From assembly GCF_900110855.1 (NCBI RefSeq), contig NZ_FOFA01000007.1:62001-126000 (forward strand): a DNA stretch of 64,000 nucleotides, written 5' to 3'. The stretch comes from Microlunatus flavus. GTDB taxonomy: Bacteria > Actinomycetota > Actinomycetes > Propionibacteriales > Propionibacteriaceae. The notes beneath the pieces were generated by a model. That model searched no databases. It was not told where the DNA came from and was given only the letters and a program-made list of their open reading frames with translations. Of this stretch, positions 1-64,000 are shown piece after piece. The translations under genes and the position numbers were made by a program. The number at the start of each line of letters is the position of its first letter. The stretch's first letter is position 1.

Positions 1-351
1 TACCTCTTCGGCTTCGGCCACTACGTGATCTACGCCGCCGCGGCGGCGGTCGGCGCCGGGCTGGCCGCGCGGGCGGAGTACGTCGGCCACCCGACCGACC
101 CGCACCTGGACCTCGTGACCTCGGCCGCGGTCACCGTCCCGGTCGCGGTGCTGCTGCTGGCGATGTGGGCGGTCCATCTGCGCCTGCACGACCGGACCTG
201 GCTCAACGCCGTCCCGTTCTTCGCCGCCGCGGCGGTGGTGCTGGCCAGCACGCCGCTGGAGGTGTCCGAGCTCGTGGCCGGGGCCGTGCTGGCCGTGCTC
301 GTGGCCGTCCAGACGCGGCTCGTGGCCCGCGCCTCAGCCGTCGTCGGCTGA
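1..351 (+). CDS. ltrA: Low temperature requirement protein A (LtrA), C-terminal part
   Basis: The frame is open from the first base, so the 5' part lies outside the window. The visible 116 residues begin YLFGFGHYVIYAAAAAVGAG, which resembles the FGHxxIxAAxAAxGAG stretch typical of LtrA membrane proteins. At least three hydrophobic segments follow and the protein ends in a short basic/polar tail. LtrA proteins are multi-pass membrane proteins of unclear function, named from a Listeria cold-growth mutant. The last 18 bases overlap the 3' end of the convergent MarR gene. The family assignment is likely but rests on the C-terminus only. Confidence 0.75.
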   Translation, partial: YLFGFGHYVIYAAAAAVGAGLAARAEYVGHPTDPHLDLVTSAAVTVPVAVLLLAMWAVHLRLHDRTWLNAVPFFAAAAVVLASTPLEVSELVAGAVLAVLVAVQTRLVARASAVVG

Positions 352-852
352 GCCCGGCGCGGCGTACGAGGCGAGCAGCTCCCGCAGGGCGCCCGCGAGC
401 CGGCGGCGCCCGGGGTCGTCGAGGGCGGCGAGAAGCTCGTGCTCGGCGCCGAGGAGGTCGACGAGCGCGCCGTCGACCGTGGTCCGGCCCTGCTCGGTCA
501 GCTCGACCCGGACCGAGCGCCGGTCGTCGGGGTCGCTGTCGCGGCGCACCAGCCCGCGCGCGGCGAGCCGGTCCACCCGGTTGGTCATGGTCCCCGACGT
601 CACCCCGGTCGCCCTCACCAGCGACCCGGGGGAGGCGCGGTAGGGCTCGCCCGAGCGGCGCAGCGCGGCCAGGACGTCGAACTCCCAGCCCTCCAGCTGG
701 TGGCGGCTGAAGGCCGCCGCTCGCGCCCGGTCGACGTGGCGCGCGAGCCGGTCGACGCGCGACAGCACCTCCATCGGCGAGGTGTCGAGGTCGGGGCGCT
801 CGCGGGCCCAGGCGTCGACGAGGTCGTCGACCTCGTCGCGGGGCTCCCTCAC
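334..852 (-). CDS. MarR-family transcriptional regulator
   Basis: 172 residues with a winged-helix core. The recognition helix lies around SLVRATGVTSGTMTNRVDRL (about residues 77-96), followed by the wing RDSDPDDRRSVRVELTEQG, a classic MarR signature. A perfect 18-bp palindrome lies 23 bp upstream of its start, so it probably represses itself. The gene for an MFS exporter lies directly upstream on the same strand, 65 bp away, a common MarR-exporter pairing. The ligand cannot be read from sequence. Confidence 0.92.
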   Translation of the reverse strand: MREPRDEVDDLVDAWARERPDLDTSPMEVLSRVDRLARHVDRARAAAFSRHQLEGWEFDVLAALRRSGEPYRASPGSLVRATGVTSGTMTNRVDRLAARGLVRRDSDPDDRRSVRVELTEQGRTTVDGALVDLLGAEHELLAALDDPGRRRLAGALRELLASYAAPGSADDG

Positions 853-874
853 GGCGCCAGGCTAGGGGTCGGGT

Positions 875-892
875 TGTCTCGACGTCGAGACA
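875..892. promoter_or_regulatory. MarR operator, perfect 18-bp palindrome
   Basis: TGTCTCGACGTCGAGACA is identical to its own reverse complement. It sits in the 65-bp gap between the MFS stop and the MarR start, 23 bp upstream of the MarR start codon. MarR proteins bind palindromes of this size that often contain TCTCGA-type half sites. Autoregulation is inferred from position. Confidence 0.75.
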
Positions 893-917
893 CCTGCCCG
901 TGGAGGTGCAGGCCCGC

Positions 918-2123
918 TCAGGCGAGGTCGCGGTCCTCGCGCGGTATCGTGGCCGCGAGGGCGACGATCCCGGCGCAGAGCACGGCCGGGACCGCCATCG
1001 CGTGGTGGATCCCGAGGTGGCGCACGAGGAAGCCGACCACCGCCGGACCGGCGAGGAAGGACGCGTAGCCGAAGGTCACCACGACCGCGAGCACCCGCCC
1101 GCCGCCGAGGTGGCCGGCGACCGCGTACACCTGCGGGGCGATCATGCCCACGCCGAGGCCGACCAGCGCCCATCCCGCGACGAGCAGCGGGAGCGGGCTC
1201 ACGAGGGTCACGGTGAGGTAGCCCAGCGCGGCGCAGGCCCCGCCGAAGCGCACCACGGCCCGGCGCCCGAAACGCGTCACGAGGCGGTCGCCGAGGAGGC
1301 GGATGACGACCATGAAGCCGCTCACCGCGACCAGGCCGACGGCGCCTGTCGTGGTGTCGACGCGGGCCACGTCGGTCACGTGGATCGACGACCAGTCGAC
1401 CGCGGTGCCCTCCGAGAGGCCGAAGGCCAGGGCCATGATCCCGAGCACGTACGCCGCCCGCGGCACCCGCGTGCGGGCGCCGTCGGAGGAACGGTGCACG
1501 ACCGGCGCGGCGACCGGGGCGATGCGGGCGAGGACCACCAGCACGACCGCACCCACGACGACGAGGGTCAGCAGCAGCGGCGTGACGACCGCGCCGCCGC
1601 TCAGCCCGAACCCGGCCGCCAGGCCGAGCACGGCGGCCGCGCCGAGGAGGTTCCCGATCGAGAAGAAGGCGTGGAACGAGCTCATCACCGGCCCGCGCCG
1701 GGCGACCTCGACCTGGACCCCGATGGCGTTCATCGACACGTCCATCGCCCCGTTGCCGAGGCCGAGCAGCACCGCGCCCGCGACGGCGACCGGGTAGGTC
1801 GGCGCGAGGGCCAGCACCGCGGCGGTCAGCAGCAGCAGCGGCAGGGCGACGAGGGTGATGCGCCGGGCGCCCACCGCGTCCGACAGCCGTCCGCCGACCT
1901 GCATCGAGGTGATGCCGGCGATGCCGGCCGCGAAGAGCATCAGCGCGACCTGGCCGTCGCCGATGGCGAGCTTGTCGCGCAGCGAGGGGAGGCTGCCGCC
2001 CCACCCGCCGAGGACGAGGCCGTTCACCGCGAACATCAGCGTCACCGCCCCGCGGGCGCGGGCGCCGGCGAGCGGGGAGGGGGTCCGGGTGGTCGGGGAC
2101 AGGGGTGCCACGGAGGCGGTCAC
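918..2123 (-). CDS. MFS transporter (12-TM exporter)
   Basis: 401 residues with about 12 hydrophobic segments. The loop-2 region reads MQVGGRLSDAVGARRITL, a variant of the MFS GxLaDrxGrr motif. GTG is chosen as start because AGAAGGAG lies just upstream on the coding strand. It is transcribed towards marR and probably exports a compound that MarR senses, or shares its regulation. A near-palindrome (CTAGAACGTTTTAG) precedes the ribosome-binding site, suggesting a second regulator of TetR type. Substrate unknown. Confidence 0.88.
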   Translation of the reverse strand: MTASVAPLSPTTRTPSPLAGARARGAVTLMFAVNGLVLGGWGGSLPSLRDKLAIGDGQVALMLFAAGIAGITSMQVGGRLSDAVGARRITLVALPLLLLTAAVLALAPTYPVAVAGAVLLGLGNGAMDVSMNAIGVQVEVARRGPVMSSFHAFFSIGNLLGAAAVLGLAAGFGLSGGAVVTPLLLTLVVVGAVVLVVLARIAPVAAPVVHRSSDGARTRVPRAAYVLGIMALAFGLSEGTAVDWSSIHVTDVARVDTTTGAVGLVAVSGFMVVIRLLGDRLVTRFGRRAVVRFGGACAALGYLTVTLVSPLPLLVAGWALVGLGVGMIAPQVYAVAGHLGGGRVLAVVVTFGYASFLAGPAVVGFLVRHLGIHHAMAVPAVLCAGIVALAATIPREDRDLA

Positions 2124-2136
2124 GAGCAGGCTCCTT

Positions 2137-2150
2137 CTAAAACGTTCTAG
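2137..2150. promoter_or_regulatory. Candidate operator before the MFS gene
   Basis: CTAAAACGTTCTAG is a 14-bp near-palindrome with one mismatched pair, centred on ACGT. It lies 13 bp outside the MFS start codon and next to its ribosome-binding site. A-T-rich palindromes stand out in this GC-rich DNA. The binding protein is unknown; a TetR- or LacI-type repressor would fit. Confidence 0.45.
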
Positions 2151-2438
2151 TCGAGAGCGTACGGGTGCGCAGGGCGCGGGGCAAGCGGCGCGCGTAGCTC
2201 CTGCAACGTGGCCGGGACGCTCCCTGGTCCGTCCGGGGGCCGCGAAGAAGTCGGCGGTCCAGCCCTTCGCCGGCGCCGACCCGGTCCGGCCCTTCGACAG
2301 GCCGAGGGGCCTCCGGCCCGCGATCGGTCGGCGTCCGTGGCCGCCCGCTCGGCATGACGTGGCGCGCGCTCCTGCGTACGCTGGTCCGGGCCGGTCCCCG
2401 GTCGGTCTCGTGACGACCAGGGCACCTCGATGTGGCGA
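2151..2438. other. Non-coding gap before tRNA-Gln
   Basis: I find no convincing gene here; open frames on both strands lack start signals and family features. A TACGCT hexamer at 2375-2380 could be the -10 box of the tRNA promoter, about 55 bp before the mature 5' end. The rest presumably holds upstream promoter elements for the divergent MFS gene and the tRNA. Confidence 0.4.
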
Positions 2439-2517
2439 TCCCCGGTTGGTCTGCCGGCAGGGCCCGCCTGACTTTGAATCAGGACTAGCGACGTAGGTTC
2501 GACTCCTACCCGGGGAG
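2439..2517 (+). tRNA. tRNA-Gln (anticodon TTG)
   Basis: The acceptor arm TCCCCGG (2439-2445) pairs with CCGGGGA (2510-2516), with discriminator G at 2517. The anticodon stem CCTGA/TCAGG (2467-2471/2479-2483) encloses loop CTTTGAA, giving anticodon TTG. The T arm GTAGG/CCTAC carries loop TTCGACT. The D stem GGTC/GGCC fits. CCA is not encoded. The stretch between anticodon and T stems (2484-2492) is nine bases, longer than the usual four or five. A tRNA gene before glmU is expected in actinobacteria. Confidence 0.88.
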
Positions 2518-2523
2518 CAGGTG

Positions 2524-2543
2524 CCGGCGCCTCGAGGCGCCGG
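2524..2543. terminator. Perfect 20-bp palindrome after tRNA-Gln
   Basis: CCGGCGCCTCGAGGCGCCGG begins seven bases after the tRNA. The transcript would fold into a very stable GC hairpin with a tiny loop. There is no T tract, so it may serve tRNA 3' processing, attenuation or termination without a U run. It covers the first base of an alternative GTG (2543) for glmU, which argues against that start. Confidence 0.55.
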
Positions 2544-2572
2544 TGCGCGCGAGCGACAGACAGGACGTACGT

Positions 2573-4210
2573 GTGAGCAGTGCTGCGCCGACGGGGCAGC
2601 AGACCCCGGTCCTCGAGGGTGGTCCCGTCTCCGCGGTGGTCGTCCTCGCCGCGGGCGAGGGCAAGCGGATGCGGTCGTCGAGGTCCAAGCTGCTGCACGA
2701 GATCGCCGGGCACTCGATGCTCAGCTACGCCCTCGACGCGGCCACCGCCCTGGAGCCCGAGCACATCGTGGTCGTCGTCGGCCACCTGCGCGAGCAGGTC
2801 GAGGCGCACCTGGCCGAGATCGCGCCGCACGCGACCACGGTCGTGCAGACCGAGCAGCGCGGGACGGGGCACGCTGTCCAGGTCGCGCTCGAGGCGCTGC
2901 CCGAGCTGCGCGGCGACGTCCTGGTCACCTACGGCGACGTGCCGATGCTCACCGCGGAGACGCTCGCCGCCCTCGTCGCGGGCCACCGCACCGCGGGCAC
3001 GGCGGTCTCGGTGCTGACGGCCCACGTCGACGACCCCACGGGCTACGGCCGCATCGTCCGCGGCGCCGGCGACGAGGTCCTCGGCATCGTCGAGGACCGC
3101 GACGCGAGCGAGGCGCAGCGGACGATCCACGAGATCAACTCCGGCATCTACGTCTTCGAGCCCGAGGCCCTGCGCGAGGGGCTCGCGCGGCTCCGTCCGA
3201 CCAACGACCAGGGCGAGCTCTACCTGACCGACGTGCTCGGGTTCGCGCGCGAGGCCGGGCGGGCCGTCGGCGCGTACGCGATCGAGGACCGCTGGCAGAC
3301 CGAGGGCGTCAACGACCGCGTGCAGCTGGCGCGGATGAACGCCGAGGTCAACCGCCGCACGCTCGAGCGCTGGATGCGCGCGGGTGTCACCGTCGTCGAC
3401 CCGGCCAGCACCTGGGTTCACGCGTCTGTGGACCTCGCCGAGGACGTCACGCTGCTGCCCGGCACCTCGCTGGAGGGCGCGACCTCGGTCGCCGCGGGCG
3501 CCACGATCGGCCCGGACACCACGCTCGTCGACGTCGAGGTCGGCGAGGGCGCCTCGGTCGTGCGGACCCACGGCTCGCTAGCCGTCATCGGCGCCGGGGC
3601 GAGCGTCGGACCCTTCGCCTACCTCCGCCCCGGCACGGTGCTGGGGGAGCGCGGCAAGATCGGCACGTTCGTCGAGACCAAGAACGCACGGATCGGCGAC
3701 CGCGCCAAGGTCCCGCACCTGACGTACGCCGGCGACGTCGAGATCGGCGAGGACGCCAACATCGGCGCCGGCGTGATCTTCGCCAACTACGACGGCGTCA
3801 CCAAGTCCTCCTCGCGCGTGGGACGGGCCAGCTTCGTTGGCAGCGACTCCACGGTCGTGGCCCCCGTGACCGTGGCCGACGGCGCGTACGTCGGCGCCGG
3901 CTCCACCGTGACCGGCGACGTCGGGCCGGGCGAGCTGGCCGTGAGCCGTGCCCGGCAGCGCAACGTCCCCGGCTGGGTCGCCCGCAAGCGTTCCGGCAGC
4001 AAGACCGCCGCCGCGGCCGAGGAGGCCCTCGCCGCCGCGGGGCCTGCCGACCGCGCCCCGGGGGCCGACGGGCCGGTCGACCCGCCCGAGGTCGAGCAGC
4101 ACGTCGTCCCGGCCCCCCTCAGCGACCAGGAGGTCGTCGGGGTCGACCCCCCGACCAGCACGCCCAGCACCAGCACGCCCAGCAGCACCGACAGCGAGAG
4201 GGAGTCGTGA
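2573..4210 (+). CDS. glmU: Bifunctional GlmU: GlcNAc-1-P uridyltransferase / GlcN-1-P acetyltransferase
   Basis: Makes UDP-GlcNAc, a precursor of peptidoglycan and mycothiol. The N-terminal nucleotidyltransferase has the AAGEGKRMRSS loop near residue 25, then YGDVPML and EINSGIYVFE. The C-terminal left-handed beta-helix has repeated hexapeptides and the acetyltransferase stretch FVETKNARIGDRAKVPHLTYAGD. A disordered, proline/serine-rich tail of about 60 residues ends the protein. GTG 2573 is preferred over in-frame GTG 2543, because 2543 lies in a palindrome and AGGAC precedes 2573. The stop overlaps the prs start (GTGA), implying coupled translation. Confidence 0.96.
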   Translation: MSSAAPTGQQTPVLEGGPVSAVVVLAAGEGKRMRSSRSKLLHEIAGHSMLSYALDAATALEPEHIVVVVGHLREQVEAHLAEIAPHATTVVQTEQRGTGHAVQVALEALPELRGDVLVTYGDVPMLTAETLAALVAGHRTAGTAVSVLTAHVDDPTGYGRIVRGAGDEVLGIVEDRDASEAQRTIHEINSGIYVFEPEALREGLARLRPTNDQGELYLTDVLGFAREAGRAVGAYAIEDRWQTEGVNDRVQLARMNAEVNRRTLERWMRAGVTVVDPASTWVHASVDLAEDVTLLPGTSLEGATSVAAGATIGPDTTLVDVEVGEGASVVRTHGSLAVIGAGASVGPFAYLRPGTVLGERGKIGTFVETKNARIGDRAKVPHLTYAGDVEIGEDANIGAGVIFANYDGVTKSSSRVGRASFVGSDSTVVAPVTVADGAYVGAGSTVTGDVGPGELAVSRARQRNVPGWVARKRSGSKTAAAAEEALAAAGPADRAPGADGPVDPPEVEQHVVPAPLSDQEVVGVDPPTSTPSTSTPSSTDSERES

Positions 4211-5184
4211 CCGGCTTCAAGCGGCCGAACGTCAAGCACCTGATGCTCTTCTCGGGGCGCGCGTACCCCGAGCTGGCCGACGAGGTGTCCCGCATCCTCG
4301 ACGTCGACATCGTGCCGACGCGCGCGATCAGCTACGCCAACTCCGAGATCTACGTCCGGTTCGAGGAGTCGGTGCGCGGCAGCGACGCGTTCGTCCTGCA
4401 GAGCCACGCGGCGCCGGTCAACGAGTGGCTGATGGAGCAGCTGATCATGGTCGACGCGCTCAAGCGCGCTTCGGCCAAGCGGATCACCGTGGTCGCGCCC
4501 TTCTACCCGTACGCGCGCCAGGACAAGAAGCACCGCGGCCGCGAGCCGATCTCGGCGCGGCTGATCGCCGACATGTTCAAGACCGCGGGCGCCAACCGGC
4601 TGATGTCGGTCGACCTGCACGCGGCGCAGATCCAGGGCTTCTTCGACGGTCCCGTCGACCACCTGTGGTCGCTGCCGGTGCTCGCCGACTACGTCGAGAG
4701 CAAGTACGACAAGTCGGAGATGACGGTGGTCTCGCCCGACGCCGGCCGCGTCCGGCTCGCCGACATGTGGAGCGACCGGCTGAACGTCCCGCTCGCGATC
4801 ATCCACAAGCGGCGCGACCCCGACGTCGCGAACACCGTCGCCGTCCACGAGGTCGTCGGCGAGGTCGAGGGCCGGGTCTGCCTGCTCGTCGACGACATGA
4901 TCGACACGGCCGGCACCATCTGCCAGGCCGCCGAGGCCCTCGTCTCGCGCGGCGCGAAGAAGGTCATCGCCGCCGCGACCCACCCCGTGCTGTCCGGCCC
5001 GGCCCCGGAGCGGCTCACGGCGTCGGCGTTCGAGGAGGTCATCGTGACCAACACGCTGCCCATCCCCGAGGAGCGCCGACTCGACAAGCTGACCGTGCTC
5101 TCCATCGCCCCGCTGATCGCCCGGGCGATCCGCGAGGTGTTCGAGGACGGTTCCGTGACGAGCCTGTTCGACGGGCAGAGCTGA
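4207..5184 (+). CDS. prs: Ribose-phosphate pyrophosphokinase (PRPP synthetase)
   Basis: 325 residues. Converts ribose 5-phosphate and ATP to PRPP for nucleotide, His and Trp synthesis. The N-terminal half has RPNVKHLMLFSGRAYPELAD and the ATP-loop region YPYARQDKKHRGREPISARL. The PRPP-binding loop is VCLLVDDMIDTAGTI near residue 225, and SPDAGRVRLAD precedes it. GTG start chosen by family length and by the 4-nt overlap with glmU; a longer in-frame reading into glmU is spurious. The glmU-prs order is conserved in actinobacteria. Confidence 0.96.
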   Translation: MTGFKRPNVKHLMLFSGRAYPELADEVSRILDVDIVPTRAISYANSEIYVRFEESVRGSDAFVLQSHAAPVNEWLMEQLIMVDALKRASAKRITVVAPFYPYARQDKKHRGREPISARLIADMFKTAGANRLMSVDLHAAQIQGFFDGPVDHLWSLPVLADYVESKYDKSEMTVVSPDAGRVRLADMWSDRLNVPLAIIHKRRDPDVANTVAVHEVVGEVEGRVCLLVDDMIDTAGTICQAAEALVSRGAKKVIAAATHPVLSGPAPERLTASAFEEVIVTNTLPIPEERRLDKLTVLSIAPLIARAIREVFEDGSVTSLFDGQS

Positions 5185-5234
5185 CATCGGCCCCGCCCGG
5201 GCACGGGAGCCGGCGGGTGCTGCCGGCGGACGGA

Positions 5235-5264
5235 TTCGGGCGTACGCGCGCCGTCGGCTAGGCT
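5235..5264 (+). promoter_or_regulatory. Candidate promoter of rplY-pth with a long leader
   Basis: TTCGGG (5235-5240) and TAGGCT (5259-5264) are separated by 18 bp and resemble an actinobacterial housekeeping promoter. Transcription from here would give a leader of about 145 nt before rplY. The leader holds several short GC-rich complementary stretches but no RNA motif that I recognise. Confidence 0.45.
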
Positions 5265-5415
5265 CTCCCGGTTGCCTCGGCGAGGGTCGCTGACCGTGAT
5301 CGACAGGGCACCGGTTCTGCAAGGGCCGGCCTGCGGTCGCACGCTGCTCCACGTCGGTGGCGACACCCGAGCTCCATCCCCACCGTTCGTCGCATACCGC
5401 AAGGAGTAGGTCCTA

Positions 5416-6102
5416 GTGCCCGAGGTCACGATCGTCGCCGAGGCGCGCACCGAGTTCGGCAAGGGTGCCGCCCGCCGGATCCGTCGTGCCGACAAGATCC
5501 CCGCCGTCCTTTACGGGCACGGCACCGATCCGGTCCACATCACGCTGCCGGGTCACGAGACCCTGCTGGCGCTGCGCACGGCCAACGCGCTTCTGTCCAT
5601 CCAGCTCGACGGTTCGTCGCAGCTCGCCCTGCCCAAGCAGGTCCAGCGCGACCCGATCAAGCGCACCATCGAGCACGTCGACCTCGTCATCGTGCGTCGC
5701 GGCGAGAAGGTCACCGTCGACGTCGCGGTCGTCGTCGAGGGCGAGGCCGCTCCCGACACGCTGGTCGACGTCGTCGCCAACTCCGTGCCGCTCGAGGCCG
5801 AGGCCACGCACATCCCGACGCAGATCGTCGTGTCGATCGAGGGCGCCCAGGTCGGCACCCAGATCACCGCCGCCGACCTGCAGCTGCCGGAGGGGGCGTC
5901 CCTGTCCGGGCTCGACCCCGAGACGCTGGTCATCAACATCACCGCGGCGCCGACGGCGGCCGACATCGAGGCCGAGCTCGCCGAGGCCGAGGCAGAGGTC
6001 GGCATCGAGCCGACGCTGGCCGAGGGCACCGAGGCCGAGGGCGAGGCCTCCGAGCAGCCCGAGTCCTCCGACGAGGACTCCGAGGGCGCGGCGAACGCCT
6101 GA
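5416..6102 (+). CDS. rplY: 50S ribosomal protein L25 / general stress protein Ctc
   Basis: 228 residues of the long CTC type. The N-terminal L25 domain (about 1-95) begins PEVTIVAEARTEFGKGAARR and binds 5S rRNA. The C-terminal TL5-like domain (about 100-190) ends in an acidic Glu/Ala/Ser tail. GTG start with AAGGAGTAGG eight bases upstream. It lies between prs and pth, as in many actinobacteria. The pth start is 22 bp downstream, so the two are likely cotranscribed. Confidence 0.95.
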   Translation: MPEVTIVAEARTEFGKGAARRIRRADKIPAVLYGHGTDPVHITLPGHETLLALRTANALLSIQLDGSSQLALPKQVQRDPIKRTIEHVDLVIVRRGEKVTVDVAVVVEGEAAPDTLVDVVANSVPLEAEATHIPTQIVVSIEGAQVGTQITAADLQLPEGASLSGLDPETLVINITAAPTAADIEAELAEAEAEVGIEPTLAEGTEAEGEASEQPESSDEDSEGAANA

Positions 6103-6124
6103 CCGGCGTCCACCCGCGACACCC

Positions 6125-6706
6125 ATGCTCTGGCTGGTGGTCGGGCTCGGAAACCCGGGCCCGACCTACGCCGGTCACCGCCACAACGTCGGCTTCATGG
6201 TCGTCGACGAGCTGGCGCGCCGGGGCGGTGCGCGCTTCGCCGCCGCGAAGGGCATCCGTGCCGAGACGGCCGACGTCCGCGTCGGTCCGCCCGGCGCGGA
6301 CCAGCAGCGGCTCGTGCTGGCGAAGTCGCGCACGTACATGAACGAGACGGGCGGCCCGGTCTCCGGACTGCTCTCGTACTACAAGATCGAGCCGTCGGCG
6401 ATGATCGTCATCCACGACGAGCTCGACATCGACCCCACCCAGCTGCGGGTCAAGCTCGGCGGCGGCGACAACGGCCACAACGGCCTCAAGTCGATCCGCC
6501 GCTCGATCGGCACGGGCGACTTCTACCGCGTCCGGATCGGCGTCGGGCGTCCGCCCGGGCGCCAGGACCCGGCCGACTTCCTGCTCAGCAACTTCGCCTC
6601 CTCGGCGCGCACGGACGTCGAGATCGAGGTCCAGCGCGCAGCCGACGCCGTCGAGCACCTCGTCGAGCAGGGCCTCGAGCGCACGCAGAGCACCTTCAAC
6701 TCCTGA
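6125..6706 (+). CDS. pth: Peptidyl-tRNA hydrolase
   Basis: 193 residues. Recycles tRNA from peptidyl-tRNA released by stalled ribosomes. The start MLWLVVGLGNPGPTYAGHRH is diagnostic, and the catalytic His is in HRHNVGFMV. The expected Asn in TYMNETG, Asp in VIHDELD and GGGDNGHNGLKSI are all present. ATG 6125 gives family length; the same frame continues upstream through rplY but is not coding there. The gene is followed by repeat family A, a possible terminator. Confidence 0.96.
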   Translation: MLWLVVGLGNPGPTYAGHRHNVGFMVVDELARRGGARFAAAKGIRAETADVRVGPPGADQQRLVLAKSRTYMNETGGPVSGLLSYYKIEPSAMIVIHDELDIDPTQLRVKLGGGDNGHNGLKSIRRSIGTGDFYRVRIGVGRPPGRQDPADFLLSNFASSARTDVEIEVQRAADAVEHLVEQGLERTQSTFNS

Positions 6707-6724
6707 TCGGCTCCAGCGTGTCCG

Positions 6725-6845
6725 GCCGGCTCGCTCCGCTTCGCCTGCGGATCGGGCTCTGGCCCGATGCCTTCCTCCCTCCCGGGCAGGACGAAGAACG
6801 TGTCCTGCCTGCCCGGTCGTCTCGGCACCGGCGCCCGAGCCGCGC
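6725..6845 (+). repeat. Family A nested-hairpin repeat, copy 1
   Basis: Lies in the 273-bp gap between pth and mfd. The core GACGAAGAACGTGTC (6790-6804) sits in a GCAGGAC/GTCCTGC stem. Outer arms CGGCTCG (6727-6733) and CGAGCCG (6836-6842) pair. The left part (CGCTCCGCTT, CGGGCTCTG, CTTCCTCCCTC) recurs in other copies in the window. The following DNA (6857-6897) has a Ctcgac/cctgacgaaggg motif that may be a further repeat fragment. No gene is visible in the gap. Confidence 0.75.
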
Positions 6846-6979
6846 GCCGGGTCCCGAGCCCCTCGACGCTCGCTGAGCCTGACGAAGGGCCGTCGCTCCC
6901 ACAGGGTGGGCCCCAGGGGCCTCTCGGCGACGGCAGCCGCGCCCGTGGCGCGGTTGAGGGCCTCGGTACAGTCTGACCA

Positions 6980-10585
<3,606 letters not shown>

Positions 10586-10627
10586 CCACCCCGCCCGCTC
10601 GCCGAGTCGGCGTCCGGCGTCCGGCGT

Positions 10628-10693
10628 CGTGCATTTCACGTTGTCGTGAAATGCACGCGCTGAGCCAGACCTGCTGGGCAGGTCAAGCACGAG
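10628..10693 (+). repeat. Family B hairpin repeat, copy 1
   Basis: CGTGCATTTCACG (10628-10640) and its exact reverse complement (10645-10657) enclose the loop TTGT, giving a 13-bp stem. The flank GCTGAGCCAGACCTGC is shared with copy 2, and a related GGCTGAGCACG flank borders copy 3. It lies between mfd and the SurA-like lipoprotein gene, 42 nt after the mfd stop, and could serve as a terminator. A TAGGAT at 10757-10762 further on may be the -10 box of the next gene. Confidence 0.75.
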
Positions 10694-10813
10694 GAAGCTC
10701 GGACCAGCGGGCGCAAGGCGCCCGCCCGGCTCCCTGGGCGCGGGCGGGGTGCGGGCTAGGATCGCGGAGGCCCGGCGTCGAGCCGGGTCGGCACGGACGA
10801 CTCGGAAGGCCCC

Positions 10814-11377
10814 ATGCGCTCCTCGGCTGCACCGCACCGCCGACCTCGACGGCACCGCATCCTCGCGGCGGCGGCGCTCTCGCTGGCCGTCCTCGGCACC
10901 GGCGCGGGCTGCGCGAACGCCAACCCGGCGGTCGCCGCGTACGTCGACGGCACCGCGATCACGCAGACGCAGCTGGACGCCGCAGTCGCCGGAGTCGAGA
11001 AGACGGTGCAGGAGGGCCAGCAGGTCTCGCCGCAGGCGGTCCTCGACGCCATGGTCCACGGCGTCATCGCGGAGAAGATCGCGGCCAAGAACGGCATCAC
11101 CGTGACCGACGCCGACCGCGACGCCGCGCTCAAGGGGTCGAACCTCGAGCCGCTGCTGCCGTTCCCGGCGGCCAAGGAGGTCGCGTACGACATCGCCGAC
11201 CAGCAGATCGTGGCGCAGAAGGTCGGCTCGCAGCCCTACCTCGAGCAGGTGGCGCAGCAGAAGGTGACGGTCAACCCGCGGTTCGGGGTGCTCGACGAGC
11301 AGCAGAAGCTGGTCAACGGCGACCAGTCGGGCTCGCTCGCGCGCCCGTCCAGCCCGAGCCCCACCCCGACGCCCTGA
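10814..11377 (+). CDS. SurA N-terminal-like lipoprotein
   Basis: 187 residues. A signal peptide (about 1-33) ends LGTGAGC, a lipobox with Cys-33, so the protein is probably anchored outside the membrane. The next part, NPAVAAYVDGTAITQTQLDA, resembles the N-terminal region of SurA-type chaperones. No PPIase domain follows; the chain ends in a proline/serine tail. A lipoprotein gene between mfd/mazG and eno is conserved in actinobacteria (lpqU region in Mycobacterium), but orthology with LpqU is not shown. Likely a periplasmic folding helper; function unproven. Confidence 0.85.
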   Translation: MRSSAAPHRRPRRHRILAAAALSLAVLGTGAGCANANPAVAAYVDGTAITQTQLDAAVAGVEKTVQEGQQVSPQAVLDAMVHGVIAEKIAAKNGITVTDADRDAALKGSNLEPLLPFPAAKEVAYDIADQQIVAQKVGSQPYLEQVAQQKVTVNPRFGVLDEQQKLVNGDQSGSLARPSSPSPTPTP

Positions 11378-11430
11378 CCGCGACGACCGCCCGGGAGGGC
11401 GGGAGCGAGGTCGACCGCCTCGTCGCGGTC

Positions 11431-12060
11431 ATGCACCGGCTCCGGGCCGACTGCCCCTGGGACGCGCAGCAGACCCACACCTCCCTGGTGCCCTACCTCG
11501 TCGAGGAGGCCACCGAGGTCGTCGAGGCCATCGAGGTGGGGACCCCCGCCGACCTGCGCGAGGAGCTGGGCGACCTGCTGCTGCAGGTGGTCTTCCACAG
11601 CGAGCTGGCGGCGGAGGAGGGCGCCTTCGACGTCGAGGACGTCGCCGCCGGCATCGCCGACAAGCTGGTCGCACGGCACCCGCACGTCTTCCCGTACACC
11701 CCCGAGGGGGGCGACCCCCTCGCACCCTCGGAGCAGCGGGTGGACAGCGTCCCGACCGACCTGCACGCGACCTGGGAGCAGCGCAAGGCGGTCGAGAAGA
11801 ACCGTGCGTCCGCGCTCGACGGCATCCCCGAGCAGCTCTCAGCGCTCGCCCGCGGGGCCAAGATCCTGTCCCGCGCGCGCTCCCGCGGGGTCGCCCTCGA
11901 ACCGCCGGCCGAGGTCGAGCCGATCACCGACGAGGAGCTCGGCGAGTCGCTGCTCGCCCTGGTCCGTCGCGCGCAGGCGTCGGGCCTCGACGCCGAGCAG
12001 TCGGCCCGGGCCGCCGTACGCCGGCTCGAGCAGCAGGTGCGCGAGGCCGAGTCCCGCTGA
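11431..12060 (+). CDS. mazG: Nucleoside triphosphate pyrophosphohydrolase MazG
   Basis: 209 residues from ATG 11431. Hydrolyses NTPs or dNTPs to monophosphates, cleaning the nucleotide pool. Visible motifs are RADCPWDAQQTHTSL, the metal-binding EEATEVVEAIE and ELGDLLLQVVFHSELA. The start is uncertain: the frame stays open upstream without an ATG, GTG or TTG, but has a CTG at 11374 overlapping the previous stop (CTGA), which would add 19 residues including conserved-looking EVDRLVAV. Neither start has a good ribosome-binding site. The mfd-mazG-eno neighbourhood supports the call. Confidence 0.92.
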   Translation: MHRLRADCPWDAQQTHTSLVPYLVEEATEVVEAIEVGTPADLREELGDLLLQVVFHSELAAEEGAFDVEDVAAGIADKLVARHPHVFPYTPEGGDPLAPSEQRVDSVPTDLHATWEQRKAVEKNRASALDGIPEQLSALARGAKILSRARSRGVALEPPAEVEPITDEELGESLLALVRRAQASGLDAEQSARAAVRRLEQQVREAESR

Positions 12061-12154
12061 AGCGACCGCCGAAGCTGCTCGGCGAGCGCCCGGACCCCCG
12101 GTTCGACCCTGGTGGTCCTGTCCCGGCGGACTGCTCGAGGGTTAGCCTCGCTGT

Positions 12155-12517
12155 GTGAGCGAGCCCACACGCGCGACCCCCGAGCTCAGACGCGACGCCG
12201 CTGCGGCCCTGGGCGCGCGCCGTGACCTCGGACCGGACTACGAGGACGCGGTCGCGGCGAGCCTGGCCGACCGCGTCGAGGAGCTCGTCGCCCAGCGCAC
12301 GGCGGAGGTGAGGCCGTCGTCGCAGGACCGGCAGCACGACCGCGAGGAGGAGAAGGCGACGGGGGACGGCCGCTTCGTCATCGCCCTGGCGTCGCTGGGC
12401 GCCGGGATCCCGATCACCGGGATCGTGCACGACTCGGTCGTGACGACCGCCATCGCCTGGGCCGGGATCGTCGGGATCAACGTGGCCGCCGCCCTGCGCG
12501 GGCGGCGGCCCCGCTGA
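12155..12517 (+). CDS. Small two-TM membrane protein, function unknown
   Basis: 120 residues. The first 70 are charged and probably cytosolic or coiled; two hydrophobic segments follow (RFVIALASLGAGIPITGI and TTAIAWAGIVGINVAAAL) with a basic RGRRPR tail. This resembles actinobacterial integral membrane proteins of unknown function. TAGCCT at 12142-12147 lies seven bases before the GTG, indicating a leaderless transcript. It is convergent with the aldo/keto reductase gene. Confidence 0.8.
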   Translation: MSEPTRATPELRRDAAAALGARRDLGPDYEDAVAASLADRVEELVAQRTAEVRPSSQDRQHDREEEKATGDGRFVIALASLGAGIPITGIVHDSVVTTAIAWAGIVGINVAAALRGRRPR

Positions 12518-12524
12518 CCTCCGC

Positions 12525-13550
12525 TCAGCCCTCGAGGTTGCGGTTGCGCTGCCCGACGCCGAGCTCGCCGTACGGGTAGTCGGCCGCGTGCAGGTCGCTC
12601 GCCTCGTCGAGGGACGCCGTCTCGTCCGCGGTCAGGTGCAGACCCGCGGCCTTGAGGTTGGTCTCGAGCTGCTGCGTGGTCCGGGCGCCGAGGATCGTCG
12701 AGGTGACGCTCGGGCGGTCGGTGACCCAGGACAGGGCGACCTCGGCCATCGAGATGCCGCGGTCCTCGGCGACCTTCTGCACGGCGTCGATGGTGTTCCA
12801 GGTGCGCTCGGTGCCGCGCCGGTCCCAGGCCTCCATCCCGCGGTTGATGTTGTCGCCCAGGCGGGTGGCCCCGGTCGGGCGCTCGTCACGCTTGTACTTG
12901 CCCGACAGCCAGCCGCCGCCGAGCGGGCTCCAGGGGAGCAGGCCCATCCCGGCGTCGAGGGCGGCGGGCACGATCTCCCACTCGATCTCGCGCACCACCA
13001 GGCTGTACTGCGGCTGCAGCGTGACGGGCTCGTTCAGGCCGAGCGCCCGGGCGACGTGGACGGCCTTGGTCAGCTGCCAGCCGGTGAAGTTCGACAGGCC
13101 GTAGTAGCCGATCTTGCCCTCGCGGACGAAGCCGTCGAGCGTACGGAGCGTCTCCTCCAGCGGGGTCCAGGCGTCGAAGGCGTGCACCTGGTAGAGGTCG
13201 ACGTGGTCGAGGCCGAGCCGGGTGAGGGAGGCGTCGAGCGCCCGGGTGAGCTGACGGCGCGAGAGGCCCGACGCGTTCGGCCCGTCGCCCATCGGGAAGC
13301 GGCCCTTGGTCGCGAGCACGACACGGTCGGTGACGTCGGCGGGGCGGTCGGCGAACCAGCGCCCGATGATCTCCTCGGAGACGCCGCGGGTGTAGACGTT
13401 CGCCGTGTCGACGAACGTCCCGCCGGCCTCGAGGAACCGGTCGAGCTGCTCGTGCGAGCCGGCCTCGTCGGTCTCGTTGCCGAAGGTCATCGTGCCGAGG
13501 CACAGGGTGGAGACGGCGCATCCGCTGCGCCCGAGAGTGCGGTATTCCAT
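12525..13550 (-). CDS. Aldo/keto reductase
   Basis: 341 residues. NADPH-dependent carbonyl reductase fold: MEYRTLGRSGCAVSTLCLGTMTFG at the N-terminus, the catalytic Asp-Tyr in FVDTANVYTRG, Lys in VLATKGRF and His in YQVHAFD. The C-terminal cofactor loop includes ILGARTTQQLETNL. It is the second gene of a probable two-gene unit, 30 bp after an SDR reductase on the same strand; both may reduce or detoxify carbonyl compounds. Substrate unknown. Confidence 0.92.
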   Translation of the reverse strand: MEYRTLGRSGCAVSTLCLGTMTFGNETDEAGSHEQLDRFLEAGGTFVDTANVYTRGVSEEIIGRWFADRPADVTDRVVLATKGRFPMGDGPNASGLSRRQLTRALDASLTRLGLDHVDLYQVHAFDAWTPLEETLRTLDGFVREGKIGYYGLSNFTGWQLTKAVHVARALGLNEPVTLQPQYSLVVREIEWEIVPAALDAGMGLLPWSPLGGGWLSGKYKRDERPTGATRLGDNINRGMEAWDRRGTERTWNTIDAVQKVAEDRGISMAEVALSWVTDRPSVTSTILGARTTQQLETNLKAAGLHLTADETASLDEASDLHAADYPYGELGVGQRNRNLEG

Positions 13551-13580
13551 GACCCGATCCTTACCCGCGCGCCCGCGCCG

Positions 13581-14423
13581 TCACGCGCCGGCCTCGTCGG
13601 TCCCCTCGGACGCGCTGTCGCCGCGCGGCTTGGCGGCGACCCGGTGCAGCAGGGCCTTGACCTTGTCGGGCAGCACGGCCGCGGCCAGGGCGGTCGCCTT
13701 GGTCCCGGGTGAGGACGCGGCGACCTTGGCCTTGCCGGCCATCAGCGCCTCGTAGCCCTGGCGGGCGACGGCGGCCGGTTCGTCCTTGGGACCGGCGCCC
13801 ATGGCGGTGTCCTCCATGCCGGCCCGTGCGAAGAAGGCGGTGTCGGTCGGGCCGGGCATCAGCGAGGTGATCGTCACCTCGGTCTCGGCCAGCTCGGTCT
13901 GCAGGGCCTCGGCGAACGACTGCACGAAGGACTTCGACGCGTTGTAGACGCTCTGGAACGGGCCCGGCATGGTCGAGGCGATCGACGAGGTGATCAGCAG
14001 CCGGCCGGCGTTGGCCAGCACCATGTCGTCCAGCACGAGCTTGGTCAGGTGCACGGTGCCGAGCACGTTCAGGCGGATCACGTCGAGCTCGTCGTCCAGG
14101 GCGTTGTCGACGAACGCGCCGCCCCGCCCGATCCCGGCGTTCAGGGCGGCCACGGCCAGCGGGCGTCCGTGCGCGACGGTCGCGGCGTAGAGCGACTCGA
14201 CGCCGGTGCCCGTCCGCAGGTCGGCCACGAACGTCGTCACCTCGGCGCCGAGCGCGCGGAGCTCGTCGGCCACGGCCTCCACGCCCGCGTCCTCGGCGGT
14301 GACGAGCAGGTCGTGGCCGTGGCCCGCGAGCTGCCGGGCCAGCTCGAGGCCGATCCCGCTGGAGGCGCCGGTGACGAGGGCGAACGGGCGGTCGGCGGGC
14401 GTGGTGGAGGAGGTGTCGCTCAT
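13581..14423 (-). CDS. SDR-family oxidoreductase
   Basis: 280 residues. Classical short-chain dehydrogenase: cofactor motif TGASSGIG (about 19-26), NAG motif in AALNAGIGRGG, catalytic Ser in ITSSIAST and YNASK (Tyr-x-x-x-Lys). The C-terminal extension is Ala/Lys-rich. A -10-like TAACGG lies six bases before the ATG, which suggests leaderless expression. It precedes the aldo/keto reductase by 30 bp. Substrate unknown. Confidence 0.92.
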   Translation of the reverse strand: MSDTSSTTPADRPFALVTGASSGIGLELARQLAGHGHDLLVTAEDAGVEAVADELRALGAEVTTFVADLRTGTGVESLYAATVAHGRPLAVAALNAGIGRGGAFVDNALDDELDVIRLNVLGTVHLTKLVLDDMVLANAGRLLITSSIASTMPGPFQSVYNASKSFVQSFAEALQTELAETEVTITSLMPGPTDTAFFARAGMEDTAMGAGPKDEPAAVARQGYEALMAGKAKVAASSPGTKATALAAAVLPDKVKALLHRVAAKPRGDSASEGTDEAGA

Positions 14424-14559
14424 GCTGCGCCGTTACCCCGGCGGGGCCCGCCCGAACTCCTGCCACCGGATCCACCTCCGGGGTGGTCGAGCGTGCAGAA
14501 GCTCGCCGCAGCGCCCGTGGGAGACTCGTCGCACGTCCCCGAGAATCCCAGGAGGTGGG

Positions 14560-14733
14560 GTGCAGGTCCCGGTCCTGCCGCTGGTCGTCGGCGGCGTCGC
14601 CCTCACCTTCCTGTTCGCCGTGCTGGGCTGGTGGGTCGCCTCCCGCGTCGAGCGCCGTCGCCGGATCGAGCGGCGCAACGCCGAGACCAACCGGCGCTGG
14701 GAGCAGCAGGGCGGCGCGCGCCCGCCGCACTGA
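14560..14733 (+). CDS. Small single-TM membrane protein
   Basis: 57 residues: an N-terminal hydrophobic segment (VPVLPLVVGGVALTFLFAVL) and a strongly basic, cytosolic helical tail (ASRVERRRRIERRNAETNRR). GTG 14560 follows AGGAGG at a short distance; the same frame is open further upstream, but that part is antisense to the SDR gene. No family recognised. The size, membrane anchor and charged tail look like real small actinobacterial proteins. Confidence 0.6.
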   Translation: MQVPVLPLVVGGVALTFLFAVLGWWVASRVERRRRIERRNAETNRRWEQQGGARPPH

Positions 14734-14882
14734 CGACCGTGCCCGCTCGGAGCCCCCGCCAGCCGCGTACGGCCGTGGGCGCGACCGTCTCAGCCGCCCG
14801 GCGAACCGCCCGTGGTGCTGCCGGGGTCTCGAAGCCCTGCGCCGCTAGGGTGTGGAGGACACCAGGTCGTCCCCGTGGTTGA

Positions 14883-16193
<1,311 letters not shown>

Positions 16194-16207
16194 GGACGAC
16201 CAGCACC

Positions 16208-16948
16208 GTGGCGCCGTCCGGACCTCGTCCGACCGCCCGGCCGGGCGCAGGTCCCGGCCGGGGCAAGCCGCGCGCCCGGACGGCGTCTCGCGACCGCGTC
16301 CTCCCGCCGACGGACCCGGCGACCGAGCCGACCGTCGCGCTCGACCCGGCCCCCGCGGAGGCCGGTGCCGGTCCGAGCGCGGGCTCGCGCTCGCGGAAGG
16401 CCTCGGCCGGGACGAAGAGGTCGGCGGCACCGCGTCCGGCGAGCCAGGCGACGGCGCGCGTGGCCGCGTCCGGTGCGGCCGTGCTGCACCGGGCCGTCCG
16501 CGCCAACCTGACGGCGCGTGCCCTGGCCCTGGTGGTCGTGGTGCTCGTGCTCGTCATCTCGTACGCGACCTCGCTGCGGATCTACTTCGCGCAGGCGCAC
16601 GAGATCGCCACCACCAAGGCCGAGATCGCGCAGAGCCAGGCGAGCATCGCCGACCTGCAGAGCCAGATCACCCGCTGGAACGACCCCGCGTACGTGTCGG
16701 CGCAGGCCCGCGAGCGGCTCGGCTGGCTGGTGCCCGGCGAGACCGGCTACACCGTGGTCGGCGCCGACGGCAAGCCGCTCGGCGGCGGGCTGACGCTCGA
16801 CTCCACGCCGACCGACGACCCGGGTCAGCCCCAGGCGATGTGGTGGGACCGCATGTGGGGCTCGGTCAAGGCGGCCGACAAGCCGGCGGTCAAGAAGGCC
16901 GACCCCGGCAAGCGCGCCCCGGTCACCCCGGACTCCAAGCCGAGATGA
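16208..16948 (+). CDS. FtsB/DivIC-type septum formation initiator
   Basis: 246 residues. A long disordered, basic, Pro/Ala-rich N-terminus (about 1-100) precedes one membrane segment (ALALVVVVLVLVISYATSL, about 105-123). A coiled coil (EIATTKAEIAQSQASIADLQ) follows, then the conserved stretch DPAYVSAQARERLGWLVPGE. This is the architecture of actinobacterial FtsB homologues of the divisome. GTG 16208 lies 14 bp after the eno stop. The long N-terminus and Lys/Pro tail are typical for actinobacteria. Confidence 0.9.
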   Translation: MAPSGPRPTARPGAGPGRGKPRARTASRDRVLPPTDPATEPTVALDPAPAEAGAGPSAGSRSRKASAGTKRSAAPRPASQATARVAASGAAVLHRAVRANLTARALALVVVVLVLVISYATSLRIYFAQAHEIATTKAEIAQSQASIADLQSQITRWNDPAYVSAQARERLGWLVPGETGYTVVGADGKPLGGGLTLDSTPTDDPGQPQAMWWDRMWGSVKAADKPAVKKADPGKRAPVTPDSKPR

Positions 16949-16960
16949 GATCCGTCGCGT

Positions 16961-17093
16961 CGGAAGCGCAGCCCCCGCCGGACCGGGCGCCGACGCGTTG
17001 AGGAGGAGCGGAAGACGACACGCTCGTCGTCGTCATCCGAGACGACGAGAGCGTCGGGTCAGAGCCCGGTCCGCGTCCAAGCGGAGCGACGAC
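16961..17093 (-). repeat. Family A nested-hairpin repeat, copy 2
   Basis: Read on the minus strand it shares CGCTCCGCTTGGACGCGG, CGGGCTCTGACCCGA and the core GACGACGAGCGTGTC (plus-strand 17017-17031) with copy 1. The stem around the loop is GACGAC/GTCGTC. It occupies nearly all of the gap between the convergent ftsB-like and ribokinase genes, where it could terminate transcription from both sides. Confidence 0.72.
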
Positions 17094-17097
17094 AGAT

Positions 17098-18060
17098 CTA
17101 TCTGCCCTTGAGGTACGCGTCCACCTCGGCGGCGGTCGGGATGCTCGACGTCGCGCCCGGCTTGGTCGTGGCCAGCGCACCCGCGGCGGCCGCCCGACGT
17201 AGCGCGACCGGCCAGGCCAGCCCGGCGGCGACCGCGGCCCCGAGGGCCCCGGCGAACGTGTCGCCGGCGGCCGTCGTGTCCACCGGCGTCACGCCGAAGG
17301 CGGGGATGTCGCTGGTGCCGCCCGGCCCGACCACGACGGTGCCTCGACCGCCACGGGTGACGACCACCTGGCGTACGCCCCGCTCGGAGAACCAGCGCGC
17401 CGCGCGTTCGGCGGAACGGACGTCGGTGACCCGGGTGCCGGTGAGCAGCTCCGCCTCGGTCTCGTTCGGGCAGGCGAGCCAGACGCCCTCCCAGATCTCG
17501 TCCGGCAGCGGGGCGGCAGGCGCAGGGTCGAGGACCAGCTTCAGGCCGAGCTCGGAGCAGGCGCGCGCGGTGGCCAGCGCCACCTCCAGCGGCGTCTCGA
17601 GCTGCAGCAGCACGACCGGCGAGGACGGGGCGAGCTCGCGCAGCGACTCCTCCACGCGGGCCGGCGTCAGCGCGCCGTTCGCCTCGGGAACGATCACGAT
17701 GCTGTTCTCGCCGGTGCGGGCGTCGACCCGGATGTGGGCCACGCCGGTCGGGCCGTCCACCTCCTCGACCCAGTCGACGTCCACGCCGTCGGCGCGCAGG
17801 GCGTCGAGGGCGAGCGTGCCGAAGGTGTCGCGGCCGACGGCCCCGACCATGCTCGTCGTGGCGCCGGCGCGCGCTGCGGCGACGGCCTGGTTGGCGCCCT
17901 TGCCGCCCAGGCCGCTGGCGAACGAGCTGCCGGTCAGGGTCTCGCCGGGACGCGGCAGCGGGCTGGCGGCGACCGTGAGGTCGACGTTGATGCTGCCGAC
18001 CACGACGACCGCGCCCGGACGGGTCGCCGCGCGACCCGCACCTCCTGTCGTGGCGATCAT
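17098..18060 (-). CDS. rbsK: Ribokinase (PfkB family)
   Basis: 320 residues. Phosphorylates ribose to ribose 5-phosphate. GSINVDLTVAASPLPRPGET and GGKGANQAVAAARAG are the substrate-binding N-terminal PfkB signature. The C-terminal DTTAAGDTFAGALGAAVA holds the anion hole and catalytic Asp. TACAGT lies six bases before the ATG, suggesting a leaderless mRNA. It is divergent from an MFS gene and breaks the usual ftsB-DUF501 order. No ribose ABC importer or RbsD is adjacent, so other sugars or nucleoside-derived ribose are possible substrates. Confidence 0.92.
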   Translation of the reverse strand: MIATTGGAGRAATRPGAVVVVGSINVDLTVAASPLPRPGETLTGSSFASGLGGKGANQAVAAARAGATTSMVGAVGRDTFGTLALDALRADGVDVDWVEEVDGPTGVAHIRVDARTGENSIVIVPEANGALTPARVEESLRELAPSSPVVLLQLETPLEVALATARACSELGLKLVLDPAPAAPLPDEIWEGVWLACPNETEAELLTGTRVTDVRSAERAARWFSERGVRQVVVTRGGRGTVVVGPGGTSDIPAFGVTPVDTTAAGDTFAGALGAAVAAGLAWPVALRRAAAAGALATTKPGATSSIPTAAEVDAYLKGR

Positions 18061-18215
18061 GGCCGCACTGTAGCGAGGACGGGGCTACGGTTTTCCCAGG
18101 TCGCGATGCGGCCACCGCAGGAAGGACGTCGACCGGCGACCAGCCGGCCGACCTCGCAGGGGGGGCACGAAGGTCCGCGCGTCGCTGCGCGGGCAGGACG
18201 GAGACGGCCCCGAGG

Positions 18216-19529
18216 GTGTCCGGCCAGACGAGGTCCGCGCGGCACGAGCGCCGTCCGGCGCGGCCGCGGCGCGCACTGCCACGCGCCCGGGACTCCGGGT
18301 GGTGGCTGTTCGGCTACGCCCACTCGCTCGTCGGCGACCAGATCTTCTACGTGGCGTTGACGTGGGCGGCGGTCATGATCATGCCGCCGGCGCAGGTCGG
18401 TCTCGTGCTTGTGCTCGGGTCGCTGCCCCGGGCCGTCGTGCTGCTGGCCGGTGGCGTCTTCGTCGACCGCATCGGCCCCAAGCGCGTCATCATCGTCTCC
18501 GACGTCCTGCGGACGCTGGTCATGGTGGCGGCCGCCGTCGTCCTCGGCGCCGGCTTCAACGGGACCGTGCTGATCGGGGCCCTGGCCGCCGTGTTCGGCG
18601 TCGTCGACGGGTTCTTCCTGCCGGCCGTCGGCGCCGCGCCCGCCTTCGTCGCCACCCTCGAGGGGCAGACGCGGCTGCAGGCGCTGCGCACCGTCGTCTA
18701 CCGCGGCGCCCCCATGGTGGGCGCCCCGCTCGCCAGCCTGCTGCTCGTCGCGTACGGCACGTCGGTCGCCTTCGGCGTCGCGGCCTTCATGTTCGCCGCC
18801 TCGGTCGTCGCGCTCTCCCTGACCCGGATGGTCCGGCCGAGCAGCTCGGCCGTGCTCAGCGGGGCGGTGGAGCCCGAGCGCGGCGTCTTCGGCGAGATCC
18901 ACGACGGGCTGCGCCTGGTCATCGTCGACCGGCGCCTCCTCGTCACCGTCACCGTGCTGGCGATCCTCGACTTCGGCTTCGCCGGCCCGATGACCGCGGG
19001 CGTGCCGCTGCTCGCCAACGAGCAGGGCTGGGGGCCGGGCGGGGTCGGCTGGGTGCTGGGCGGCTTCGGGGTCGGCGCGGTCTTGACGGCAGCGTTCCTC
19101 ACCTGGCGGCGCCCGACGGCCCGGGCCGGCGTGGTCGCGGCGTTCGGGCTGACCCTGATGAGCATCGGGCTCGTCACGCTCGGTCTGCTGGAGCGCGACG
19201 TCTTCGGGAGCGGGTCCGGCGTCGTCCTCGCCGGTGCCTGCGGCGCGCTGGCCGGCGTCGGCACCGGGCTCTTCGGCACGCTGATCAACGCCTCGCTGGT
19301 CCTCTCGACGCCGGTCCAGCAGCTCGGCCGCGTGATGGCCCTGGCCGCCCTCGCCGGCTACCTGGGCGACCCGATCAGCTTCTCCCTGACGGGCATCGCC
19401 GCCCAGGGGCTGGGCGCCTCGAGCGCCTTCCTCTTCGGCGGTGGCCTCATCATGGTCGCCGTGGTCATCACCTGGGTCTCGCCCGCGATCCGAACGCTCA
19501 CCCTCCCCGGCACGCCGCGGCAGGGCTGA
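18216..19529 (+). CDS. MFS transporter
   Basis: 437 residues. About 30 basic residues are followed by 10-12 hydrophobic segments; GGVFVDRIGPKRVIIVSDVL is the MFS loop motif, similar to the MFS_3/enterobactin-exporter type. GTG start; the upstream 155 bp hold the divergent ribokinase promoter. The DUF501 gene starts 4 bp after its stop, so it may have joined the DUF501-ppx transcription unit. Substrate unknown. Confidence 0.85.
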   Translation: MSGQTRSARHERRPARPRRALPRARDSGWWLFGYAHSLVGDQIFYVALTWAAVMIMPPAQVGLVLVLGSLPRAVVLLAGGVFVDRIGPKRVIIVSDVLRTLVMVAAAVVLGAGFNGTVLIGALAAVFGVVDGFFLPAVGAAPAFVATLEGQTRLQALRTVVYRGAPMVGAPLASLLLVAYGTSVAFGVAAFMFAASVVALSLTRMVRPSSSAVLSGAVEPERGVFGEIHDGLRLVIVDRRLLVTVTVLAILDFGFAGPMTAGVPLLANEQGWGPGGVGWVLGGFGVGAVLTAAFLTWRRPTARAGVVAAFGLTLMSIGLVTLGLLERDVFGSGSGVVLAGACGALAGVGTGLFGTLINASLVLSTPVQQLGRVMALAALAGYLGDPISFSLTGIAAQGLGASSAFLFGGGLIMVAVVITWVSPAIRTLTLPGTPRQG

Positions 19530-19533
19530 CGCC

Positions 19534-20106
19534 GTGCCCGACGAGACGGCGCCGGAGCTCGGCGCCGAGGACGCCGCGACGGTCGAGGCCCAGCTCGGCC
19601 GCCCGTCCCGCGGCGCCGTCGGCGTCGCCCACCGCTGCCCCTGCGGACGGCCGACGGTCGTGGCGACCCGGCCCCGGCTACCCGGCGGGACACCGTTCCC
19701 GACGACCTACTACCTGACCTGCCCCCGCGCGGCCTCCGCCTGCTCCACGCTCGAGTCGAACGGCGTCATGGCCGCCATGACGACCCGCCTGCACGCCGAG
19801 CCCGGGCTCGCGCCGGCGTACGCGGCCGCTCACGACGCCTACCTCGCCGACCGGCGCGCGATCGGCGAGCAGACCGGCGACGGCGACGTCGGAGAGATCG
19901 CCGGCGTCAGCGCCGGCGGCATGCCCGACCGGGTCAAGTGCCTGCACGCGCTGCTCGCGCACGCCCTCGCCGCCGGGCCCGGGGTCAACCCGCTCGGGGA
20001 TGAGACGCTGGCGCTCGTGGGGGAGTGGTGGCACCGGCCGTGCCTGCCCGGAGCCACCGACCAGCAGGGCGAGGGTCAGCAGGGCGAGAGCGAGGGGGAC
20101 GCGTGA
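19534..20106 (+). CDS. DUF501-family protein
   Basis: 190 residues. Family features include VEAQLGRPSRGAVGVAHRCPCG, TTYYLTCPRA and DRVKCLHALLAHALA, with conserved Cys and His residues that could bind metal. GTG 19534 is four bases after the MFS stop, and its own stop overlaps the ppx start (GTGA). DUF501 beside ppx is conserved in actinobacteria; the molecular function is not known. Confidence 0.93.
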   Translation: MPDETAPELGAEDAATVEAQLGRPSRGAVGVAHRCPCGRPTVVATRPRLPGGTPFPTTYYLTCPRAASACSTLESNGVMAAMTTRLHAEPGLAPAYAAAHDAYLADRRAIGEQTGDGDVGEIAGVSAGGMPDRVKCLHALLAHALAAGPGVNPLGDETLALVGEWWHRPCLPGATDQQGEGQQGESEGDA

Positions 20107-21053
20107 GCGCGACGGTGGCGGCGGTCGACTGCGGCACGAACTCGATCCGCCTCCTGCTCGCCGACCCCGGACCCGGCCGGCCCGACGGGCCGGCGCTGAC
20201 CGACCTGGACCGCCAGACCGAGATCGTCCGGCTCGGCCAGGGGGTCGACGCGACGGGGGAGTTCGCCCCCGAGGCGCTCGAGCGGACGTTCGCGGTGACG
20301 CGGCGCTACGCGGAGCGCGTCCGCGCCGCCGGCGTCCCGCCCGAGCGGACCCGGTTCGTGGCCACGTCCGCCTCCCGCGACGCGCGCAACCGCGAGGCCT
20401 TCTTCGCGGGCATCGAGGAGCTGCTCGGCGTCCGCCCCGACGTCATCTCCGGCGACGAGGAGGCCCGGCTCTCCTTCGCCGGGGCGCTCAGCCGCATCCG
20501 CCCCGACGCGGAGCCCGTGCTCGTCATGGACGTCGGCGGCGGTTCCACCGAGCTGATCGTCGGCGGCGCCGACGGAACGGTCGCCTCCGCGATCTCGCTC
20601 GACATCGGTTCGGTGCGCCTCACGGAACGGTTCCTGGGCGCCGGTCCGCCCACGCCGGCCGCCCTCGAGGCCGCCCGTGAGCACGTGGACGCGCTGCTCG
20701 ACTCCTCCGGCGTCGACTTCGGCTCCGTCGGGACCTGGGTGGGCGTGGCCGGCACCGCCACCACGCTCGCCGGGGTGCACCTGCAGCTGGAGGCGTACGA
20801 CCGCGAGGCCGTGCACGGCTCCACCATCCCGCTGCCCAAGCTGGACGAGCTCGCCTTCCTGCTCAGCCGGATGAACGTGGACCAGATCAAGGCCCTGCCC
20901 TCGATGCACCCCGGCCGCGCGGACGTCGTCACCGCCGGCGCCCTCATCGCCACCCGCGTGGCGGCCCGCCTCCACGTCGCCGACCTCGTGGTGAGTGAGT
21001 CCGACATCCTCGACGGCATCGCCCTCCAGCTCCTGCGCACCGGGGCCGCGTAA
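20103..21053 (+). CDS. ppx: Exopolyphosphatase / Ppx-GppA family phosphatase
   Basis: 316 residues of the short actinobacterial type. Actin-like ATPase fold: phosphate-1 loop AAVDCGTNSIRLLL at the N-terminus, RFVATSASRDARN, and phosphate-2 loop VMDVGGGSTELIVG. Acts on polyphosphate and/or pppGpp; which one cannot be told from sequence, and short mycobacterial homologues differ in activity. GTG start overlaps the DUF501 stop by 4 nt. Confidence 0.92.
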   Translation: MSATVAAVDCGTNSIRLLLADPGPGRPDGPALTDLDRQTEIVRLGQGVDATGEFAPEALERTFAVTRRYAERVRAAGVPPERTRFVATSASRDARNREAFFAGIEELLGVRPDVISGDEEARLSFAGALSRIRPDAEPVLVMDVGGGSTELIVGGADGTVASAISLDIGSVRLTERFLGAGPPTPAALEAAREHVDALLDSSGVDFGSVGTWVGVAGTATTLAGVHLQLEAYDREAVHGSTIPLPKLDELAFLLSRMNVDQIKALPSMHPGRADVVTAGALIATRVAARLHVADLVVSESDILDGIALQLLRTGAA

Positions 21054-21384
21054 CCCTCCGGTCGCCGAGGAGCCGGTCCCCCCGCACCCGGCGAGGGTGG
21101 CTGCCGCGCGACGATCCCGGCACGGCCGCGCCCGACGACGGCCACGGCCAGGGGTGTCCGAGGAGCTCAAGCAGCGCCGCGAGCCCGAAGGGCGGCCCCG
21201 TGAAGGGTGGTCCTCGTACGGCGGCGTCGAACGTGGATGGGTCTGGCGGGAGCACGGGCGCGGCCACGTGCTGCTGCGGGCGAGCACCCCGCGCCCGTGC
21301 GGATGGTTGTTCGACGCCGCCGTACGAGGACCACCCGGCGCTCGACCGAAGCACGAGAGGCCGAGCCACTGGCAGGATGAGCCC
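21054..21384. other. 331-bp non-coding gap with a giant hairpin
   Basis: No gene is seen between the ppx stop and the ACT-protein start. Most of the central part is taken up by the 28-bp inverted repeat entered separately. The remaining DNA before it (21054-21204) shows no recognisable feature. Confidence 0.6.
21205..21336. repeat. 132-nt hairpin with 28-bp perfect arms
   Basis: The left arm at 21205-21232 (starting GGGTGGTCCTCGTACGG) is the exact reverse complement of 21309-21336. The 76-nt interior holds a further inverted pair, GCACGGGCGCGG against CCGCGCCCGTGC, so the whole can fold into a two-tier stem. Tier lengths and symmetry resemble a miniature mobile element or an RNA structure. 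No open frame, target-site duplication or second copy is evident in the window. Confidence 0.8.
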
Positions 21385-21900
21385 GTGAGCTCCCTGGCCG
21401 TGACCGTCGTCGGGCACGACCGCCCCGGCATCATCGCGGCGGCGGCCGACGCCCTTGCCGGCTGCGGGATGAACCTCGAGGACTCCTCGATGACCCTCCT
21501 GCGCGGGCACTTCGCCATGACGCTCGTCTGCGCGGGCGACGCGACGGTGGACGAGGTCCGCGCCGCGCTCGCCCCGCTCGCCTCCTCCGGCCTCGACGTC
21601 GCCGTCCGGGCCGTCGCCCCCGACCCGGACGTCCCCTCGACGACCGCGAACCACCTCGTCACGGTCTACGGGGCCGACCGCCTCGGCATCGTCGCGCGCC
21701 TGGTCGGCGTGGTCGCCGAGGCCGGCGCGAACGTGACGGACCTGACGACGCGGCTGTCCGGCGACCTGTACGTGCTGCTCGCCGAGGTCGCCCTGCCCGA
21801 CGAGACGGACGCGGACGCCCTGCGCGACCGGCTGGCGGCCGTGGGGAACGACCTCGGCGTCGAGGTGACCCTGCGTCCGCTGGAGAACGACGAGCTGTGA
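21385..21900 (+). CDS. Double ACT-domain protein (GcvR-like)
   Basis: 171 residues with two ACT domains, about 4-78 (LAVTVVGHDRPGIIAAAADA) and 92-166 (LVTVYGADRLGIVARLVGVV). Each has the Gly-x-Ile turn that binds small ligands, usually amino acids. The arrangement matches glycine-cleavage-repressor-like regulators, but no gcv gene is near. GTG start; its last four bases overlap the peptide deformylase start, so the two are translationally coupled. Confidence 0.88.
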   Translation: MSSLAVTVVGHDRPGIIAAAADALAGCGMNLEDSSMTLLRGHFAMTLVCAGDATVDEVRAALAPLASSGLDVAVRAVAPDPDVPSTTANHLVTVYGADRLGIVARLVGVVAEAGANVTDLTTRLSGDLYVLLAEVALPDETDADALRDRLAAVGNDLGVEVTLRPLENDEL

Positions 21901-22454
21901 GCTTCGAGCTGTCCACCCTGCCGACGGGCCGGGTGCGCGAGGTGGTGCGCGCGCCCGCGCACGTGCTCGCCACCCCGGGTCCGGACGTCGACCCGACCGA
22001 CCCCGAGGTCCTGCAGCTCTGCGCCGACCTCGTCGCCACGATGCGGGTCTCGCCCGGCTGCGTCGGCCTGGCCGCCCCGCAGGTCGGCGTCTCGGCCCAG
22101 GCCTTCTGCGTCGACGTCACCGACCACCCCAAGACGCGCACCGCCCACGGGCTGGTCGTGCTCGTCAACGCGCGGGTCGTCGAGTCGAGCCGCAACGAAC
22201 GGGCGCGTGAGGGCTGCATGTCCGTCCCCGACCTGACCGGCGACGTCAAGCGCGCTTCGCGGGTGACCGTACGGGGCCTGCTGCCGGGCAGCGGCGCGGA
22301 GACCGAGGTCGTCACCGACGCCTTCGAGGCCCGCGCGCTGCAGCACGAGATCGACCACTGCGCCGGGCTGCTGTTCCTCGACCGGGTCGCGGGCGCGCAC
22401 GCCCTGCACGCCCGGCAGGTCTACCTCGACGCCCCCGCCGACCCCTCCGCCTGA
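21897..22454 (+). CDS. def: Peptide deformylase
   Basis: 185 residues. Removes the formyl group from nascent proteins. Motif 1 is GLAAPQVG; motif 2 reads REGCMSVP, with Met where EGCLS is usual, and keeps the metal-binding Cys; motif 3 is QHEIDHCAG (HExxH). All metal ligands are present. Coupled to the ACT gene by the GTGA overlap, an association found in other actinobacteria. It is followed by repeat C copy 1. Confidence 0.94.
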   Translation: MSFELSTLPTGRVREVVRAPAHVLATPGPDVDPTDPEVLQLCADLVATMRVSPGCVGLAAPQVGVSAQAFCVDVTDHPKTRTAHGLVVLVNARVVESSRNERAREGCMSVPDLTGDVKRASRVTVRGLLPGSGAETEVVTDAFEARALQHEIDHCAGLLFLDRVAGAHALHARQVYLDAPADPSA

Positions 22455-22459
22455 GCCCC

Positions 22460-22530
22460 GACCCCCGCGAAACGCTGAACGACGACAGCGTTCCGGGCTC
22501 CCGGGCCGTCGTCCCTCAGCGGTTCGCAGA
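22460..22530. repeat. Family C inverted repeat, copy 1
   Basis: GCGAAACGCTGAACGACGAC (22467-22486) pairs, with few mismatches, with 22508-22527 (GTCGTCCCTCAGCGGTTCGC). The loop is about 21 nt. The stem top CGAAACGCTGA recurs in copies 2 and 3. It is the first thing after the def stop and may act as a terminator. Confidence 0.72.
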
Positions 22531-22598
22531 GGTGCCGGCGAACGTGCTCGTCTCACGGACGACCCACGGGCGTGACGTCGCCTCCGCACACTGGAGGG

Positions 22599-24257
22599 GT
22601 GCGTACGCGTCGGCTCGGCAGCGTGCTCGCGCGGCACGCCGCGCGGGTGCGCTCGCGACGCACGCTCCTCACCAGCCTCGCCCGTGCGGTCGCGGTCACG
22701 CTCGTCGCCGCCGTCCTCTCCCTGCCGCTCGCCGCGGCCTGGGGCGTCGGGCACGCGCGGGTCAGCGACTACCTCGGGCCCAACCGGGTCGACCTCGCCG
22801 CCGACTACAGCGGGGAGATCGAGATCGACCTGGGACCGCTCGGGCGGGCCTACCTGACCAGCCCCTACGCGCCCGTCGGCGTCCGCGCGACCGTCGGCGG
22901 GGTCGGGGAGTCGGGCTCGACGCTCGGGTCGCTGTTCTCGCAGGAGACGCTGTCCGCCTACACCGCGCTCTACACCGACCCGGAGGAGGCGGTCCGCGGC
23001 CTCGTGGAGCGGCTGGAGCGCGACGCGCTGCAGCGGACCGCGGTGGCGGAGGCGGTGCTGCTCGTCGGGTTCGCCGTGTGGCGGCTGCGCTCGGGCCTGC
23101 TCGCGCCCTGGGTGGTGCGTCGCGTCACCCGGCGCCGCACCCTCGCCGTCTACGTCACGGTCGTGGCCGTGCTGGTCGGCGGCGTCCTGGTGCCGACCCG
23201 GCCCGACGGCCCGCGCATCCCCGTGAACCTGCCCCTGCCGGACCGCACCCCGACCATCAGCGTCGACAGCGCCCTGCTCGCCGACCTGCTGGGCCGCACG
23301 GTCTCCGGGATCCGCATCCTCAGCGCTCGCCAGCAGGCGGCCGTCGGCGAGTGGGAGGACACCGCCACGCGGTCGCTCGCGGCGCAGCTCGACGAGCTGC
23401 CACGCCCACGCAGCGGCGAGACGATGGCGTACGGCTTCAGCGACCTGCACTGCAACCAGGCCACCACCGAGCTCATGAGCCGCCTCGTCGCGGTCACGAA
23501 CCCGAGCGTGGTCCTCGACTCCGGCGACGACACGGTCAACGGGACCGCGGCCGAGCGGGGCTGCATCCGCCGTGAGCTCGGCATCGCCGGCGGCCGCCCG
23601 TTCGTCGTGGCGACGGGCAACCACGACTCGGACGTGACCGAGGCCCAGCTCCGCGCGGCCGGCGCCGAGGTGCTGGACGGCGCGGCCGTGCGGGTCGGGG
23701 GCCTGGAGGTGCTCGGGGACGACGACCCCGAGCGGCAGGTGCCGTTCAGCGTCGAGCGCACGCTCGACCGGCCCGAGGACGAGGCCCAGCTCGGCCAGCG
23801 GATGCTCCAGGTCGCGCGACCGCGGCCGGTGGACGCGATCCTCGTGCACCAGCCGACGGCGGCGGCGCCGCTGATGGAGGCGCCCGACCCGCCAGCCCGG
23901 CTCGTGCTGTGGGGGCACATGCACGCGCAGGTCGGGCCGACCGTGGTGACCCACGCCGACGGTTCCTGGACCGTCGGCATGCAGCAGGGCACCTCCGGCG
24001 GGGTGAAGCAGCCGACGCTGGCCTCGTTCAGCACGCCCTTCAGCCCGCCGCTGGTCCGCGCCGACTCCTACTTCTACTTCCGCGACGCGGCGACCGGGCT
24101 CGTCACCGGCGTGCAGCCGGTCCATCTGCAGCCCGACGGGCGCGTGGTCATCGACCGCCGCACCGACACCGGCGACCTGGCCGCGCTCCCGGACGAGACC
24201 CGCCGACGGCTCAGCGGCGCCAGCCCCTCGCCGACCCCGGACGAGAGCCGGCGCTGA
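22599..24257 (+). CDS. Membrane-anchored metallophosphoesterase
   Basis: 552 residues. Two hydrophobic segments (about 20-45 and 150-210) precede a calcineurin-like phosphoesterase domain in the C-terminal half. The metal motifs are FSDLHCN (D-x-H), DSGDD, TGNHD and WGHMHAQ, so catalysis is plausible; the catalytic domain should face outside or inside depending on topology, which I cannot settle. The C-terminus is Ser/Pro-rich. A -10-like CACACT lies six bases before GTG 22599, favouring it over GTG 22572 (nine residues longer). Substrate unknown. Confidence 0.86.
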   Translation: MRTRRLGSVLARHAARVRSRRTLLTSLARAVAVTLVAAVLSLPLAAAWGVGHARVSDYLGPNRVDLAADYSGEIEIDLGPLGRAYLTSPYAPVGVRATVGGVGESGSTLGSLFSQETLSAYTALYTDPEEAVRGLVERLERDALQRTAVAEAVLLVGFAVWRLRSGLLAPWVVRRVTRRRTLAVYVTVVAVLVGGVLVPTRPDGPRIPVNLPLPDRTPTISVDSALLADLLGRTVSGIRILSARQQAAVGEWEDTATRSLAAQLDELPRPRSGETMAYGFSDLHCNQATTELMSRLVAVTNPSVVLDSGDDTVNGTAAERGCIRRELGIAGGRPFVVATGNHDSDVTEAQLRAAGAEVLDGAAVRVGGLEVLGDDDPERQVPFSVERTLDRPEDEAQLGQRMLQVARPRPVDAILVHQPTAAAPLMEAPDPPARLVLWGHMHAQVGPTVVTHADGSWTVGMQQGTSGGVKQPTLASFSTPFSPPLVRADSYFYFRDAATGLVTGVQPVHLQPDGRVVIDRRTDTGDLAALPDETRRRLSGASPSPTPDESRR

Positions 24258-24312
24258 CGCGCGCCGGGCCCGTGCGGCACTAGGCTCGCGCGCAGCCCGG
24301 CGTCCGCGCCGA

Positions 24313-24385
24313 GCCCCCGTGGCCCAACGGCAGAGGCAGGCGGCTTAAACCCGCTGCGGTGCGGGTTCGAATCCCGCCGGGGGCA
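24313..24385 (+). tRNA. Class I tRNA with anticodon TAA (Leu?)
   Basis: A complete 73-nt cloverleaf. Acceptor GCCCCCG/CGGGGGC, discriminator A, D arm GCC..GGC with GG in the loop, anticodon stem GGCGG/CCGCT enclosing CTTAAAC (anticodon TAA at 24346-24348), five-base variable loop, T arm GCGGG/CCCGC with TTCGAAT. CCA is not encoded. A TAA anticodon reads UUA (Leu), but bacterial tRNA-Leu normally has a long class II variable arm, which is absent here. It may be charged with another amino acid, be a specialised tRNA, or be non-functional. Confidence 0.8.
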
Positions 24386-24406
24386 CGCGTGCCGCAGGTC
24401 CGCGGC

Positions 24407-25438
24407 TCAGGGCGCCGGGGGTCGGCAGCGGAGCAGCAGCAGGTCGCCCACCACCTCGACCGGCCCGTGACCGTGGGTCGTCAGCAGGACCGACCCCCGC
24501 CGCACCGCCAAGGCGTCGTGCGGCCGCTCCACCCGGCCCTCGCCCTCGACGACCACCACCACGGCGTACGCGGCGTCGAGGACGGCACGGCCGCGCACCG
24601 CCGTCTGCTCGAGGCGGAAGTAGGGGTCGGCGACCTGCGGCAGCGCGCCGAACCCCTCCGACGGGTGCTGCACGAGACCCGCCAGCGCGTCCTCCGACAG
24701 GCTCCCGAGGTCCAGGGCGCCCAAGGCCGTCGCCAGGTCGAGCCCGAGGAGCGCGGCCTGCTCGTCCAGCCCCGGGAAGGCCCGGTGCTCGAGGACCAGC
24801 GACAGGTCGGTCGGCTGCTGCAGCTCGAGCAGGGTGATCCCGGCGCCGACCGCGTGCGGCTGGCCGGCGGGGACCAGCAGCGTGTCGCCGGCCGCGAGCG
24901 GCACCCGGTGCATCGCCGCCAGCATGGCCTCGGCGTCCTGCCGCTCGAACCAGCCGGTGACCTCCTCGACCGGCACCGGGCGCCGGAACCCGACGTACGC
25001 GTGGCCGTCCGGCGGGGCGTCGACGACGACCCACGCCTCGGTCTTGCCGAGGTCGCTGCCGAGCCGGGCCCGGGCGAAGGCGTCGTCGGGGTGGTAGTGC
25101 ACGAACAGCCGCTGCTCGGGGTTGATGAGCTTGACGAGCAGCCGGGGGTCGGCGCCGAAGCGCTCGACGTGCGCCGCCCCCAGGAAGCCCACGGGGTCGT
25201 CGAGGACGGCCTGCCGCAGCGTCGGCCCGCCGGGCAGCCGGGTCAGACCGACCTCCGGGTCCCCGTGCAGGGTGGTCGTCGAGGCCAGGAAGTCCTCCGG
25301 CACCCGGTCGTCGGTCCCGGCCGGGGCGCCGCGGAAGTGCGCGATCCCGGCTCCGCCCCGGTAGGGGCGCCCGCCCGGCTGGTTCGGGGCGAGCAGCCGG
25401 GGGGCGAGCCGCTCGGCGTCGAGGCCCGTCGTCGTCAT
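24407..25438 (-). CDS. manA: Mannose-6-phosphate isomerase, class I
   Basis: 343 residues. Interconverts mannose 6-phosphate and fructose 6-phosphate. Cupin metal-site motifs include LVKLINPEQRLFVHYHPDDA and GKTEAWVV; a His-Ala-Val-Gly motif (AGQPHAVGAGITLLELQQPTD) follows, with a C-terminal beta-barrel. The ATG overlaps the stop of the glycoside-hydrolase-like gene (ATGA), so the two form an operon. That links the locus to mannose or a mannose-containing glycan, or to a sugar entering through fructose 6-phosphate. Confidence 0.9.
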   Translation of the reverse strand: MTTTGLDAERLAPRLLAPNQPGGRPYRGGAGIAHFRGAPAGTDDRVPEDFLASTTTLHGDPEVGLTRLPGGPTLRQAVLDDPVGFLGAAHVERFGADPRLLVKLINPEQRLFVHYHPDDAFARARLGSDLGKTEAWVVVDAPPDGHAYVGFRRPVPVEEVTGWFERQDAEAMLAAMHRVPLAAGDTLLVPAGQPHAVGAGITLLELQQPTDLSLVLEHRAFPGLDEQAALLGLDLATALGALDLGSLSEDALAGLVQHPSEGFGALPQVADPYFRLEQTAVRGRAVLDAAYAVVVVVEGEGRVERPHDALAVRRGSVLLTTHGHGPVEVVGDLLLLRCRPPAP

Positions 25439-27525
25439 GCGCCGGCTGCGCTGAGGTGCACGACCGCGTACAGGTCGAGCTCGGGCACGACCACGCGGAC
25501 GCCGTCCGCCCCGGTGGTCAGCGCGAGCTCCTCGGGCGCGTGGCCCGGGCGGTGCAGCGTCGCCCGGGCGGCGGCGAAGCCGTGGGTGAGCTCGACGTCG
25601 TGGCGGACCCGGGTGGTGTCGGACTCCGCGTCGTAGTCGTAGTTGAGCAGGTGGATGGCCTGGTCGCCGCCGTCGAGGGCGTGGACGCAGGCGGTCGTGG
25701 TGCCGCCGAGGTCCCCGGCGAGCTCGTCGCCGACCTGGGCGCGGACGTCGGGCACCGCGCTGGTCCGCACGACCTGCGCGTGACCGAGGAGGCGGTCGGC
25801 GTCGGGCAGGTCGGTGCCGTAGGCGCCGTGCACGACCACCCGTCCGCCCGCGTCGGCGTACGCGCAGAGGACGGCGTGCTGCTCGGGGCTGACGCGCCAG
25901 GCGTCGGGCACCACGACGGTGGCGTAGCGCTGGAGGCCCTCGAGCGTCAGGTCGTTCTCGCGGTAGCGCGGGTCGGCCAGCACGACCACGTCGAACAGAC
26001 CGCCGTTGCGGCTCAGGTGCTCGATGACCGGCCAGTAGGAGGGTGCGGGCCCCGTCGACTCGGGCCGCTCGTACCAGGCGCCCTCGTCGAAGAACTGGTC
26101 GCCGTCGACCGCGCTGCGCTGGAGGCTCGCGACGGGGCACAGGACGGCGGTGCGGTGGGAGGTCTGGTTGCTGGTCAGGGCGTCGACCGACGCCAGGAAC
26201 TCGCCGATCTCGACGCACAGCCGGCGCGGGGCCCAGAACGAGTCCTTGGTGACGCTGCCCAGCCAGGAGCCGTAGGGCAGCGACATGTTGCCGCCCATCG
26301 CGGCGGCCTCGTAGATGGTCATGCGGAAGAGGTCGTGGCCCTGCCCGAGCTTCAGCCGCTCCGAGAGCTCCTCGGTGACGCCGCCGTACGGGTTCTCGAC
26401 GGCCACCAGGGGGCGGCCGCGGGCGATGGAGACGGCGTGCCGGAACCACCACGGCTGCTGGTAGCGGGTCTCGCGCATCTCCGTCACGCAGACGTCGACC
26501 TCGCCGACCATCGCGTCGTAGATCGGGGCGCAGTCGTAGAAGTTGCCGGCCAGCCGCACGGTGCGCCCGGTCTCCTCGGCGTACTCGCGGACGTAGCGGG
26601 CCACCTCGGCGAACGTCTCCACCGTCACGTCCATGAGGAACTGGATGTAGTGGTCCGCGAGCGGGAGCGACTGCGGGGCGGCGCCGGCGCGGTAGCCCTG
26701 GTCGAGCAGCCAGGTGCGGTAGTCGAAGGTCGTGAGGTCGACGCCGTCGAGCTCGGCGGGGGCTGCGTCGAGGGCCTGCAGGTGGCGGCGGAACCCCTTC
26801 ATGCAGTCCTTGCAGAAGCAGCCCCCGTAGCGCATGGACAGCAGCGGCAGGTCGCTCTCGTCGAGCTGGATGCCGGGCGCGCCGGCGTCGATCTGGACGC
26901 GGATGATCGCCTTCAGGTACTCCCGCCAGACCGGGTTGACGCGGTCGGCGAGGTAGCACTGCTGCCCGATGCCGGGCACCTCCACCCAGTGGGCGTGCAG
27001 CGGGTTGCCCTCGAGGTCGCGGCTGGCGATCTCCGACCACAGGTCGGTGACCTGCTCGCCGTCGCTGTTGGTCAGCCCGTCGGGGAAGTAGTGCCGGAAC
27101 GGCTTCCAGCTGGCCGGACCCGTGTCGGAGGAGAACTCGCGCAGCCCGACCGTGCGGCCCTCGGCGTCGCCCAGCAGCTGGTTCTGCTCGAGGACCTCCC
27201 CGTCCGCGCCGTAGCGCGCCGGGAACTCCCAGGCCTGCGCCTCGAAGACGATCGCGAACAGGTCGATGCCGCGCTCCTTCGCGGCGGCGATGAACTCGGC
27301 GTCGGTCACGAAGCCGTGCTGGCGGAACCGCGCGGGGACGGGCCCGTAGGCCTCCTCCTCGAGGTACGGGAGGCTGATCGTCCCGCCGCCGAGCCCGGCC
27401 CAGACGAGCATCGTGCCGCGCATGTCGGCGAGGTCGTCGAGCATCGCCAGCCGCCTCGGCGGCATGCTCGGGTGGTAGCAGTGCTCGTTCGGGAACCATC
27501 CGTCGAAGTAGATGCCGCGTTCCAT
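25435..27525 (-). CDS. Unassigned glycoside-hydrolase-like protein
   Basis: 696 residues, no signal peptide, so cytosolic. The N-terminal half looks like a (beta/alpha)8 barrel: DGWFPNEHCY near 8-17, GIQLDESDLPLL (Asp-222, Glu-223) and DVCVTEMRETR (Glu-349) at barrel strand ends, and VAVENPYGG (Glu-377). CFCKDC (Cys 236, 238, 241) resembles the Cys clusters of GH42-like and related enzymes and may bind metal. Residues about 430-600 look like a beta-galactosidase-type trimerisation fold (VVVPDAWRVSPEQHAVLCAY), then a beta domain. The ATG follows AAAGGACCCC on the coding strand. Family and substrate unknown; probably cleaves an imported oligosaccharide. Confidence 0.7.
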   Translation of the reverse strand: MERGIYFDGWFPNEHCYHPSMPPRRLAMLDDLADMRGTMLVWAGLGGGTISLPYLEEEAYGPVPARFRQHGFVTDAEFIAAAKERGIDLFAIVFEAQAWEFPARYGADGEVLEQNQLLGDAEGRTVGLREFSSDTGPASWKPFRHYFPDGLTNSDGEQVTDLWSEIASRDLEGNPLHAHWVEVPGIGQQCYLADRVNPVWREYLKAIIRVQIDAGAPGIQLDESDLPLLSMRYGGCFCKDCMKGFRRHLQALDAAPAELDGVDLTTFDYRTWLLDQGYRAGAAPQSLPLADHYIQFLMDVTVETFAEVARYVREYAEETGRTVRLAGNFYDCAPIYDAMVGEVDVCVTEMRETRYQQPWWFRHAVSIARGRPLVAVENPYGGVTEELSERLKLGQGHDLFRMTIYEAAAMGGNMSLPYGSWLGSVTKDSFWAPRRLCVEIGEFLASVDALTSNQTSHRTAVLCPVASLQRSAVDGDQFFDEGAWYERPESTGPAPSYWPVIEHLSRNGGLFDVVVLADPRYRENDLTLEGLQRYATVVVPDAWRVSPEQHAVLCAYADAGGRVVVHGAYGTDLPDADRLLGHAQVVRTSAVPDVRAQVGDELAGDLGGTTTACVHALDGGDQAIHLLNYDYDAESDTTRVRHDVELTHGFAAARATLHRPGHAPEELALTTGADGVRVVVPELDLYAVVHLSAAGA

Positions 27526-27606
27526 GAGGGGTCCTTTGCGCGTCGGTGCAGGGGGATCGGGGGCGGTGCGGGCGTGCGGGTACGGGAGGTGCGGGGGGTG
27601 GGACGG

Positions 27607-28626
27607 TCAGCCGTAGAAGGCGGCGGTGCTGCGCCGCACCACCAGCTGCGGCGGCAGCAGCAGCTGCTGGGCCTCGGGCCGGGCGGTCAGGACGGTGCGG
27701 GCCGCCATCGCCCCGAGCTGGCGGGTGGGCTGGGCGACGACGGTCACGGGAGGGTCGACGAGCTTGGCCCACGACACGTCGTCGAACATGACCAGCGAGA
27801 TGTCGTCGGGCACGCTGAGCCCGCGGTCGCGGACCGCGGTGAGGGCCGCCTCGCCCAGCACGTTGTTGCCGACGAACAGCGCCGACGGCGGGTCGGGGGC
27901 GTCGAGCAGCCGCACCGCGCTCGCGTAGGCGGTCTCGCGGGTGAAGCGGGTGCGCACGACCAGGCGCTCGTCGACGCCCACGTCGACGTCGGCGTGCGCG
28001 CGGCGGTAGCCGGCCTCACGCATGGAGCCGCTGGTCAGCCGGTCGGGGCCGCCGAGGTAGCCGATCCGACGGTGGCCGAGGGCGAGCAGGTGCTCCGTCG
28101 CGCTGCGGGCGCCCGCCTGGTGGTCCACCGACAGGCATGCGGCCTCGATCCCGGGCACCGTGCGGTCGACGAACAGCACGCGGGTCCCGAGGTCCTGGGC
28201 GCTGCGCCACAGCTCGCGGTTCTCGCTCGTGGGGAAGGCGACGATGCCGCCGACCCGTTCCTGCAGGAGCAGGTCGACGTACTCGCGCTCGGTCGCGGGG
28301 TCCTCGCCCGTCGCGCAGAGGATCACGTGGTGGCCGATGGCGTTGGCCGCGCCGAGCAGGCCCTCGGCGAACTCGCCGTAGAACGGGTTGGAGATGTCGG
28401 TGACGAGGAGCCCGATGTTGCTCGCGGTGCTGAGCTTGAGCCCGCGCCCGAGCGCGCTGGGCCGGTAGTTCAGCCGGGCCGCCACCTCCTCGACCCGCTG
28501 CCGGGTCGAGGCCGCCACCTTGCCGTTGTTGGAGAACACGCGCGACACGGTGCCCAGGCCGACGTCGGCGGCCGCGGCCACGTCCTTCATCGTGGCGGGC
28601 CGCCGCGGGCGCTGCTCGTCTGGCAT
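27607..28626 (-). CDS. LacI-family transcriptional repressor
   Basis: 339 residues. The DNA-binding helix-turn-helix and hinge lie in TMKDVAAAADVGLGTVSRVF to LNYRPSALGRGL (about 12-65). A periplasmic-binding-protein-like sensor domain follows (IGLLVTDISNPFYGEFAEGL, DDVSWAKLVDPPVTVVAQP). Its promoter and that of the divergent ABC importer each carry the same 16-bp operator. The GH-like and manA genes start 81 bp downstream and are probably in the same transcript. The effector is likely the imported sugar or a derivative. Confidence 0.94.
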   Translation of the reverse strand: MPDEQRPRRPATMKDVAAAADVGLGTVSRVFSNNGKVAASTRQRVEEVAARLNYRPSALGRGLKLSTASNIGLLVTDISNPFYGEFAEGLLGAANAIGHHVILCATGEDPATEREYVDLLLQERVGGIVAFPTSENRELWRSAQDLGTRVLFVDRTVPGIEAACLSVDHQAGARSATEHLLALGHRRIGYLGGPDRLTSGSMREAGYRRAHADVDVGVDERLVVRTRFTRETAYASAVRLLDAPDPPSALFVGNNVLGEAALTAVRDRGLSVPDDISLVMFDDVSWAKLVDPPVTVVAQPTRQLGAMAARTVLTARPEAQQLLLPPQLVVRRSTAAFYG

Positions 28627-28640
28627 GTCCTCGGCTCCTG

Positions 28641-28686
28641 GTGGTTACGTTTCCACGAACGTAGCGGCGCAGGTTGGCGCCGTCAA
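28641..28686 (-). promoter_or_regulatory. lacI promoter with LacI operator 1
   Basis: On the minus strand TTGACG and TACGTT are separated by exactly 17 bp (plus-strand 28681-28686 and 28658-28663). Immediately downstream, at the expected transcription start, lies GTGGTTACGTTTCCAC (28641-28656). This is the exact reverse complement of the operator in front of the importer gene, placed to block transcription of lacI itself. Confidence 0.8.
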
Positions 28687-28756
28687 GGTTCCTCGGCCGC
28701 GACCGAGATGCCCAAAAGCCGGTCTCTCGAGCGCGAAAGTTTCCCGAACTGACGTC

Positions 28757-28807
28757 TTGACAGGCCCGGAACCTCACGTCAAGGATGGCGAGTGGAAACG
28801 TAACCAC
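28757..28807 (+). promoter_or_regulatory. ABC-importer promoter with LacI operator 2
   Basis: A consensus -35 TTGACA (28757-28762) is followed 18 bp later by a weak -10 AAGGAT (28781-28786). The 16-bp near-palindrome GTGGAAACGTAACCAC (28792-28807) lies at the expected start site. Half sites GTGG(A/T)(A/T)ACGT(A/T)(A/T)CCAC are typical for LacI-family repressors with the central CG. Confidence 0.8.
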
Positions 28808-28883
28808 TTTCTGCGGCGCCGACCGAGCAGCCGCGGACGCCCGGTCCGGGTCACCCGACGGGCTCGATGGAGGAGACACAGCA

Positions 28884-30212
28884 ATGACGCGTGCGATGCG
28901 CACCCCGCTCTCACGACGGAGCTTCCTGGCGGCCGGCGGAGGCCTGGCGACGCTGGCCGCGACCGGTGCGCTGTCCGCCTGCGGGTCGGGCCGGAGCGCG
29001 GGCGGCAGCAGCGCCGGCGCGGCGATGACCATGTGGGGCATCACCGGCGACCAGCCGTTCATCGAGCCGACGGTGACCGAGTGGAACGCCGCGCACGCCG
29101 ACTCGGCGATCAGCGCGAACTACTTCGGCACCAACGACTACAAGGACAAGATCAGGACCGGCATCAGCTCGGCCCAGGCACCGACCCTCGTCTACACCTG
29201 GGGCGGCGGCACGATGCGGTCCTACGTCGACGCCGGGCTCGTCCAGGACCTGACCGGGCCGCTGAGCGGCAAGTCCGGCTTCCTCGACAAGGTGCTCCCG
29301 TCGGTCCTCGACGCGGGCAAGGTCGACGGCAAGACGTACGCCGTCCCGCTCTCGGCCTCGGCGCCGGTGCTCTTCTACTACAACCACGACGTGCTCACGA
29401 AGGTCGGCATCGAGCAGCCGAAGACCTGGGACGACCTGATGTCGGCGGTGCCGAAGATCAAGTCGGCCGGCTTCGCGCCGATCTCCCTCGGCGGTGGCAG
29501 CAAGTGGCCGTACCTGATGTGGATCGAGTACCTGGTGGACCGCATCGGGGGGCCCGACGTGTTCAAGCGGGTGCTCGACAACACCGAGGGCGCCTGGTCC
29601 GACCCGGCGGTGCTGCAGGCCTGCCAGCAGATCCAGGACCTCATCTCGGCCGGCGGCTTCGCGGACGGCTACGCCTCGGTGAGCGCCGACACCAACGCCG
29701 ACCTGGCGCTGATGGCGACGGGCCGGGCGGCCATGCTCCTGCAGGGGGCGTGGGCCTTCGACAGCATCGACGGCATCGCCAAGAACTTCGTCTCCGACGG
29801 CAAGCTCGCGTACGGCGCCTTCCCCGCGGTCAGCGGCGGCAAGGGCGACCCGATGAACATCGCCGGCAACCCGTCGCAGTTCTGGGCGGTCTCGTCCAAG
29901 GCCAACCCGCAGCAGACCTCGGCCGCGATCGACTACTTCTCGAGCACGCTGTGGACCGACCCGTACACCAAGCGGCTCGCCGACAGCGGCAACATCCCGC
30001 CGGTCAAGGACGCCTCCGCGCTCCTGCCGAAGGGCTTCCCGCAGGGCGTCTACGAGATGATCCAGAAGGCCCCGAGCTTCCAGATGTCGTGGGACCTCGC
30101 GCTCTCGCCCGCCGCCTCGGCCGCCTTCTGGACGCAGCTCGACCTGCTCTTCAACAAGTCGAGCACGCCGCAGAAGTTCGCCGACGCCATGAACAAGACG
30201 ATCGGCAAGTGA
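28884..30212 (+). CDS. ABC sugar importer, extracellular binding protein
   Basis: 442 residues. Tat-type signal (LSRRSFLAAGGG) and lipobox LSAC with Cys-33, so a lipoprotein exported folded. A type-1 solute-binding fold of the CUT1/oligosaccharide class follows (AAMTMWGITGDQPF, FYYNHDVLTKVGIEQPKTWDDL, AGNPSQFWAVSSKANPQQT). ATG 28884 has GGAGGAG upstream. First gene of the importer operon, 4 nt overlap with the permease gene. The sugar is unknown. Confidence 0.93.
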   Translation: MTRAMRTPLSRRSFLAAGGGLATLAATGALSACGSGRSAGGSSAGAAMTMWGITGDQPFIEPTVTEWNAAHADSAISANYFGTNDYKDKIRTGISSAQAPTLVYTWGGGTMRSYVDAGLVQDLTGPLSGKSGFLDKVLPSVLDAGKVDGKTYAVPLSASAPVLFYYNHDVLTKVGIEQPKTWDDLMSAVPKIKSAGFAPISLGGGSKWPYLMWIEYLVDRIGGPDVFKRVLDNTEGAWSDPAVLQACQQIQDLISAGGFADGYASVSADTNADLALMATGRAAMLLQGAWAFDSIDGIAKNFVSDGKLAYGAFPAVSGGKGDPMNIAGNPSQFWAVSSKANPQQTSAAIDYFSSTLWTDPYTKRLADSGNIPPVKDASALLPKGFPQGVYEMIQKAPSFQMSWDLALSPAASAAFWTQLDLLFNKSSTPQKFADAMNKTIGK

Positions 30213-31141
30213 CGGCGACGACGGCCGGTGCGCCCGGTGCGGCCCGCGAGGGCGCCCGGGCCGCCGGCGGCCGCGGTGCCGAGCCCAGCGCCTGGTACCT
30301 CGCGCCGGCGCTGATCTTCTTCGTGGCGTTCGGCATCGTGCCCCTCGTCGTCGCCGCGGTGCTGTCCTTCACGACCTGGGACGGGCTGACCCCGCCGAAG
30401 TTCACGGGCCTGGACAACTGGGTCGACGAGCTGAGCGACCCCGTGACCTACAACGCGCTGTGGCTGACGCTCAAGGTCATCGTGCTGTCCTGGGTCCTGC
30501 AGACGCCGCTCAGCCTGCTCATCGGGGTCTTCACGGCGGGGCGCCAGCGCTACCGCGCGGTCCTGTCGGCGCTGTACTTCCTGCCGCTGGTGCTGTCGGC
30601 GGCGGCGATCGGCATCGCCTTCAAGGCCCTGCTCGACCCGAACTACGGGCTCGGGCACGCCTTCGGGGTCAAGGCGCTGGTGCAGGACTGGCTCGGCAAC
30701 ACCGACCTCGTGCTCTACACCGTCGTCCTGGTGATCGCCTGGCAGTTCATCCCGTTCCACTCGCTGCTCTACCAGGCCGGCGCGCGGCAGATCCCGCCGT
30801 CGCTCTACGAGGCGGCCTCGATCGACGGGGCCGGGCGGGTGCAGCAGTTCTTCTCGATCACCATCCCGCAGCTGAAGAACACGATCATCGCCTCCACCAC
30901 GCTGATGGTGGTGGGGTCGCTGACCTACTTCGACCTGGTCTTCATCCTGACCCAGGGCGGCCCCGGGTACGCGACGCGGCTGCTGCCGCTCGACATGTAC
31001 CTCACCGGGTTCCAGGCCAGCCAGCTCGGCTCGGCCAGCGTCCTCGCCGTCCTGCTGGTCCTCATCGGCCTGGTCCTCGCCACGATCATCACCAGGGTCA
31101 GCGGCTTCAACCGCATGACGAGCCAGCAGGAAGGTGCCTGA
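30209..31141 (+). CDS. ABC sugar importer permease 1 (MalF-type)
   Basis: 310 residues with six hydrophobic segments. The cytoplasmic coupling motif is YEAASIDGAGRVQQFFSITIPQLKN (EAA loop, about residues 205-230). GTG start overlaps the binding-protein stop (GTGA), and its stop shares one base with the next ATG (TGATG). It forms the membrane channel with permease 2; the ATPase must come from elsewhere. Confidence 0.93.
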   Translation: MTATTAGAPGAAREGARAAGGRGAEPSAWYLAPALIFFVAFGIVPLVVAAVLSFTTWDGLTPPKFTGLDNWVDELSDPVTYNALWLTLKVIVLSWVLQTPLSLLIGVFTAGRQRYRAVLSALYFLPLVLSAAAIGIAFKALLDPNYGLGHAFGVKALVQDWLGNTDLVLYTVVLVIAWQFIPFHSLLYQAGARQIPPSLYEAASIDGAGRVQQFFSITIPQLKNTIIASTTLMVVGSLTYFDLVFILTQGGPGYATRLLPLDMYLTGFQASQLGSASVLAVLLVLIGLVLATIITRVSGFNRMTSQQEGA

Positions 31142-32034
31142 TGGCCGTCACGACGAGCCCGACGACGACCCGGACGGAACGACCCGCCGAGCAGCCGAGG
31201 CCGCGCGCGCGGCGGCGCCGCGACCGGCCGAACGTCGTCGGTGCGGTCCTCGGCGTCGTGTGGCTGGCGATCATCGTCGTACCGATCTACTACGTGGTGC
31301 TCACCAGCTTCAGCGAGCAGGGCGAGTTCTACACCCGCAACCCGCTGGTTCCGCCCGGCGACCCCACGCTCGGCGCGTACCGGCAGGTGGTGGAGTCCGG
31401 GATCGCGCGCTACTTCGTCAACAGCGTGCTGGTCACCGCGGCCACGGTCGTCGTGACGGTGGTCGTCTGCCTGCTGGCCGCGTACACGATCGTGCGGTCC
31501 AGCCGGCGGTTCGTGCGCACGTCCTACTCGCTGTTCCTGCTGGGGCTCGCGGTCCCGCTCCAGGCGACGATCGTCCCGCTGTTCTTCATGCTCGGTCAGC
31601 TCGACCTCTACGACACGCTGCTGGCGGTGATCCTGCCGTCGATCGCCTTCGCCATCCCGATCACCGTGCTCGTCCTGGTGAACTTCCTGCGCGACATCCC
31701 GCGCGAGCTGTTCGAGTCGATGTTCGTCGACGGCGCCACGAACGGCCAGATCCTGCTCCGGCTGGTCCTCCCGCTGGCGCGGCCGGCGCTCGGGACCGTG
31801 GTCATCTACGACGCGCTGCAGGTCTGGAACGGCTTCCTGCTGCCGCTGGTGCTGACCCAGAGCGAGAACATCCGGGTGCTGCCCCTGGCGCTGTGGAACT
31901 TCCAGGGGCAGTTCTCGATCGACGTGCCGGCGACCCTGGCCGCCGTCGTGCTGTCGGCGATCCCGGTCCTGGTGCTCTACGTCGTCGCCCGGCGCCAGCT
32001 CGTGAGCGGCCTGACCGCCGGGGTCGGCCGGTAG
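31141..32034 (+). CDS. ABC sugar importer permease 2 (MalG-type)
   Basis: 297 residues. A basic Arg/Pro-rich N-terminus (about 1-35) precedes six membrane segments. The EAA-type loop reads FESMFVDGATNGQILLRLVLPLARP. Last gene of the importer operon; no ATP-binding subunit follows, so a shared MsiK-like ATPase is likely. The convergent aldo/keto reductase gene ends 25 bp downstream. Confidence 0.93.
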   Translation: MAVTTSPTTTRTERPAEQPRPRARRRRDRPNVVGAVLGVVWLAIIVVPIYYVVLTSFSEQGEFYTRNPLVPPGDPTLGAYRQVVESGIARYFVNSVLVTAATVVVTVVVCLLAAYTIVRSSRRFVRTSYSLFLLGLAVPLQATIVPLFFMLGQLDLYDTLLAVILPSIAFAIPITVLVLVNFLRDIPRELFESMFVDGATNGQILLRLVLPLARPALGTVVIYDALQVWNGFLLPLVLTQSENIRVLPLALWNFQGQFSIDVPATLAAVVLSAIPVLVLYVVARRQLVSGLTAGVGR

Positions 32035-32059
32035 TCGTCCGGAGGTGCCCGGGGGAGGG

Positions 32060-33106
32060 TCAGAGCGCCATCCCCGGGACCCGTCGGCGGATCGCCTCCA
32101 TCTCGGCCTCGTCCGAGATGCCCTGGAGGTCGTACCGGGGCGTGTACGGCGTCTCGAGCGCCCGGACGTCGTCGTCGGTGAGCTCCAGGTCGAGCGAGGC
32201 GACCGCGTCGTCGATCTGGGCCGGCGATCCCGCCCCGACCAGGGGCGCGGCCACCACCGGCTGCCGGCGCAGCCAGGCGAGCGCGACCTGCGCCCGCGAG
32301 ACCCCGTGCGCCTCCGCGACGCGGCCGACGGCGTCGACGATCGCGCGGTTCGACGCCTCCTCGGCGGGGGAGTAGAGCTGGTCGGCGTACGCGCCGTCGG
32401 TCGCGGACCGCTTGCCGGCGCGGGCGTCGTCCCAGGACCGGGCCAGGCGGCCGCGCGCCAGCGGGCTCCAGACGACCGTGCCGACGCCCTCGTCGAGGCA
32501 GAGCGGGATCATCTCGCGCTCCTCCTCGCGGGCGAGCAGGTTGTAGTGGTCCTGCATCGACACGAAGCGGGCCCAGCCGTGCCGCTCCTGCAGGTGCAGG
32601 GCTTTCGCGAACTCCCACGCGTGCATGGACGAGGCGCCGAGGTAGCGCACCTTGCCCGCCTTGACGACGTCGTGCAGCGCCTCGAGCGTCTCCTCCCACG
32701 GCGTCGCGTGGTCGTTGCGGTGGATCTGGTAGAGGTCGATGTGGTCGGTGCCGAGACGGCGCAGCGAGTGGTCGACCTCGGTCATGACCTCCTTGCGCGA
32801 GAGCCCCCGGCCGTTCGGGCCGAGCCGCATCGGGTGCCGCAGCTTGGTGGCGACGACGACCGCGTCCCGGTCGGCGAAGTCGCGCAGCGCGCGGCCGAGG
32901 ATCTCCTCGCTCGAGCCGTACGAGTAGAAGTTCGCCGTGTCGAAGAAGTTGATGCCCACCTCGAGCGCGTGCCGGATCAGCGGCCGTGCCTCGTCCTCGG
33001 CCTTCGACCACACCGGGTGGCCGCGCTCGGGCTGGCCGTAGGTCATGGCGCCGATGGCGACCGGCGACACGTCCAGTCCGGTGGTGCCGAGCTTGATGTA
33101 CTCCAC
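32060..33106 (-). CDS. Aldo/keto reductase
   Basis: 348 residues. EYIKLGTTGLDVSPVAIGAMTYG, FFDTANFYSYGSSEE (Asp-Tyr), VVATKLRHP (Lys) and YQIHRND (His) complete the catalytic tetrad. The C-terminal cofactor region is PLVGAGSPAQIDDAVASL. Divergent from a TetR gene across two tandem operators, so its expression is probably repressed by that TetR. It may work on a sugar-derived or toxic carbonyl; substrate unknown. Confidence 0.92.
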   Translation of the reverse strand: MEYIKLGTTGLDVSPVAIGAMTYGQPERGHPVWSKAEDEARPLIRHALEVGINFFDTANFYSYGSSEEILGRALRDFADRDAVVVATKLRHPMRLGPNGRGLSRKEVMTEVDHSLRRLGTDHIDLYQIHRNDHATPWEETLEALHDVVKAGKVRYLGASSMHAWEFAKALHLQERHGWARFVSMQDHYNLLAREEEREMIPLCLDEGVGTVVWSPLARGRLARSWDDARAGKRSATDGAYADQLYSPAEEASNRAIVDAVGRVAEAHGVSRAQVALAWLRRQPVVAAPLVGAGSPAQIDDAVASLDLELTDDDVRALETPYTPRYDLQGISDEAEMEAIRRRVPGMAL

Positions 33107-33125
33107 GATGCTCCTCTAGGTTGTT

Positions 33126-33164
33126 CCGGAGAGTTCTCCGGAAACGTACCGGAGAGTTCTCCGG
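33126..33164. promoter_or_regulatory. Tandem TetR operators
   Basis: CCGGAGAGTTCTCCGG occurs twice, at 33126-33141 and 33149-33164. Each copy has perfect 7-bp arms (CCGGAGA/TCTCCGG) around GT, and their starts are 23 bp apart, about two helical turns. They fill the intergenic region between the divergent aldo/keto reductase and tetR genes. Confidence 0.82.
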
Positions 33165-33183
33165 ATGCGCAAGGAGGTGGGTC

Positions 33184-33759
33184 GTGGTCCGCTCGGACGC
33201 CCAGCAGAACCGAGAGCGGATCCTCGAGGTGGCGCGGGAGCTGTTCGCCGGAGACGGCAGCACGTCGATGAACCAGGTGGCGCAGCGCGCCGGGGTCGGC
33301 GCCGGCACGCTCTACCGCCACTTCGCCACGCGCGAGGCGCTCGTGCTCGCGGTCTACGAGGCCGAGGTCGACCGGGTGGTCGGCACCGTCCCGCAGCTGC
33401 TCGAGGAGCACCCCCCGCTGGAGGCGCTCCGCGCCTGGACCGCGGACCTCGTGGAGGTGATGCGGCGCAAGCACGGGCTCGGCGACGCGCTCGGCCAGGC
33501 CGCACGGGAGGCCGCGAGCGAGCGCGCGTACGGCCCCGTCGTCGCGGCGATCGCGTCGATGCTCGACGCCGGAGCGGCCGACGGCAGCATCCGCGCCGAC
33601 GCCGACGCGGGCGACTTCCTGCAGCTGACCGCGGGGATGTGGCGCGCCCCGGGCGGTGCCGACGACCGCTCGGGACGGATGCTCGCGCTGGTGCTCGACG
33701 GGCTCCGCGGGCCTGCTCGGACGGCGCCCCCGGCGCGGGCCCAGGAGGCCGACGCATAG
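33184..33759 (+). CDS. TetR-family transcriptional regulator
   Basis: 191 residues. N-terminal helix-turn-helix: RERILEVARELFAGDG, then STSMNQVAQRAGVGAGTLYRHFATREAL. The C-terminal ligand domain is TetR_C-like and ends in a Pro/Ala tail. GTG 33184 is chosen because AAGGAGGTG lies just upstream; a longer in-frame reading would begin inside the operators. Two tandem palindromes upstream indicate autoregulation and control of the divergent aldo/keto reductase. Confidence 0.92.
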   Translation: MVRSDAQQNRERILEVARELFAGDGSTSMNQVAQRAGVGAGTLYRHFATREALVLAVYEAEVDRVVGTVPQLLEEHPPLEALRAWTADLVEVMRRKHGLGDALGQAAREAASERAYGPVVAAIASMLDAGAADGSIRADADAGDFLQLTAGMWRAPGGADDRSGRMLALVLDGLRGPARTAPPARAQEADA

Positions 33760-33910
33760 CCCGAACATGCGTCTGACCAGGGGTTTCCCAGGGTCGCCCG
33801 GCCGGGGGAACACGGAGGTGGCACCGGTTCGTTGTCTACACTGGAAGCACGGCGCGCGGGTTCTCCTCCCCGGAGGGCTCCAGAGCGCCTCACCAGGAGG
33901 AACCCCACCC

Positions 33911-34744
33911 ATGTTGCGCAGCTCGAACCCGATCCTCTCGAAGAAGGACGCGTTCACCCCCGCAGCACCCCAGTACGGGCAGCAGTACGGCCAGGGCTAC
34001 GGCCAGCAGGGCGGCTTCGGCGGCCCGCAGGGACCCTGGACCAGCACGCCGGCTCCGGGCCAGCAGGGCGTCCAGGGCCGGATGACCCTGGACGACGTCA
34101 TCACCAAGACCGCCGTCACCCTCGGCATCCTGGTCGTGACCGCGGCCCTCGCGTGGAACTTCGTCCCGGACAGCCTCTACCTCCCGGCGATGATCCTGTC
34201 GGCGGTCGTCGGGCTCGTCGCGGTGGTGCTCGTCTCCGCCCGGCGAACCGTCTCGCCCGCGCTCGTCGTGGTGTACGCCGCGGTCGAGGGCGTCTTCATC
34301 GGCATGATCAGCAAGGTCTTCGAGTCCTACTACGAGGGCATCGTCGCCCAGGCCGTCGTGGCGACGTTCTTCGCAGCGGGCGCCACGCTCGCGGCGTACA
34401 AGATCTTCAACATCCGCGTCACGGCCAAGTTCACGAAGATCGTCGTGATCTCGACCGTCGCCTTCGCGGGCCTGATGCTGGTCAACTTCGTCCTCGCCAT
34501 CGCCGGCGTCGGCAACGTCCGCGGCGGGATCGTCGGGCCGGTCAGCGGGCTGTCGCTCCTGATCTCGGCCGTCGCGATCGTCCTCGCGGTGCTCAACCTG
34601 ATCCTCGACTTCGACTACGTCGAGCGCGGCGTCGAGATGGGCGCCCCGGCCAACGAGTCCTGGCGGGCCGCCTTCGGCCTGACCGTGACGATGGTCTGGC
34701 TCTACATCGAGCTCCTCCGGCTGATCTCCTACATCCGCCGGTAA
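33911..34744 (+). CDS. Bax inhibitor-1/YccA-family membrane protein
   Basis: 277 residues. A Gln/Gly/Tyr-rich cytosolic N-terminus (YGQQYGQGYGQQGGFGGPQG, about 22-41) precedes about seven hydrophobic segments. GTAYKIFNI-type and DFDYVERGVEMGAP stretches match the actinobacterial YccA group. Ribosome-binding site AGGAGG lies upstream of ATG 33911. TACACT near 33836 may be its -10 box. Family members are thought to be proton-linked calcium or stress-related channels. A strong terminator follows. Confidence 0.9.
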   Translation: MLRSSNPILSKKDAFTPAAPQYGQQYGQGYGQQGGFGGPQGPWTSTPAPGQQGVQGRMTLDDVITKTAVTLGILVVTAALAWNFVPDSLYLPAMILSAVVGLVAVVLVSARRTVSPALVVVYAAVEGVFIGMISKVFESYYEGIVAQAVVATFFAAGATLAAYKIFNIRVTAKFTKIVVISTVAFAGLMLVNFVLAIAGVGNVRGGIVGPVSGLSLLISAVAIVLAVLNLILDFDYVERGVEMGAPANESWRAAFGLTVTMVWLYIELLRLISYIRR

Positions 34745-34760
34745 CCGCTCTGCAGCACCA

Positions 34761-34798
34761 CGACGGGCCGCGTCTCCTCCGGGAGGCGCGGCCCGTCG
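34761..34798 (+). terminator. Strong hairpin after the Bax inhibitor-like gene
   Basis: CGACGGGCCGCG (34761-34772) pairs perfectly with CGCGGCCCGTCG (34787-34798), and the top of the stem extends through CTCC/GGAG. It begins 16 bp after the stop codon. No T tract, as usual for this kind of genome. Confidence 0.8.
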
Positions 34799-34834
34799 GC
34801 GTCTCGGAGCGGGTCTGCCCCCACCCTCCTCGGC

Positions 34835-34889
34835 AAGTGGTCGCTCCCGTGCCCCGCGGGAGGCCGGAGAGGCGGCGGAGCGACCACTT
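34835..34889. repeat. Interrupted palindrome with 13-bp arms
   Basis: AAGTGGTCGCTCC (34835-34847) is the reverse complement of GGAGCGACCACTT (34877-34889). The 29-nt interior contains CCCGCGGG. It lies between the terminator of the preceding gene and the oxidoreductase gene; no related copy is clear in the window. Could be an operator for the next gene, a terminator, or a repeat element. Confidence 0.65.
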
Positions 34890-34921
34890 CCCGGGGAAGG
34901 GGAGCGGGCAGGATGGTCCGC

Positions 34922-36166
34922 ATGAGCACTGACGCGCCCGTGGTCGTCGTCGGCGCGGGGCTGGCCGGGCTCGCCTGCGCGCAGCGCCTGAGCCGGGCCG
35001 GTGTCGAGGTCGTCGTGCTCGAGGCCTCCGACGGCGTCGGCGGCCGGGTCCGGACCGACGTGGTCGACGGCTACCGCTGCGACCGCGGGTTCCAGCTGCT
35101 GAACCCCTCCTACCCGGCCCTCGGGCCCGTCCTCGGCGACGCCGGGCTGGCTGCGCTCGACCTGCGACCGTTCGCCGCGGGCACCGTGGTCGGCCACGGC
35201 CGCACCCGGTCGGTGCTCGCCGACCCGCGCCGCGAGCCCCGCTACGTGGTGGGTTCGCTGCGGGCGCCGCTCGGCACGTTCGCCGAGAAGGTGCGGTTCG
35301 CGGCCTGGGCGGCCTCGACGCTCACCCCCGTCCGGGGCAAGCGCGGTCAGCTCGCGGCGCCCGACCGCAGCCGCGCCGAGGAGCTCGACGCGTGGGGCAT
35401 CACCGGCCGCCTGCGGGCCGGCGTCGTCGACCCGTTCCTCACCGGGGTGCTGGCCGAGGACGACGGCTCGAGCTCCGCGCACCTGGTCCGGATGCTCGTC
35501 CGCTCCTTCGTGCTCGGTTCGCCGTCGGTCCCGGCGCTGGGGATGGGCCGCTTCCCGGAGCAGGTCGCCGCGACGCTCCCGCCCGGAACCGTCCGGCTCG
35601 GCGTCCGCGTGCACGGCGCGACCGGGTCGTCGGTCCGCACCGACGACGGCGAGCTCGCCGCGCGGGCGGTCGTGGTGGCTACCGACCCCACGACCGCGGG
35701 CGCGCTGACCGGGGCCGGGGCGCCACGCATGAAGGCGTTGACCACCTTCTGGCACGCCACCGACCAGCCCCCGACGACCCGGCCGCTGCTGCACCTCGAC
35801 GCCGACCACCGCGGCCCGATGGTCAACACCGCGGTGATGACGACGGTCGCCCCGACGTACGCGCCGGCCGGCCGCTCCCTGGTCGCCACCACCGTGCTGG
35901 GCGCCGACGGTTCCGCGGCCGTCGAGCGGGCCGCCCGCGAGCAGGCCGGGCTCGTCTACGGCACGGGCACCGCGTCGTGGGAGCTCGTCACCACCCACGT
36001 CGTGGCCGAGGCGCTGCCGGCGCAGCCGCCGCCCCTGGAGCACCGTCAGCCGGTCCGGGTCGGTGACGGGGTGCTCGTCGCCGGCGACCACCGCGACACC
36101 GCCTCGATCCAGGGCGCGCTGGTCTCGGGACGGCGGGCGGCGGACGCGGTGCTGGCCGCGCGCTGA
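34922..36166 (+). CDS. FAD-dependent oxidoreductase (amine oxidase/phytoene desaturase-like)
   Basis: 414 residues. Rossmann FAD-binding motif VVVVGAGLAGLACAQRLSRAG at the N-terminus, then VLEASDGVGGRVRTDVVDGY, and a C-terminal FAD motif VLVAGDHRDTASIQGALVSGRRAA. This is the flavin amine oxidase/protoporphyrinogen oxidase superfamily. ATG 34922 was chosen; an in-frame ATG at 34913 is three residues longer. No carotenoid or haem genes are near, so the substrate is open. Confidence 0.85.
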   Translation: MSTDAPVVVVGAGLAGLACAQRLSRAGVEVVVLEASDGVGGRVRTDVVDGYRCDRGFQLLNPSYPALGPVLGDAGLAALDLRPFAAGTVVGHGRTRSVLADPRREPRYVVGSLRAPLGTFAEKVRFAAWAASTLTPVRGKRGQLAAPDRSRAEELDAWGITGRLRAGVVDPFLTGVLAEDDGSSSAHLVRMLVRSFVLGSPSVPALGMGRFPEQVAATLPPGTVRLGVRVHGATGSSVRTDDGELAARAVVVATDPTTAGALTGAGAPRMKALTTFWHATDQPPTTRPLLHLDADHRGPMVNTAVMTTVAPTYAPAGRSLVATTVLGADGSAAVERAAREQAGLVYGTGTASWELVTTHVVAEALPAQPPPLEHRQPVRVGDGVLVAGDHRDTASIQGALVSGRRAADAVLAAR

Positions 36167-36201
36167 CGCCGAGAGGCGCCGCGCCTCCGTAGAGTCGGGG
36201 G

Positions 36202-37572
36202 GTGCAGTACGTCACCAACGTCATCGAGCTCGTCGGCAACACCCCGCTGGTGCAGCTGAACCACGTCACCGAGGGCGCGCCGGGCCTCGTGCTCGCCAAG
36301 GTCGAGTACCTCAACCCGGGCGGCTCGGTGAAGGACCGCATCGCGGTGCGCATGGTCGAGGCGGCCGAACGCGACGGTTCGCTCAAGCCGGGCGGCACGA
36401 TCGTCGAGCCGACGAGCGGCAACACCGGGGTCGGGCTGGCCATCGTGGCCCAGGCCAAGGGGTACGACTGCGTGTTCGTGTGCCCGGACAAGGTGAGCGA
36501 GGACAAGCGCAACGTCCTCGCCGCGTACGGCGCGCAGGTCGTCGTCTGCCCGACGGCGGTCGACCCGGAGGACCCGAAGTCGTACTACTCGGTCTCCGAC
36601 CGGCTCGTCCGCGAGATCCCGGGCGCGTGGAAGCCGGACCAGTACAGCAACCCGGAGAACCCGCGCTCGCACTACGAGACCACCGGCCCCGAGATCTGGG
36701 CGCAGACCGACGGCAGGATCACCCACTTCGTCACCGGGATGGGCACCGGCGGCACGATCAGCGGCGCCGGGCGCTACCTCAAGGAGGTCTCCGGCGGTCG
36801 CGTCCAGGTGGTCGGCGCCGACCCGGTCGGCTCGGTCTACTCCGGCGGCGACGGCCGGCCCTACCTGGTCGAGGGCGTCGGTGAGGACTTCTGGCCCTCG
36901 ACGTACGACAAGTCGGTCTGCGACCGCGTGATCGCCGTGTCCGACGCCGACTCGTTCGCGATGACGCGGCGGCTGGCGCGGACCGAGGCGCTGCTCGTCG
37001 GTGGTTCGTGCGGCATGGCGACGGTCGCGGCGGTGCGGCTGGCGCAGGAGCTCCAGGACCCGGACGCGGTCATCGTGGTGCTGCTGCCCGACGGCGGCCG
37101 CGGCTACCTCACCAAGATCTTCAGCGACCCGTGGCTGGCCCGCTACGGCTTCGCCCCGCGGCCCGAGGGACCGGTGCGCGTCGTCGGCGACGTGCTGCGC
37201 GAGAAGGCCGGCGGCCTGCCCGACCTCGTCCACACCCACCCGAACGAGACGGTCGCCCAGGCCGTGGAGATCCTGCGCGAGTACGGCGTCTCGCAGATGC
37301 CGGTCGTCCGCGCGGAGCCGCCCGTGATGGCGGCCGAGGTGGTGGGTTCGGTGAGCGAGCGCGGGCTGCTCGGCGCGCTGTTCGGGCAGCACGTGCACCC
37401 CGCCGACCCGGTCGAGCGGGCCATGGAGGCGCCGCTGCCCACCCTCGGCGCGACCGAACCCGTCTCCCGCGCCGTCGAGCTCCTCGTCGACGGCGACGCT
37501 CTCCTCGTCCTCGACGACGGCCGCCCGGCCGGCGTCCTCACCCGCCAGGACCTCCTCGGCGACGTGGGTTAG
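36202..37572 (+). CDS. cbs: Cystathionine beta-synthase
   Basis: 456 residues. Condenses serine and homocysteine to cystathionine (PLP enzyme). The PLP Lys is K44 in NPGGSVKDRIAVRM; TSGNTGVGLA binds substrate; GTGMGGT-type phosphate loop in VTGMGTGGTISGAGRYL. Two CBS domains (about 335-385 and 395-455) close the chain; no haem domain. TAGAGT (36190-36195) lies six bases before the GTG, so the mRNA is likely leaderless. The partner metB lies 11 kb away; the same two genes are close together in Mycobacterium. Confidence 0.95.
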   Translation: MQYVTNVIELVGNTPLVQLNHVTEGAPGLVLAKVEYLNPGGSVKDRIAVRMVEAAERDGSLKPGGTIVEPTSGNTGVGLAIVAQAKGYDCVFVCPDKVSEDKRNVLAAYGAQVVVCPTAVDPEDPKSYYSVSDRLVREIPGAWKPDQYSNPENPRSHYETTGPEIWAQTDGRITHFVTGMGTGGTISGAGRYLKEVSGGRVQVVGADPVGSVYSGGDGRPYLVEGVGEDFWPSTYDKSVCDRVIAVSDADSFAMTRRLARTEALLVGGSCGMATVAAVRLAQELQDPDAVIVVLLPDGGRGYLTKIFSDPWLARYGFAPRPEGPVRVVGDVLREKAGGLPDLVHTHPNETVAQAVEILREYGVSQMPVVRAEPPVMAAEVVGSVSERGLLGALFGQHVHPADPVERAMEAPLPTLGATEPVSRAVELLVDGDALLVLDDGRPAGVLTRQDLLGDVG

Positions 37573-37587
37573 AGCTTCTCGGCCCCT

Positions 37588-37654
37588 GGAGCCCGACCAC
37601 AGCCGGATCGGGTCAGAGGGAGATCCGCGTCCGAGCGGAGCGAGGACAGAAGAC
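37588..37654 (-). repeat. Family A repeat, copy 3 (partial)
   Basis: On the minus strand it carries CTCGCTCCGCTCGGACGCGG and TCTGACCCGAT, matching the left part of the other family A copies, but no GACGAA core follows. It appears to be a truncated copy in the gap between convergent cbs and NUDIX genes. Confidence 0.55.
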
Positions 37655-37657
37655 GGG

Positions 37658-38341
37658 TCAGCCCTTCAGCAGGCGTCTCAGCGCCTGGCGCCAGTTGGCG
37701 GTCCAGCTGAGGTCCTGCCAGGTCTCGGTCGGGACCCAGCGGGCCGAGGCGGTCGTGCCTCCCTGGTCGTGGACGACGGGGTCGGTCGGCTCGGGGCAGG
37801 TCGCGCGGTAGATGAGGCGTACGGCGTGGAAGTCCTCGACGCCGCCGTGCGGGCTGCGGCCCACCCAGTGCGAGCTCTGCACGAGCACGAGGTCGCCGAC
37901 CTCGACGGACTGGCCCGTCTCCTCGTCGACCTCGCGGACGACGGCGTGCACCGGGTCCTCGCCCTCGTCGAGCCCGCCGCCCGGCATGCCCCAGCGACCG
38001 GACACCGCCGTGAGGTCGGAGTACTCGGTGGCCAGCAGCCCGCGGTCGGACTGCACGACCGCGTACGCGGCGAAGCGCTGCCGCACCACGGGCACCTCGT
38101 CGGTCCCGGCCCGCAGCCCGCGGTCGCGGCCCGGCTTCCTGGTCCGCGGGTGGCCGTCGGCGTCGCGCCGGTGCCGCACGCGGAGCACCAGGCGGAGCTC
38201 GCCGTTCTCGTCGAGGTCGGCCTCGACCGGTCGGAGCACGACCCACCCCGCCTCGTGGGCGAGCACCCGCGGGTCGACCCCGTGCTCGAGGCGCCGGTCG
38301 AAGACCTGGCGGTGGCGCGCGGCGACCCCGACCACACGCAT
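37658..38341 (-). CDS. NUDIX hydrolase
   Basis: 227 residues. The Nudix box GGLDEGEDPVHAVVREVDEETG fits Gx5Ex7REUxEExGU, lying around residues 115-137. An N-terminal region of about 90 residues with mixed beta strands precedes it, so the protein is longer than a bare Nudix domain. Hydrolyses a nucleoside-diphosphate-linked compound; substrate unknown. ATG start; divergent from a small membrane gene. Confidence 0.9.
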   Translation of the reverse strand: MRVVGVAARHRQVFDRRLEHGVDPRVLAHEAGWVVLRPVEADLDENGELRLVLRVRHRRDADGHPRTRKPGRDRGLRAGTDEVPVVRQRFAAYAVVQSDRGLLATEYSDLTAVSGRWGMPGGGLDEGEDPVHAVVREVDEETGQSVEVGDLVLVQSSHWVGRSPHGGVEDFHAVRLIYRATCPEPTDPVVHDQGGTTASARWVPTETWQDLSWTANWRQALRRLLKG

Positions 38342-38481
38342 CTAGCGCACCGTGCGGTGGTCGACGGTGCGCATCGCCCCAATCTAGTGGCGCGCGACAG
38401 AACGGCTCCCGCCCACGCCGTAGCCTTGGTCGACGTGCCCGCCAGACCCGCCACCGGGCCGCTGCCCGGAGGAGCTGCCGC

Positions 38482-38841
38482 GTGATCGCCGGCCTGGCCT
38501 GGACCGTCTCTGCCCTCGCGCTCGTCGCGATGTGCTGGGGCCTGCTCACCGCGGTGCTCGACAAGCCGCCGGGCAAGGCTCAGCTCCTGTACGCGGCGGG
38601 TCTCGAGCTGGTCGTCGTGGTGCAGTCGGTGATCGCGCTCGTCCGCCTGGGCACCGGCTTCCGTCCGGTCGAGCTGGCCACGACCATCGGCTACCTCGTC
38701 GGGATCGTCGTGCTGGTGCCCGTCGCGTGGTTCTGGGCCAACAGCGAGCGCACCCGCTTCTCCGGCGTCGTCCTCGCGATCGCGGCCGCGGCCGTGGCGG
38801 CGATGACCTTCCGGCTCCTCGTGCTGTGGGTGCCGCGGTGA
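38482..38841 (+). CDS. Small four-TM membrane protein
   Basis: 119 residues with four hydrophobic segments (WTVSALALVAMCWGLLTAVL, LLYAAGLELVVVVQSVIALV, TTIGYLVGIVVLVPVAWFW, VVLAIAAAAVAAMTFRLLVL). GTG start with GGAGG upstream. The stop overlaps the next gene by four bases. It resembles actinobacterial integral membrane proteins of unknown function; the pair may form a complex. Confidence 0.82.
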   Translation: MIAGLAWTVSALALVAMCWGLLTAVLDKPPGKAQLLYAAGLELVVVVQSVIALVRLGTGFRPVELATTIGYLVGIVVLVPVAWFWANSERTRFSGVVLAIAAAAVAAMTFRLLVLWVPR

Positions 38842-39284
38842 GCAGCGTCCGCGAGCCAGAGCCGACGCCGCCGCGCACGAGCTCGGGACCGGGCCGGGCG
38901 CTCGTCGCCGTGTACGGCCTCTTCGCCCTCGCCGCCACGTCGCGCGGGGTGACGCAGCTCGTCACGCAGTACGCCGAGGCGCCGCTCGCGTACGTGCTGA
39001 GCCTCGTCGCGGGGATCGTCTACGTCGTCGCCACGGTGACCCTGGCGCGCGGGACCGCGACGTCGCGCCGCGTCGCGCTCGTCGCGGTGAGCGTGGAGCT
39101 CGTCGGCGTCCTCGCGGTCGGCACCCTGAGCCTCGTCGACCCGGCCGCCTTCCCGCGCGCGACGGTCTGGTCGGCGTACGGGATCGGCTACGGGTTCGTG
39201 CCGCTCGTCCTGCCCGTGCTCGGCCTGCTCTGGCTGCGGCGGACCCGGCCTCAGCCGGCCGGCTCGTCCGCCACGAGCGAGTAG
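38838..39284 (+). CDS. Small four-TM membrane protein, partner of the previous one
   Basis: 148 residues. A disordered N-terminus is followed by four hydrophobic segments (ALVAVYGLFALAATSRG, VLSLVAGIVYVVATVTL, VALVAVSVELVGVLAVGTLS, GYGFVPLVLPVLGLLWL). GTG 38838 overlaps the previous stop (GTGA). Its last 34 bases overlap the 3' end of the convergent APC permease gene. Function unknown. Confidence 0.82.
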   Translation: MSSVREPEPTPPRTSSGPGRALVAVYGLFALAATSRGVTQLVTQYAEAPLAYVLSLVAGIVYVVATVTLARGTATSRRVALVAVSVELVGVLAVGTLSLVDPAAFPRATVWSAYGIGYGFVPLVLPVLGLLWLRRTRPQPAGSSATSE

Positions 39285-40699
39285 CGCCCGCCCAGGGCGA
39301 CCCCGAGCACGAACGCGGCGGGCGGGATCAGCGCCAGCACGGTGCTCACCGCGGCGCTGCCGCCGGTGACGAGGGTGAAGTTGGAGACCACCAGCCACGC
39401 GCAGGCCAGCAGCCCGAGGATCGCGACGACCGGGGCCACCTTCGTCGGCAGGACGCGTCCGGCCGCGGCGTCGGGGCGGCGGCCGAAGTAGGCGAGCACG
39501 GCCACCGAGGTCACCGTCATGAGCAGCACCATGCCGACCGTGCTGACGCCGGCCATCGAGCCGAACACGCCGACCAGCGGGTCGAGGCCCACGAGGGCGA
39601 GCGCCAGCAGGACGACCGCGGCGGTGACGGTCTGCACCACCGAGGCGAAGGACGGCGCGTGGTGCTTCGGGTTGGTGCGCCCGAGCCGGGCGGGCAGCAC
39701 GCCCTTGTGGGCCAGCGTGAACTGGTAGCGCGCCAGCACGTTGTGAAAGCTCAGCACGCAGGCGAAGAGGCTCGTGATCAGCAGGACGTTCATGACGTCG
39801 CGCACCGCGACCCCGAGGTAGTCGCGGGCGGTGTCGAGCATCATGTTGCCCTCGCCGTCGAGGGTGCGCTGCGCGACGGAGACCGCGTCGGACGCGCCGG
39901 CGGCAGTGACCAGCGCCCAGCACGACAGCCCGTAGAACACACCGATGATCGTCACCGCCAGGTAGGTCGCGCGCGGGATCGTGCGCTCGGGGGAGCGGGC
40001 CTCGTCGCGGAACACGGCGGTGGCCTCGAAGCCGATGAACCCCGTCAGCGCGAAGAGGACCGCGACCCCGAGGCCCGGGCTGAGGACGTTCGACGGCGAG
40101 AAGGTCGACCACACCGGGCCCGAGGCGCCGCCGGTCGCGAACACCGCGACGTCCAGGGCGAGCATCACGGCGATCTCGAGGACCAGGGCGACGCCGAGCA
40201 CCTTGGCGCTCAGCTCGATGTGGCGGTAGCCCAGCACGGCGACCACGGCGATGGTGACGAACGAGTAGACCCACCACGGGATCGACGGGCCGCCGAAGAA
40301 CGTCACGAGGTCGTTCGCGGCCCAGCCCATGTAGCCGTACACGCCGACCTGCACCGCCGTGTACGCGACGAGCGCGACGAACGCCGCACCGAGGCCGGCC
40401 CGCGAGCCGAGGCCCGTGGTCACGTACGAGAAGAACGCGCCCGCCTCGCGCACGTGCGGGGTCATGGTCACGAAGCCGACCGAGAAGACGAGCAGGACGG
40501 TGGCGGCGAGCAGGAAGCCGACCGGGGCGCCGACGCCGTTGCCGCCGGCGACGGCGAGGGGGACGTTGCCGCCGATGACCGTGAGCGGCGCGGCGGCGGC
40601 GATGACCATGAACACGACGGCGCCGACGCCGAGCTGGCCGGTGAGGCGGCCCGGTCCGGTGGCGGTGCCCTCGACCGGGGCGGAGGTGGGTGCGGTCAT
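39251..40699 (-). CDS. APC-family amino acid permease
   Basis: 482 residues, 12 or more membrane segments. The first is GVGAVVFMVIAAAAPLTVIG, a characteristic APC helix with unwound Gly-rich region; FxGFEATAVFRDEARSPERT matches the conserved loop after TM6. GTG/ATG start at 40699 with GGACCCC just upstream. It is the second gene of a unit with a nitrilase-like hydrolase 63 bp upstream, suggesting uptake and hydrolysis of an amide, amine or amino acid. Confidence 0.9.
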   Translation of the reverse strand: MTAPTSAPVEGTATGPGRLTGQLGVGAVVFMVIAAAAPLTVIGGNVPLAVAGGNGVGAPVGFLLAATVLLVFSVGFVTMTPHVREAGAFFSYVTTGLGSRAGLGAAFVALVAYTAVQVGVYGYMGWAANDLVTFFGGPSIPWWVYSFVTIAVVAVLGYRHIELSAKVLGVALVLEIAVMLALDVAVFATGGASGPVWSTFSPSNVLSPGLGVAVLFALTGFIGFEATAVFRDEARSPERTIPRATYLAVTIIGVFYGLSCWALVTAAGASDAVSVAQRTLDGEGNMMLDTARDYLGVAVRDVMNVLLITSLFACVLSFHNVLARYQFTLAHKGVLPARLGRTNPKHHAPSFASVVQTVTAAVVLLALALVGLDPLVGVFGSMAGVSTVGMVLLMTVTSVAVLAYFGRRPDAAAGRVLPTKVAPVVAILGLLACAWLVVSNFTLVTGGSAAVSTVLALIPPAAFVLGVALGGRYSLVADEPAG

Positions 40700-40762
40700 G
40701 GGGGTCCTCGTGGGGTGCGGAGGGGCTGGGGCGATGGGCGTCGGAGCAGCAGCGGTCCGAGG

Positions 40763-41551
40763 TCAGGACGGGTAGAGGTCGAGGCGGAGGTCGTCGAGGT
40801 ACGGGTTGTCGCGCTGCGCCTGCTCGACGACGTCGGTGTCGACGGTGGCGAGGACGAGTCCGACGGGCTCGGTCGGGGCGAGCGCGTCCAGGACCTGGCC
40901 GGACGGCGCCGCGACCGAGCTGCGGCCGACGTAGCGCAGGTCGCCCTCCGCGCCGCTGCGGTTCACGTAGGCGACGTAGACCTGGTTCTCCCAGGCGCGG
41001 ACGCCGATGAGGGTCTCGGCGACGAACGTGAACGGCTCCATCTGCGCGGTCGGCACCACGACCACGTGGGCGCCTTCGCGCGCCGCGGCCCGGACGGGTT
41101 CGGGGAACTCGACGTCGTAGCAGACCAGCAGCGCCAGGCGGACGCCCCGGTAGGTGACGACCTCGCTGCGCCGCGTGCCCTCCACGAACAGGGTGCGGTC
41201 GAGGTCGGAGAACAGGTGCGTCTTGCGGTAGCGCGTCACCTCGGCGCCGCGCTCGTCGACGAACAGCGCGGTGTTGGCGACCGTCCCGTCGGCCAGCCGC
41301 TCGGGCAGCCCCGCGACCAGCGCGATCCCGGTGTCGGCGGCCAGCTGCGCGACCCGTTCGACCAGGGGTCCGGCGGCCAGCTCGGCGACCTGGCCGCCGA
41401 TGTTGTAGCCGGTCACGAACATCTCCGGCGTGACCAGCACGTCGGCTCCCCGTGCGCGCGCCTCCGCGGCGGCCTCCGCGATCGTGGCGAGGTTGGCCTC
41501 GACGTCGCCCGGCGTGCCGGGGTGCTGCAGGCCGGCGATCGTCAGCTGCAT
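40763..41551 (-). CDS. Carbon-nitrogen hydrolase (nitrilase superfamily)
   Basis: 262 residues. The catalytic triad is complete: Glu-43 in VTPEMFVTGY, Lys-110 in RYRKTHLFSDLD and Cys-144 in LLVCYDVEFPE. It hydrolyses a non-peptide C-N bond, probably an amide or carbamoyl compound; N-carbamoylputrescine-type and omega-amidase-type enzymes are possible. The ATG has GGGAGG upstream. The downstream APC permease may supply the substrate. Confidence 0.9.
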   Translation of the reverse strand: MQLTIAGLQHPGTPGDVEANLATIAEAAAEARARGADVLVTPEMFVTGYNIGGQVAELAAGPLVERVAQLAADTGIALVAGLPERLADGTVANTALFVDERGAEVTRYRKTHLFSDLDRTLFVEGTRRSEVVTYRGVRLALLVCYDVEFPEPVRAAAREGAHVVVVPTAQMEPFTFVAETLIGVRAWENQVYVAYVNRSGAEGDLRYVGRSSVAAPSGQVLDALAPTEPVGLVLATVDTDVVEQAQRDNPYLDDLRLDLYPS

Positions 41552-41679
41552 CGTGGGCCTCCCAGCCGCGTCGGTCGGAGCAGACCCTAGTGGTGCGGGG
41601 TCCTCGCGGCGCCGCTGCGTCCGGACTGCTGCGCGGCGTGCGGCGACGCCCGGGCGCCGCGTCCGCCAGACTGTGCCCC

Positions 41680-42540
41680 GTGAAGTACAACGAGGGCGCG
41701 AACCTCGACCCCTCGCAGGTCGGTGGGGGCGGCGGTGGCGGGAACGGCGGCAAGATCGCGATCGGCGGCGGCGCCGGCGTGGTCGTGCTGATCCTGGCCC
41801 TGCTGCTCGGCATCAACCCGGGCGACGTGCTCGGCTCGGGCGACCAGGCCGACCCGGGGACGGGCCAGGCGCCGGCCTCGCCCTTCGCGCAGTGCACCCG
41901 CGGCAGCGACATCGGCAAGGACCGGAACTGCCGCTTCGTGGCGTACACGAACTCGATCCAGGACTACTGGGGCGGCACCGTGCAGGACTACCAGGTGATC
42001 AAGGTGCAGACGTTCACCGGGCAGATCTCGACGGCCTGCGGCACGGCGACCTCCGAGGTCGGCCCCTTCTACTGCTCCGGGGACACCGCGGTCTACCTCG
42101 ACCTCGGCTTCTTCGACGAGCTCACCACCAAGCTCGGCGCGCAGGGCGGCGACGCGGCGGAGGCGTACGTGCTCGCCCACGAGTTCGGCCACCACGTGCA
42201 GGACCTCGAGGGGACGCTGCAGCGGGTGCAGGGCGGCTCGGGCGGCACGGGGCCGACGTCGCCGGGCGTACGCCTCGAGCTGCAGGCCGACTGCTACGCC
42301 GGCGTGTGGTTCAACCACGCCACCAATGACCCGCAGTCGCCGATCAGCGAGGTGACGCAGGCCGACCTCGACGACGCCCTCGACGCCGCCGCCGCGGTCG
42401 GCGACGACCGGATCCAGAAGAAGATGCAGGGCCAGGTCAACCCCGAGACGTGGACGCACGGTTCCGCGGCCAACCGTCAGAAGTGGCTCACCACCGGCTT
42501 CCAGTCCGGCGACCCGGCCTCGTGCGACACGTTCGCGTGA
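41680..42540 (+). CDS. Neutral zinc metallopeptidase, membrane anchored
   Basis: 286 residues of the YpfJ-like family. An N-terminal Gly-rich cytosolic stretch (QVGGGGGGGNGGK) is followed by one membrane segment (IAIGGGAGVVVLILALLLGI). The catalytic domain carries HEFGHH (about residue 167) and the downstream RLELQADCYAGVWF acidic motif. It should act outside the membrane. CAGACT (41667-41672) lies seven bases before the GTG, suggesting leaderless expression. Substrate unknown. Confidence 0.92.
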   Translation: MKYNEGANLDPSQVGGGGGGGNGGKIAIGGGAGVVVLILALLLGINPGDVLGSGDQADPGTGQAPASPFAQCTRGSDIGKDRNCRFVAYTNSIQDYWGGTVQDYQVIKVQTFTGQISTACGTATSEVGPFYCSGDTAVYLDLGFFDELTTKLGAQGGDAAEAYVLAHEFGHHVQDLEGTLQRVQGGSGGTGPTSPGVRLELQADCYAGVWFNHATNDPQSPISEVTQADLDDALDAAAAVGDDRIQKKMQGQVNPETWTHGSAANRQKWLTTGFQSGDPASCDTFA

Positions 42541-42545
42541 CTTCT

Positions 42546-42664
42546 GCCTCCGCTTCGCTCCGGCGCGGCGGCCGCTCCGACCCTCCGTCTTCCTCCCTCC
42601 CTCGCAGGACGAAAAGCATGTCCTGCTCGTCCGGTCGTCCAGACGGAGGCGCGGCCGCCGGCTC
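42546..42664 (+). repeat. Family A nested-hairpin repeat, copy 4
   Basis: The core GACGAAAAGCATGTC (42608-42622) lies in a GCAGGAC/GTCCTGC stem. The outer stem is CCTCCGTCT (42582-42590) with AGACGGAGG (42641-42649), continued by GCGGCCGCC-type arms. It fills the gap between the convergent metallopeptidase and MFS genes and probably serves as a two-way terminator. Confidence 0.8.
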
Positions 42665-42667
42665 GGG

Positions 42668-43939
42668 TCAAGCCGAAGGCGTTTGAGATCGGCGCTGCAC
42701 GGCCAGGCCCGTGGCCAGGACGAGGATGCCGAGGACCGGCAGCACGACGCTGACGCGGCTCGGCCAGGCGTATGAGTGGCCGGCGGCGAGGACCGCGCCG
42801 CCGAGCCAGGCGCCGAGCGCGTTGGCGATGTTCAGCGTCGCGTGGTTGAGGGCGGCGGCGAGCGACTGGCCGCCGGCGGCGACGTCCATCAGGCGGGTCT
42901 GCAGCGCGGGCAGCATGAGGCTGCCGGAGGCGCCGAGCAGGAACACCGCGACGAAGGCCCCGACCGGGGTGGTCGCCAGCACGCCGAACAGCGCGAGCAC
43001 GACCCCGATGCCGGCGAGCCCGCCGAACAGGGTCGGGATCAGCGCCCGGTCGGCCAGCCGTCCGCCCAGCAGCGTCCCGACGGTCGACCCGACGCCGAAC
43101 ATGGCGAGGATCCACACCACGCCGCCCTCGGTGAGCCCGGCGAGCGTCTCGACGGTGGGGGCGATGTAGGAGTACGTCGCGAACATGCCGCCGAAGCTGA
43201 CCATGCCGGTCACCAGCGCGAACCACACCTGCGGCCGGGCCAGCGCGCTGAGCTCGCCGCGCACGCTGGCCGTGGCTCCGGCGGGACCGACCCGGACCGG
43301 CGGCACGAAGGCGAGGACGGAGACCAGGCAGGCGACGGCGAGGACCGCGACGGCGACGTAGAGCGCTGGCCAGCCCAGGTGCTGGCCGGCCAGGGTCGCC
43401 ACCGGGACGCCCACGATGTTGGAGATCGTCAGGCCGAGCATGACGCGGGCGACGGCGCTCGCGCGCCGGTCGGGCGCGACGAGGGCGGCGGCGACGAGGG
43501 AGGCGACGCCGAAGTACGCGCCGTGCGGCAGCCCGGACACGAAGCGCGCGACCAGCAGGAAGCCGAACGACGACGCGACGGCGGACGCCGCGTTGCCCAG
43601 CGCGAAGACGGCCATGAGCAGGAGCAGGAGGCGGCGCCGGCCCATCCGGGCGGCGAAGGCCGCGATCAGCGGGGCGCCGACGACGACGCCGAGGGCGTAC
43701 GCGGAGACGAGGTGGCCGCCGGTCGGGATGGACACGCCGACGCCGGCGGCGATCTGGGGCAGCAGGCCCATCGACGCGAACTCGGTGGTGCCGATCGCGA
43801 ACCCGCCGACAGCGAGCGCGAAGAGGGCCCAGCCGGCGCGGACCGGGCGGTCACCGCCGAGGGAACCGAAGCGGAGGGCGGCCTGGTCGGTCGCAGTCTC
43901 GGTGGAGGCGCGGGCAGGCGTGGGGGCGGTGGTGGTCAT
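42668..43939 (-). CDS. MFS transporter (DHA1, AraJ/Cmx-like exporter)
   Basis: 423 residues, 12 hydrophobic segments. GTTEFASMGLLPQIAAGVGV in the first segment and ARMGRRRLLLLLMAVF are typical of the sugar-efflux/chloramphenicol-efflux DHA1 group. GTG/ATG start at 43939 with GGAACC-type spacing. Substrate not predictable, and a resistance role is not supported by sequence alone. Confidence 0.88.
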   Translation of the reverse strand: MTTTAPTPARASTETATDQAALRFGSLGGDRPVRAGWALFALAVGGFAIGTTEFASMGLLPQIAAGVGVSIPTGGHLVSAYALGVVVGAPLIAAFAARMGRRRLLLLLMAVFALGNAASAVASSFGFLLVARFVSGLPHGAYFGVASLVAAALVAPDRRASAVARVMLGLTISNIVGVPVATLAGQHLGWPALYVAVAVLAVACLVSVLAFVPPVRVGPAGATASVRGELSALARPQVWFALVTGMVSFGGMFATYSYIAPTVETLAGLTEGGVVWILAMFGVGSTVGTLLGGRLADRALIPTLFGGLAGIGVVLALFGVLATTPVGAFVAVFLLGASGSLMLPALQTRLMDVAAGGQSLAAALNHATLNIANALGAWLGGAVLAAGHSYAWPSRVSVVLPVLGILVLATGLAVQRRSQTPSA

Positions 43940-44030
43940 CAGCGGTTCCTCGGGTGTTGCACGGGCACGAGGTCTCCGCTGACCGACGGGCGCAACTCTT
44001 CCACGTCGCCGGATGTTCCTCCGGACGACA

Positions 44031-44073
44031 ACGGGTGAGTTCTTGCACCATGGTGGTTCAGGAACCCACCCGT
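44031..44073. terminator. 20-bp imperfect inverted repeat
   Basis: The arms 44031-44050 and 44054-44073 match at 17 of 20 positions around a three-base centre. It lies 16 bp after the stop of the small minus-strand gene and upstream of the MFS start. It can act as a terminator for the former, or an operator for the latter. Confidence 0.5.
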
Positions 44074-44088
44074 CGTCAGCGGTGCGGC

Positions 44089-44391
44089 TCAGGCGTGCCC
44101 GGTGGCGGGGCCGTCGACCTCCTGCGGGCGGTCGTCGGGCACCGCGGCGTCCTCGCGGTCGTCCGCGCTGATCTCCAGGCCGGCGACCGGGTTGCCGGCG
44201 GCGGTCCCGCGCTCGCCGTGCTCGGGCAGCTCGCCCGCCGCGGGCGCGTCGCGCGGCGGGGCGCCGCCGTCGCTCGCACGGGACACCCGCTGGGTGGACT
44301 CGGCCGCGTACGCGCGCGACTCGGGGTTGTTGCGGACGTCGATCTCCTGCAGGTCCGGGGTCTCGCTGCTCTCGTTGCTCTGGTTGCTCAT
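44089..44391 (-). CDS. Small acidic disordered protein
   Basis: 100 residues, rich in Ser, Glu, Asp, Ala and Pro; no membrane segment or recognised domain. It begins MSNQSNESSETPDLQEIDVR and ends with a polar tail. ATG start. It lies 44 bp downstream of the ABC-F gene on the same strand and may be cotranscribed with it. The composition, with few hydrophobic residues, suggests an intrinsically disordered protein. Confidence 0.55.
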   Translation of the reverse strand: MSNQSNESSETPDLQEIDVRNNPESRAYAAESTQRVSRASDGGAPPRDAPAAGELPEHGERGTAAGNPVAGLEISADDREDAAVPDDRPQEVDGPATGHA

Positions 44392-44435
44392 GGGGCCGAC
44401 CGTAGTGGGCGGGCCCGCACCGGCCGCGCCGGTCG

Positions 44436-46079
44436 TCAGACGGGGCGCTCCTCGACCCGCCCGTGGTCGACGTGCAGGCGGCGGGTGACGTGCACCGCCT
44501 CGAGCAGCCGGCGGTCGTGGCTGACCAGGACGAGCGTGCCCGCGTACGAGGCGAGCGCGCTCTCGAGCTGCTCGATCGCGGGGAGGTCGAGGTGGTTCGT
44601 CGGCTCGTCGAGGACGAGCAGGTTGGTCCCGCGGGCCTGGAGGAGGGCCAGCGCGGCCCGGGTCCGTTCGCCCGGCGACAGCGACGCGGCCGGGCGGCGC
44701 ACGTGGTCGGCCCGCAGCCCGAACTTGGCCAGCAGCGTCCGGACGTCGGCCGGGCTCAGGTCGGCCAGCTCGCGCTCGACCACGTCCGTCAGCAGGTCGG
44801 GGCCGTCGACGAGGTCGCGGGCCTGGTCGACCTCGCCCACGCGGACGGAGGCGCCGAGGGAGGCGAGGCCCTCGTCCGGGGTCGTCCGGCCCAGCAGCAG
44901 GGCGATGAGGGTGGTCTTGCCGGCGCCGTTCGGACCGACGACGGCCACGCGGTCGCCGTACGACAGCGTCAGGTCGACCGGGCCGAGGGTGAAGGCGCCG
45001 CGGTGCACGACGGCACGGTTCAGGGTGGCGACGACGCTGCCGGAGCGCGGGGCCGCGGCGATCTCCATCTGGAGCTGCCACTCCTTGCGCGGTTCCTCGA
45101 CCTCGTCGAGGCGCTCGATGAGCCGCTCGGTCGCCCGGACCTTCGACGCCTGCTTCTCGGTGCGGTTGATCCGGAAGTCGCGCTGCGCCTTGTCGTTGTC
45201 CTTGGGGTTCTTCTTCTCCTTGGTCACGCCCTGCACGGCCCACGCGCGCTGCGAGCGCATGCGCTGGGTCAGGTCGGCCTTGGTGTCGGCGTACTCCTCG
45301 TACGCCTCCCGCGCGTGCTGCCGGCGGACCTCGCGCTCGTGGAGGTAGGCGTCGTAGCCGCCGCCGAACACCTCGACGCGCTGCTGCGCGAGGTCGAGCT
45401 CGACCACGGTCGTCACGCAGCGGCGCAGGAACTCGCGGTCGTGGCTCACCACGACGGCGCCGACGCGCAGCGTCTGCACGAAGCGTTCCAGGCGCTCGAG
45501 CCCGTCGAGGTCGAGGTCGTTGGTGGGTTCGTCGAGCAGCAGCACGTCGAAGCGGGACAGCAGCAGCGCGAGGAGGCCGACGCGCGCGGCCTCGCCGCCG
45601 GACAGGCTCGTCATGGCGGCGTCGAGCGGCACGGTGAGCCCGAGGTCGGCGGCCTGTTCGGCCATCCGCTCCTCGAGGTCGGCCCCGCCGAGCGCCAGCC
45701 AGCGGTCGAATGCGGTCCCGTACCAGTCGTCGGAGCCGGGTTCCTCGCGCGACAGGGCCTCGGTGGCCGCGTCGAGGTCGCGCTGGGCGTCCGCCACGCC
45801 GGTGCGGCGGGCGACGTACGCGGTCACGTCCTCGTCGGGACGCCGTTCGGGTTCCTGCGGGAGCAGCCCGACGCTCGCGCTCGGCGGGCTCAGCGCGATG
45901 CTGCCGGCCTCGGGACGGCCGAGGCCGGCCAGCAGGCCGAGCAGGGTGGACTTGCCGGCGCCGTTCGCGCCGACGAGACCGATCACGTCGCCGGGGGCGA
46001 CGGTCAGGTCCAGGCCGGAGAACAGGACGCGCGCCCCGTGCCCGGCGCTGAGATCACGGGCGACAAGGGTGGCTGACAC
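44436..46079 (-). CDS. ABC-F family ATPase (ribosome-associated)
   Basis: 547 residues with two ABC cassettes and no membrane domain. Cassette 1 has Walker A GANGAGKST and signature LSGGEAARVGLL; cassette 2 has GPNGAGKTT and LSPGERTRAALALL. The Walker B sites VLLLDEPTNDLDL and LVLDEPTNHLDL and the basic linker between (KEKKNPKDNDKAQRDFRINR) are typical. ABC-F proteins act on the ribosomal E site in translation or antibiotic protection; which role is open. GTG 46079 is preferred; the frame extends 34 codons upstream into repeat B copy 2. Confidence 0.93.
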   Translation of the reverse strand: MSATLVARDLSAGHGARVLFSGLDLTVAPGDVIGLVGANGAGKSTLLGLLAGLGRPEAGSIALSPPSASVGLLPQEPERRPDEDVTAYVARRTGVADAQRDLDAATEALSREEPGSDDWYGTAFDRWLALGGADLEERMAEQAADLGLTVPLDAAMTSLSGGEAARVGLLALLLSRFDVLLLDEPTNDLDLDGLERLERFVQTLRVGAVVVSHDREFLRRCVTTVVELDLAQQRVEVFGGGYDAYLHEREVRRQHAREAYEEYADTKADLTQRMRSQRAWAVQGVTKEKKNPKDNDKAQRDFRINRTEKQASKVRATERLIERLDEVEEPRKEWQLQMEIAAAPRSGSVVATLNRAVVHRGAFTLGPVDLTLSYGDRVAVVGPNGAGKTTLIALLLGRTTPDEGLASLGASVRVGEVDQARDLVDGPDLLTDVVERELADLSPADVRTLLAKFGLRADHVRRPAASLSPGERTRAALALLQARGTNLLVLDEPTNHLDLPAIEQLESALASYAGTLVLVSHDRRLLEAVHVTRRLHVDHGRVEERPV

Positions 46080-46140
46080 GAGGGACCAACTTACGGACGT
46101 GGTCGCGGGATCGCGACCGGTTTGCGGGGGTGAGCTCGTC

Positions 46141-46204
46141 CGTGCATTCCACGACATCGTGAAATGGACGTGCTCAGCCACACCTGCAGGTCTGGCTGAG
46201 CACG
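46141..46204. repeat. Family B double hairpin, copy 2
   Basis: The first hairpin (46141-46170) resembles copies 1 and 3 (CGTGCATTCCACG/CGTGAAATGGACG, two mismatches). The second, 46169-46204, is CGTGCTCAGCCA paired with TGGCTGAGCACG, enclosing CTGCAG. This copy shows both tiers intact. It lies upstream of the ABC-F gene. Confidence 0.78.
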
Positions 46205-46215
46205 TGGAACTTCGG

Positions 46216-46290
46216 TCAAGCGGGGTCTGGACGACGGGCCGGGAACGACATGGTTTTCGTCGTTCCTGGCTAGCCGGAAGACCCCGTCCT
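46216..46290 (-). repeat. Family A nested-hairpin repeat, copy 6
   Basis: On the minus strand the core GACGAAAACCATGTC (plus-strand 46247-46261) sits in a GGAACGAC/GTCGTTCC stem. GGGGTCT/AGACCCC form an outer stem (46222-46228 and 46279-46285), and CGTCGTCCAGAC follows as in copy 4. It directly follows repeat B copy 2 and ends 35 bp before the msrA stop. Confidence 0.75.
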
Positions 46291-46325
46291 AGCGGACGAC
46301 CGGGCGCGAGGAGGAGTGAACGGTC

Positions 46326-46958
46326 TCAGTTGCAGGTCACGCCGGTGGCGTGGACCGGGCAGTAGCCGAACGGGTTCTTGTCGAGGTACTGCTGGTGGTA
46401 GTCCTCGGCGTAGTAGAAGTCCGGCGCGGGCTTGACCTCGGTGGTGATGCGGCCGTAGCCCGAGCGGGTGAACTCCACCTGGTACTCGTCACGGACGCGC
46501 TCGGCGATCGCCTGCTGCTCCGGCGTGGTCGTGTAGATCGCGGAGCGGTACTGGGTGCCGACGTCGTTGCCCTGGCGGTAGCCCTGGGTCGGGTCGTGGT
46601 TCTCGAAGAAGATCTTCAGCAGCTGCTCGAAGCTCGTCTTGGCCGGGTCGTAGCTGACCTTGACGATCTCGGTGTGCCCGGTGCGGGCGCTGCAGACCTC
46701 CTCGTACGAGGGGTTCGGCGTGTAGCCGCCCTGGTAGCCGACCGCGGTGTTGGTGACGCCGGGGGCCTTCCAGTAGAGCTTCTCCGCGCCCCAGAAGCAG
46801 CCGAGGGCGAGGTAGACGACCTCGGAGCCCTCGGGGACCTGCTGGACGGGGATGCCGAAGATCTCGTGGAACGTGGGGTTGACGAGCACCGAACGGTCGC
46901 GGCCACGCAGGGCCTGCTCCGGCTCGACCATCGTCGACTTCATGCGCGAGAACAACAT
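46326..46958 (-). CDS. msrA: Peptide-methionine (S)-S-oxide reductase MsrA
   Basis: 210 residues. Repairs methionine S-sulfoxide in proteins. The catalytic Cys-54 is in YLALGCFWGAEKLYW; conserved TAVGYQGGYTPNP and HTEIVKVSYDP follow. The C-terminus, NPFGYCPVHATGVTCN, has two Cys that may resolve the disulfide. ATG 46958 is preferred over a start 17 codons upstream, because MLFSRMKSTM is the usual N-terminus of this group. Stand-alone; no msrB nearby. Confidence 0.94.
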   Translation of the reverse strand: MLFSRMKSTMVEPEQALRGRDRSVLVNPTFHEIFGIPVQQVPEGSEVVYLALGCFWGAEKLYWKAPGVTNTAVGYQGGYTPNPSYEEVCSARTGHTEIVKVSYDPAKTSFEQLLKIFFENHDPTQGYRQGNDVGTQYRSAIYTTTPEQQAIAERVRDEYQVEFTRSGYGRITTEVKPAPDFYYAEDYHQQYLDKNPFGYCPVHATGVTCN

Positions 46959-47040
46959 GGGGTGAGTCTGCCTCTCTGCACGGACCTGGATGGCCCGGCT
47001 CCTGCTCAACCGTTCGCGGTCGCCGCCTGTTCCGGATCGC

Positions 47041-47119
47041 CCCCTCCCTCGCGAACCGCTGACGGACGACAGCAGATCCGGCCGCGACGGTGTCGTCCAT
47101 CAGCGTTTCGCGGAGGGGG
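47041..47119. repeat. Family C inverted repeat, copy 2
   Basis: CCCCTCC then CGCGAACCGCTGA and GGACGAC on the left pair with GTCGTCC, TCAGCGTTTCGCG and GGAGGGG on the right. The loop is about 35 nt and contains a GATCCGGCCGCGACGG stretch. Lies between msrA and metB, which are divergent. Confidence 0.74.
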
Positions 47120-47182
47120 GCGTAGGTCGGTGGGCGCGCTGGGCACCCCGGTGGAGGGCCGCCCCCGCGTAACCTCGGTCCG

Positions 47183-48334
47183 GTGAGCGAAGAGCACGGT
47201 TTCAGCACGCGGGCCATCCACGCGGGGCCGCCGGCCGACCCGGCGTACAACGCGGTGACGCCGCCGATCTACGCGACGTCGACGTACTCCCAGGACGGCG
47301 TCGGCGGGACGAAGGGCGGCTACGAGTACTCGCGTTCCGGCAACCCGACGCGGACCGTGCTCGAGGAGTGCCTCGCCTCGCTGGAGGGCGGCAGGCACGG
47401 GCTCGCGTTCGCCAGCGGGCTGGCGGCGGAGGACGCGGTGCTGCGCGCGTTCACCGGTCCGGACGGGCACGCGGTCGTGCCGCACGACGCGTACGGCGGC
47501 ACCTACCGGCTGTTCGCCCGCGTGTACGAGCCCTGGGGCCTGGGCGTCACGCCGGTCGACCTCACCGACCTCGAGGCGGTCGAGGCCGCGATCGTGCCCG
47601 AGAAGACCACGATCGTCTGGGTCGAGACGCCGACCAACCCGCTGCTCAGCGTCGCCGACATCGCCGGCATCGCGGACGTCGCGCACGCGGCCGGCGCGCT
47701 GCTGGTCGTCGACAACACCTTCGCCAGCCCGTACCTGCAGCAGCCGCTGGCCCTCGGCGCCGACGTCGTCGTGCACTCCACGACCAAGTACATCGGGGGC
47801 CACTCCGACGTGGTCGGCGGGGCGCTCGTGGTGGACGACGACGCGCTGGCCGACAAGCTGCGGTTCCACCAGAACGCGATGGGCGCGGTCGCCGGGCCGT
47901 TCGACGCCTGGCTGACGCTGCGCGGGCTGCGGACCCTCGCGGTCCGCATGGAGCGGCACAGCGACAACGCGCAGCGCGTCGCCGAGTTCCTCGAGGGCCA
48001 CCCGGCGGTCGCCGAGGTGATCTACCCGGGCCTGGAGTCGCACGCCGGCCACGTGCTGGCGACGAAGCAGATGCGCCGGTTCGGCGGGATGGTGAGCTTC
48101 CGCGTCAAGGGCGGCGAGGACGAGGCCGTCGCGGTCTGCGGCCGCACCAAGGTGATCATCCTCGGGGAGTCGCTCGGCGGGGTCGAGTCGCTCATCGAGC
48201 ACCCGGGCCGCATGACCCACGCGTCCGTCGCCGGCACCCGCCTCGAGGTCCCCGCCGACCTCGTCCGCATCAGCGTCGGCATCGAGGACGCCGAGGACCT
48301 GATCGCCGACCTCGACCAGGCGCTGCGCGGCTGA
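47183..48334 (+). CDS. metB: Cystathionine gamma-synthase/lyase
   Basis: 383 residues, PLP-dependent Cys/Met metabolism enzyme. The N-terminus is HGFSTRAIHAGPPADPAYNAVTPPIY; the PLP Lys is K202 in VVHSTTKYIGGHSDVVGG; GGMVSFRVKGG and SLGGVESLIEHPGRMTH close the active site. TAACCT (47170-47175) lies seven bases before the GTG, so a leaderless transcript is likely. Gamma-synthase and gamma-lyase cannot be separated by sequence alone; with cbs nearby, reverse transsulfuration is plausible. Confidence 0.93.
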   Translation: MSEEHGFSTRAIHAGPPADPAYNAVTPPIYATSTYSQDGVGGTKGGYEYSRSGNPTRTVLEECLASLEGGRHGLAFASGLAAEDAVLRAFTGPDGHAVVPHDAYGGTYRLFARVYEPWGLGVTPVDLTDLEAVEAAIVPEKTTIVWVETPTNPLLSVADIAGIADVAHAAGALLVVDNTFASPYLQQPLALGADVVVHSTTKYIGGHSDVVGGALVVDDDALADKLRFHQNAMGAVAGPFDAWLTLRGLRTLAVRMERHSDNAQRVAEFLEGHPAVAEVIYPGLESHAGHVLATKQMRRFGGMVSFRVKGGEDEAVAVCGRTKVIILGESLGGVESLIEHPGRMTHASVAGTRLEVPADLVRISVGIEDAEDLIADLDQALRG

Positions 48335-48367
48335 CCACTTGGCCCACTTTCCGGGCCCTTGTCGCAC

Positions 48368-48417
48368 CCTGCAGGATTGGCTGAGCACGTGCATTTCACG
48401 TTGTCGTGAAATGCACG
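48368..48417. repeat. Family B hairpin repeat, copy 3
   Basis: CGTGCATTTCACG (48388-48400), loop TTGT, and its reverse complement (48405-48417) are identical to copy 1. CCTGCAGGATTGGCTGAGCACG precedes it, the partner of the second tier in copy 2. It lies between the convergent metB and ung genes. Confidence 0.78.
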
Positions 48418-48439
48418 ACCCGCCTACGCCCACGCCACC

Positions 48440-49123
48440 TCAGCGGACGGGCGGCAGGCGCCAGTCGACCGGAACCGCGCCCTGGGCCGCGAGGAGGTCG
48501 TTCACCCGGCTGAAGGGGCGGGAGCCGAAGAAGCCGTAGCGCGCCGAGAGCGGCGAGGGGTGGGCGCTCTCGACGACGGGGACGTCGCCGAGCAGCGGCG
48601 CGAGCTTGCGGGCGTCGCCGCCCCAGAGCACCGCGACGAGCGGACCGCCGCGCTCGACCAGGGCCTCGATCGCGCGCTGCGTGACCTGCTCCCAGCCCTT
48701 GCGGCGGTGCGAGCCGGACTGGCCGGGTGCGACGGTGAGGACGCGGTTGAGCAGGAGCACGCCCTGCTCGAACCACGCCGTCAGGTCCCCGTGCTCCGCG
48801 GCGGGGACGCCGAGGTCGGCCTTGAGCTCGAGGTAGACGTTCTTGAGCGAGCGGGGGAGCGGCCGAACGTCGGGGGCGACCGAGAAGGCCAGGCCCACCG
48901 GGTGGCCGGCCGTCGGGTACGGGTCCTGGCCGACGACGAGGACGCGCACATCGGCCAGCGGGCGGCTGAACGCGCGCAGCACGCGGTCGCGCGACGGCAG
49001 GTACTCCCGCCCGGCCGCCTCCTCCTCGTCGCAGAAGGCCTCCGCCCGCGCGAGCGCCGCCTCCGCGGGCCGCAGCGCCGCCGCCCAGTCGGGGGCGAGC
49101 CGGTCAGCCCAGCCGGCGCTCAT
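48440..49123 (-). CDS. ung: Uracil-DNA glycosylase
   Basis: 227 residues, family 1 UNG. Excises uracil from DNA. The catalytic Asp-67 is in [19 protein letters not shown]; the conserved His is in [22 protein letters not shown]; the KGWEQVT motif is present. ATG start. The MFS gene upstream on the same strand overlaps its first 20 bases, so they may be coupled. Confidence 0.95.
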
Positions 49124-50372
49124 CGCCGCCCTCCGGGTCGCTCGGGACGGTGACCGGGGTGGGCTGCGGGCTCTGGCGCGGCATCCGTACGGAGGCGGCC
49201 GTGCCGACGAGCAGCAGCGCCGCGCCGACGGCGAAGGCGACGGGGTAGCCGACCTGGTCGGCCAGGAAGCCCGCCACCAGCGGGCCCAGGATGGCGCCGA
49301 CGTCGGAGGACATGGAGAAGATCGCGACCGGGGTGCCGCCCCGGGCCCCGGCCGCGTCCCCCACGGCCGCCGCCGGGGCCGTCCCGAGGAACGCGGCCGA
49401 GACGCCGTACACGCAGAGCACCGCGATGAGGACGCCGATGTTCGGCGCGAAGGCGACCGCGAGGATCGCGGCGGCGGCCAGCGACGTGCCGAGCACCATC
49501 GCCGGACGGCGGCCGACCGTGTCGACGAACCGTCCGGCGGGGCCGACCGCGATCGTCTGGACGACGGCCGCGCAGGTGAAGGCGATGCCCGTCCACGAGG
49601 TGTCGCGGCCCAGCACCTCCACGACGAGCACGGGGACGAGCGCGGAGCGGACGCCGAACGACGACCAGCCCTGGCCGAGGTTCACGAGGCACGCGGCCTG
49701 GAAACCCCGGTCGCGCAGCACCTCGCGCAGCGGGCGCACGGGCAGGGCGGGGGCGTCGTCGTCGCACGCCGAGCGGGTCCGGAGCAGGAGCAGGCCGACC
49801 GTGCCGGCGACGGCGAGCGTGGCGGCGTAGAAGAAGAAGGGCGCGGTGATGCTGATGGCCGAGAGCAGGCCCCCGATGGCGGGCCCGGCCATGCCGCCGA
49901 TGAGGAAGCCGGCCTGGAAGAAGCCGGCGGCCCGCCCGCGGACCTCGTGGCGCACGCTGGTCAGCAGCAGCGTGGTCGCCGACACCGTGAACATCGCCGA
50001 GCCGATCCCGCCGAGCCCGCGCAGGACGAGCAGCTGCTCGTAGCTGGTGGAGACGCCGGCCAGCCCGCTGGAGACGGCGACCACGTAGATGCCGACGGCG
50101 AGGACGAGCCGCTCGCCGAAGAGCGCGATCAACCGCCCGCAGAACGGGCTGCAGACCAGCCGCATGAGGGCGAAGGCGGAGACGACGGCCCCGACGGCGA
50201 AGTTGTCGACGCCGAAGCTGCGGGCGAACACGGGCAGGACGGGGACGAGGACCCCGAAGCCGACCGCGACGCAGAACGCGATCAGGCCGAGGACGTACAC
50301 CTCGCGCGGGAGCCGCTCGGCACGGGTGCCCGGCCGCCGCAGGAAAGGGCGACGAGCGGGTGGCACCGGCAC
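49104..50372 (-). CDS. MFS transporter
   Basis: 422 residues, 12 membrane segments. The MFS signature [19 protein letters not shown] lies in the second-third segment region, and [19 protein letters not shown] in a later loop. GTG/ATG start at 50372 is uncertain by two codons (GTG 50366 also fits). Its 3' end overlaps the start of ung by 20 bp. Substrate unknown. Confidence 0.88.
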
Positions 50373-50461
50373 AGTGTGCCCCGAAGCGGCGCTCGGGCCG
50401 GGTGCGGCCCACTAACGTTGAGGGGTCCGGCACCCCCGTCGGGCGCGAGGAGAGCAGACGC

Positions 50462-51733
50462 GTGACCCTTCCCGAGCAGCTGCGCCGCCAGGCGGAGCGC
50501 CTCCGCGCCCGCACCCGGGGCGACGACGACGACGAGGTCCCGGCCGCCGGCTCCGCCGCGGGTCCCGAGCCGAGCCGGGGCGCCGCCGCCCCGGTGGTCG
50601 CACCGACGCCCCCGGTCAACGAGATCAACGTGCACGTCGAGGACAAGAACTCGGTCTACGACCAGGCCGTCCCGGACGGGCTGCACGTGGCCGCGGCCTG
50701 GGGCTGGCGGGTGATCGTCGTCGCCGCGCTGGTGGCCCTGGTCGCGTACGTGCTGGCCTACATCTCCGAGGTCACCATCCCGCTGCTGGTGGCGGTGCTG
50801 CTGACGGCGCTGCTCCTGCCCGTGACCAAGCGGCTGCACGCCTGGGGCGTCAACCGCGGCCTCGCGACGGCGATCACGGTGCTCGGCGGCCTCGCGGTGA
50901 TCGCCGGCGTGCTCTACCTGATCGTCAGCTCGATCGTCTCGCAGGCCTCGACGCTGGGGACCAACGTCACCACCGGCTTCAACCGGCTGGCCGACTGGCT
51001 CCAGAACGGGCCGCTGCACGTCAGCGCCACCTACTTCAACGCCGACGAGTGGGTCACCCGGATCACCGACTGGGTGCGGACCAGCCAGGACACGATCACC
51101 ACGTACGCGGGCGAGATCACCTCGTCCGTCGGGCACTTCGTGGCCGGGTTCGCGCTGGCGCTGTTCGCCCTGTCCTACTTCCTCCACAACGGGCGCGAGA
51201 TCTTCGCGTTCGTCATGCGCTTCTTCCCCCGCCGCTCGCGGGCGCGCGTCGACAGCGCCGCCCAGAACGGCTGGCACTCGCTCTCGTCCTACGTCCGCGC
51301 GACGATCCTCGTCGCGCTCGCCGACGGGGTCGGCGTGCTCATCGCCGCGCTCATCCTCGGGGTCCCCGCGGCGCCGGCCCTGGCCACCCTCGTCTTCATC
51401 GGCGCCTTCGTGCCGATCGTCGGCGGCTTCGTCTCCGGCTTCGTCGCCGTCGGCGTCGCCCTCGTGGCCCTGGGCTGGGTCAAGGCGCTGATCATGCTCG
51501 GCGCGATCATCGCCGTCGTGGAGATCGAGGGCCACGTCCTGCAGCCGTTCCTCATGGGGCGTGCGGTCAAGCTCCACCCGCTGGCCGTGCTGCTCGCGAT
51601 CGCGATCGGCATCATCCTGGGCGGCATCATCGGCGCGCTGTTCGCGGTGCCGCTGCTGGCCTTCGCCAAGACGTTCGTGCAGCACCTCTCCGACGAGGTG
51701 CCCGACCCGAGCTCCAACAAGGTCGCCCGCTAG
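50462..51733 (+). CDS. AI-2E family transporter (PerM-like)
   Basis: 423 residues. The N-terminal 80 residues are charged and partly disordered, then about eight hydrophobic segments of the AI-2E/PerM fold, with the typical motif ALADGVGVLIAALILGVPAA and PIVGGFVSGFVAVGVALV. GTG start after AGGAGAG; a TAACGT near 50413 could be the -10 box. Family members export signal molecules or ions (some are Na+/H+ antiporters). Function here unknown. Confidence 0.9.
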   Translation: MTLPEQLRRQAERLRARTRGDDDDEVPAAGSAAGPEPSRGAAAPVVAPTPPVNEINVHVEDKNSVYDQAVPDGLHVAAAWGWRVIVVAALVALVAYVLAYISEVTIPLLVAVLLTALLLPVTKRLHAWGVNRGLATAITVLGGLAVIAGVLYLIVSSIVSQASTLGTNVTTGFNRLADWLQNGPLHVSATYFNADEWVTRITDWVRTSQDTITTYAGEITSSVGHFVAGFALALFALSYFLHNGREIFAFVMRFFPRRSRARVDSAAQNGWHSLSSYVRATILVALADGVGVLIAALILGVPAAPALATLVFIGAFVPIVGGFVSGFVAVGVALVALGWVKALIMLGAIIAVVEIEGHVLQPFLMGRAVKLHPLAVLLAIAIGIILGGIIGALFAVPLLAFAKTFVQHLSDEVPDPSSNKVAR

Positions 51734-51825
51734 GGGCGTACGCCCGTTCGCGGCGCGGGGGCCGCGGCCTCGCGGCCCGCAGTCGCTTTGTCCGACCAAG
51801 CGGAACCAGGCCGGTCTCCGGCCGT

Positions 51826-51852
51826 CGCGAGCGGTCACGGTCACCGCTCGCG
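51826..51852. terminator. Palindromic terminator between AI-2E and ldt genes
   Basis: CGCGAGCGGT (51826-51835) and ACCGCTCGCG (51843-51852) are perfect reverse complements around a seven-base loop. It lies between the convergent AI-2E transporter and L,D-transpeptidase genes and could terminate both. Confidence 0.7.
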
Positions 51853-51935
51853 CGTCGAGGCGCGCCGGTCGTTCCGGAACCGTCCGCTTACCCGTCGTGC
51901 CGGTAGCGCCCCGTGCCCCCGGGGAGACGCAGGAA

Positions 51936-51965
51936 GGGCGGGGCCGGCGTCAGCCGGACCCGCCC
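51936..51965 (-). terminator. Hairpin after the L,D-transpeptidase gene
   Basis: GGGCGGG and CCCGCCC enclose a second stem CCGGC/GCCGG with loop GTCA. It ends 26 bp beyond the minus-strand stop codon at 51992 and is the probable terminator of that gene. Confidence 0.75.
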
Positions 51966-51991
51966 TCCTCAGGACTGCGTGAGGGGTGCGC

Positions 51992-53239
51992 TCAGAGAGC
52001 GGAACCCTTCTTGTACTCGGAGTACGACGCGTTCCAGTCGGTGTAGCCGTTGCCCGGCTCGATGCCGCGGTTGGTGCCGGTCGTGACGACCGGGTCACCG
52101 ATCAGCGTGTTCTCGATGAGGTAGCGCGAGTTGGCGACGCTCATGCCGGTGCAGCCGTGGCTGACGTTCGCCACGCCCTGGCTCCCGGTGCTCCACGGGG
52201 CGGAGTGCAGGAACTCACCCGAGTTGGTGATCCGCATGGCGTACGCGGCCGTGAGCTTGTACTTCTCCTTGGCCCCGATCTGCTCGTTGGTCATGACCTT
52301 GTTGTACTCCTTGGCCATGATCAGCTTGGTGCCGCTGCGCGTCACCCAGCCCGGCTTGCCACCCGTCACCGGGATGCTGCGGACCTTCTTGTCGTTCTTG
52401 TAGACCGTCGCGTAGTCGCTCTTGAGGTTGACCTTGATCACGAACTTGCGCCCCACGGTGAAGTTCGTCGACGACGACTTCTGGCCGTAGCGTCCGTTGC
52501 CGGCGGGGACGCCGTTCACGTCGGCCTCGACCTTGACCTTGGTGCCCGGCTTCCAGTAGGACTTCGGGCGCCAGTGCACCTCCTGGCTGCCGTACCAGTG
52601 CCAGCTGCCGGTCTGCTTGGGGACCGTCGTGATGTGCAGGTTCTTCTCGAACGACTTCTTGTCCGCGACCGGGGTGTCGAAGCGCACGATCGCCGGCATG
52701 CCGACGCCCACCTTGCTGTCGGGCAGCGGGTAGAGCTCGGGGAAGACCTGGTTGCTGAGCGCGAGGTCCTGCGTCTCGAACTTCGTCTTCTGCGTCGTCT
52801 TGTCCCCGGCGGAGTTCTTGCCGGTCACGGTGAGCGTGTACGTGCCCGACGGCTCGAGGCGGTCGCCCGCGGTCCAGCTCGTCTTCGCCTTGTTCATCGA
52901 CCCCTTGAGGGTGCCCTTCTGGGCCTTTCCCTTGGTGTCGGTGTACTTGTAGTCGAGGTCGACCGCCGAGAGCTTGCCCTGGCTGGCCTTGGCGGTGACG
53001 AGCGTCGAGACCTTCACGCCGTCGTCGCCGTCGTCGACGTTGCTGCTGAGCTTGACCGCCGGGGTGGTGGGCGTGGCCGACGGGCTCGGGGAGGTCGTCG
53101 GCTGCGACGTGGTGGGCGCCGGGCTCTGACCACCGGTCGAGCCCTGCGCGTCCGGGACGGTGCCGCAGCCGGCGCTCACGGCCAGCAGCAGGACGGCAGA
53201 GGCCAGGCCACCAGCGGCCAGGTGTCGTCGGGTCGGCAT
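51992..53239 (-). CDS. L,D-transpeptidase lipoprotein (YkuD)
   Basis: 415 residues. Makes 3-3 crosslinks in peptidoglycan. The signal peptide ends LLLAVSAGC (lipobox), then a Thr/Ser/Pro-rich linker, one or two Ig-like domains (about 65-290), and the YkuD domain (about 290-410). The catalytic motif is SHGCTGMS with His and Cys. ATG 53239 was chosen for the signal peptide; the frame continues upstream without a good start. The architecture matches mycobacterial LdtMt proteins. Followed by terminators. Confidence 0.94.
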   Translation of the reverse strand: MPTRRHLAAGGLASAVLLLAVSAGCGTVPDAQGSTGGQSPAPTTSQPTTSPSPSATPTTPAVKLSSNVDDGDDGVKVSTLVTAKASQGKLSAVDLDYKYTDTKGKAQKGTLKGSMNKAKTSWTAGDRLEPSGTYTLTVTGKNSAGDKTTQKTKFETQDLALSNQVFPELYPLPDSKVGVGMPAIVRFDTPVADKKSFEKNLHITTVPKQTGSWHWYGSQEVHWRPKSYWKPGTKVKVEADVNGVPAGNGRYGQKSSSTNFTVGRKFVIKVNLKSDYATVYKNDKKVRSIPVTGGKPGWVTRSGTKLIMAKEYNKVMTNEQIGAKEKYKLTAAYAMRITNSGEFLHSAPWSTGSQGVANVSHGCTGMSVANSRYLIENTLIGDPVVTTGTNRGIEPGNGYTDWNASYSEYKKGSAL

Positions 53240-53537
53240 CGCGGGTCGTGTCTCCTCGGGGTGCGTCCGGGTCGGGCTCGGTCGGGCTGCGTCGTGCTGC
53301 AGCCGGGCGGCAACCGCCCCAGGAAGGCACAACGCCCCAGGCTCCGCTAAGGTGCCCGCCCACCCGCGCGTCCAATGTGCCATCCGGTCGGGCCAATTCC
53401 TAATCAGCCTCGACCTCGAGACGAGACCGTTGCGTACTCGTACGGCCTTCGTCGCAATGAGTGTCGATCTGGTGTCGGTCCGGTCCCCGGGGACGCGTAC
53501 GCCGCTGCGCGTCGACGAGGACCGGACCGGTCGGCGG

Positions 53538-55301
53538 TCAGTGACCGACCGCGACCAGCTGCTCGTCGCGCTCGGAGGAACCGGTCGGTGCCGCGGGTGC
53601 ACGGCCGGCCAGCGGCTTCTCCCGCATGAGCAGCGCGAGCACGAGCGCGACGCCGAGGAAGGGCACCGCGACGAGGAACACGTCGTCCATCGCCTGCGTG
53701 AAGGCCGTCAGCACCCAGGTGCGGACCGGCTCCGGCAGGGCGCGGATCGCGGTCACGTCGTTCACCGAGCCGGTCGCGGCGCCGGCCTGCGCACCGGCTC
53801 CGGCCGGGATGACCTGCGCCAGGTGGTGGGCCAGCCGGGTGTTGAGGATCGCGCCGAACAGGGCCGTCCCCACCGCGCCGCCCATCGAGCGGAAGAACGT
53901 GACGGCCGCCGTGGCGACGCCCATGTGGCGCCGGTCGACGTTGTTCTGCACCGCGGTCACGACGACCTGCATGGTCAGGCCGAGGCCCGCGCCGAAGACG
54001 AACATCAGCACCGCGATGAGCCAGTAGCCCGTGGTCACGGCGATCTGCGAGAGGCCGACGAAGGCCACCCCGACCACGGCAGCGCCGGTGATCGGCATCC
54101 ACTTGTAGCGGCCGGTGCGGCTCATGATCTGCCCGCCGGAGATCGAGGTGGAGAAGATGCCGAGGACGAGCGGCAGCATGGCGAGGCCGGACTCGGTCGC
54201 GCTCATGCCCTTCACGGCCTGGAGGTAGATCGGCAGGTAGATCAGGCCGCCGAACATCGCCACACCCATGATCATCGCAAAGCTGATGTTGGACACGAAG
54301 GTCCAGGAGCGGAACAGCTCGAGCGGGATGATCGGCTCCTTGGCGCGGCCCTCGACCACGACGAAGAGCGCGCCGAGGGCGACGACGGCGACCAGCAGGC
54401 CGAGGCCCGTGGGCGAGGTCCAGCCGAGGTCGGGACCGGCCCAGCTGAGGTAGAGCACCAGGCTGGTCACCGAGCCCACGATCGTGGCGGCGCCGAGGTA
54501 GTCGACCGTGGCCTGGCGCCGGACGTGCGGCAGCTTGAGCGCGATCGAGGTGACGACCAGCGCGGCCGCGCCGATCGGCAGGTTGATGAAGAAGATCCAC
54601 TCCCAGCCGAGGTGGTCGGTGAAGAGCCCGCCGAGCAGGGGACCGGCCACCGACGAGACGCCGAACACGGCGCCGAAAAGGCCCTGGTACTTGCCGCGCT
54701 CGCGCGGCGGGATGACGTCGCCGATGACCGCGAGGGCGAGCGACATCAGGCCGCCGCCGCCCAGGCCCTGCACGGCGCGCCCGACGATCATGACGTCGAT
54801 CCCGGACAGGCCGAGGGCGCTGGAGAGCGGGGAGGCGAACCCGCAGATCACCGAGCCGACGAGGAAGACCACGATCGCGGCCTGGAAGACCGGCCGCCGC
54901 CCGCGCAGGTCGGAGATCTTGCCCCACAGCGGCGTCGCGGCCGTCGAGGTCAGCAGGTAGGCGGTGACGACCCAGGAGAGCTTGTCGAGGCCGCCCAGCT
55001 GAGAGGTGATCTTGGGGAGCGCGACGCCGACGATGCTCTGGTCGAGCGCGGCCAGGAACATGCCGGCCATCAGGCCGCCGATGACGACGAGGATCTGGCG
55101 GTGGCTGAGGTAGCCGCCCGCGGGAGCGCCCGGGTCGGAGAGCGGTTCGGTGCTCACCCCGGGGACGCCGCCGGCCTGGGCGGCCGTGGTCTCGAGGCTC
55201 TCCTCGGTCCGTCGGGCGGAGGAGGGGCCGTCCCCGGACGCGGGTGCAGCGGTCCGGCCCGGTTCCTCGACGAGGGCGCGGCGTGGTTCGTACGAGCTCA
55301 T
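53538..55301 (-). CDS. DHA2-family MFS drug exporter (14 TM)
   Basis: 587 residues with 14 membrane segments after a 65-residue disordered N-terminus. The first segment region is [21 protein letters not shown], and [22 protein letters not shown] holds the MFS motif; typical of DHA2 (EmrB/QacA-like) multidrug exporters. The ATG overlaps the stop of the upstream MarR gene (ATGA), so the two are cotranscribed. The Ser/Glu-rich tail is typical. Substrates unknown. Confidence 0.92.
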
Positions 55302-55816
55302 GAGGCTTCTCTGTCTGCTGGTGCGGTGCGTGGGTGGGTGGACGCCGGACGGTCTCCGTGCGTCTGGGACTCGATGCCGGCGACGAGCCTGGCGAGGAGC
55401 CGGTCGAGGTCGGCCAGGTCGGCCGCCTCCCAGTCCTCGAGGACGGCCGCCAGGGTCTGGCGGCGGCGGGTGATGGAGGCCTGCAGCTGGTCGCGCCCCT
55501 CGGGGGTCAGGTCGATGCGCTGCGCGCGGCCGTCGTCGGGGTCCTGGCTGCGTCCGACCAGGCCCGTCCGCTCGAGCTGCGTGACGTGGCGCGACGCCGT
55601 GGACGTGTCGAGCTGGGTGCTGGACGCGAGCTCGGTGATCCGCATCGAGCCCCGCTCGAGGTGCTTGAGCACCCAGTACGCCGCCGGCTCCAGCTGGTCG
55701 CCGACCACCCGCTGGCGCATCAGGCGACCGATGCTCATCGCGGTGTGGAGCACCGAGTCGACGACGTGCGCCGTCGCCGGGGCGCCTGCGTCGACCACCT
55801 GCTCCTTCTCTTGCAT
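55298..55816 (-). CDS. MarR-family regulator of the DHA2 exporter
   Basis: 172 residues from ATG 55816. The winged helix includes [20 protein letters not shown] and [19 protein letters not shown]. It is the first gene of the operon with the DHA2 exporter. ATG 55816 is preferred: TATGCT lies six bases before it (leaderless), and the inverted repeat around the start would otherwise be coding. A start 11 codons upstream is possible. Confidence 0.9.
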
Positions 55817-55858
55817 GACACAAGCATACGGTGCAGATGTTTGGCTCATGCACGCAAG
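55810..55858. promoter_or_regulatory. Promoter and operator of the marR-DHA2 operon
   Basis: The minus-strand -10 TATGCT (plus-strand AGCATA, 55823-55828) lies six bases before the ATG. CTTGCATGACACAAG (55810-55824) is a near-palindrome covering the -10 edge and the start codon, and a related CATGCACGCAAG (55847-55858) follows upstream. A repressor bound here would block RNA polymerase, as expected for MarR autoregulation. Confidence 0.6.
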
Positions 55859-55959
55859 TCGTTGAACATTGCATGAACTCGGAGCCGCAGACCCAGGGTG
55901 ATCCCTGGTCTTTGCGTCAGGACCTTCTTGAATGGAAAGCAGCGTTTTACATTCGTGTC

Positions 55960-57027
55960 ATGAGCACTGACCCGCTGATGTCCGCGATCCTCAACGAGCT
56001 CGCGGCCGGCCGCATCGACGCGACCGAGGCCGCCCGCCGGATCGACGCCCTCAAGGCCGAGCCCGCGCCGGCGGACCCGCCGGCCCCGCCGGCACCGGCG
56101 GTCTCGCCGCCGGAGCCGGAGGACCGGTCCGAGCCGGAGGAGGTCTTGCCGACCCCGGACGCCGGCCGTGGCCGTGACGACGACGCGAGCGACCCCTGGG
56201 CCGCCGCCACCGACCGCCCGCAGCACGCGACCTTCGCCCGCGAGAGCGTTGGGACCCCGAGCCGTACGGTCCAGCCGTCCTCGACCGAGGGCCCTGCGGC
56301 GTCGAGCACCTCCTCCTCGACGGGGAAGCCCGCCGACGGCGGTCGGACCAAGGGCACGAACGGCGTCGACCGGATCACCGTCCGCGTCGTCGGGCGGCGC
56401 GTGCGGATCGTGGGGGAGACGTCGGTCGCCACCCTCGCCGCCGACGGGCCGCACGTGCTGCGGCGCAACGGTTCCACCCTCGAGGTCTCCAGCGACGGCG
56501 AGATCGGCCCGAGCCTCGACGGCTTCAGCATCCTGCGCGGCGTCCCGCGCAGCCTGGAGGACTTCCGCGCGCTCGGCCTCGGCAAGGAGCTCCTGCTCCG
56601 CGTGAACCCGGCGCTCGCCGTCGACGTCGAGGTCACCGCGGGCCAGCTCAACACCGAGCGCGTGCCCCACCTCGGCAAGGTTCGCGTCACCGCCGGCGGG
56701 GCCAAGCTCCTCGACGTGACCGAGGTGCACGACGTGCTGGTGCAGGCCGGCTCGGCGACCATCAAGGGCACCATCACGCAGGGTCGGCACCGGGTCCGCG
56801 CCGAGTCCGGCTCGCTGTCGGTGACGCTCGGCGACGACTCCAACGTGACCGTCAAGAGCGACGCGCAGCTCGGCCGCGTCAGCTGGGCGGGCGGGCACAG
56901 CGGCGCGGGCGACGAGGTCGTCATGGGCAACGGGAACGCCCGCCTCGACGTCGAGGTCGTCATGGGTCACGCCCAGGTGCGGGTCGGCTCCGACGCGGCC
57001 GCCACGAGCGGGAAGGGTGCCGAGTGA
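55960..57027 (+). CDS. SHOCT-like and DUF4097 domain protein
   Basis: 355 residues, no membrane segment. The N-terminus, SAILNELAAGRIDATEAARRIDAL (about 8-31), is a SHOCT-like helix pair. A 100-residue disordered Pro/Ser/Asp linker follows. The C-terminal half (about 135-345) has repeated short beta strands of DUF4097/adhesin-like beta-helix type (LNTERVPHLGKVRVTAGGAKLLDV). ATG 55960 with TACATT six bases upstream. Overlaps the next gene by GTGA. Similar pairs occur next to DUF2089 genes in other bacteria; function unknown. Confidence 0.75.
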   Translation: MSTDPLMSAILNELAAGRIDATEAARRIDALKAEPAPADPPAPPAPAVSPPEPEDRSEPEEVLPTPDAGRGRDDDASDPWAAATDRPQHATFARESVGTPSRTVQPSSTEGPAASSTSSSTGKPADGGRTKGTNGVDRITVRVVGRRVRIVGETSVATLAADGPHVLRRNGSTLEVSSDGEIGPSLDGFSILRGVPRSLEDFRALGLGKELLLRVNPALAVDVEVTAGQLNTERVPHLGKVRVTAGGAKLLDVTEVHDVLVQAGSATIKGTITQGRHRVRAESGSLSVTLGDDSNVTVKSDAQLGRVSWAGGHSGAGDEVVMGNGNARLDVEVVMGHAQVRVGSDAAATSGKGAE

Positions 57028-57428
57028 GCGAGCGCGTACGGGCCGCCGCGCCCCAGCACGAGCACCGGGCGCCCAGCGCGTGCCCGGTCTGCGGCGACCG
57101 TCTGGCCGTCACCCGGCTCGGGTGCGGGACCTGCGGGACGGAGCTCGCCGGGCTGTTCGCGCCGTGCGACTACTGCGCGCTGGACGACCGCGAGAGCGAG
57201 CTGCTGCGCGTCTTCCTCGCCTCGCGCGGCAACCTCCGCGAGGTCGAGAAGCACCTCGGCGTCTCCTACCCGACGGCGCGGGCACGGTTCAACGACCTGC
57301 TCCGCAAGCTCGGCCTCGCCGAGCCGGAGGAGGCCCCGGCTGCCCCGACCCGGGAGCAGATCCTCTCCGAGGTCGCTTCCGGCGCCCTCAGCCCCGACGA
57401 GGCCGCCGCGCTCCTCGCTGCGCTTTGA
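57024..57428 (+). CDS. DUF2089 domain protein (Cys motif plus HTH)
   Basis: 134 residues. Two CPxCG-type knuckles (ACPVCGDRL and GCGTCGTEL, plus CDYCALDD) probably bind zinc. A helix-turn-helix-like LREVEKHLGVSYPTARARFNDL follows (about 72-93), so it may bind DNA. The C-terminus, LSEVASGALSPDEAAALLAAL, mimics the SHOCT-like segment of the previous gene. GTG overlaps its stop (GTGA). The shared end segment suggests interaction between the two proteins. Confidence 0.8.
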   Translation: MSERVRAAAPQHEHRAPSACPVCGDRLAVTRLGCGTCGTELAGLFAPCDYCALDDRESELLRVFLASRGNLREVEKHLGVSYPTARARFNDLLRKLGLAEPEEAPAAPTREQILSEVASGALSPDEAAALLAAL

Positions 57429-57430
57429 TG

Positions 57431-57546
57431 GTCTCCGTTCCGACGCGGATCACGCTCTGACCCTCCGCCTTCCTCCCTCGCGGTGACGCCGACGAACAGC
57501 GTGTCGGCGTCACCCCTCGGTCGTCCAGGCGGAGGCGCGTGATCCG
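57431..57546 (+). repeat. Family A nested-hairpin repeat, copy 5
   Basis: The core GACGAACAGCGTGTC (57491-57505) is in a perfect 12-bp stem GGTGACGCCGAC/GTCGGCGTCACC. An outer stem CCTCCGCCT (57462-57470)/AGGCGGAGG (57527-57535) and GGATCACGC/GCGTGATCC arms nest around it. Lies right after the DUF2089 stop, convergent with greA. Confidence 0.82.
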
Positions 57547-57575
57547 GCTGTGGCGGGCCTGACCCAGGGCTGAGC

Positions 57576-57637
57576 TCAGAAACGCTGACGCCCGGCATCC
57601 TCTGCGGTTGCAAAGGTGTCGGGAGTCAGCGTTTCGT
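57576..57637. repeat. Family C inverted repeat, copy 3
   Basis: GAAACGCTGAC (57579-57589) continues to CCCG and pairs with CGGGAGTCAGCGTTTC (57620-57635). The loop is about 26 nt. It stands 30 bp after repeat A copy 5 and 40 bp before the greA stop. Confidence 0.72.
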
Positions 57638-57676
57638 GCGCCTGCGTCGCGAGTGGCGGAACGGGGACCGAAAAAC

Positions 57677-58180
57677 TCAACCCGTGTAGGGCTCGACCTT
57701 CACGATGGTCACGTTGATCTGCTTGCCGTTCGGGGCGGCGTACGAGGCCTCGTCGCCCTTCGACTTGCCGAGGATGGCGGAGCCGAGCGGGGACTGCGGG
57801 CTGTAGACGTTGGTGTCGACGTCGTCGAGGCCGAGGACCTCGCGCGAGCCGAGCAGGAACGTGTCGGTGTCGCTCTCGTCGCCGTCGAAGGCGATGGTGA
57901 CCAGCGTGCCGGGGGCGACCTGGTCGGTGTTCGAGGGGGCCTCGCCGACCTCGGCGCGGCGCAGCATGTCCGTCAGCTGGCGGATGCGGGCCTCCTGCTT
58001 GCCCTGCTCCTCGCGCGCGGCGTGGTAGCCGCCGTTCTCGCGGAGGTCGCCCTCCTCACGGGCGGCGGCGATGCGCGCGCTCACGTCGGCACGACCCGGC
58101 CCCGACAGCTGCTCGAGCTCGGACTGCAGCTTGTCGAAGGCGTCTTGGGTGAGCCAGATGGTCTGGGTGGCCTCGGACAT
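57677..58180 (-). CDS. greA: Transcription elongation factor GreA
   Basis: 167 residues. Stimulates cleavage of backtracked RNA by RNA polymerase. An N-terminal coiled coil (about 1-80, with the acidic tip REEGDLRENGGYHAAREEQ) precedes the FKBP-like C-terminal domain (SPLGSAILGKSKGDEASYAAPNG). The ATG has TATCGT six bases upstream, likely leaderless. Conserved neighbour order greA-DUF4307-mca, as in Mycobacterium. Confidence 0.96.
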   Translation of the reverse strand: MSEATQTIWLTQDAFDKLQSELEQLSGPGRADVSARIAAAREEGDLRENGGYHAAREEQGKQEARIRQLTDMLRRAEVGEAPSNTDQVAPGTLVTIAFDGDESDTDTFLLGSREVLGLDDVDTNVYSPQSPLGSAILGKSKGDEASYAAPNGKQINVTIVKVEPYTG

Positions 58181-58218
58181 CGGGCCACGATAGCAACGTG
58201 CGCCCGTGGTGCTCAGGC

Positions 58219-58671
58219 TCAGGACGAGGTGCAGCTCTTCACCGACGGCGCCGTCGCCCGCCGCAGCGTCGTCAGGGTGACGTCGACGTCGACGACCTTG
58301 AACTGGCTCGGGCCCACCTCGACGGCCTGCTCGGCGACCGGCTGGAAGTCGGTCGACTGCACGAGGAGGCGGCAGCTCGCCGGCTTCGACGGGTCGCGGC
58401 GCTGGACGGTGACCTCGACCTGGATCGAGGTGTCGGACAGGACCTTGTACGAGGCGACCTGCCCGCTGACCGCCGGCTCCGCGTGCAGGAGCGCCGCCCA
58501 GACGAGCCAGCCCAGCGCCACGAGCGTCGCCACGGCGACCATGACCACCTTCGCGCCGCGGCTCACGCGGGGCGGCGGATAGCGGCGGGCCAGCCGCTCG
58601 GCCACCGCGGCGTCGGCGTCAGCCGGGCCTGCGCCTGCGGGGCCCGCGGGCAGCGTCGTGGGCTCGCTCAC
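58219..58671 (-). CDS. DUF4307 single-pass membrane protein
   Basis: 150 residues. About 45 residues of Pro/Ala-rich cytosolic chain, one membrane segment (VVMVAVATLVALGWLVWAAL, about 60-80) and an extracytosolic beta-rich domain with Cys (SCRLLVQSTDF, VKSCTSS). GTG 58671 fits the conserved length; further upstream the frame lacks conservation. It lies divergent from mca and after greA, as in Mycobacterium (Rv1081c type). Function unknown. Confidence 0.88.
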   Translation of the reverse strand: MSEPTTLPAGPAGAGPADADAAVAERLARRYPPPRVSRGAKVVMVAVATLVALGWLVWAALLHAEPAVSGQVASYKVLSDTSIQVEVTVQRRDPSKPASCRLLVQSTDFQPVAEQAVEVGPSQFKVVDVDVTLTTLRRATAPSVKSCTSS

Positions 58672-58737
58672 GCCTCCATGATGCGCGCTGCGCCCACCCC
58701 GGTGCACGCGTGAGACCGGGGTCGGCGGCGTGGGACG

Positions 58738-59664
58738 ATGACCGCCGTGACCAGGCCCGCCCTCCGTACGGACGCCCGGGGCGAGCGGCTCCGGCTCCTG
58801 CACGTCCACGCGCACCCCGACGACGAGTCCAGCAAGGGCGCGGCCACGACCGCCCGCTACGTCGCCGAGGGCGTCGAGGTCATGGTGGCGACGTGCACCG
58901 GGGGCGAGCGCGGCTCGATCCTCAACCCCAACATGGACCGCCCGGACGTGCTCGCGAACATCGCCGAGATCCGCCGCGAGGAGATGGACGCGGCGCGCCG
59001 GATCCTCGGCATCGAGCAGGTCTGGCTGGGCTTCGTCGACTCGGGCCTGCCCGAGGGCGACCCGCTGCCGCCGCTGCCGGCGGGCAGCTTCGGCACCCTC
59101 GATCCGGACGAGGCGTCGCTGCCGCTGGTGGAGGTCGTCCGCCGCTTACGCCCGCACGTGATGACGACGTACGACGAGCGCGGCGGCTACCCGCACCCGG
59201 ACCACATCATGTGCAACCGGATCAGCGTCGCCGCGTACGACCACGCGGCCGACCCGGCCTGGCACCCCGAGCTCGGGCCCGCCTGGCAGACGCCGAAGCT
59301 CTACTACTCCTTCGGCTTCCACCTCGACAAGACCATGGCCATCCACGAGGCCATGACCAGCCGCGGGCTGGCGTCGCCGTACGAGGAGCGGCTGCGCGAC
59401 TGGAAGCCCGACCCCGAGATGGAGAACCGGATCACCACCCGCGTGCCGTGCGCCGACTACTTCGGCGTCCGGGACCACGCGCTGCTCGCCCACGCCACCC
59501 AGATCGACCCCGAGGGGCCGTGGTTCCAGGTCCCGCTGGAGGTGCAGCAGGAGGTCTGGCCGACCGAGGACTGGGAGCTCGTCCGCAGCGCGGTGCCGAC
59601 CCGGCTGCCCGAGGACGACCTGTTCGCCGGGCTGGCGGAGAGCGGCGTCCCGGCCGACCGGTAG
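58738..59664 (+). CDS. mca: Mycothiol S-conjugate amidase
   Basis: 308 residues. Cleaves mycothiol-toxin conjugates, a detoxification route found in actinobacteria. The zinc motif is AHPDDESSKGA (residues 25-35), followed by GGERGSILNPNMDRPDV, WLGFVDSGLPEGDPL, and HVMTTYDERGGYPHPDH with second metal ligands. The protein is closer to Mca than to MshB. Leu-137 is encoded by TTA (59146-59148), the rarest codon in such genomes. ATG 58738 fits family length. Confidence 0.95.
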   Translation: MTAVTRPALRTDARGERLRLLHVHAHPDDESSKGAATTARYVAEGVEVMVATCTGGERGSILNPNMDRPDVLANIAEIRREEMDAARRILGIEQVWLGFVDSGLPEGDPLPPLPAGSFGTLDPDEASLPLVEVVRRLRPHVMTTYDERGGYPHPDHIMCNRISVAAYDHAADPAWHPELGPAWQTPKLYYSFGFHLDKTMAIHEAMTSRGLASPYEERLRDWKPDPEMENRITTRVPCADYFGVRDHALLAHATQIDPEGPWFQVPLEVQQEVWPTEDWELVRSAVPTRLPEDDLFAGLAESGVPADR

Positions 59665-59713
59665 CGCCGGGATCGGACCGTCTCCAGGCCCGCCGGCGCG
59701 CGTAGGCTGACGG

Positions 59714-59977
59714 GTGACGAAAGGTGGTGGCCGCGTGCTCGCCCTGCTCGACCTGGACCCGAACATCGTGAAGCCGGGGTGGACCCCGCTGCTGATCACG
59801 GTCGCCATGGGCGCGGTGATGGTGCTGCTGTTCATCAGCCTGCGCCGGCAGTTCCGCAAGATCGACAAGAACTTCCCGATGCCCGAGGCTCCGCAGTCCG
59901 CCGGCACGCCCGCCGCCAGCACGCCCGCGGCCACCTCGTCCGCCGCCGGCACGGAGGCGACCGGCCCGAAGGCCTGA
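59714..59977 (+). CDS. Small membrane protein next to mca
   Basis: 87 residues. A short N-terminus, one membrane segment (WTPLLITVAMGAVMVLLFISL, about 22-42), a basic loop (RRQFRKIDKNFPMPE) and an Ala/Ser/Thr-rich disordered tail. TAGGCT (59703-59708) lies five bases before GTG 59714, so that start is preferred over GTG 59735. A small membrane gene after mca is also seen in Mycobacterium. Function unknown. Confidence 0.78.
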   Translation: MTKGGGRVLALLDLDPNIVKPGWTPLLITVAMGAVMVLLFISLRRQFRKIDKNFPMPEAPQSAGTPAASTPAATSSAAGTEATGPKA

Positions 59978-59996
59978 GCCCCGGCTTCGTCCGGCC

Positions 59997-60776
59997 TCAG
60001 GCGGTCGGGACGACCGTGGTGATGGTGCCGTCCGGCGCCACGACGAGGGCGCTGTCCACCGGACGGGTTCGCAGCCACGCCGCCGCGCCGGTGCCCAGGG
60101 CGTACGCCGCCGTCGCGTCGATGTCCGCCCACGTCAGCGACGGCCCGAAGACCGTCACCGACGCCACGCCCTCCGGGGCGAGCCCCGTGCGTGCGTCGAC
60201 GAGGTGGGCGCCCCGGTGCGCCGTGCCCGAGGTGGCGATCGCGCCGCGGCGCAGGGGCACGACCGCGACCACGCGGGCCGGGTCGTGCGGGTCCTCGATC
60301 CCGATGCGCCAGGGCTGGCGCGCCGAGCGGCAGACGACGTCCCCGCCGGCCGACAGGCAGAAGTCCGTGCCGGCGAGCGCGGCGAGGTGGCGCGACGCAC
60401 GGTCCGCGGCCCAGCCCTTCACCACCCCGCTCGGGTCGAACCGTCGCACCCCGGGGGAGGTGGGACCCACCGGCAGGTCGACCGAGAACGCGCCGCCCGA
60501 CTCCCGCTCGGCCCGGCGCGCCAGGGCGAGGACCTCGTGGACCTCGACCGGTGCGTCGGCGAGGTCGAGCTCCCCGCGGCCGAGCCGGCTGACCACGGAG
60601 TCCGGACGGTAGGTGCTGAAGACGCGGTCGACCTCGGCGAGCTCGTCCATCACGGCCGCCCAGGCACGGCGGGCGTGCTCGTCGTCGGCGTGGTCCCCGC
60701 GCAGGGCGAGGCTGATCGGCATGCCCATCACGTGCGCGACGTAGCGGCGCAGCTCGGGCGCGGCGGTGGTCGGCAC
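59997..60776 (-). CDS. apbE: FAD:protein FMN transferase (ApbE)
   Basis: 259 residues. Transfers FMN from FAD onto Thr/Ser of flavoproteins. Typical regions: HVMGMPISLALRGDHADDE, DRVFSTYRPDSVVSRLGRGE, DPSGVVKGWAADRAS, SAGGDVVCRSARQPW (Gly-Gly-Asp) and ATSGTAHRGAHLVD. No lipobox is seen, so it may act inside or with an unusual export signal. Two bases separate its start from the stop of the FMN-binding protein gene, its probable substrate. Confidence 0.93.
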   Translation of the reverse strand: MPTTAAPELRRYVAHVMGMPISLALRGDHADDEHARRAWAAVMDELAEVDRVFSTYRPDSVVSRLGRGELDLADAPVEVHEVLALARRAERESGGAFSVDLPVGPTSPGVRRFDPSGVVKGWAADRASRHLAALAGTDFCLSAGGDVVCRSARQPWRIGIEDPHDPARVVAVVPLRRGAIATSGTAHRGAHLVDARTGLAPEGVASVTVFGPSLTWADIDATAAYALGTGAAAWLRTRPVDSALVVAPDGTITTVVPTA

Positions 60777-60778
60777 GG

Positions 60779-61255
60779 TCAGATCCCGGCCTGGTCGAGG
60801 GCCGACTGCAGCGAGGTCAGGTAGCCGTCGCTGGTCACGGTCGCGCCGCTGACCATGTCGATCTTCGCGCTCTGGGCCTCGATCGTCTCCCGCACGAGGA
60901 CCGGCAGCGCGCGGGCGTTGATCTCGGTGTCGCGGGGGTTGCCGTCCGGCGACCGCAGCACGTCGACTCCGGTGACCTTGCCGTCGGTGACGGTGATGCT
61001 CACCTGCACCGGACCCCAGCGCGTCGAGGCCACGTCGCCGGTCCAGGTCTTCGTCCCCGACGACGAGCCCGACGAGCCGGACGTGCCCGAGGACGGCGTC
61101 GGGGGCCCGGAGGCCGAGGACGTGGTCGACGGCGCGGCCGGTGCGGTCGAGGAGGACCCGGCGGCGGTCGCCGTCGAGCTCGTCGAGGTGTGGTAGCCGA
61201 GCAGGAGCACGACGACCGTCACGGTCGAGGCCAGCCAGATCACGATGCGGCGCAC
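60779..61255 (-). CDS. FMN-binding domain protein, substrate of ApbE
   Basis: 158 residues. One N-terminal membrane anchor (IVIWLASTVTVVVLLLGYH, 4-22), a 45-residue Ser/Thr/Pro linker, then an FMN-binding domain (about 70-158). The flavinylation motif is D-x-x-S-G-A-T: DMVSGAT, with Thr-139 expected to carry FMN covalently. GTG 61255 lies 4 nt after the upstream stop. It is exported and should pass electrons between the flavocytochrome and an outside acceptor. Confidence 0.9.
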   Translation of the reverse strand: MRRIVIWLASTVTVVVLLLGYHTSTSSTATAAGSSSTAPAAPSTTSSASGPPTPSSGTSGSSGSSSGTKTWTGDVASTRWGPVQVSITVTDGKVTGVDVLRSPDGNPRDTEINARALPVLVRETIEAQSAKIDMVSGATVTSDGYLTSLQSALDQAGI

Positions 61256-61259
61256 AAGA

Positions 61260-62675
61260 TCACCATTCGAAGCTCTCGGTGTGGATGCGGTCGGCGGGGA
61301 CGCCGACCGCCAGGAGGAGGTCCTCGACGCCGTCGGTCCAGACCGTCGGCCCGCAGAGGAAGACGTCGCGGTCGGCGACGTCGGGCACCCAGAGCAGCAG
61401 CGCGGCACGCTCGTCGCCTCCGCCGAGGGGTCCCAGGACAGAGCCGGGCCGGGTGCGCCGGCCAGGCAGCGTCCACGCGGTCAGGCCGCGCTCCTGCGCG
61501 AGGACGCCCAGCTCGGCGGCGAAGAGCGGCTCGCTCGTGCACCGCTGCAGCAGCACGGCGTCACCGGGGTCGTACGCGAGGCCCTCGGCGAGCGCGCGGA
61601 CCGGGGTGATGCCCACGCCGGCGCCCATCAGCAGCACGCGGGGACGCGTCCGGGCGCGGTCGGTGAGGCGCCCGTACGGGCCCTCGAAGAGCACCCGGGT
61701 CCCGGGCCGGAGCCGGGCCAGCCGGGCGCTGCCGTCGCCGAGGGCCTTGGCGGTGAGGCGCAGGCTCCGCCCGTCGGGGGCTGCGGAGAGCGAGAAAGGG
61801 TTCGAGCGGGTCCAGCCGGGGCCGTCGAGGAAGCGCACGTGGAGGAACTGCCCGGCTCGCGCCGGCAGCCGGTCGAGGCGCCGGCCCGTGAGGTAGACCG
61901 ACACCACGTCGGAGGACTCGCGGGCGACCGACGTGACGACGAGCCCGTGGCGCAGGCTGCGGGCGAGCGGCAGGAGCAGGCGCCAGACGAGCACCGCGCC
62001 GGCCGCGGCGCCCCACAGCGACCACCAGAAGAGGGTGCGGCCGGGGGAGGACAGGAGCTCCTGCCCCGTCCAGAGCTGGTGGGGCAGGGCCAGCCCGACG
62101 CCGAGGTAGGCGTAGAGGTGCAGCAGGTGCCACGACTCGTAGCGGAGGCGGCGCCGCGCGCGCCGGACGCTGGTGACGACCACCATGACCAGGCAGACGG
62201 TGCCGCCCAGCGCGAGCAGCACGCCGGCGTAGGCGGTGACGAGCTCCCAGGCCGTGCGGGGTGCGGCGAGCCACGACCCGTCGGCGTAGCCGAGGACGAT
62301 CGTCACGACGTGCGCGACCATGAGGTCGAACGACAGGAAGCCGACGACCCGGTGGGCCTTCGCCAGGCGGTCGCTGCCGAAGGCGTGCTCGAGCGGCGGG
62401 AGCCGCGCCATCAGGAGCACCTGCACCAGCAGCAGGTCGGCCGACCACAGGCCGGTCAGGCGTCCGACCGAGGTGAGCCCGGACGCCCATCCGTCGAGGT
62501 CGGTGACGCCCCCGCCGGTGACCCACCAGTAGGTCACGAGCAGCAGCCCGGCCCACAGCACGAGCCCGCCGAGACTGCGGACGCCGCGGTCGAGCGCCGC
62601 GTCGCGCCCCAGCGGGCGCCTCGCGGACCGGTGCCGGGCGGGAGCCGTCGCCGGACGGTTCAGGAGGGTGGTCAC
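61260..62675 (-). CDS. Ferric reductase-like flavocytochrome
   Basis: 471 residues. About six N-terminal membrane helices hold paired His that can bind two b haems (AKAHRVVGFLSFDLMVAHVV and YESWHLLHLYAYLGVGLALPHQ). A C-terminal ferredoxin-reductase module binds FAD (about 235-320; RAGQFLHVRF, NPFSLSAAP) and NAD(P)H (RVLLMGAGVGITPVRALAEG, DVFLCGPTVWTDGVEDLL). Electrons would go from NAD(P)H across the membrane, here presumably to the flavinylated protein encoded by the next gene. Overlaps the upstream gene by 4 nt. Confidence 0.92.
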   Translation of the reverse strand: MTTLLNRPATAPARHRSARRPLGRDAALDRGVRSLGGLVLWAGLLLVTYWWVTGGGVTDLDGWASGLTSVGRLTGLWSADLLLVQVLLMARLPPLEHAFGSDRLAKAHRVVGFLSFDLMVAHVVTIVLGYADGSWLAAPRTAWELVTAYAGVLLALGGTVCLVMVVVTSVRRARRRLRYESWHLLHLYAYLGVGLALPHQLWTGQELLSSPGRTLFWWSLWGAAAGAVLVWRLLLPLARSLRHGLVVTSVARESSDVVSVYLTGRRLDRLPARAGQFLHVRFLDGPGWTRSNPFSLSAAPDGRSLRLTAKALGDGSARLARLRPGTRVLFEGPYGRLTDRARTRPRVLLMGAGVGITPVRALAEGLAYDPGDAVLLQRCTSEPLFAAELGVLAQERGLTAWTLPGRRTRPGSVLGPLGGGDERAALLLWVPDVADRDVFLCGPTVWTDGVEDLLLAVGVPADRIHTESFEW

Positions 62676-63037
62676 CGGACCGCCCCTGCGCCGGTGTCGC
62701 CGCTGTCGCCGCGGTGGTGGTCGTGGTGCGCGGCCCGTCCCTGGCCCTCCGCGAAGCCGCCGGACCGTGGGCCCGTGCCCGTCGTGGGGGCCACGGTGCT
62801 GCCGCCCTCCGCCCCCTGCTGGCGGTCGTGCACGACCCCGGCGCCCACCCCGCCCAGGCCGAGCAGCGCGACGAGCGTCACGAGGACGGGTCCCCGGCGT
62901 CGTGCACGGCGGGCGGGCTGACGGGAGGGACGCGCCGAGGGCGGCGCCACGTCAGGCGCGGCTGTCGTCGCGGTCCCCGCGCCGGGGGCGGGTGCCGGTT
63001 CCCAGCGTGAGCCGCTGGGGGTCCATCGCTCTGCCAC
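62672..63037 (-). CDS. Small His-rich membrane protein
   Basis: 121 residues. A Pro/Ala/Arg-rich cytosolic part (about 1-48), one membrane segment (GPVLVTLVALLGLGGVGAGVV, about 49-69) and an outside tail with HHDHHRGDSGD. The His cluster could bind metal ions. GTG start at 63037; its stop overlaps the flavocytochrome ATG (ATGA), so it is the first gene of the electron-transfer operon. No family recognised. Confidence 0.72.
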   Translation of the reverse strand: MAERWTPSGSRWEPAPAPGAGTATTAAPDVAPPSARPSRQPARRARRRGPVLVTLVALLGLGGVGAGVVHDRQQGAEGGSTVAPTTGTGPRSGGFAEGQGRAAHHDHHRGDSGDTGAGAVR

Positions 63038-63207
63038 GGCGGAGCCTCCTGTCGTCGTCCTCGTCCAGCACGACGCACTCCACCGCCCGTTTCTTAGCCG
63101 CAGGTGAGTGCACGCGGGCCCGACGCCGGTCGGAGGCGTGCTCTAAGGAACCTCTGATCAACTGTCTTGATCCTGTGCGGAGCCCATCACCTCCCGAGGA
63201 GCTCCCC

Positions 63208-63678
63208 GTGACCGTCTTCGGTCTGCCGTTCCACCCGCTCGTCGTGCACGCCACGGTCGTCGTCGTCCCCGCCGCCGCGGTCGCGGTGCTGCTGGCCGCG
63301 CTGTGGCCGCGCTTCCGTCGCTGGGCGGCGTGGGGCCCGGTCGCCCTCGCCGCCGTGGCGCTGGTCCTGGTCCCGGTCACGACCTCGTCGGGCGAGTCGC
63401 TGGAGCACGCGCTGCCGCACGACGCCCTCATCGAGAAGCACGCGCACCTCGCCGACGGGCTGCTGCCCTGGTCGATCGCCCTCCTGGTCGGGGCCCTGGT
63501 GGTCGGGTGGCCGCGGCTGGCCGCCGGGCACCCACGGCTGTGGACCCCACCCCGGTGGCTGGTCCTCGGCGGCGCGGTGGTCTCGGTCGTCGCGGCGCTC
63601 GGTTCGCTCGTCGAGGTGGTCCTCATCGGTCACAGCGGTGCGGCCGCGGCGTGGTCCGGCGTCGCGACGGCGTCGTGA
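63208..63678 (+). CDS. DUF2231 membrane protein
   Basis: 156 residues, four hydrophobic segments. The N-terminus FGLPFHPLVVHATVVVVPAAAV is the DUF2231 signature, and a His in the first helix plus SGESLEHALPHDALIEKH are conserved-looking. DUF2231 proteins often sit with haem or redox systems. GTG 63208 follows CGAGGAG. It is divergent from the electron-transfer operon and 24 bp before a response regulator gene. Confidence 0.88.
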   Translation: MTVFGLPFHPLVVHATVVVVPAAAVAVLLAALWPRFRRWAAWGPVALAAVALVLVPVTTSSGESLEHALPHDALIEKHAHLADGLLPWSIALLVGALVVGWPRLAAGHPRLWTPPRWLVLGGAVVSVVAALGSLVEVVLIGHSGAAAAWSGVATAS

Positions 63679-63702
63679 CCGCGCGACGGGCATCCTGAGC
63701 AG

Positions 63703-64000
63703 GTGGAGCAGACGCGCAGGACGACCGGGACGGCCGACGCCGTCGGGCCGGCGGCCCGGCCCGTGCTCCCGCGCGTGCTGCTCGTGGAGGACGACCGGTC
63801 CCTGGCCGGGATGCTCGAGGAGATCCTCGACTCGGCCGGCTACGTCGTCGAGGTCGCCCGCGACGGGCAGGCCGGTCTGCATCTCGGGCTGACCCGCCCG
63901 TACGACGTCGTCGTCCTGGACCGCGGCCTGCCCGCGATCGAGGGGCTCGACCTGCTGGCACGCTGGCGCGGCCGCGGGGTCACCGTCCCCGTGCTGGTCC
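63703..64000 (+). CDS. Response regulator, N-terminal part
   Basis: The frame is open to the window edge; 99 residues are visible. After a 23-residue N-terminal extension comes a receiver domain: PRVLLVEDDRSLAGMLEEIL with acidic pocket Glu-29, Asp-30 and Asp-31, then the phosphoacceptor Asp-73 in DVVVLDRGLPAIEGLDLL. It probably belongs to the OmpR class, but the output domain lies beyond the window. It may regulate the neighbouring redox genes, together with a sensor kinase outside. Confidence 0.85.
   Translation, partial: MEQTRRTTGTADAVGPAARPVLPRVLLVEDDRSLAGMLEEILDSAGYVVEVARDGQAGLHLGLTRPYDVVVLDRGLPAIEGLDLLARWRGRGVTVPVLV

Follow-up and report, generated by a model that had tools for sequence, protein, structure and literature searches.

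Reviews place bacterial leucine tRNAs in class II, the class with a long variable arm. In E. coli this arm does not determine leucine identity; leucyl-tRNA synthetase (LeuRS) there depends on A73, A15-U48, G18G19, A20a and contacts of the D and T loops. A truncated tRNA-Leu that lacks the arm is charged by the E. coli enzyme, and human mitochondrial LeuRS charges a tRNA-Leu(UUR) without a long arm (reviewed in PMC9976931). The premise of the first-pass annotation of this locus, a long arm usually required by LeuRS, is thus weaker in bacteria than was assumed. No literature description of a class I tRNA-Leu(UAA) as a general feature was found, only one case of a tRNA-Leu(TAG) (PMC6582537); subscription journals were thinly covered in this search, and an earlier description is possible.

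The window analyzed here, a stretch of 64,000 nucleotides, contains a class I tRNA-Leu(UAA) gene at 24313..24385 on the forward strand, identified by ARAGORN, Rfam and homologues. ARAGORN called a tRNA-Leu(taa) at 24313-24386, UAA being a leucine anticodon, and the Rfam family RF00005 matched over 24313-24385 with 55.4 bits (E 3e-9). All features given below for the gene lie on the same strand. The acceptor stem has 7 bp (24313-24319/24378-24384) and is followed by the discriminator A73 (24385); on reading the sequence, no CCA was found encoded at the 3' end. The anticodon stem (24339-24343/24351-24355) encloses the loop CTTAAAC (24344-24350) with the anticodon UAA at 24346-24348, and the T arm (24361-24377) has a 5-bp stem. 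Between the anticodon and T arms is the variable loop GCGGU (24356..24360), which has only five nucleotides, ends in U48 and replaces the class II arm of 13-17 nt. This loop gives the tRNA its class I build; the long base-paired arm of the bldA-type class II tRNA was not encountered. The class I body, UAA anticodon and five-base variable loop described in the first-pass annotation were confirmed by ARAGORN, Rfam and direct reading. An allo-tRNA, which would have 8/4 or 9/3 acceptor/T structures, was ruled out by the 7-bp acceptor stem and 5-bp T stem.

The D arm, GCCCAACGGCAGAGGC (24322..24337), was compared with relatives and with the other leucine tRNAs of the genome. It has a 3-bp stem, C13 opposite A22, A15, and the order G18 G19 C20 A20a G21. 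The genome's class II leucine tRNAs share this plan, e.g. GCGGAATGGCAGACGC, in an alignment that takes the leucine-type 13-22 mismatch as given. The cloverleaf was not the minimum-energy fold of the lone tRNA sequence (z -1.3), as often happens with GC-rich unmodified tRNA, and covariation gives better evidence for the cloverleaf than folding of a lone sequence.

Homologues were found by DNA search in 56 of 58 relatives, and 50 of the 51 genomes sampled from the family had a match of class I length, using a pattern that accepted any tRNA with the loop TTAAA irrespective of its variable arm. In an alignment of 180 distinct class I sequences, pairing held in 99.4% of the stem cells, A73 was present in all 180, A15-U48 in 178, and AGA at positions 20a-22 nearly throughout. 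In the acceptor, anticodon and T stems, almost all pairs occurred as several Watson-Crick types among the relatives, in other words with compensatory changes. Homologues in relatives and these compensatory changes put the predicted tRNA structure far beyond chance. The loss of pairing in relatives that had been named beforehand as the mark of a pseudogene did not occur, and a tRNA pseudogene was ruled out by the stem pairing together with the conservation.

A few genomes depart from this pattern. One relative has a truncated tandem tRNA copy directly before the full gene (locus L016, genome G011). In genome G014, which is fragmented and 83% complete, no UAA tRNA was found, and a class I leucine body at L019 (1501-1574) carries the anticodon UAC, for the valine codon GUA; unless it reflects a sequence error, this tRNA would mistranslate, because recognition by bacterial LeuRS is independent of the anticodon. 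G140, also of this family and 99% complete, yielded no UAA tRNA to either the pattern or BLAST, and UUA may lack a cognate tRNA there.

Upstream of the gene, comparison of relatives identified a -10-like element, TAGGCT (24281..24286, forward strand), 32 nt before the tRNA. A TANNNT motif was present between -35 and -6 in 26 of 30 relatives, compared with 0-1 of about 30 at each of eight control offsets; a stricter scan upstream found no sigma-70 promoter with two hexamers. The upstream neighbor (22572..24257, forward strand) encodes a phosphoesterase-like protein as judged from motifs, and had no NCBIfam match. It was kept beside the tRNA in the loci of 11 of 29 relatives, in one of them by a short match of 25 residues, and because of this shared gene the locus is considered chromosomal. 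The genes flanking the tRNA are ordinary cellular genes.

The genome itself (4.79 Mb in 26 contigs, completeness 100) has 46 tRNAs. Its leucine tRNAs are of class II for CAG, GAG, UAG and CAA, with variable arms of 13-17 nt in all of them, and of class I for UAA. The normal class II tRNA-Leu(TAA) that the first-pass annotation had proposed to look for was not found among the 46 tRNAs of this draft, and the class I tRNA is for this reason predicted to be the only cognate UUA reader among them. tRNA-Leu(CAA) is expected to read UUG only. Another tRNA in the window is also unusual. At 2439-2518, upstream of an apparent glmU, the sole tRNA-Gln(UUG) of the genome combines an atypical D arm, GGTCTGCCGGCAGGGCCC, with a variable loop of 9 nt, ACTAGCGAC. 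Its identity is 95-100% across most of the genus and 94-99% in several family f3 genomes, exceeding the conservation of the class I tRNA-Leu(UAA), and no match was found in families f2 and f4.

The class I tRNA-Leu(UAA) retains A73, A15-U48, G18G19 and A20a, all of which are leucine determinants in E. coli. In a tRNA tree built from just 64 columns, the class I UAA tRNAs grouped with class II leucine tRNAs with support of 97/98, with tRNA-Cys inside the group. By plain identity, the class I body was nearly as close to tRNAs for Asn, Lys and Arg as to those for Leu, which would be compatible with conversion from one of these tRNAs, though the tree favors the leucine group and makes this origin less likely. 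A single LeuRS, of the ordinary bacterial type, passed the family cut-off in the genome. No special LeuRS was found for class I lineages: LeuRS length type did not track tRNA class, and none of the LeuRS columns distinguished lineages of the two classes more than chance would.

The meaning of UUA was examined in alignments of RpoB and LeuRS from 39 and 40 genomes, in which the informative class I genomes were mostly of lower GC. In class I genomes, 24 of 27 UUA codons fell in leucine-majority columns, including one case from the same family as the genome studied here; two of the others fell in Ile columns and one in a Thr column. This indicates that UUA means leucine in the host lineage, the genome itself having few informative UUA codons. 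Ten UUA codons were counted in about 220,000 codons (864 kb of the genome, about 0.045 per 1000), and most of them appear to fall within ORF starts that extend too far. Among the few credible examples in the sampled sequence is codon 137 of mca (58738..59664, forward strand), a conserved gene of the window that encodes mycothiol conjugate amidase; this UUA is one base from UUC. The corresponding column in relatives is Phe (UUC, in most of them) or Leu (CUC, CUG or CUU), and it is Leu in MshB structures. Leucine fits at this position, and phenylalanine would also be compatible with that single column.

Taken together, these data are best explained by a functional chromosomal class I tRNA-Leu(UAA) that would be charged by a normal LeuRS without the long arm and would insert leucine at UUA, a reading to which we assign a probability of about 0.9. 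The single bacterial-type LeuRS would charge the tRNA with leucine through A73 and the elbow and D-loop elements (A15-U48, G18G19 and A20a), contacts that should need no long arm. The short variable loop would also take away the feature that SerRS needs, and the tRNA would serve as the sole cognate UUA decoder. Transcription, charging by LeuRS and decoding in vivo are all predicted here from sequence. The gene appears to be a normal and needed tRNA-Leu(UAA) in an unusual, little-noticed, short-armed form.

Two of the interpretations offered in the first-pass annotation would deny the tRNA this role. It had suggested an identity for another amino acid, so that UUA would be reassigned in this lineage. 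The class I body with T8-A9 does resemble tRNAs for Asn, Lys and Arg, and the rarity of UUA would make reassignment tolerable, but the tRNA retains every bacterial leucine identity element, A73 and A20a among them, class I genomes, one of the same family, have UUA in leucine columns, and conservation of the tRNA extends to families where UUA is not so scarce. We consider reassignment very improbable. The same evidence bears on the suggestion of a recoding tRNA for rare UUA codons: the link to rare UUA held up, while recoding is opposed by the retained leucine elements and the leucine columns. Even an inert relic or a phage-derived passenger might be imagined, as the same type of tRNA occurs in phages and tRNA arrays and one relative has a truncated tandem copy. 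This appears extremely improbable for the only UAA tRNA of the genome: 50 of the 51 family genomes have it, its stems show compensatory changes, a -10 element is conserved upstream of it, and its neighbors are ordinary cellular genes.

A different proposal adds to the functional tRNA-Leu(UAA) rather than replacing it. Scarcity or regulation of the tRNA might control genes that contain UUA, making it a switch like bldA as well as a decoder. UUA is very rare in this genome, as it is in Streptomyces. However, it occurs in mca, a housekeeping detoxification gene, most of the remaining UUA calls come from ORF starts that are doubtful, and it has been argued that bldA regulation may not reach beyond the Streptomycineae (PMC4255298). 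Such a switch is compatible with the preferred reading as an added role, and we regard it as unlikely.

Among the matches listed, the class I form was found in Mycobacterium, Mycolicibacterium, Nocardia, Rhodococcus, Gordonia, Corynebacterium, Microbacterium, Arthrobacter, Cellulomonas, Pseudonocardia, Amycolatopsis, Streptosporangium and Aeromicrobium, and also in records from acidimicrobia and from further classes of the phylum. The two forms were mixed among families across the class, with class I in most families. In Mycolicibacterium sediminis and a Mycolicibacter chromosome, the class I tRNA was the only one found with a TTAAA loop, and no genome with both UAA forms was seen among the genomes listed. 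The bodies are distinct and internally uniform, with identity of 0.81 within class I, 0.77 within class II and 0.66 between them. Two families had class I bodies with longer unpaired variable loops, mostly 8-10 nt. The family of genome G048 has a tRNA-Leu(UAA) with such a longer unpaired loop and with C20a replacing A20a, and G048 itself encodes two LeuRS genes side by side (C1:6269163-6273957).

On an rpoB tree the class label changed 10 times, well supported branches forced at least five changes, and the scatter was about that of shuffled labels. Matches to the class I tRNA were found in at least 120 stretches of viral contigs and, on sequence similarity alone, in 13 actinobacterial plasmid records. 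Streptomyces phages carry class I tRNA-Leu(taa), though family f19, taken for the Streptomycetaceae from its bldA-like sequence, has a class II UAA gene. Of two further records, one labelled Rokubacteriota and one Deltaproteobacteria, each has a class I Leu(UAA) beside tRNA-Cys, the first with tRNA-Gly as well, in the gene order of the E. coli glyW-cysT-leuZ operon. Two further short-armed leucine tRNAs were noted: a 26-tRNA array in a record labelled Chloroflexaceae (L331, 56-4411) combines class I leucine tRNAs with anticodons CAA and UAA and class II ones with GAG and CAG, and Thermobifida phage P318 has an unannotated class I tRNA-Leu(UAG).

In the Actinomycetota the class I form behaves as an allele alternating with the bldA-type class II form, and it is common in actinobacteria and their phages. 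Horizontal replacement and the sorting of ancient paralogues may both be compatible with this pattern. More tentatively, and against our own expectation, the class I form could be a mobile allele on phages and plasmids that has repeatedly displaced class II as the only UUA reader in Actinomycetota and some other phyla, perhaps because nucleases or toxins that take hold of the long arm would miss a short-armed tRNA. If mycobacteria and arthrobacters use a short-armed UUA reader, nature has tested many times on the tree whether bacterial LeuRS ignores the long arm. This would make the role of the long arm testable, for example as a guard against other synthetases, toxins or nucleases, and would correct the view of UUA decoding that Streptomyces bldA has given.

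The contrast with class II bldA drawn in the first-pass annotation was right, with an arm of 5 nt here against 13-17 nt there. The bldA-type tRNA-Leu(UAA) of Streptomyces and several other families shares with this gene the CTTAAA loop, A73, A15-U48, A20a, the 13-22 mismatch, the D-loop plan and UUA reading. In addition to the arm, it differs in having the acceptor GCCCGGG (GCCCCCG here), G9 (mostly A9 in class I relatives) and the D arm GCGG..CGC (GCCC..GGC). The tRNA-Leu(taa) of Streptomyces phage CeilingFan (gene 114) and that of Mycobacterium phage Kykar have the same class I body, about 79% identical, with anticodon UAA; phage and plasmid copies are carried on phage genomes, some with class II hosts, whereas the gene described here is chromosomal and vertically kept. 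The tRNA-Leu(TAG) of a mycobacterial tRNA gene cluster (PMC6582537) also combines a leucine anticodon with a short variable loop, but it supplements a normal class II isoacceptor, while the present tRNA has the anticodon UAA and is the sole isoacceptor for its codon. Mitochondrial tRNA-Leu(UUR) likewise has a form without the long arm and is charged by mitochondrial LeuRS through A73 and A14 (PMC9976931); it is organellar and degenerate, whereas the gene in this window encodes a complete bacterial tRNA.
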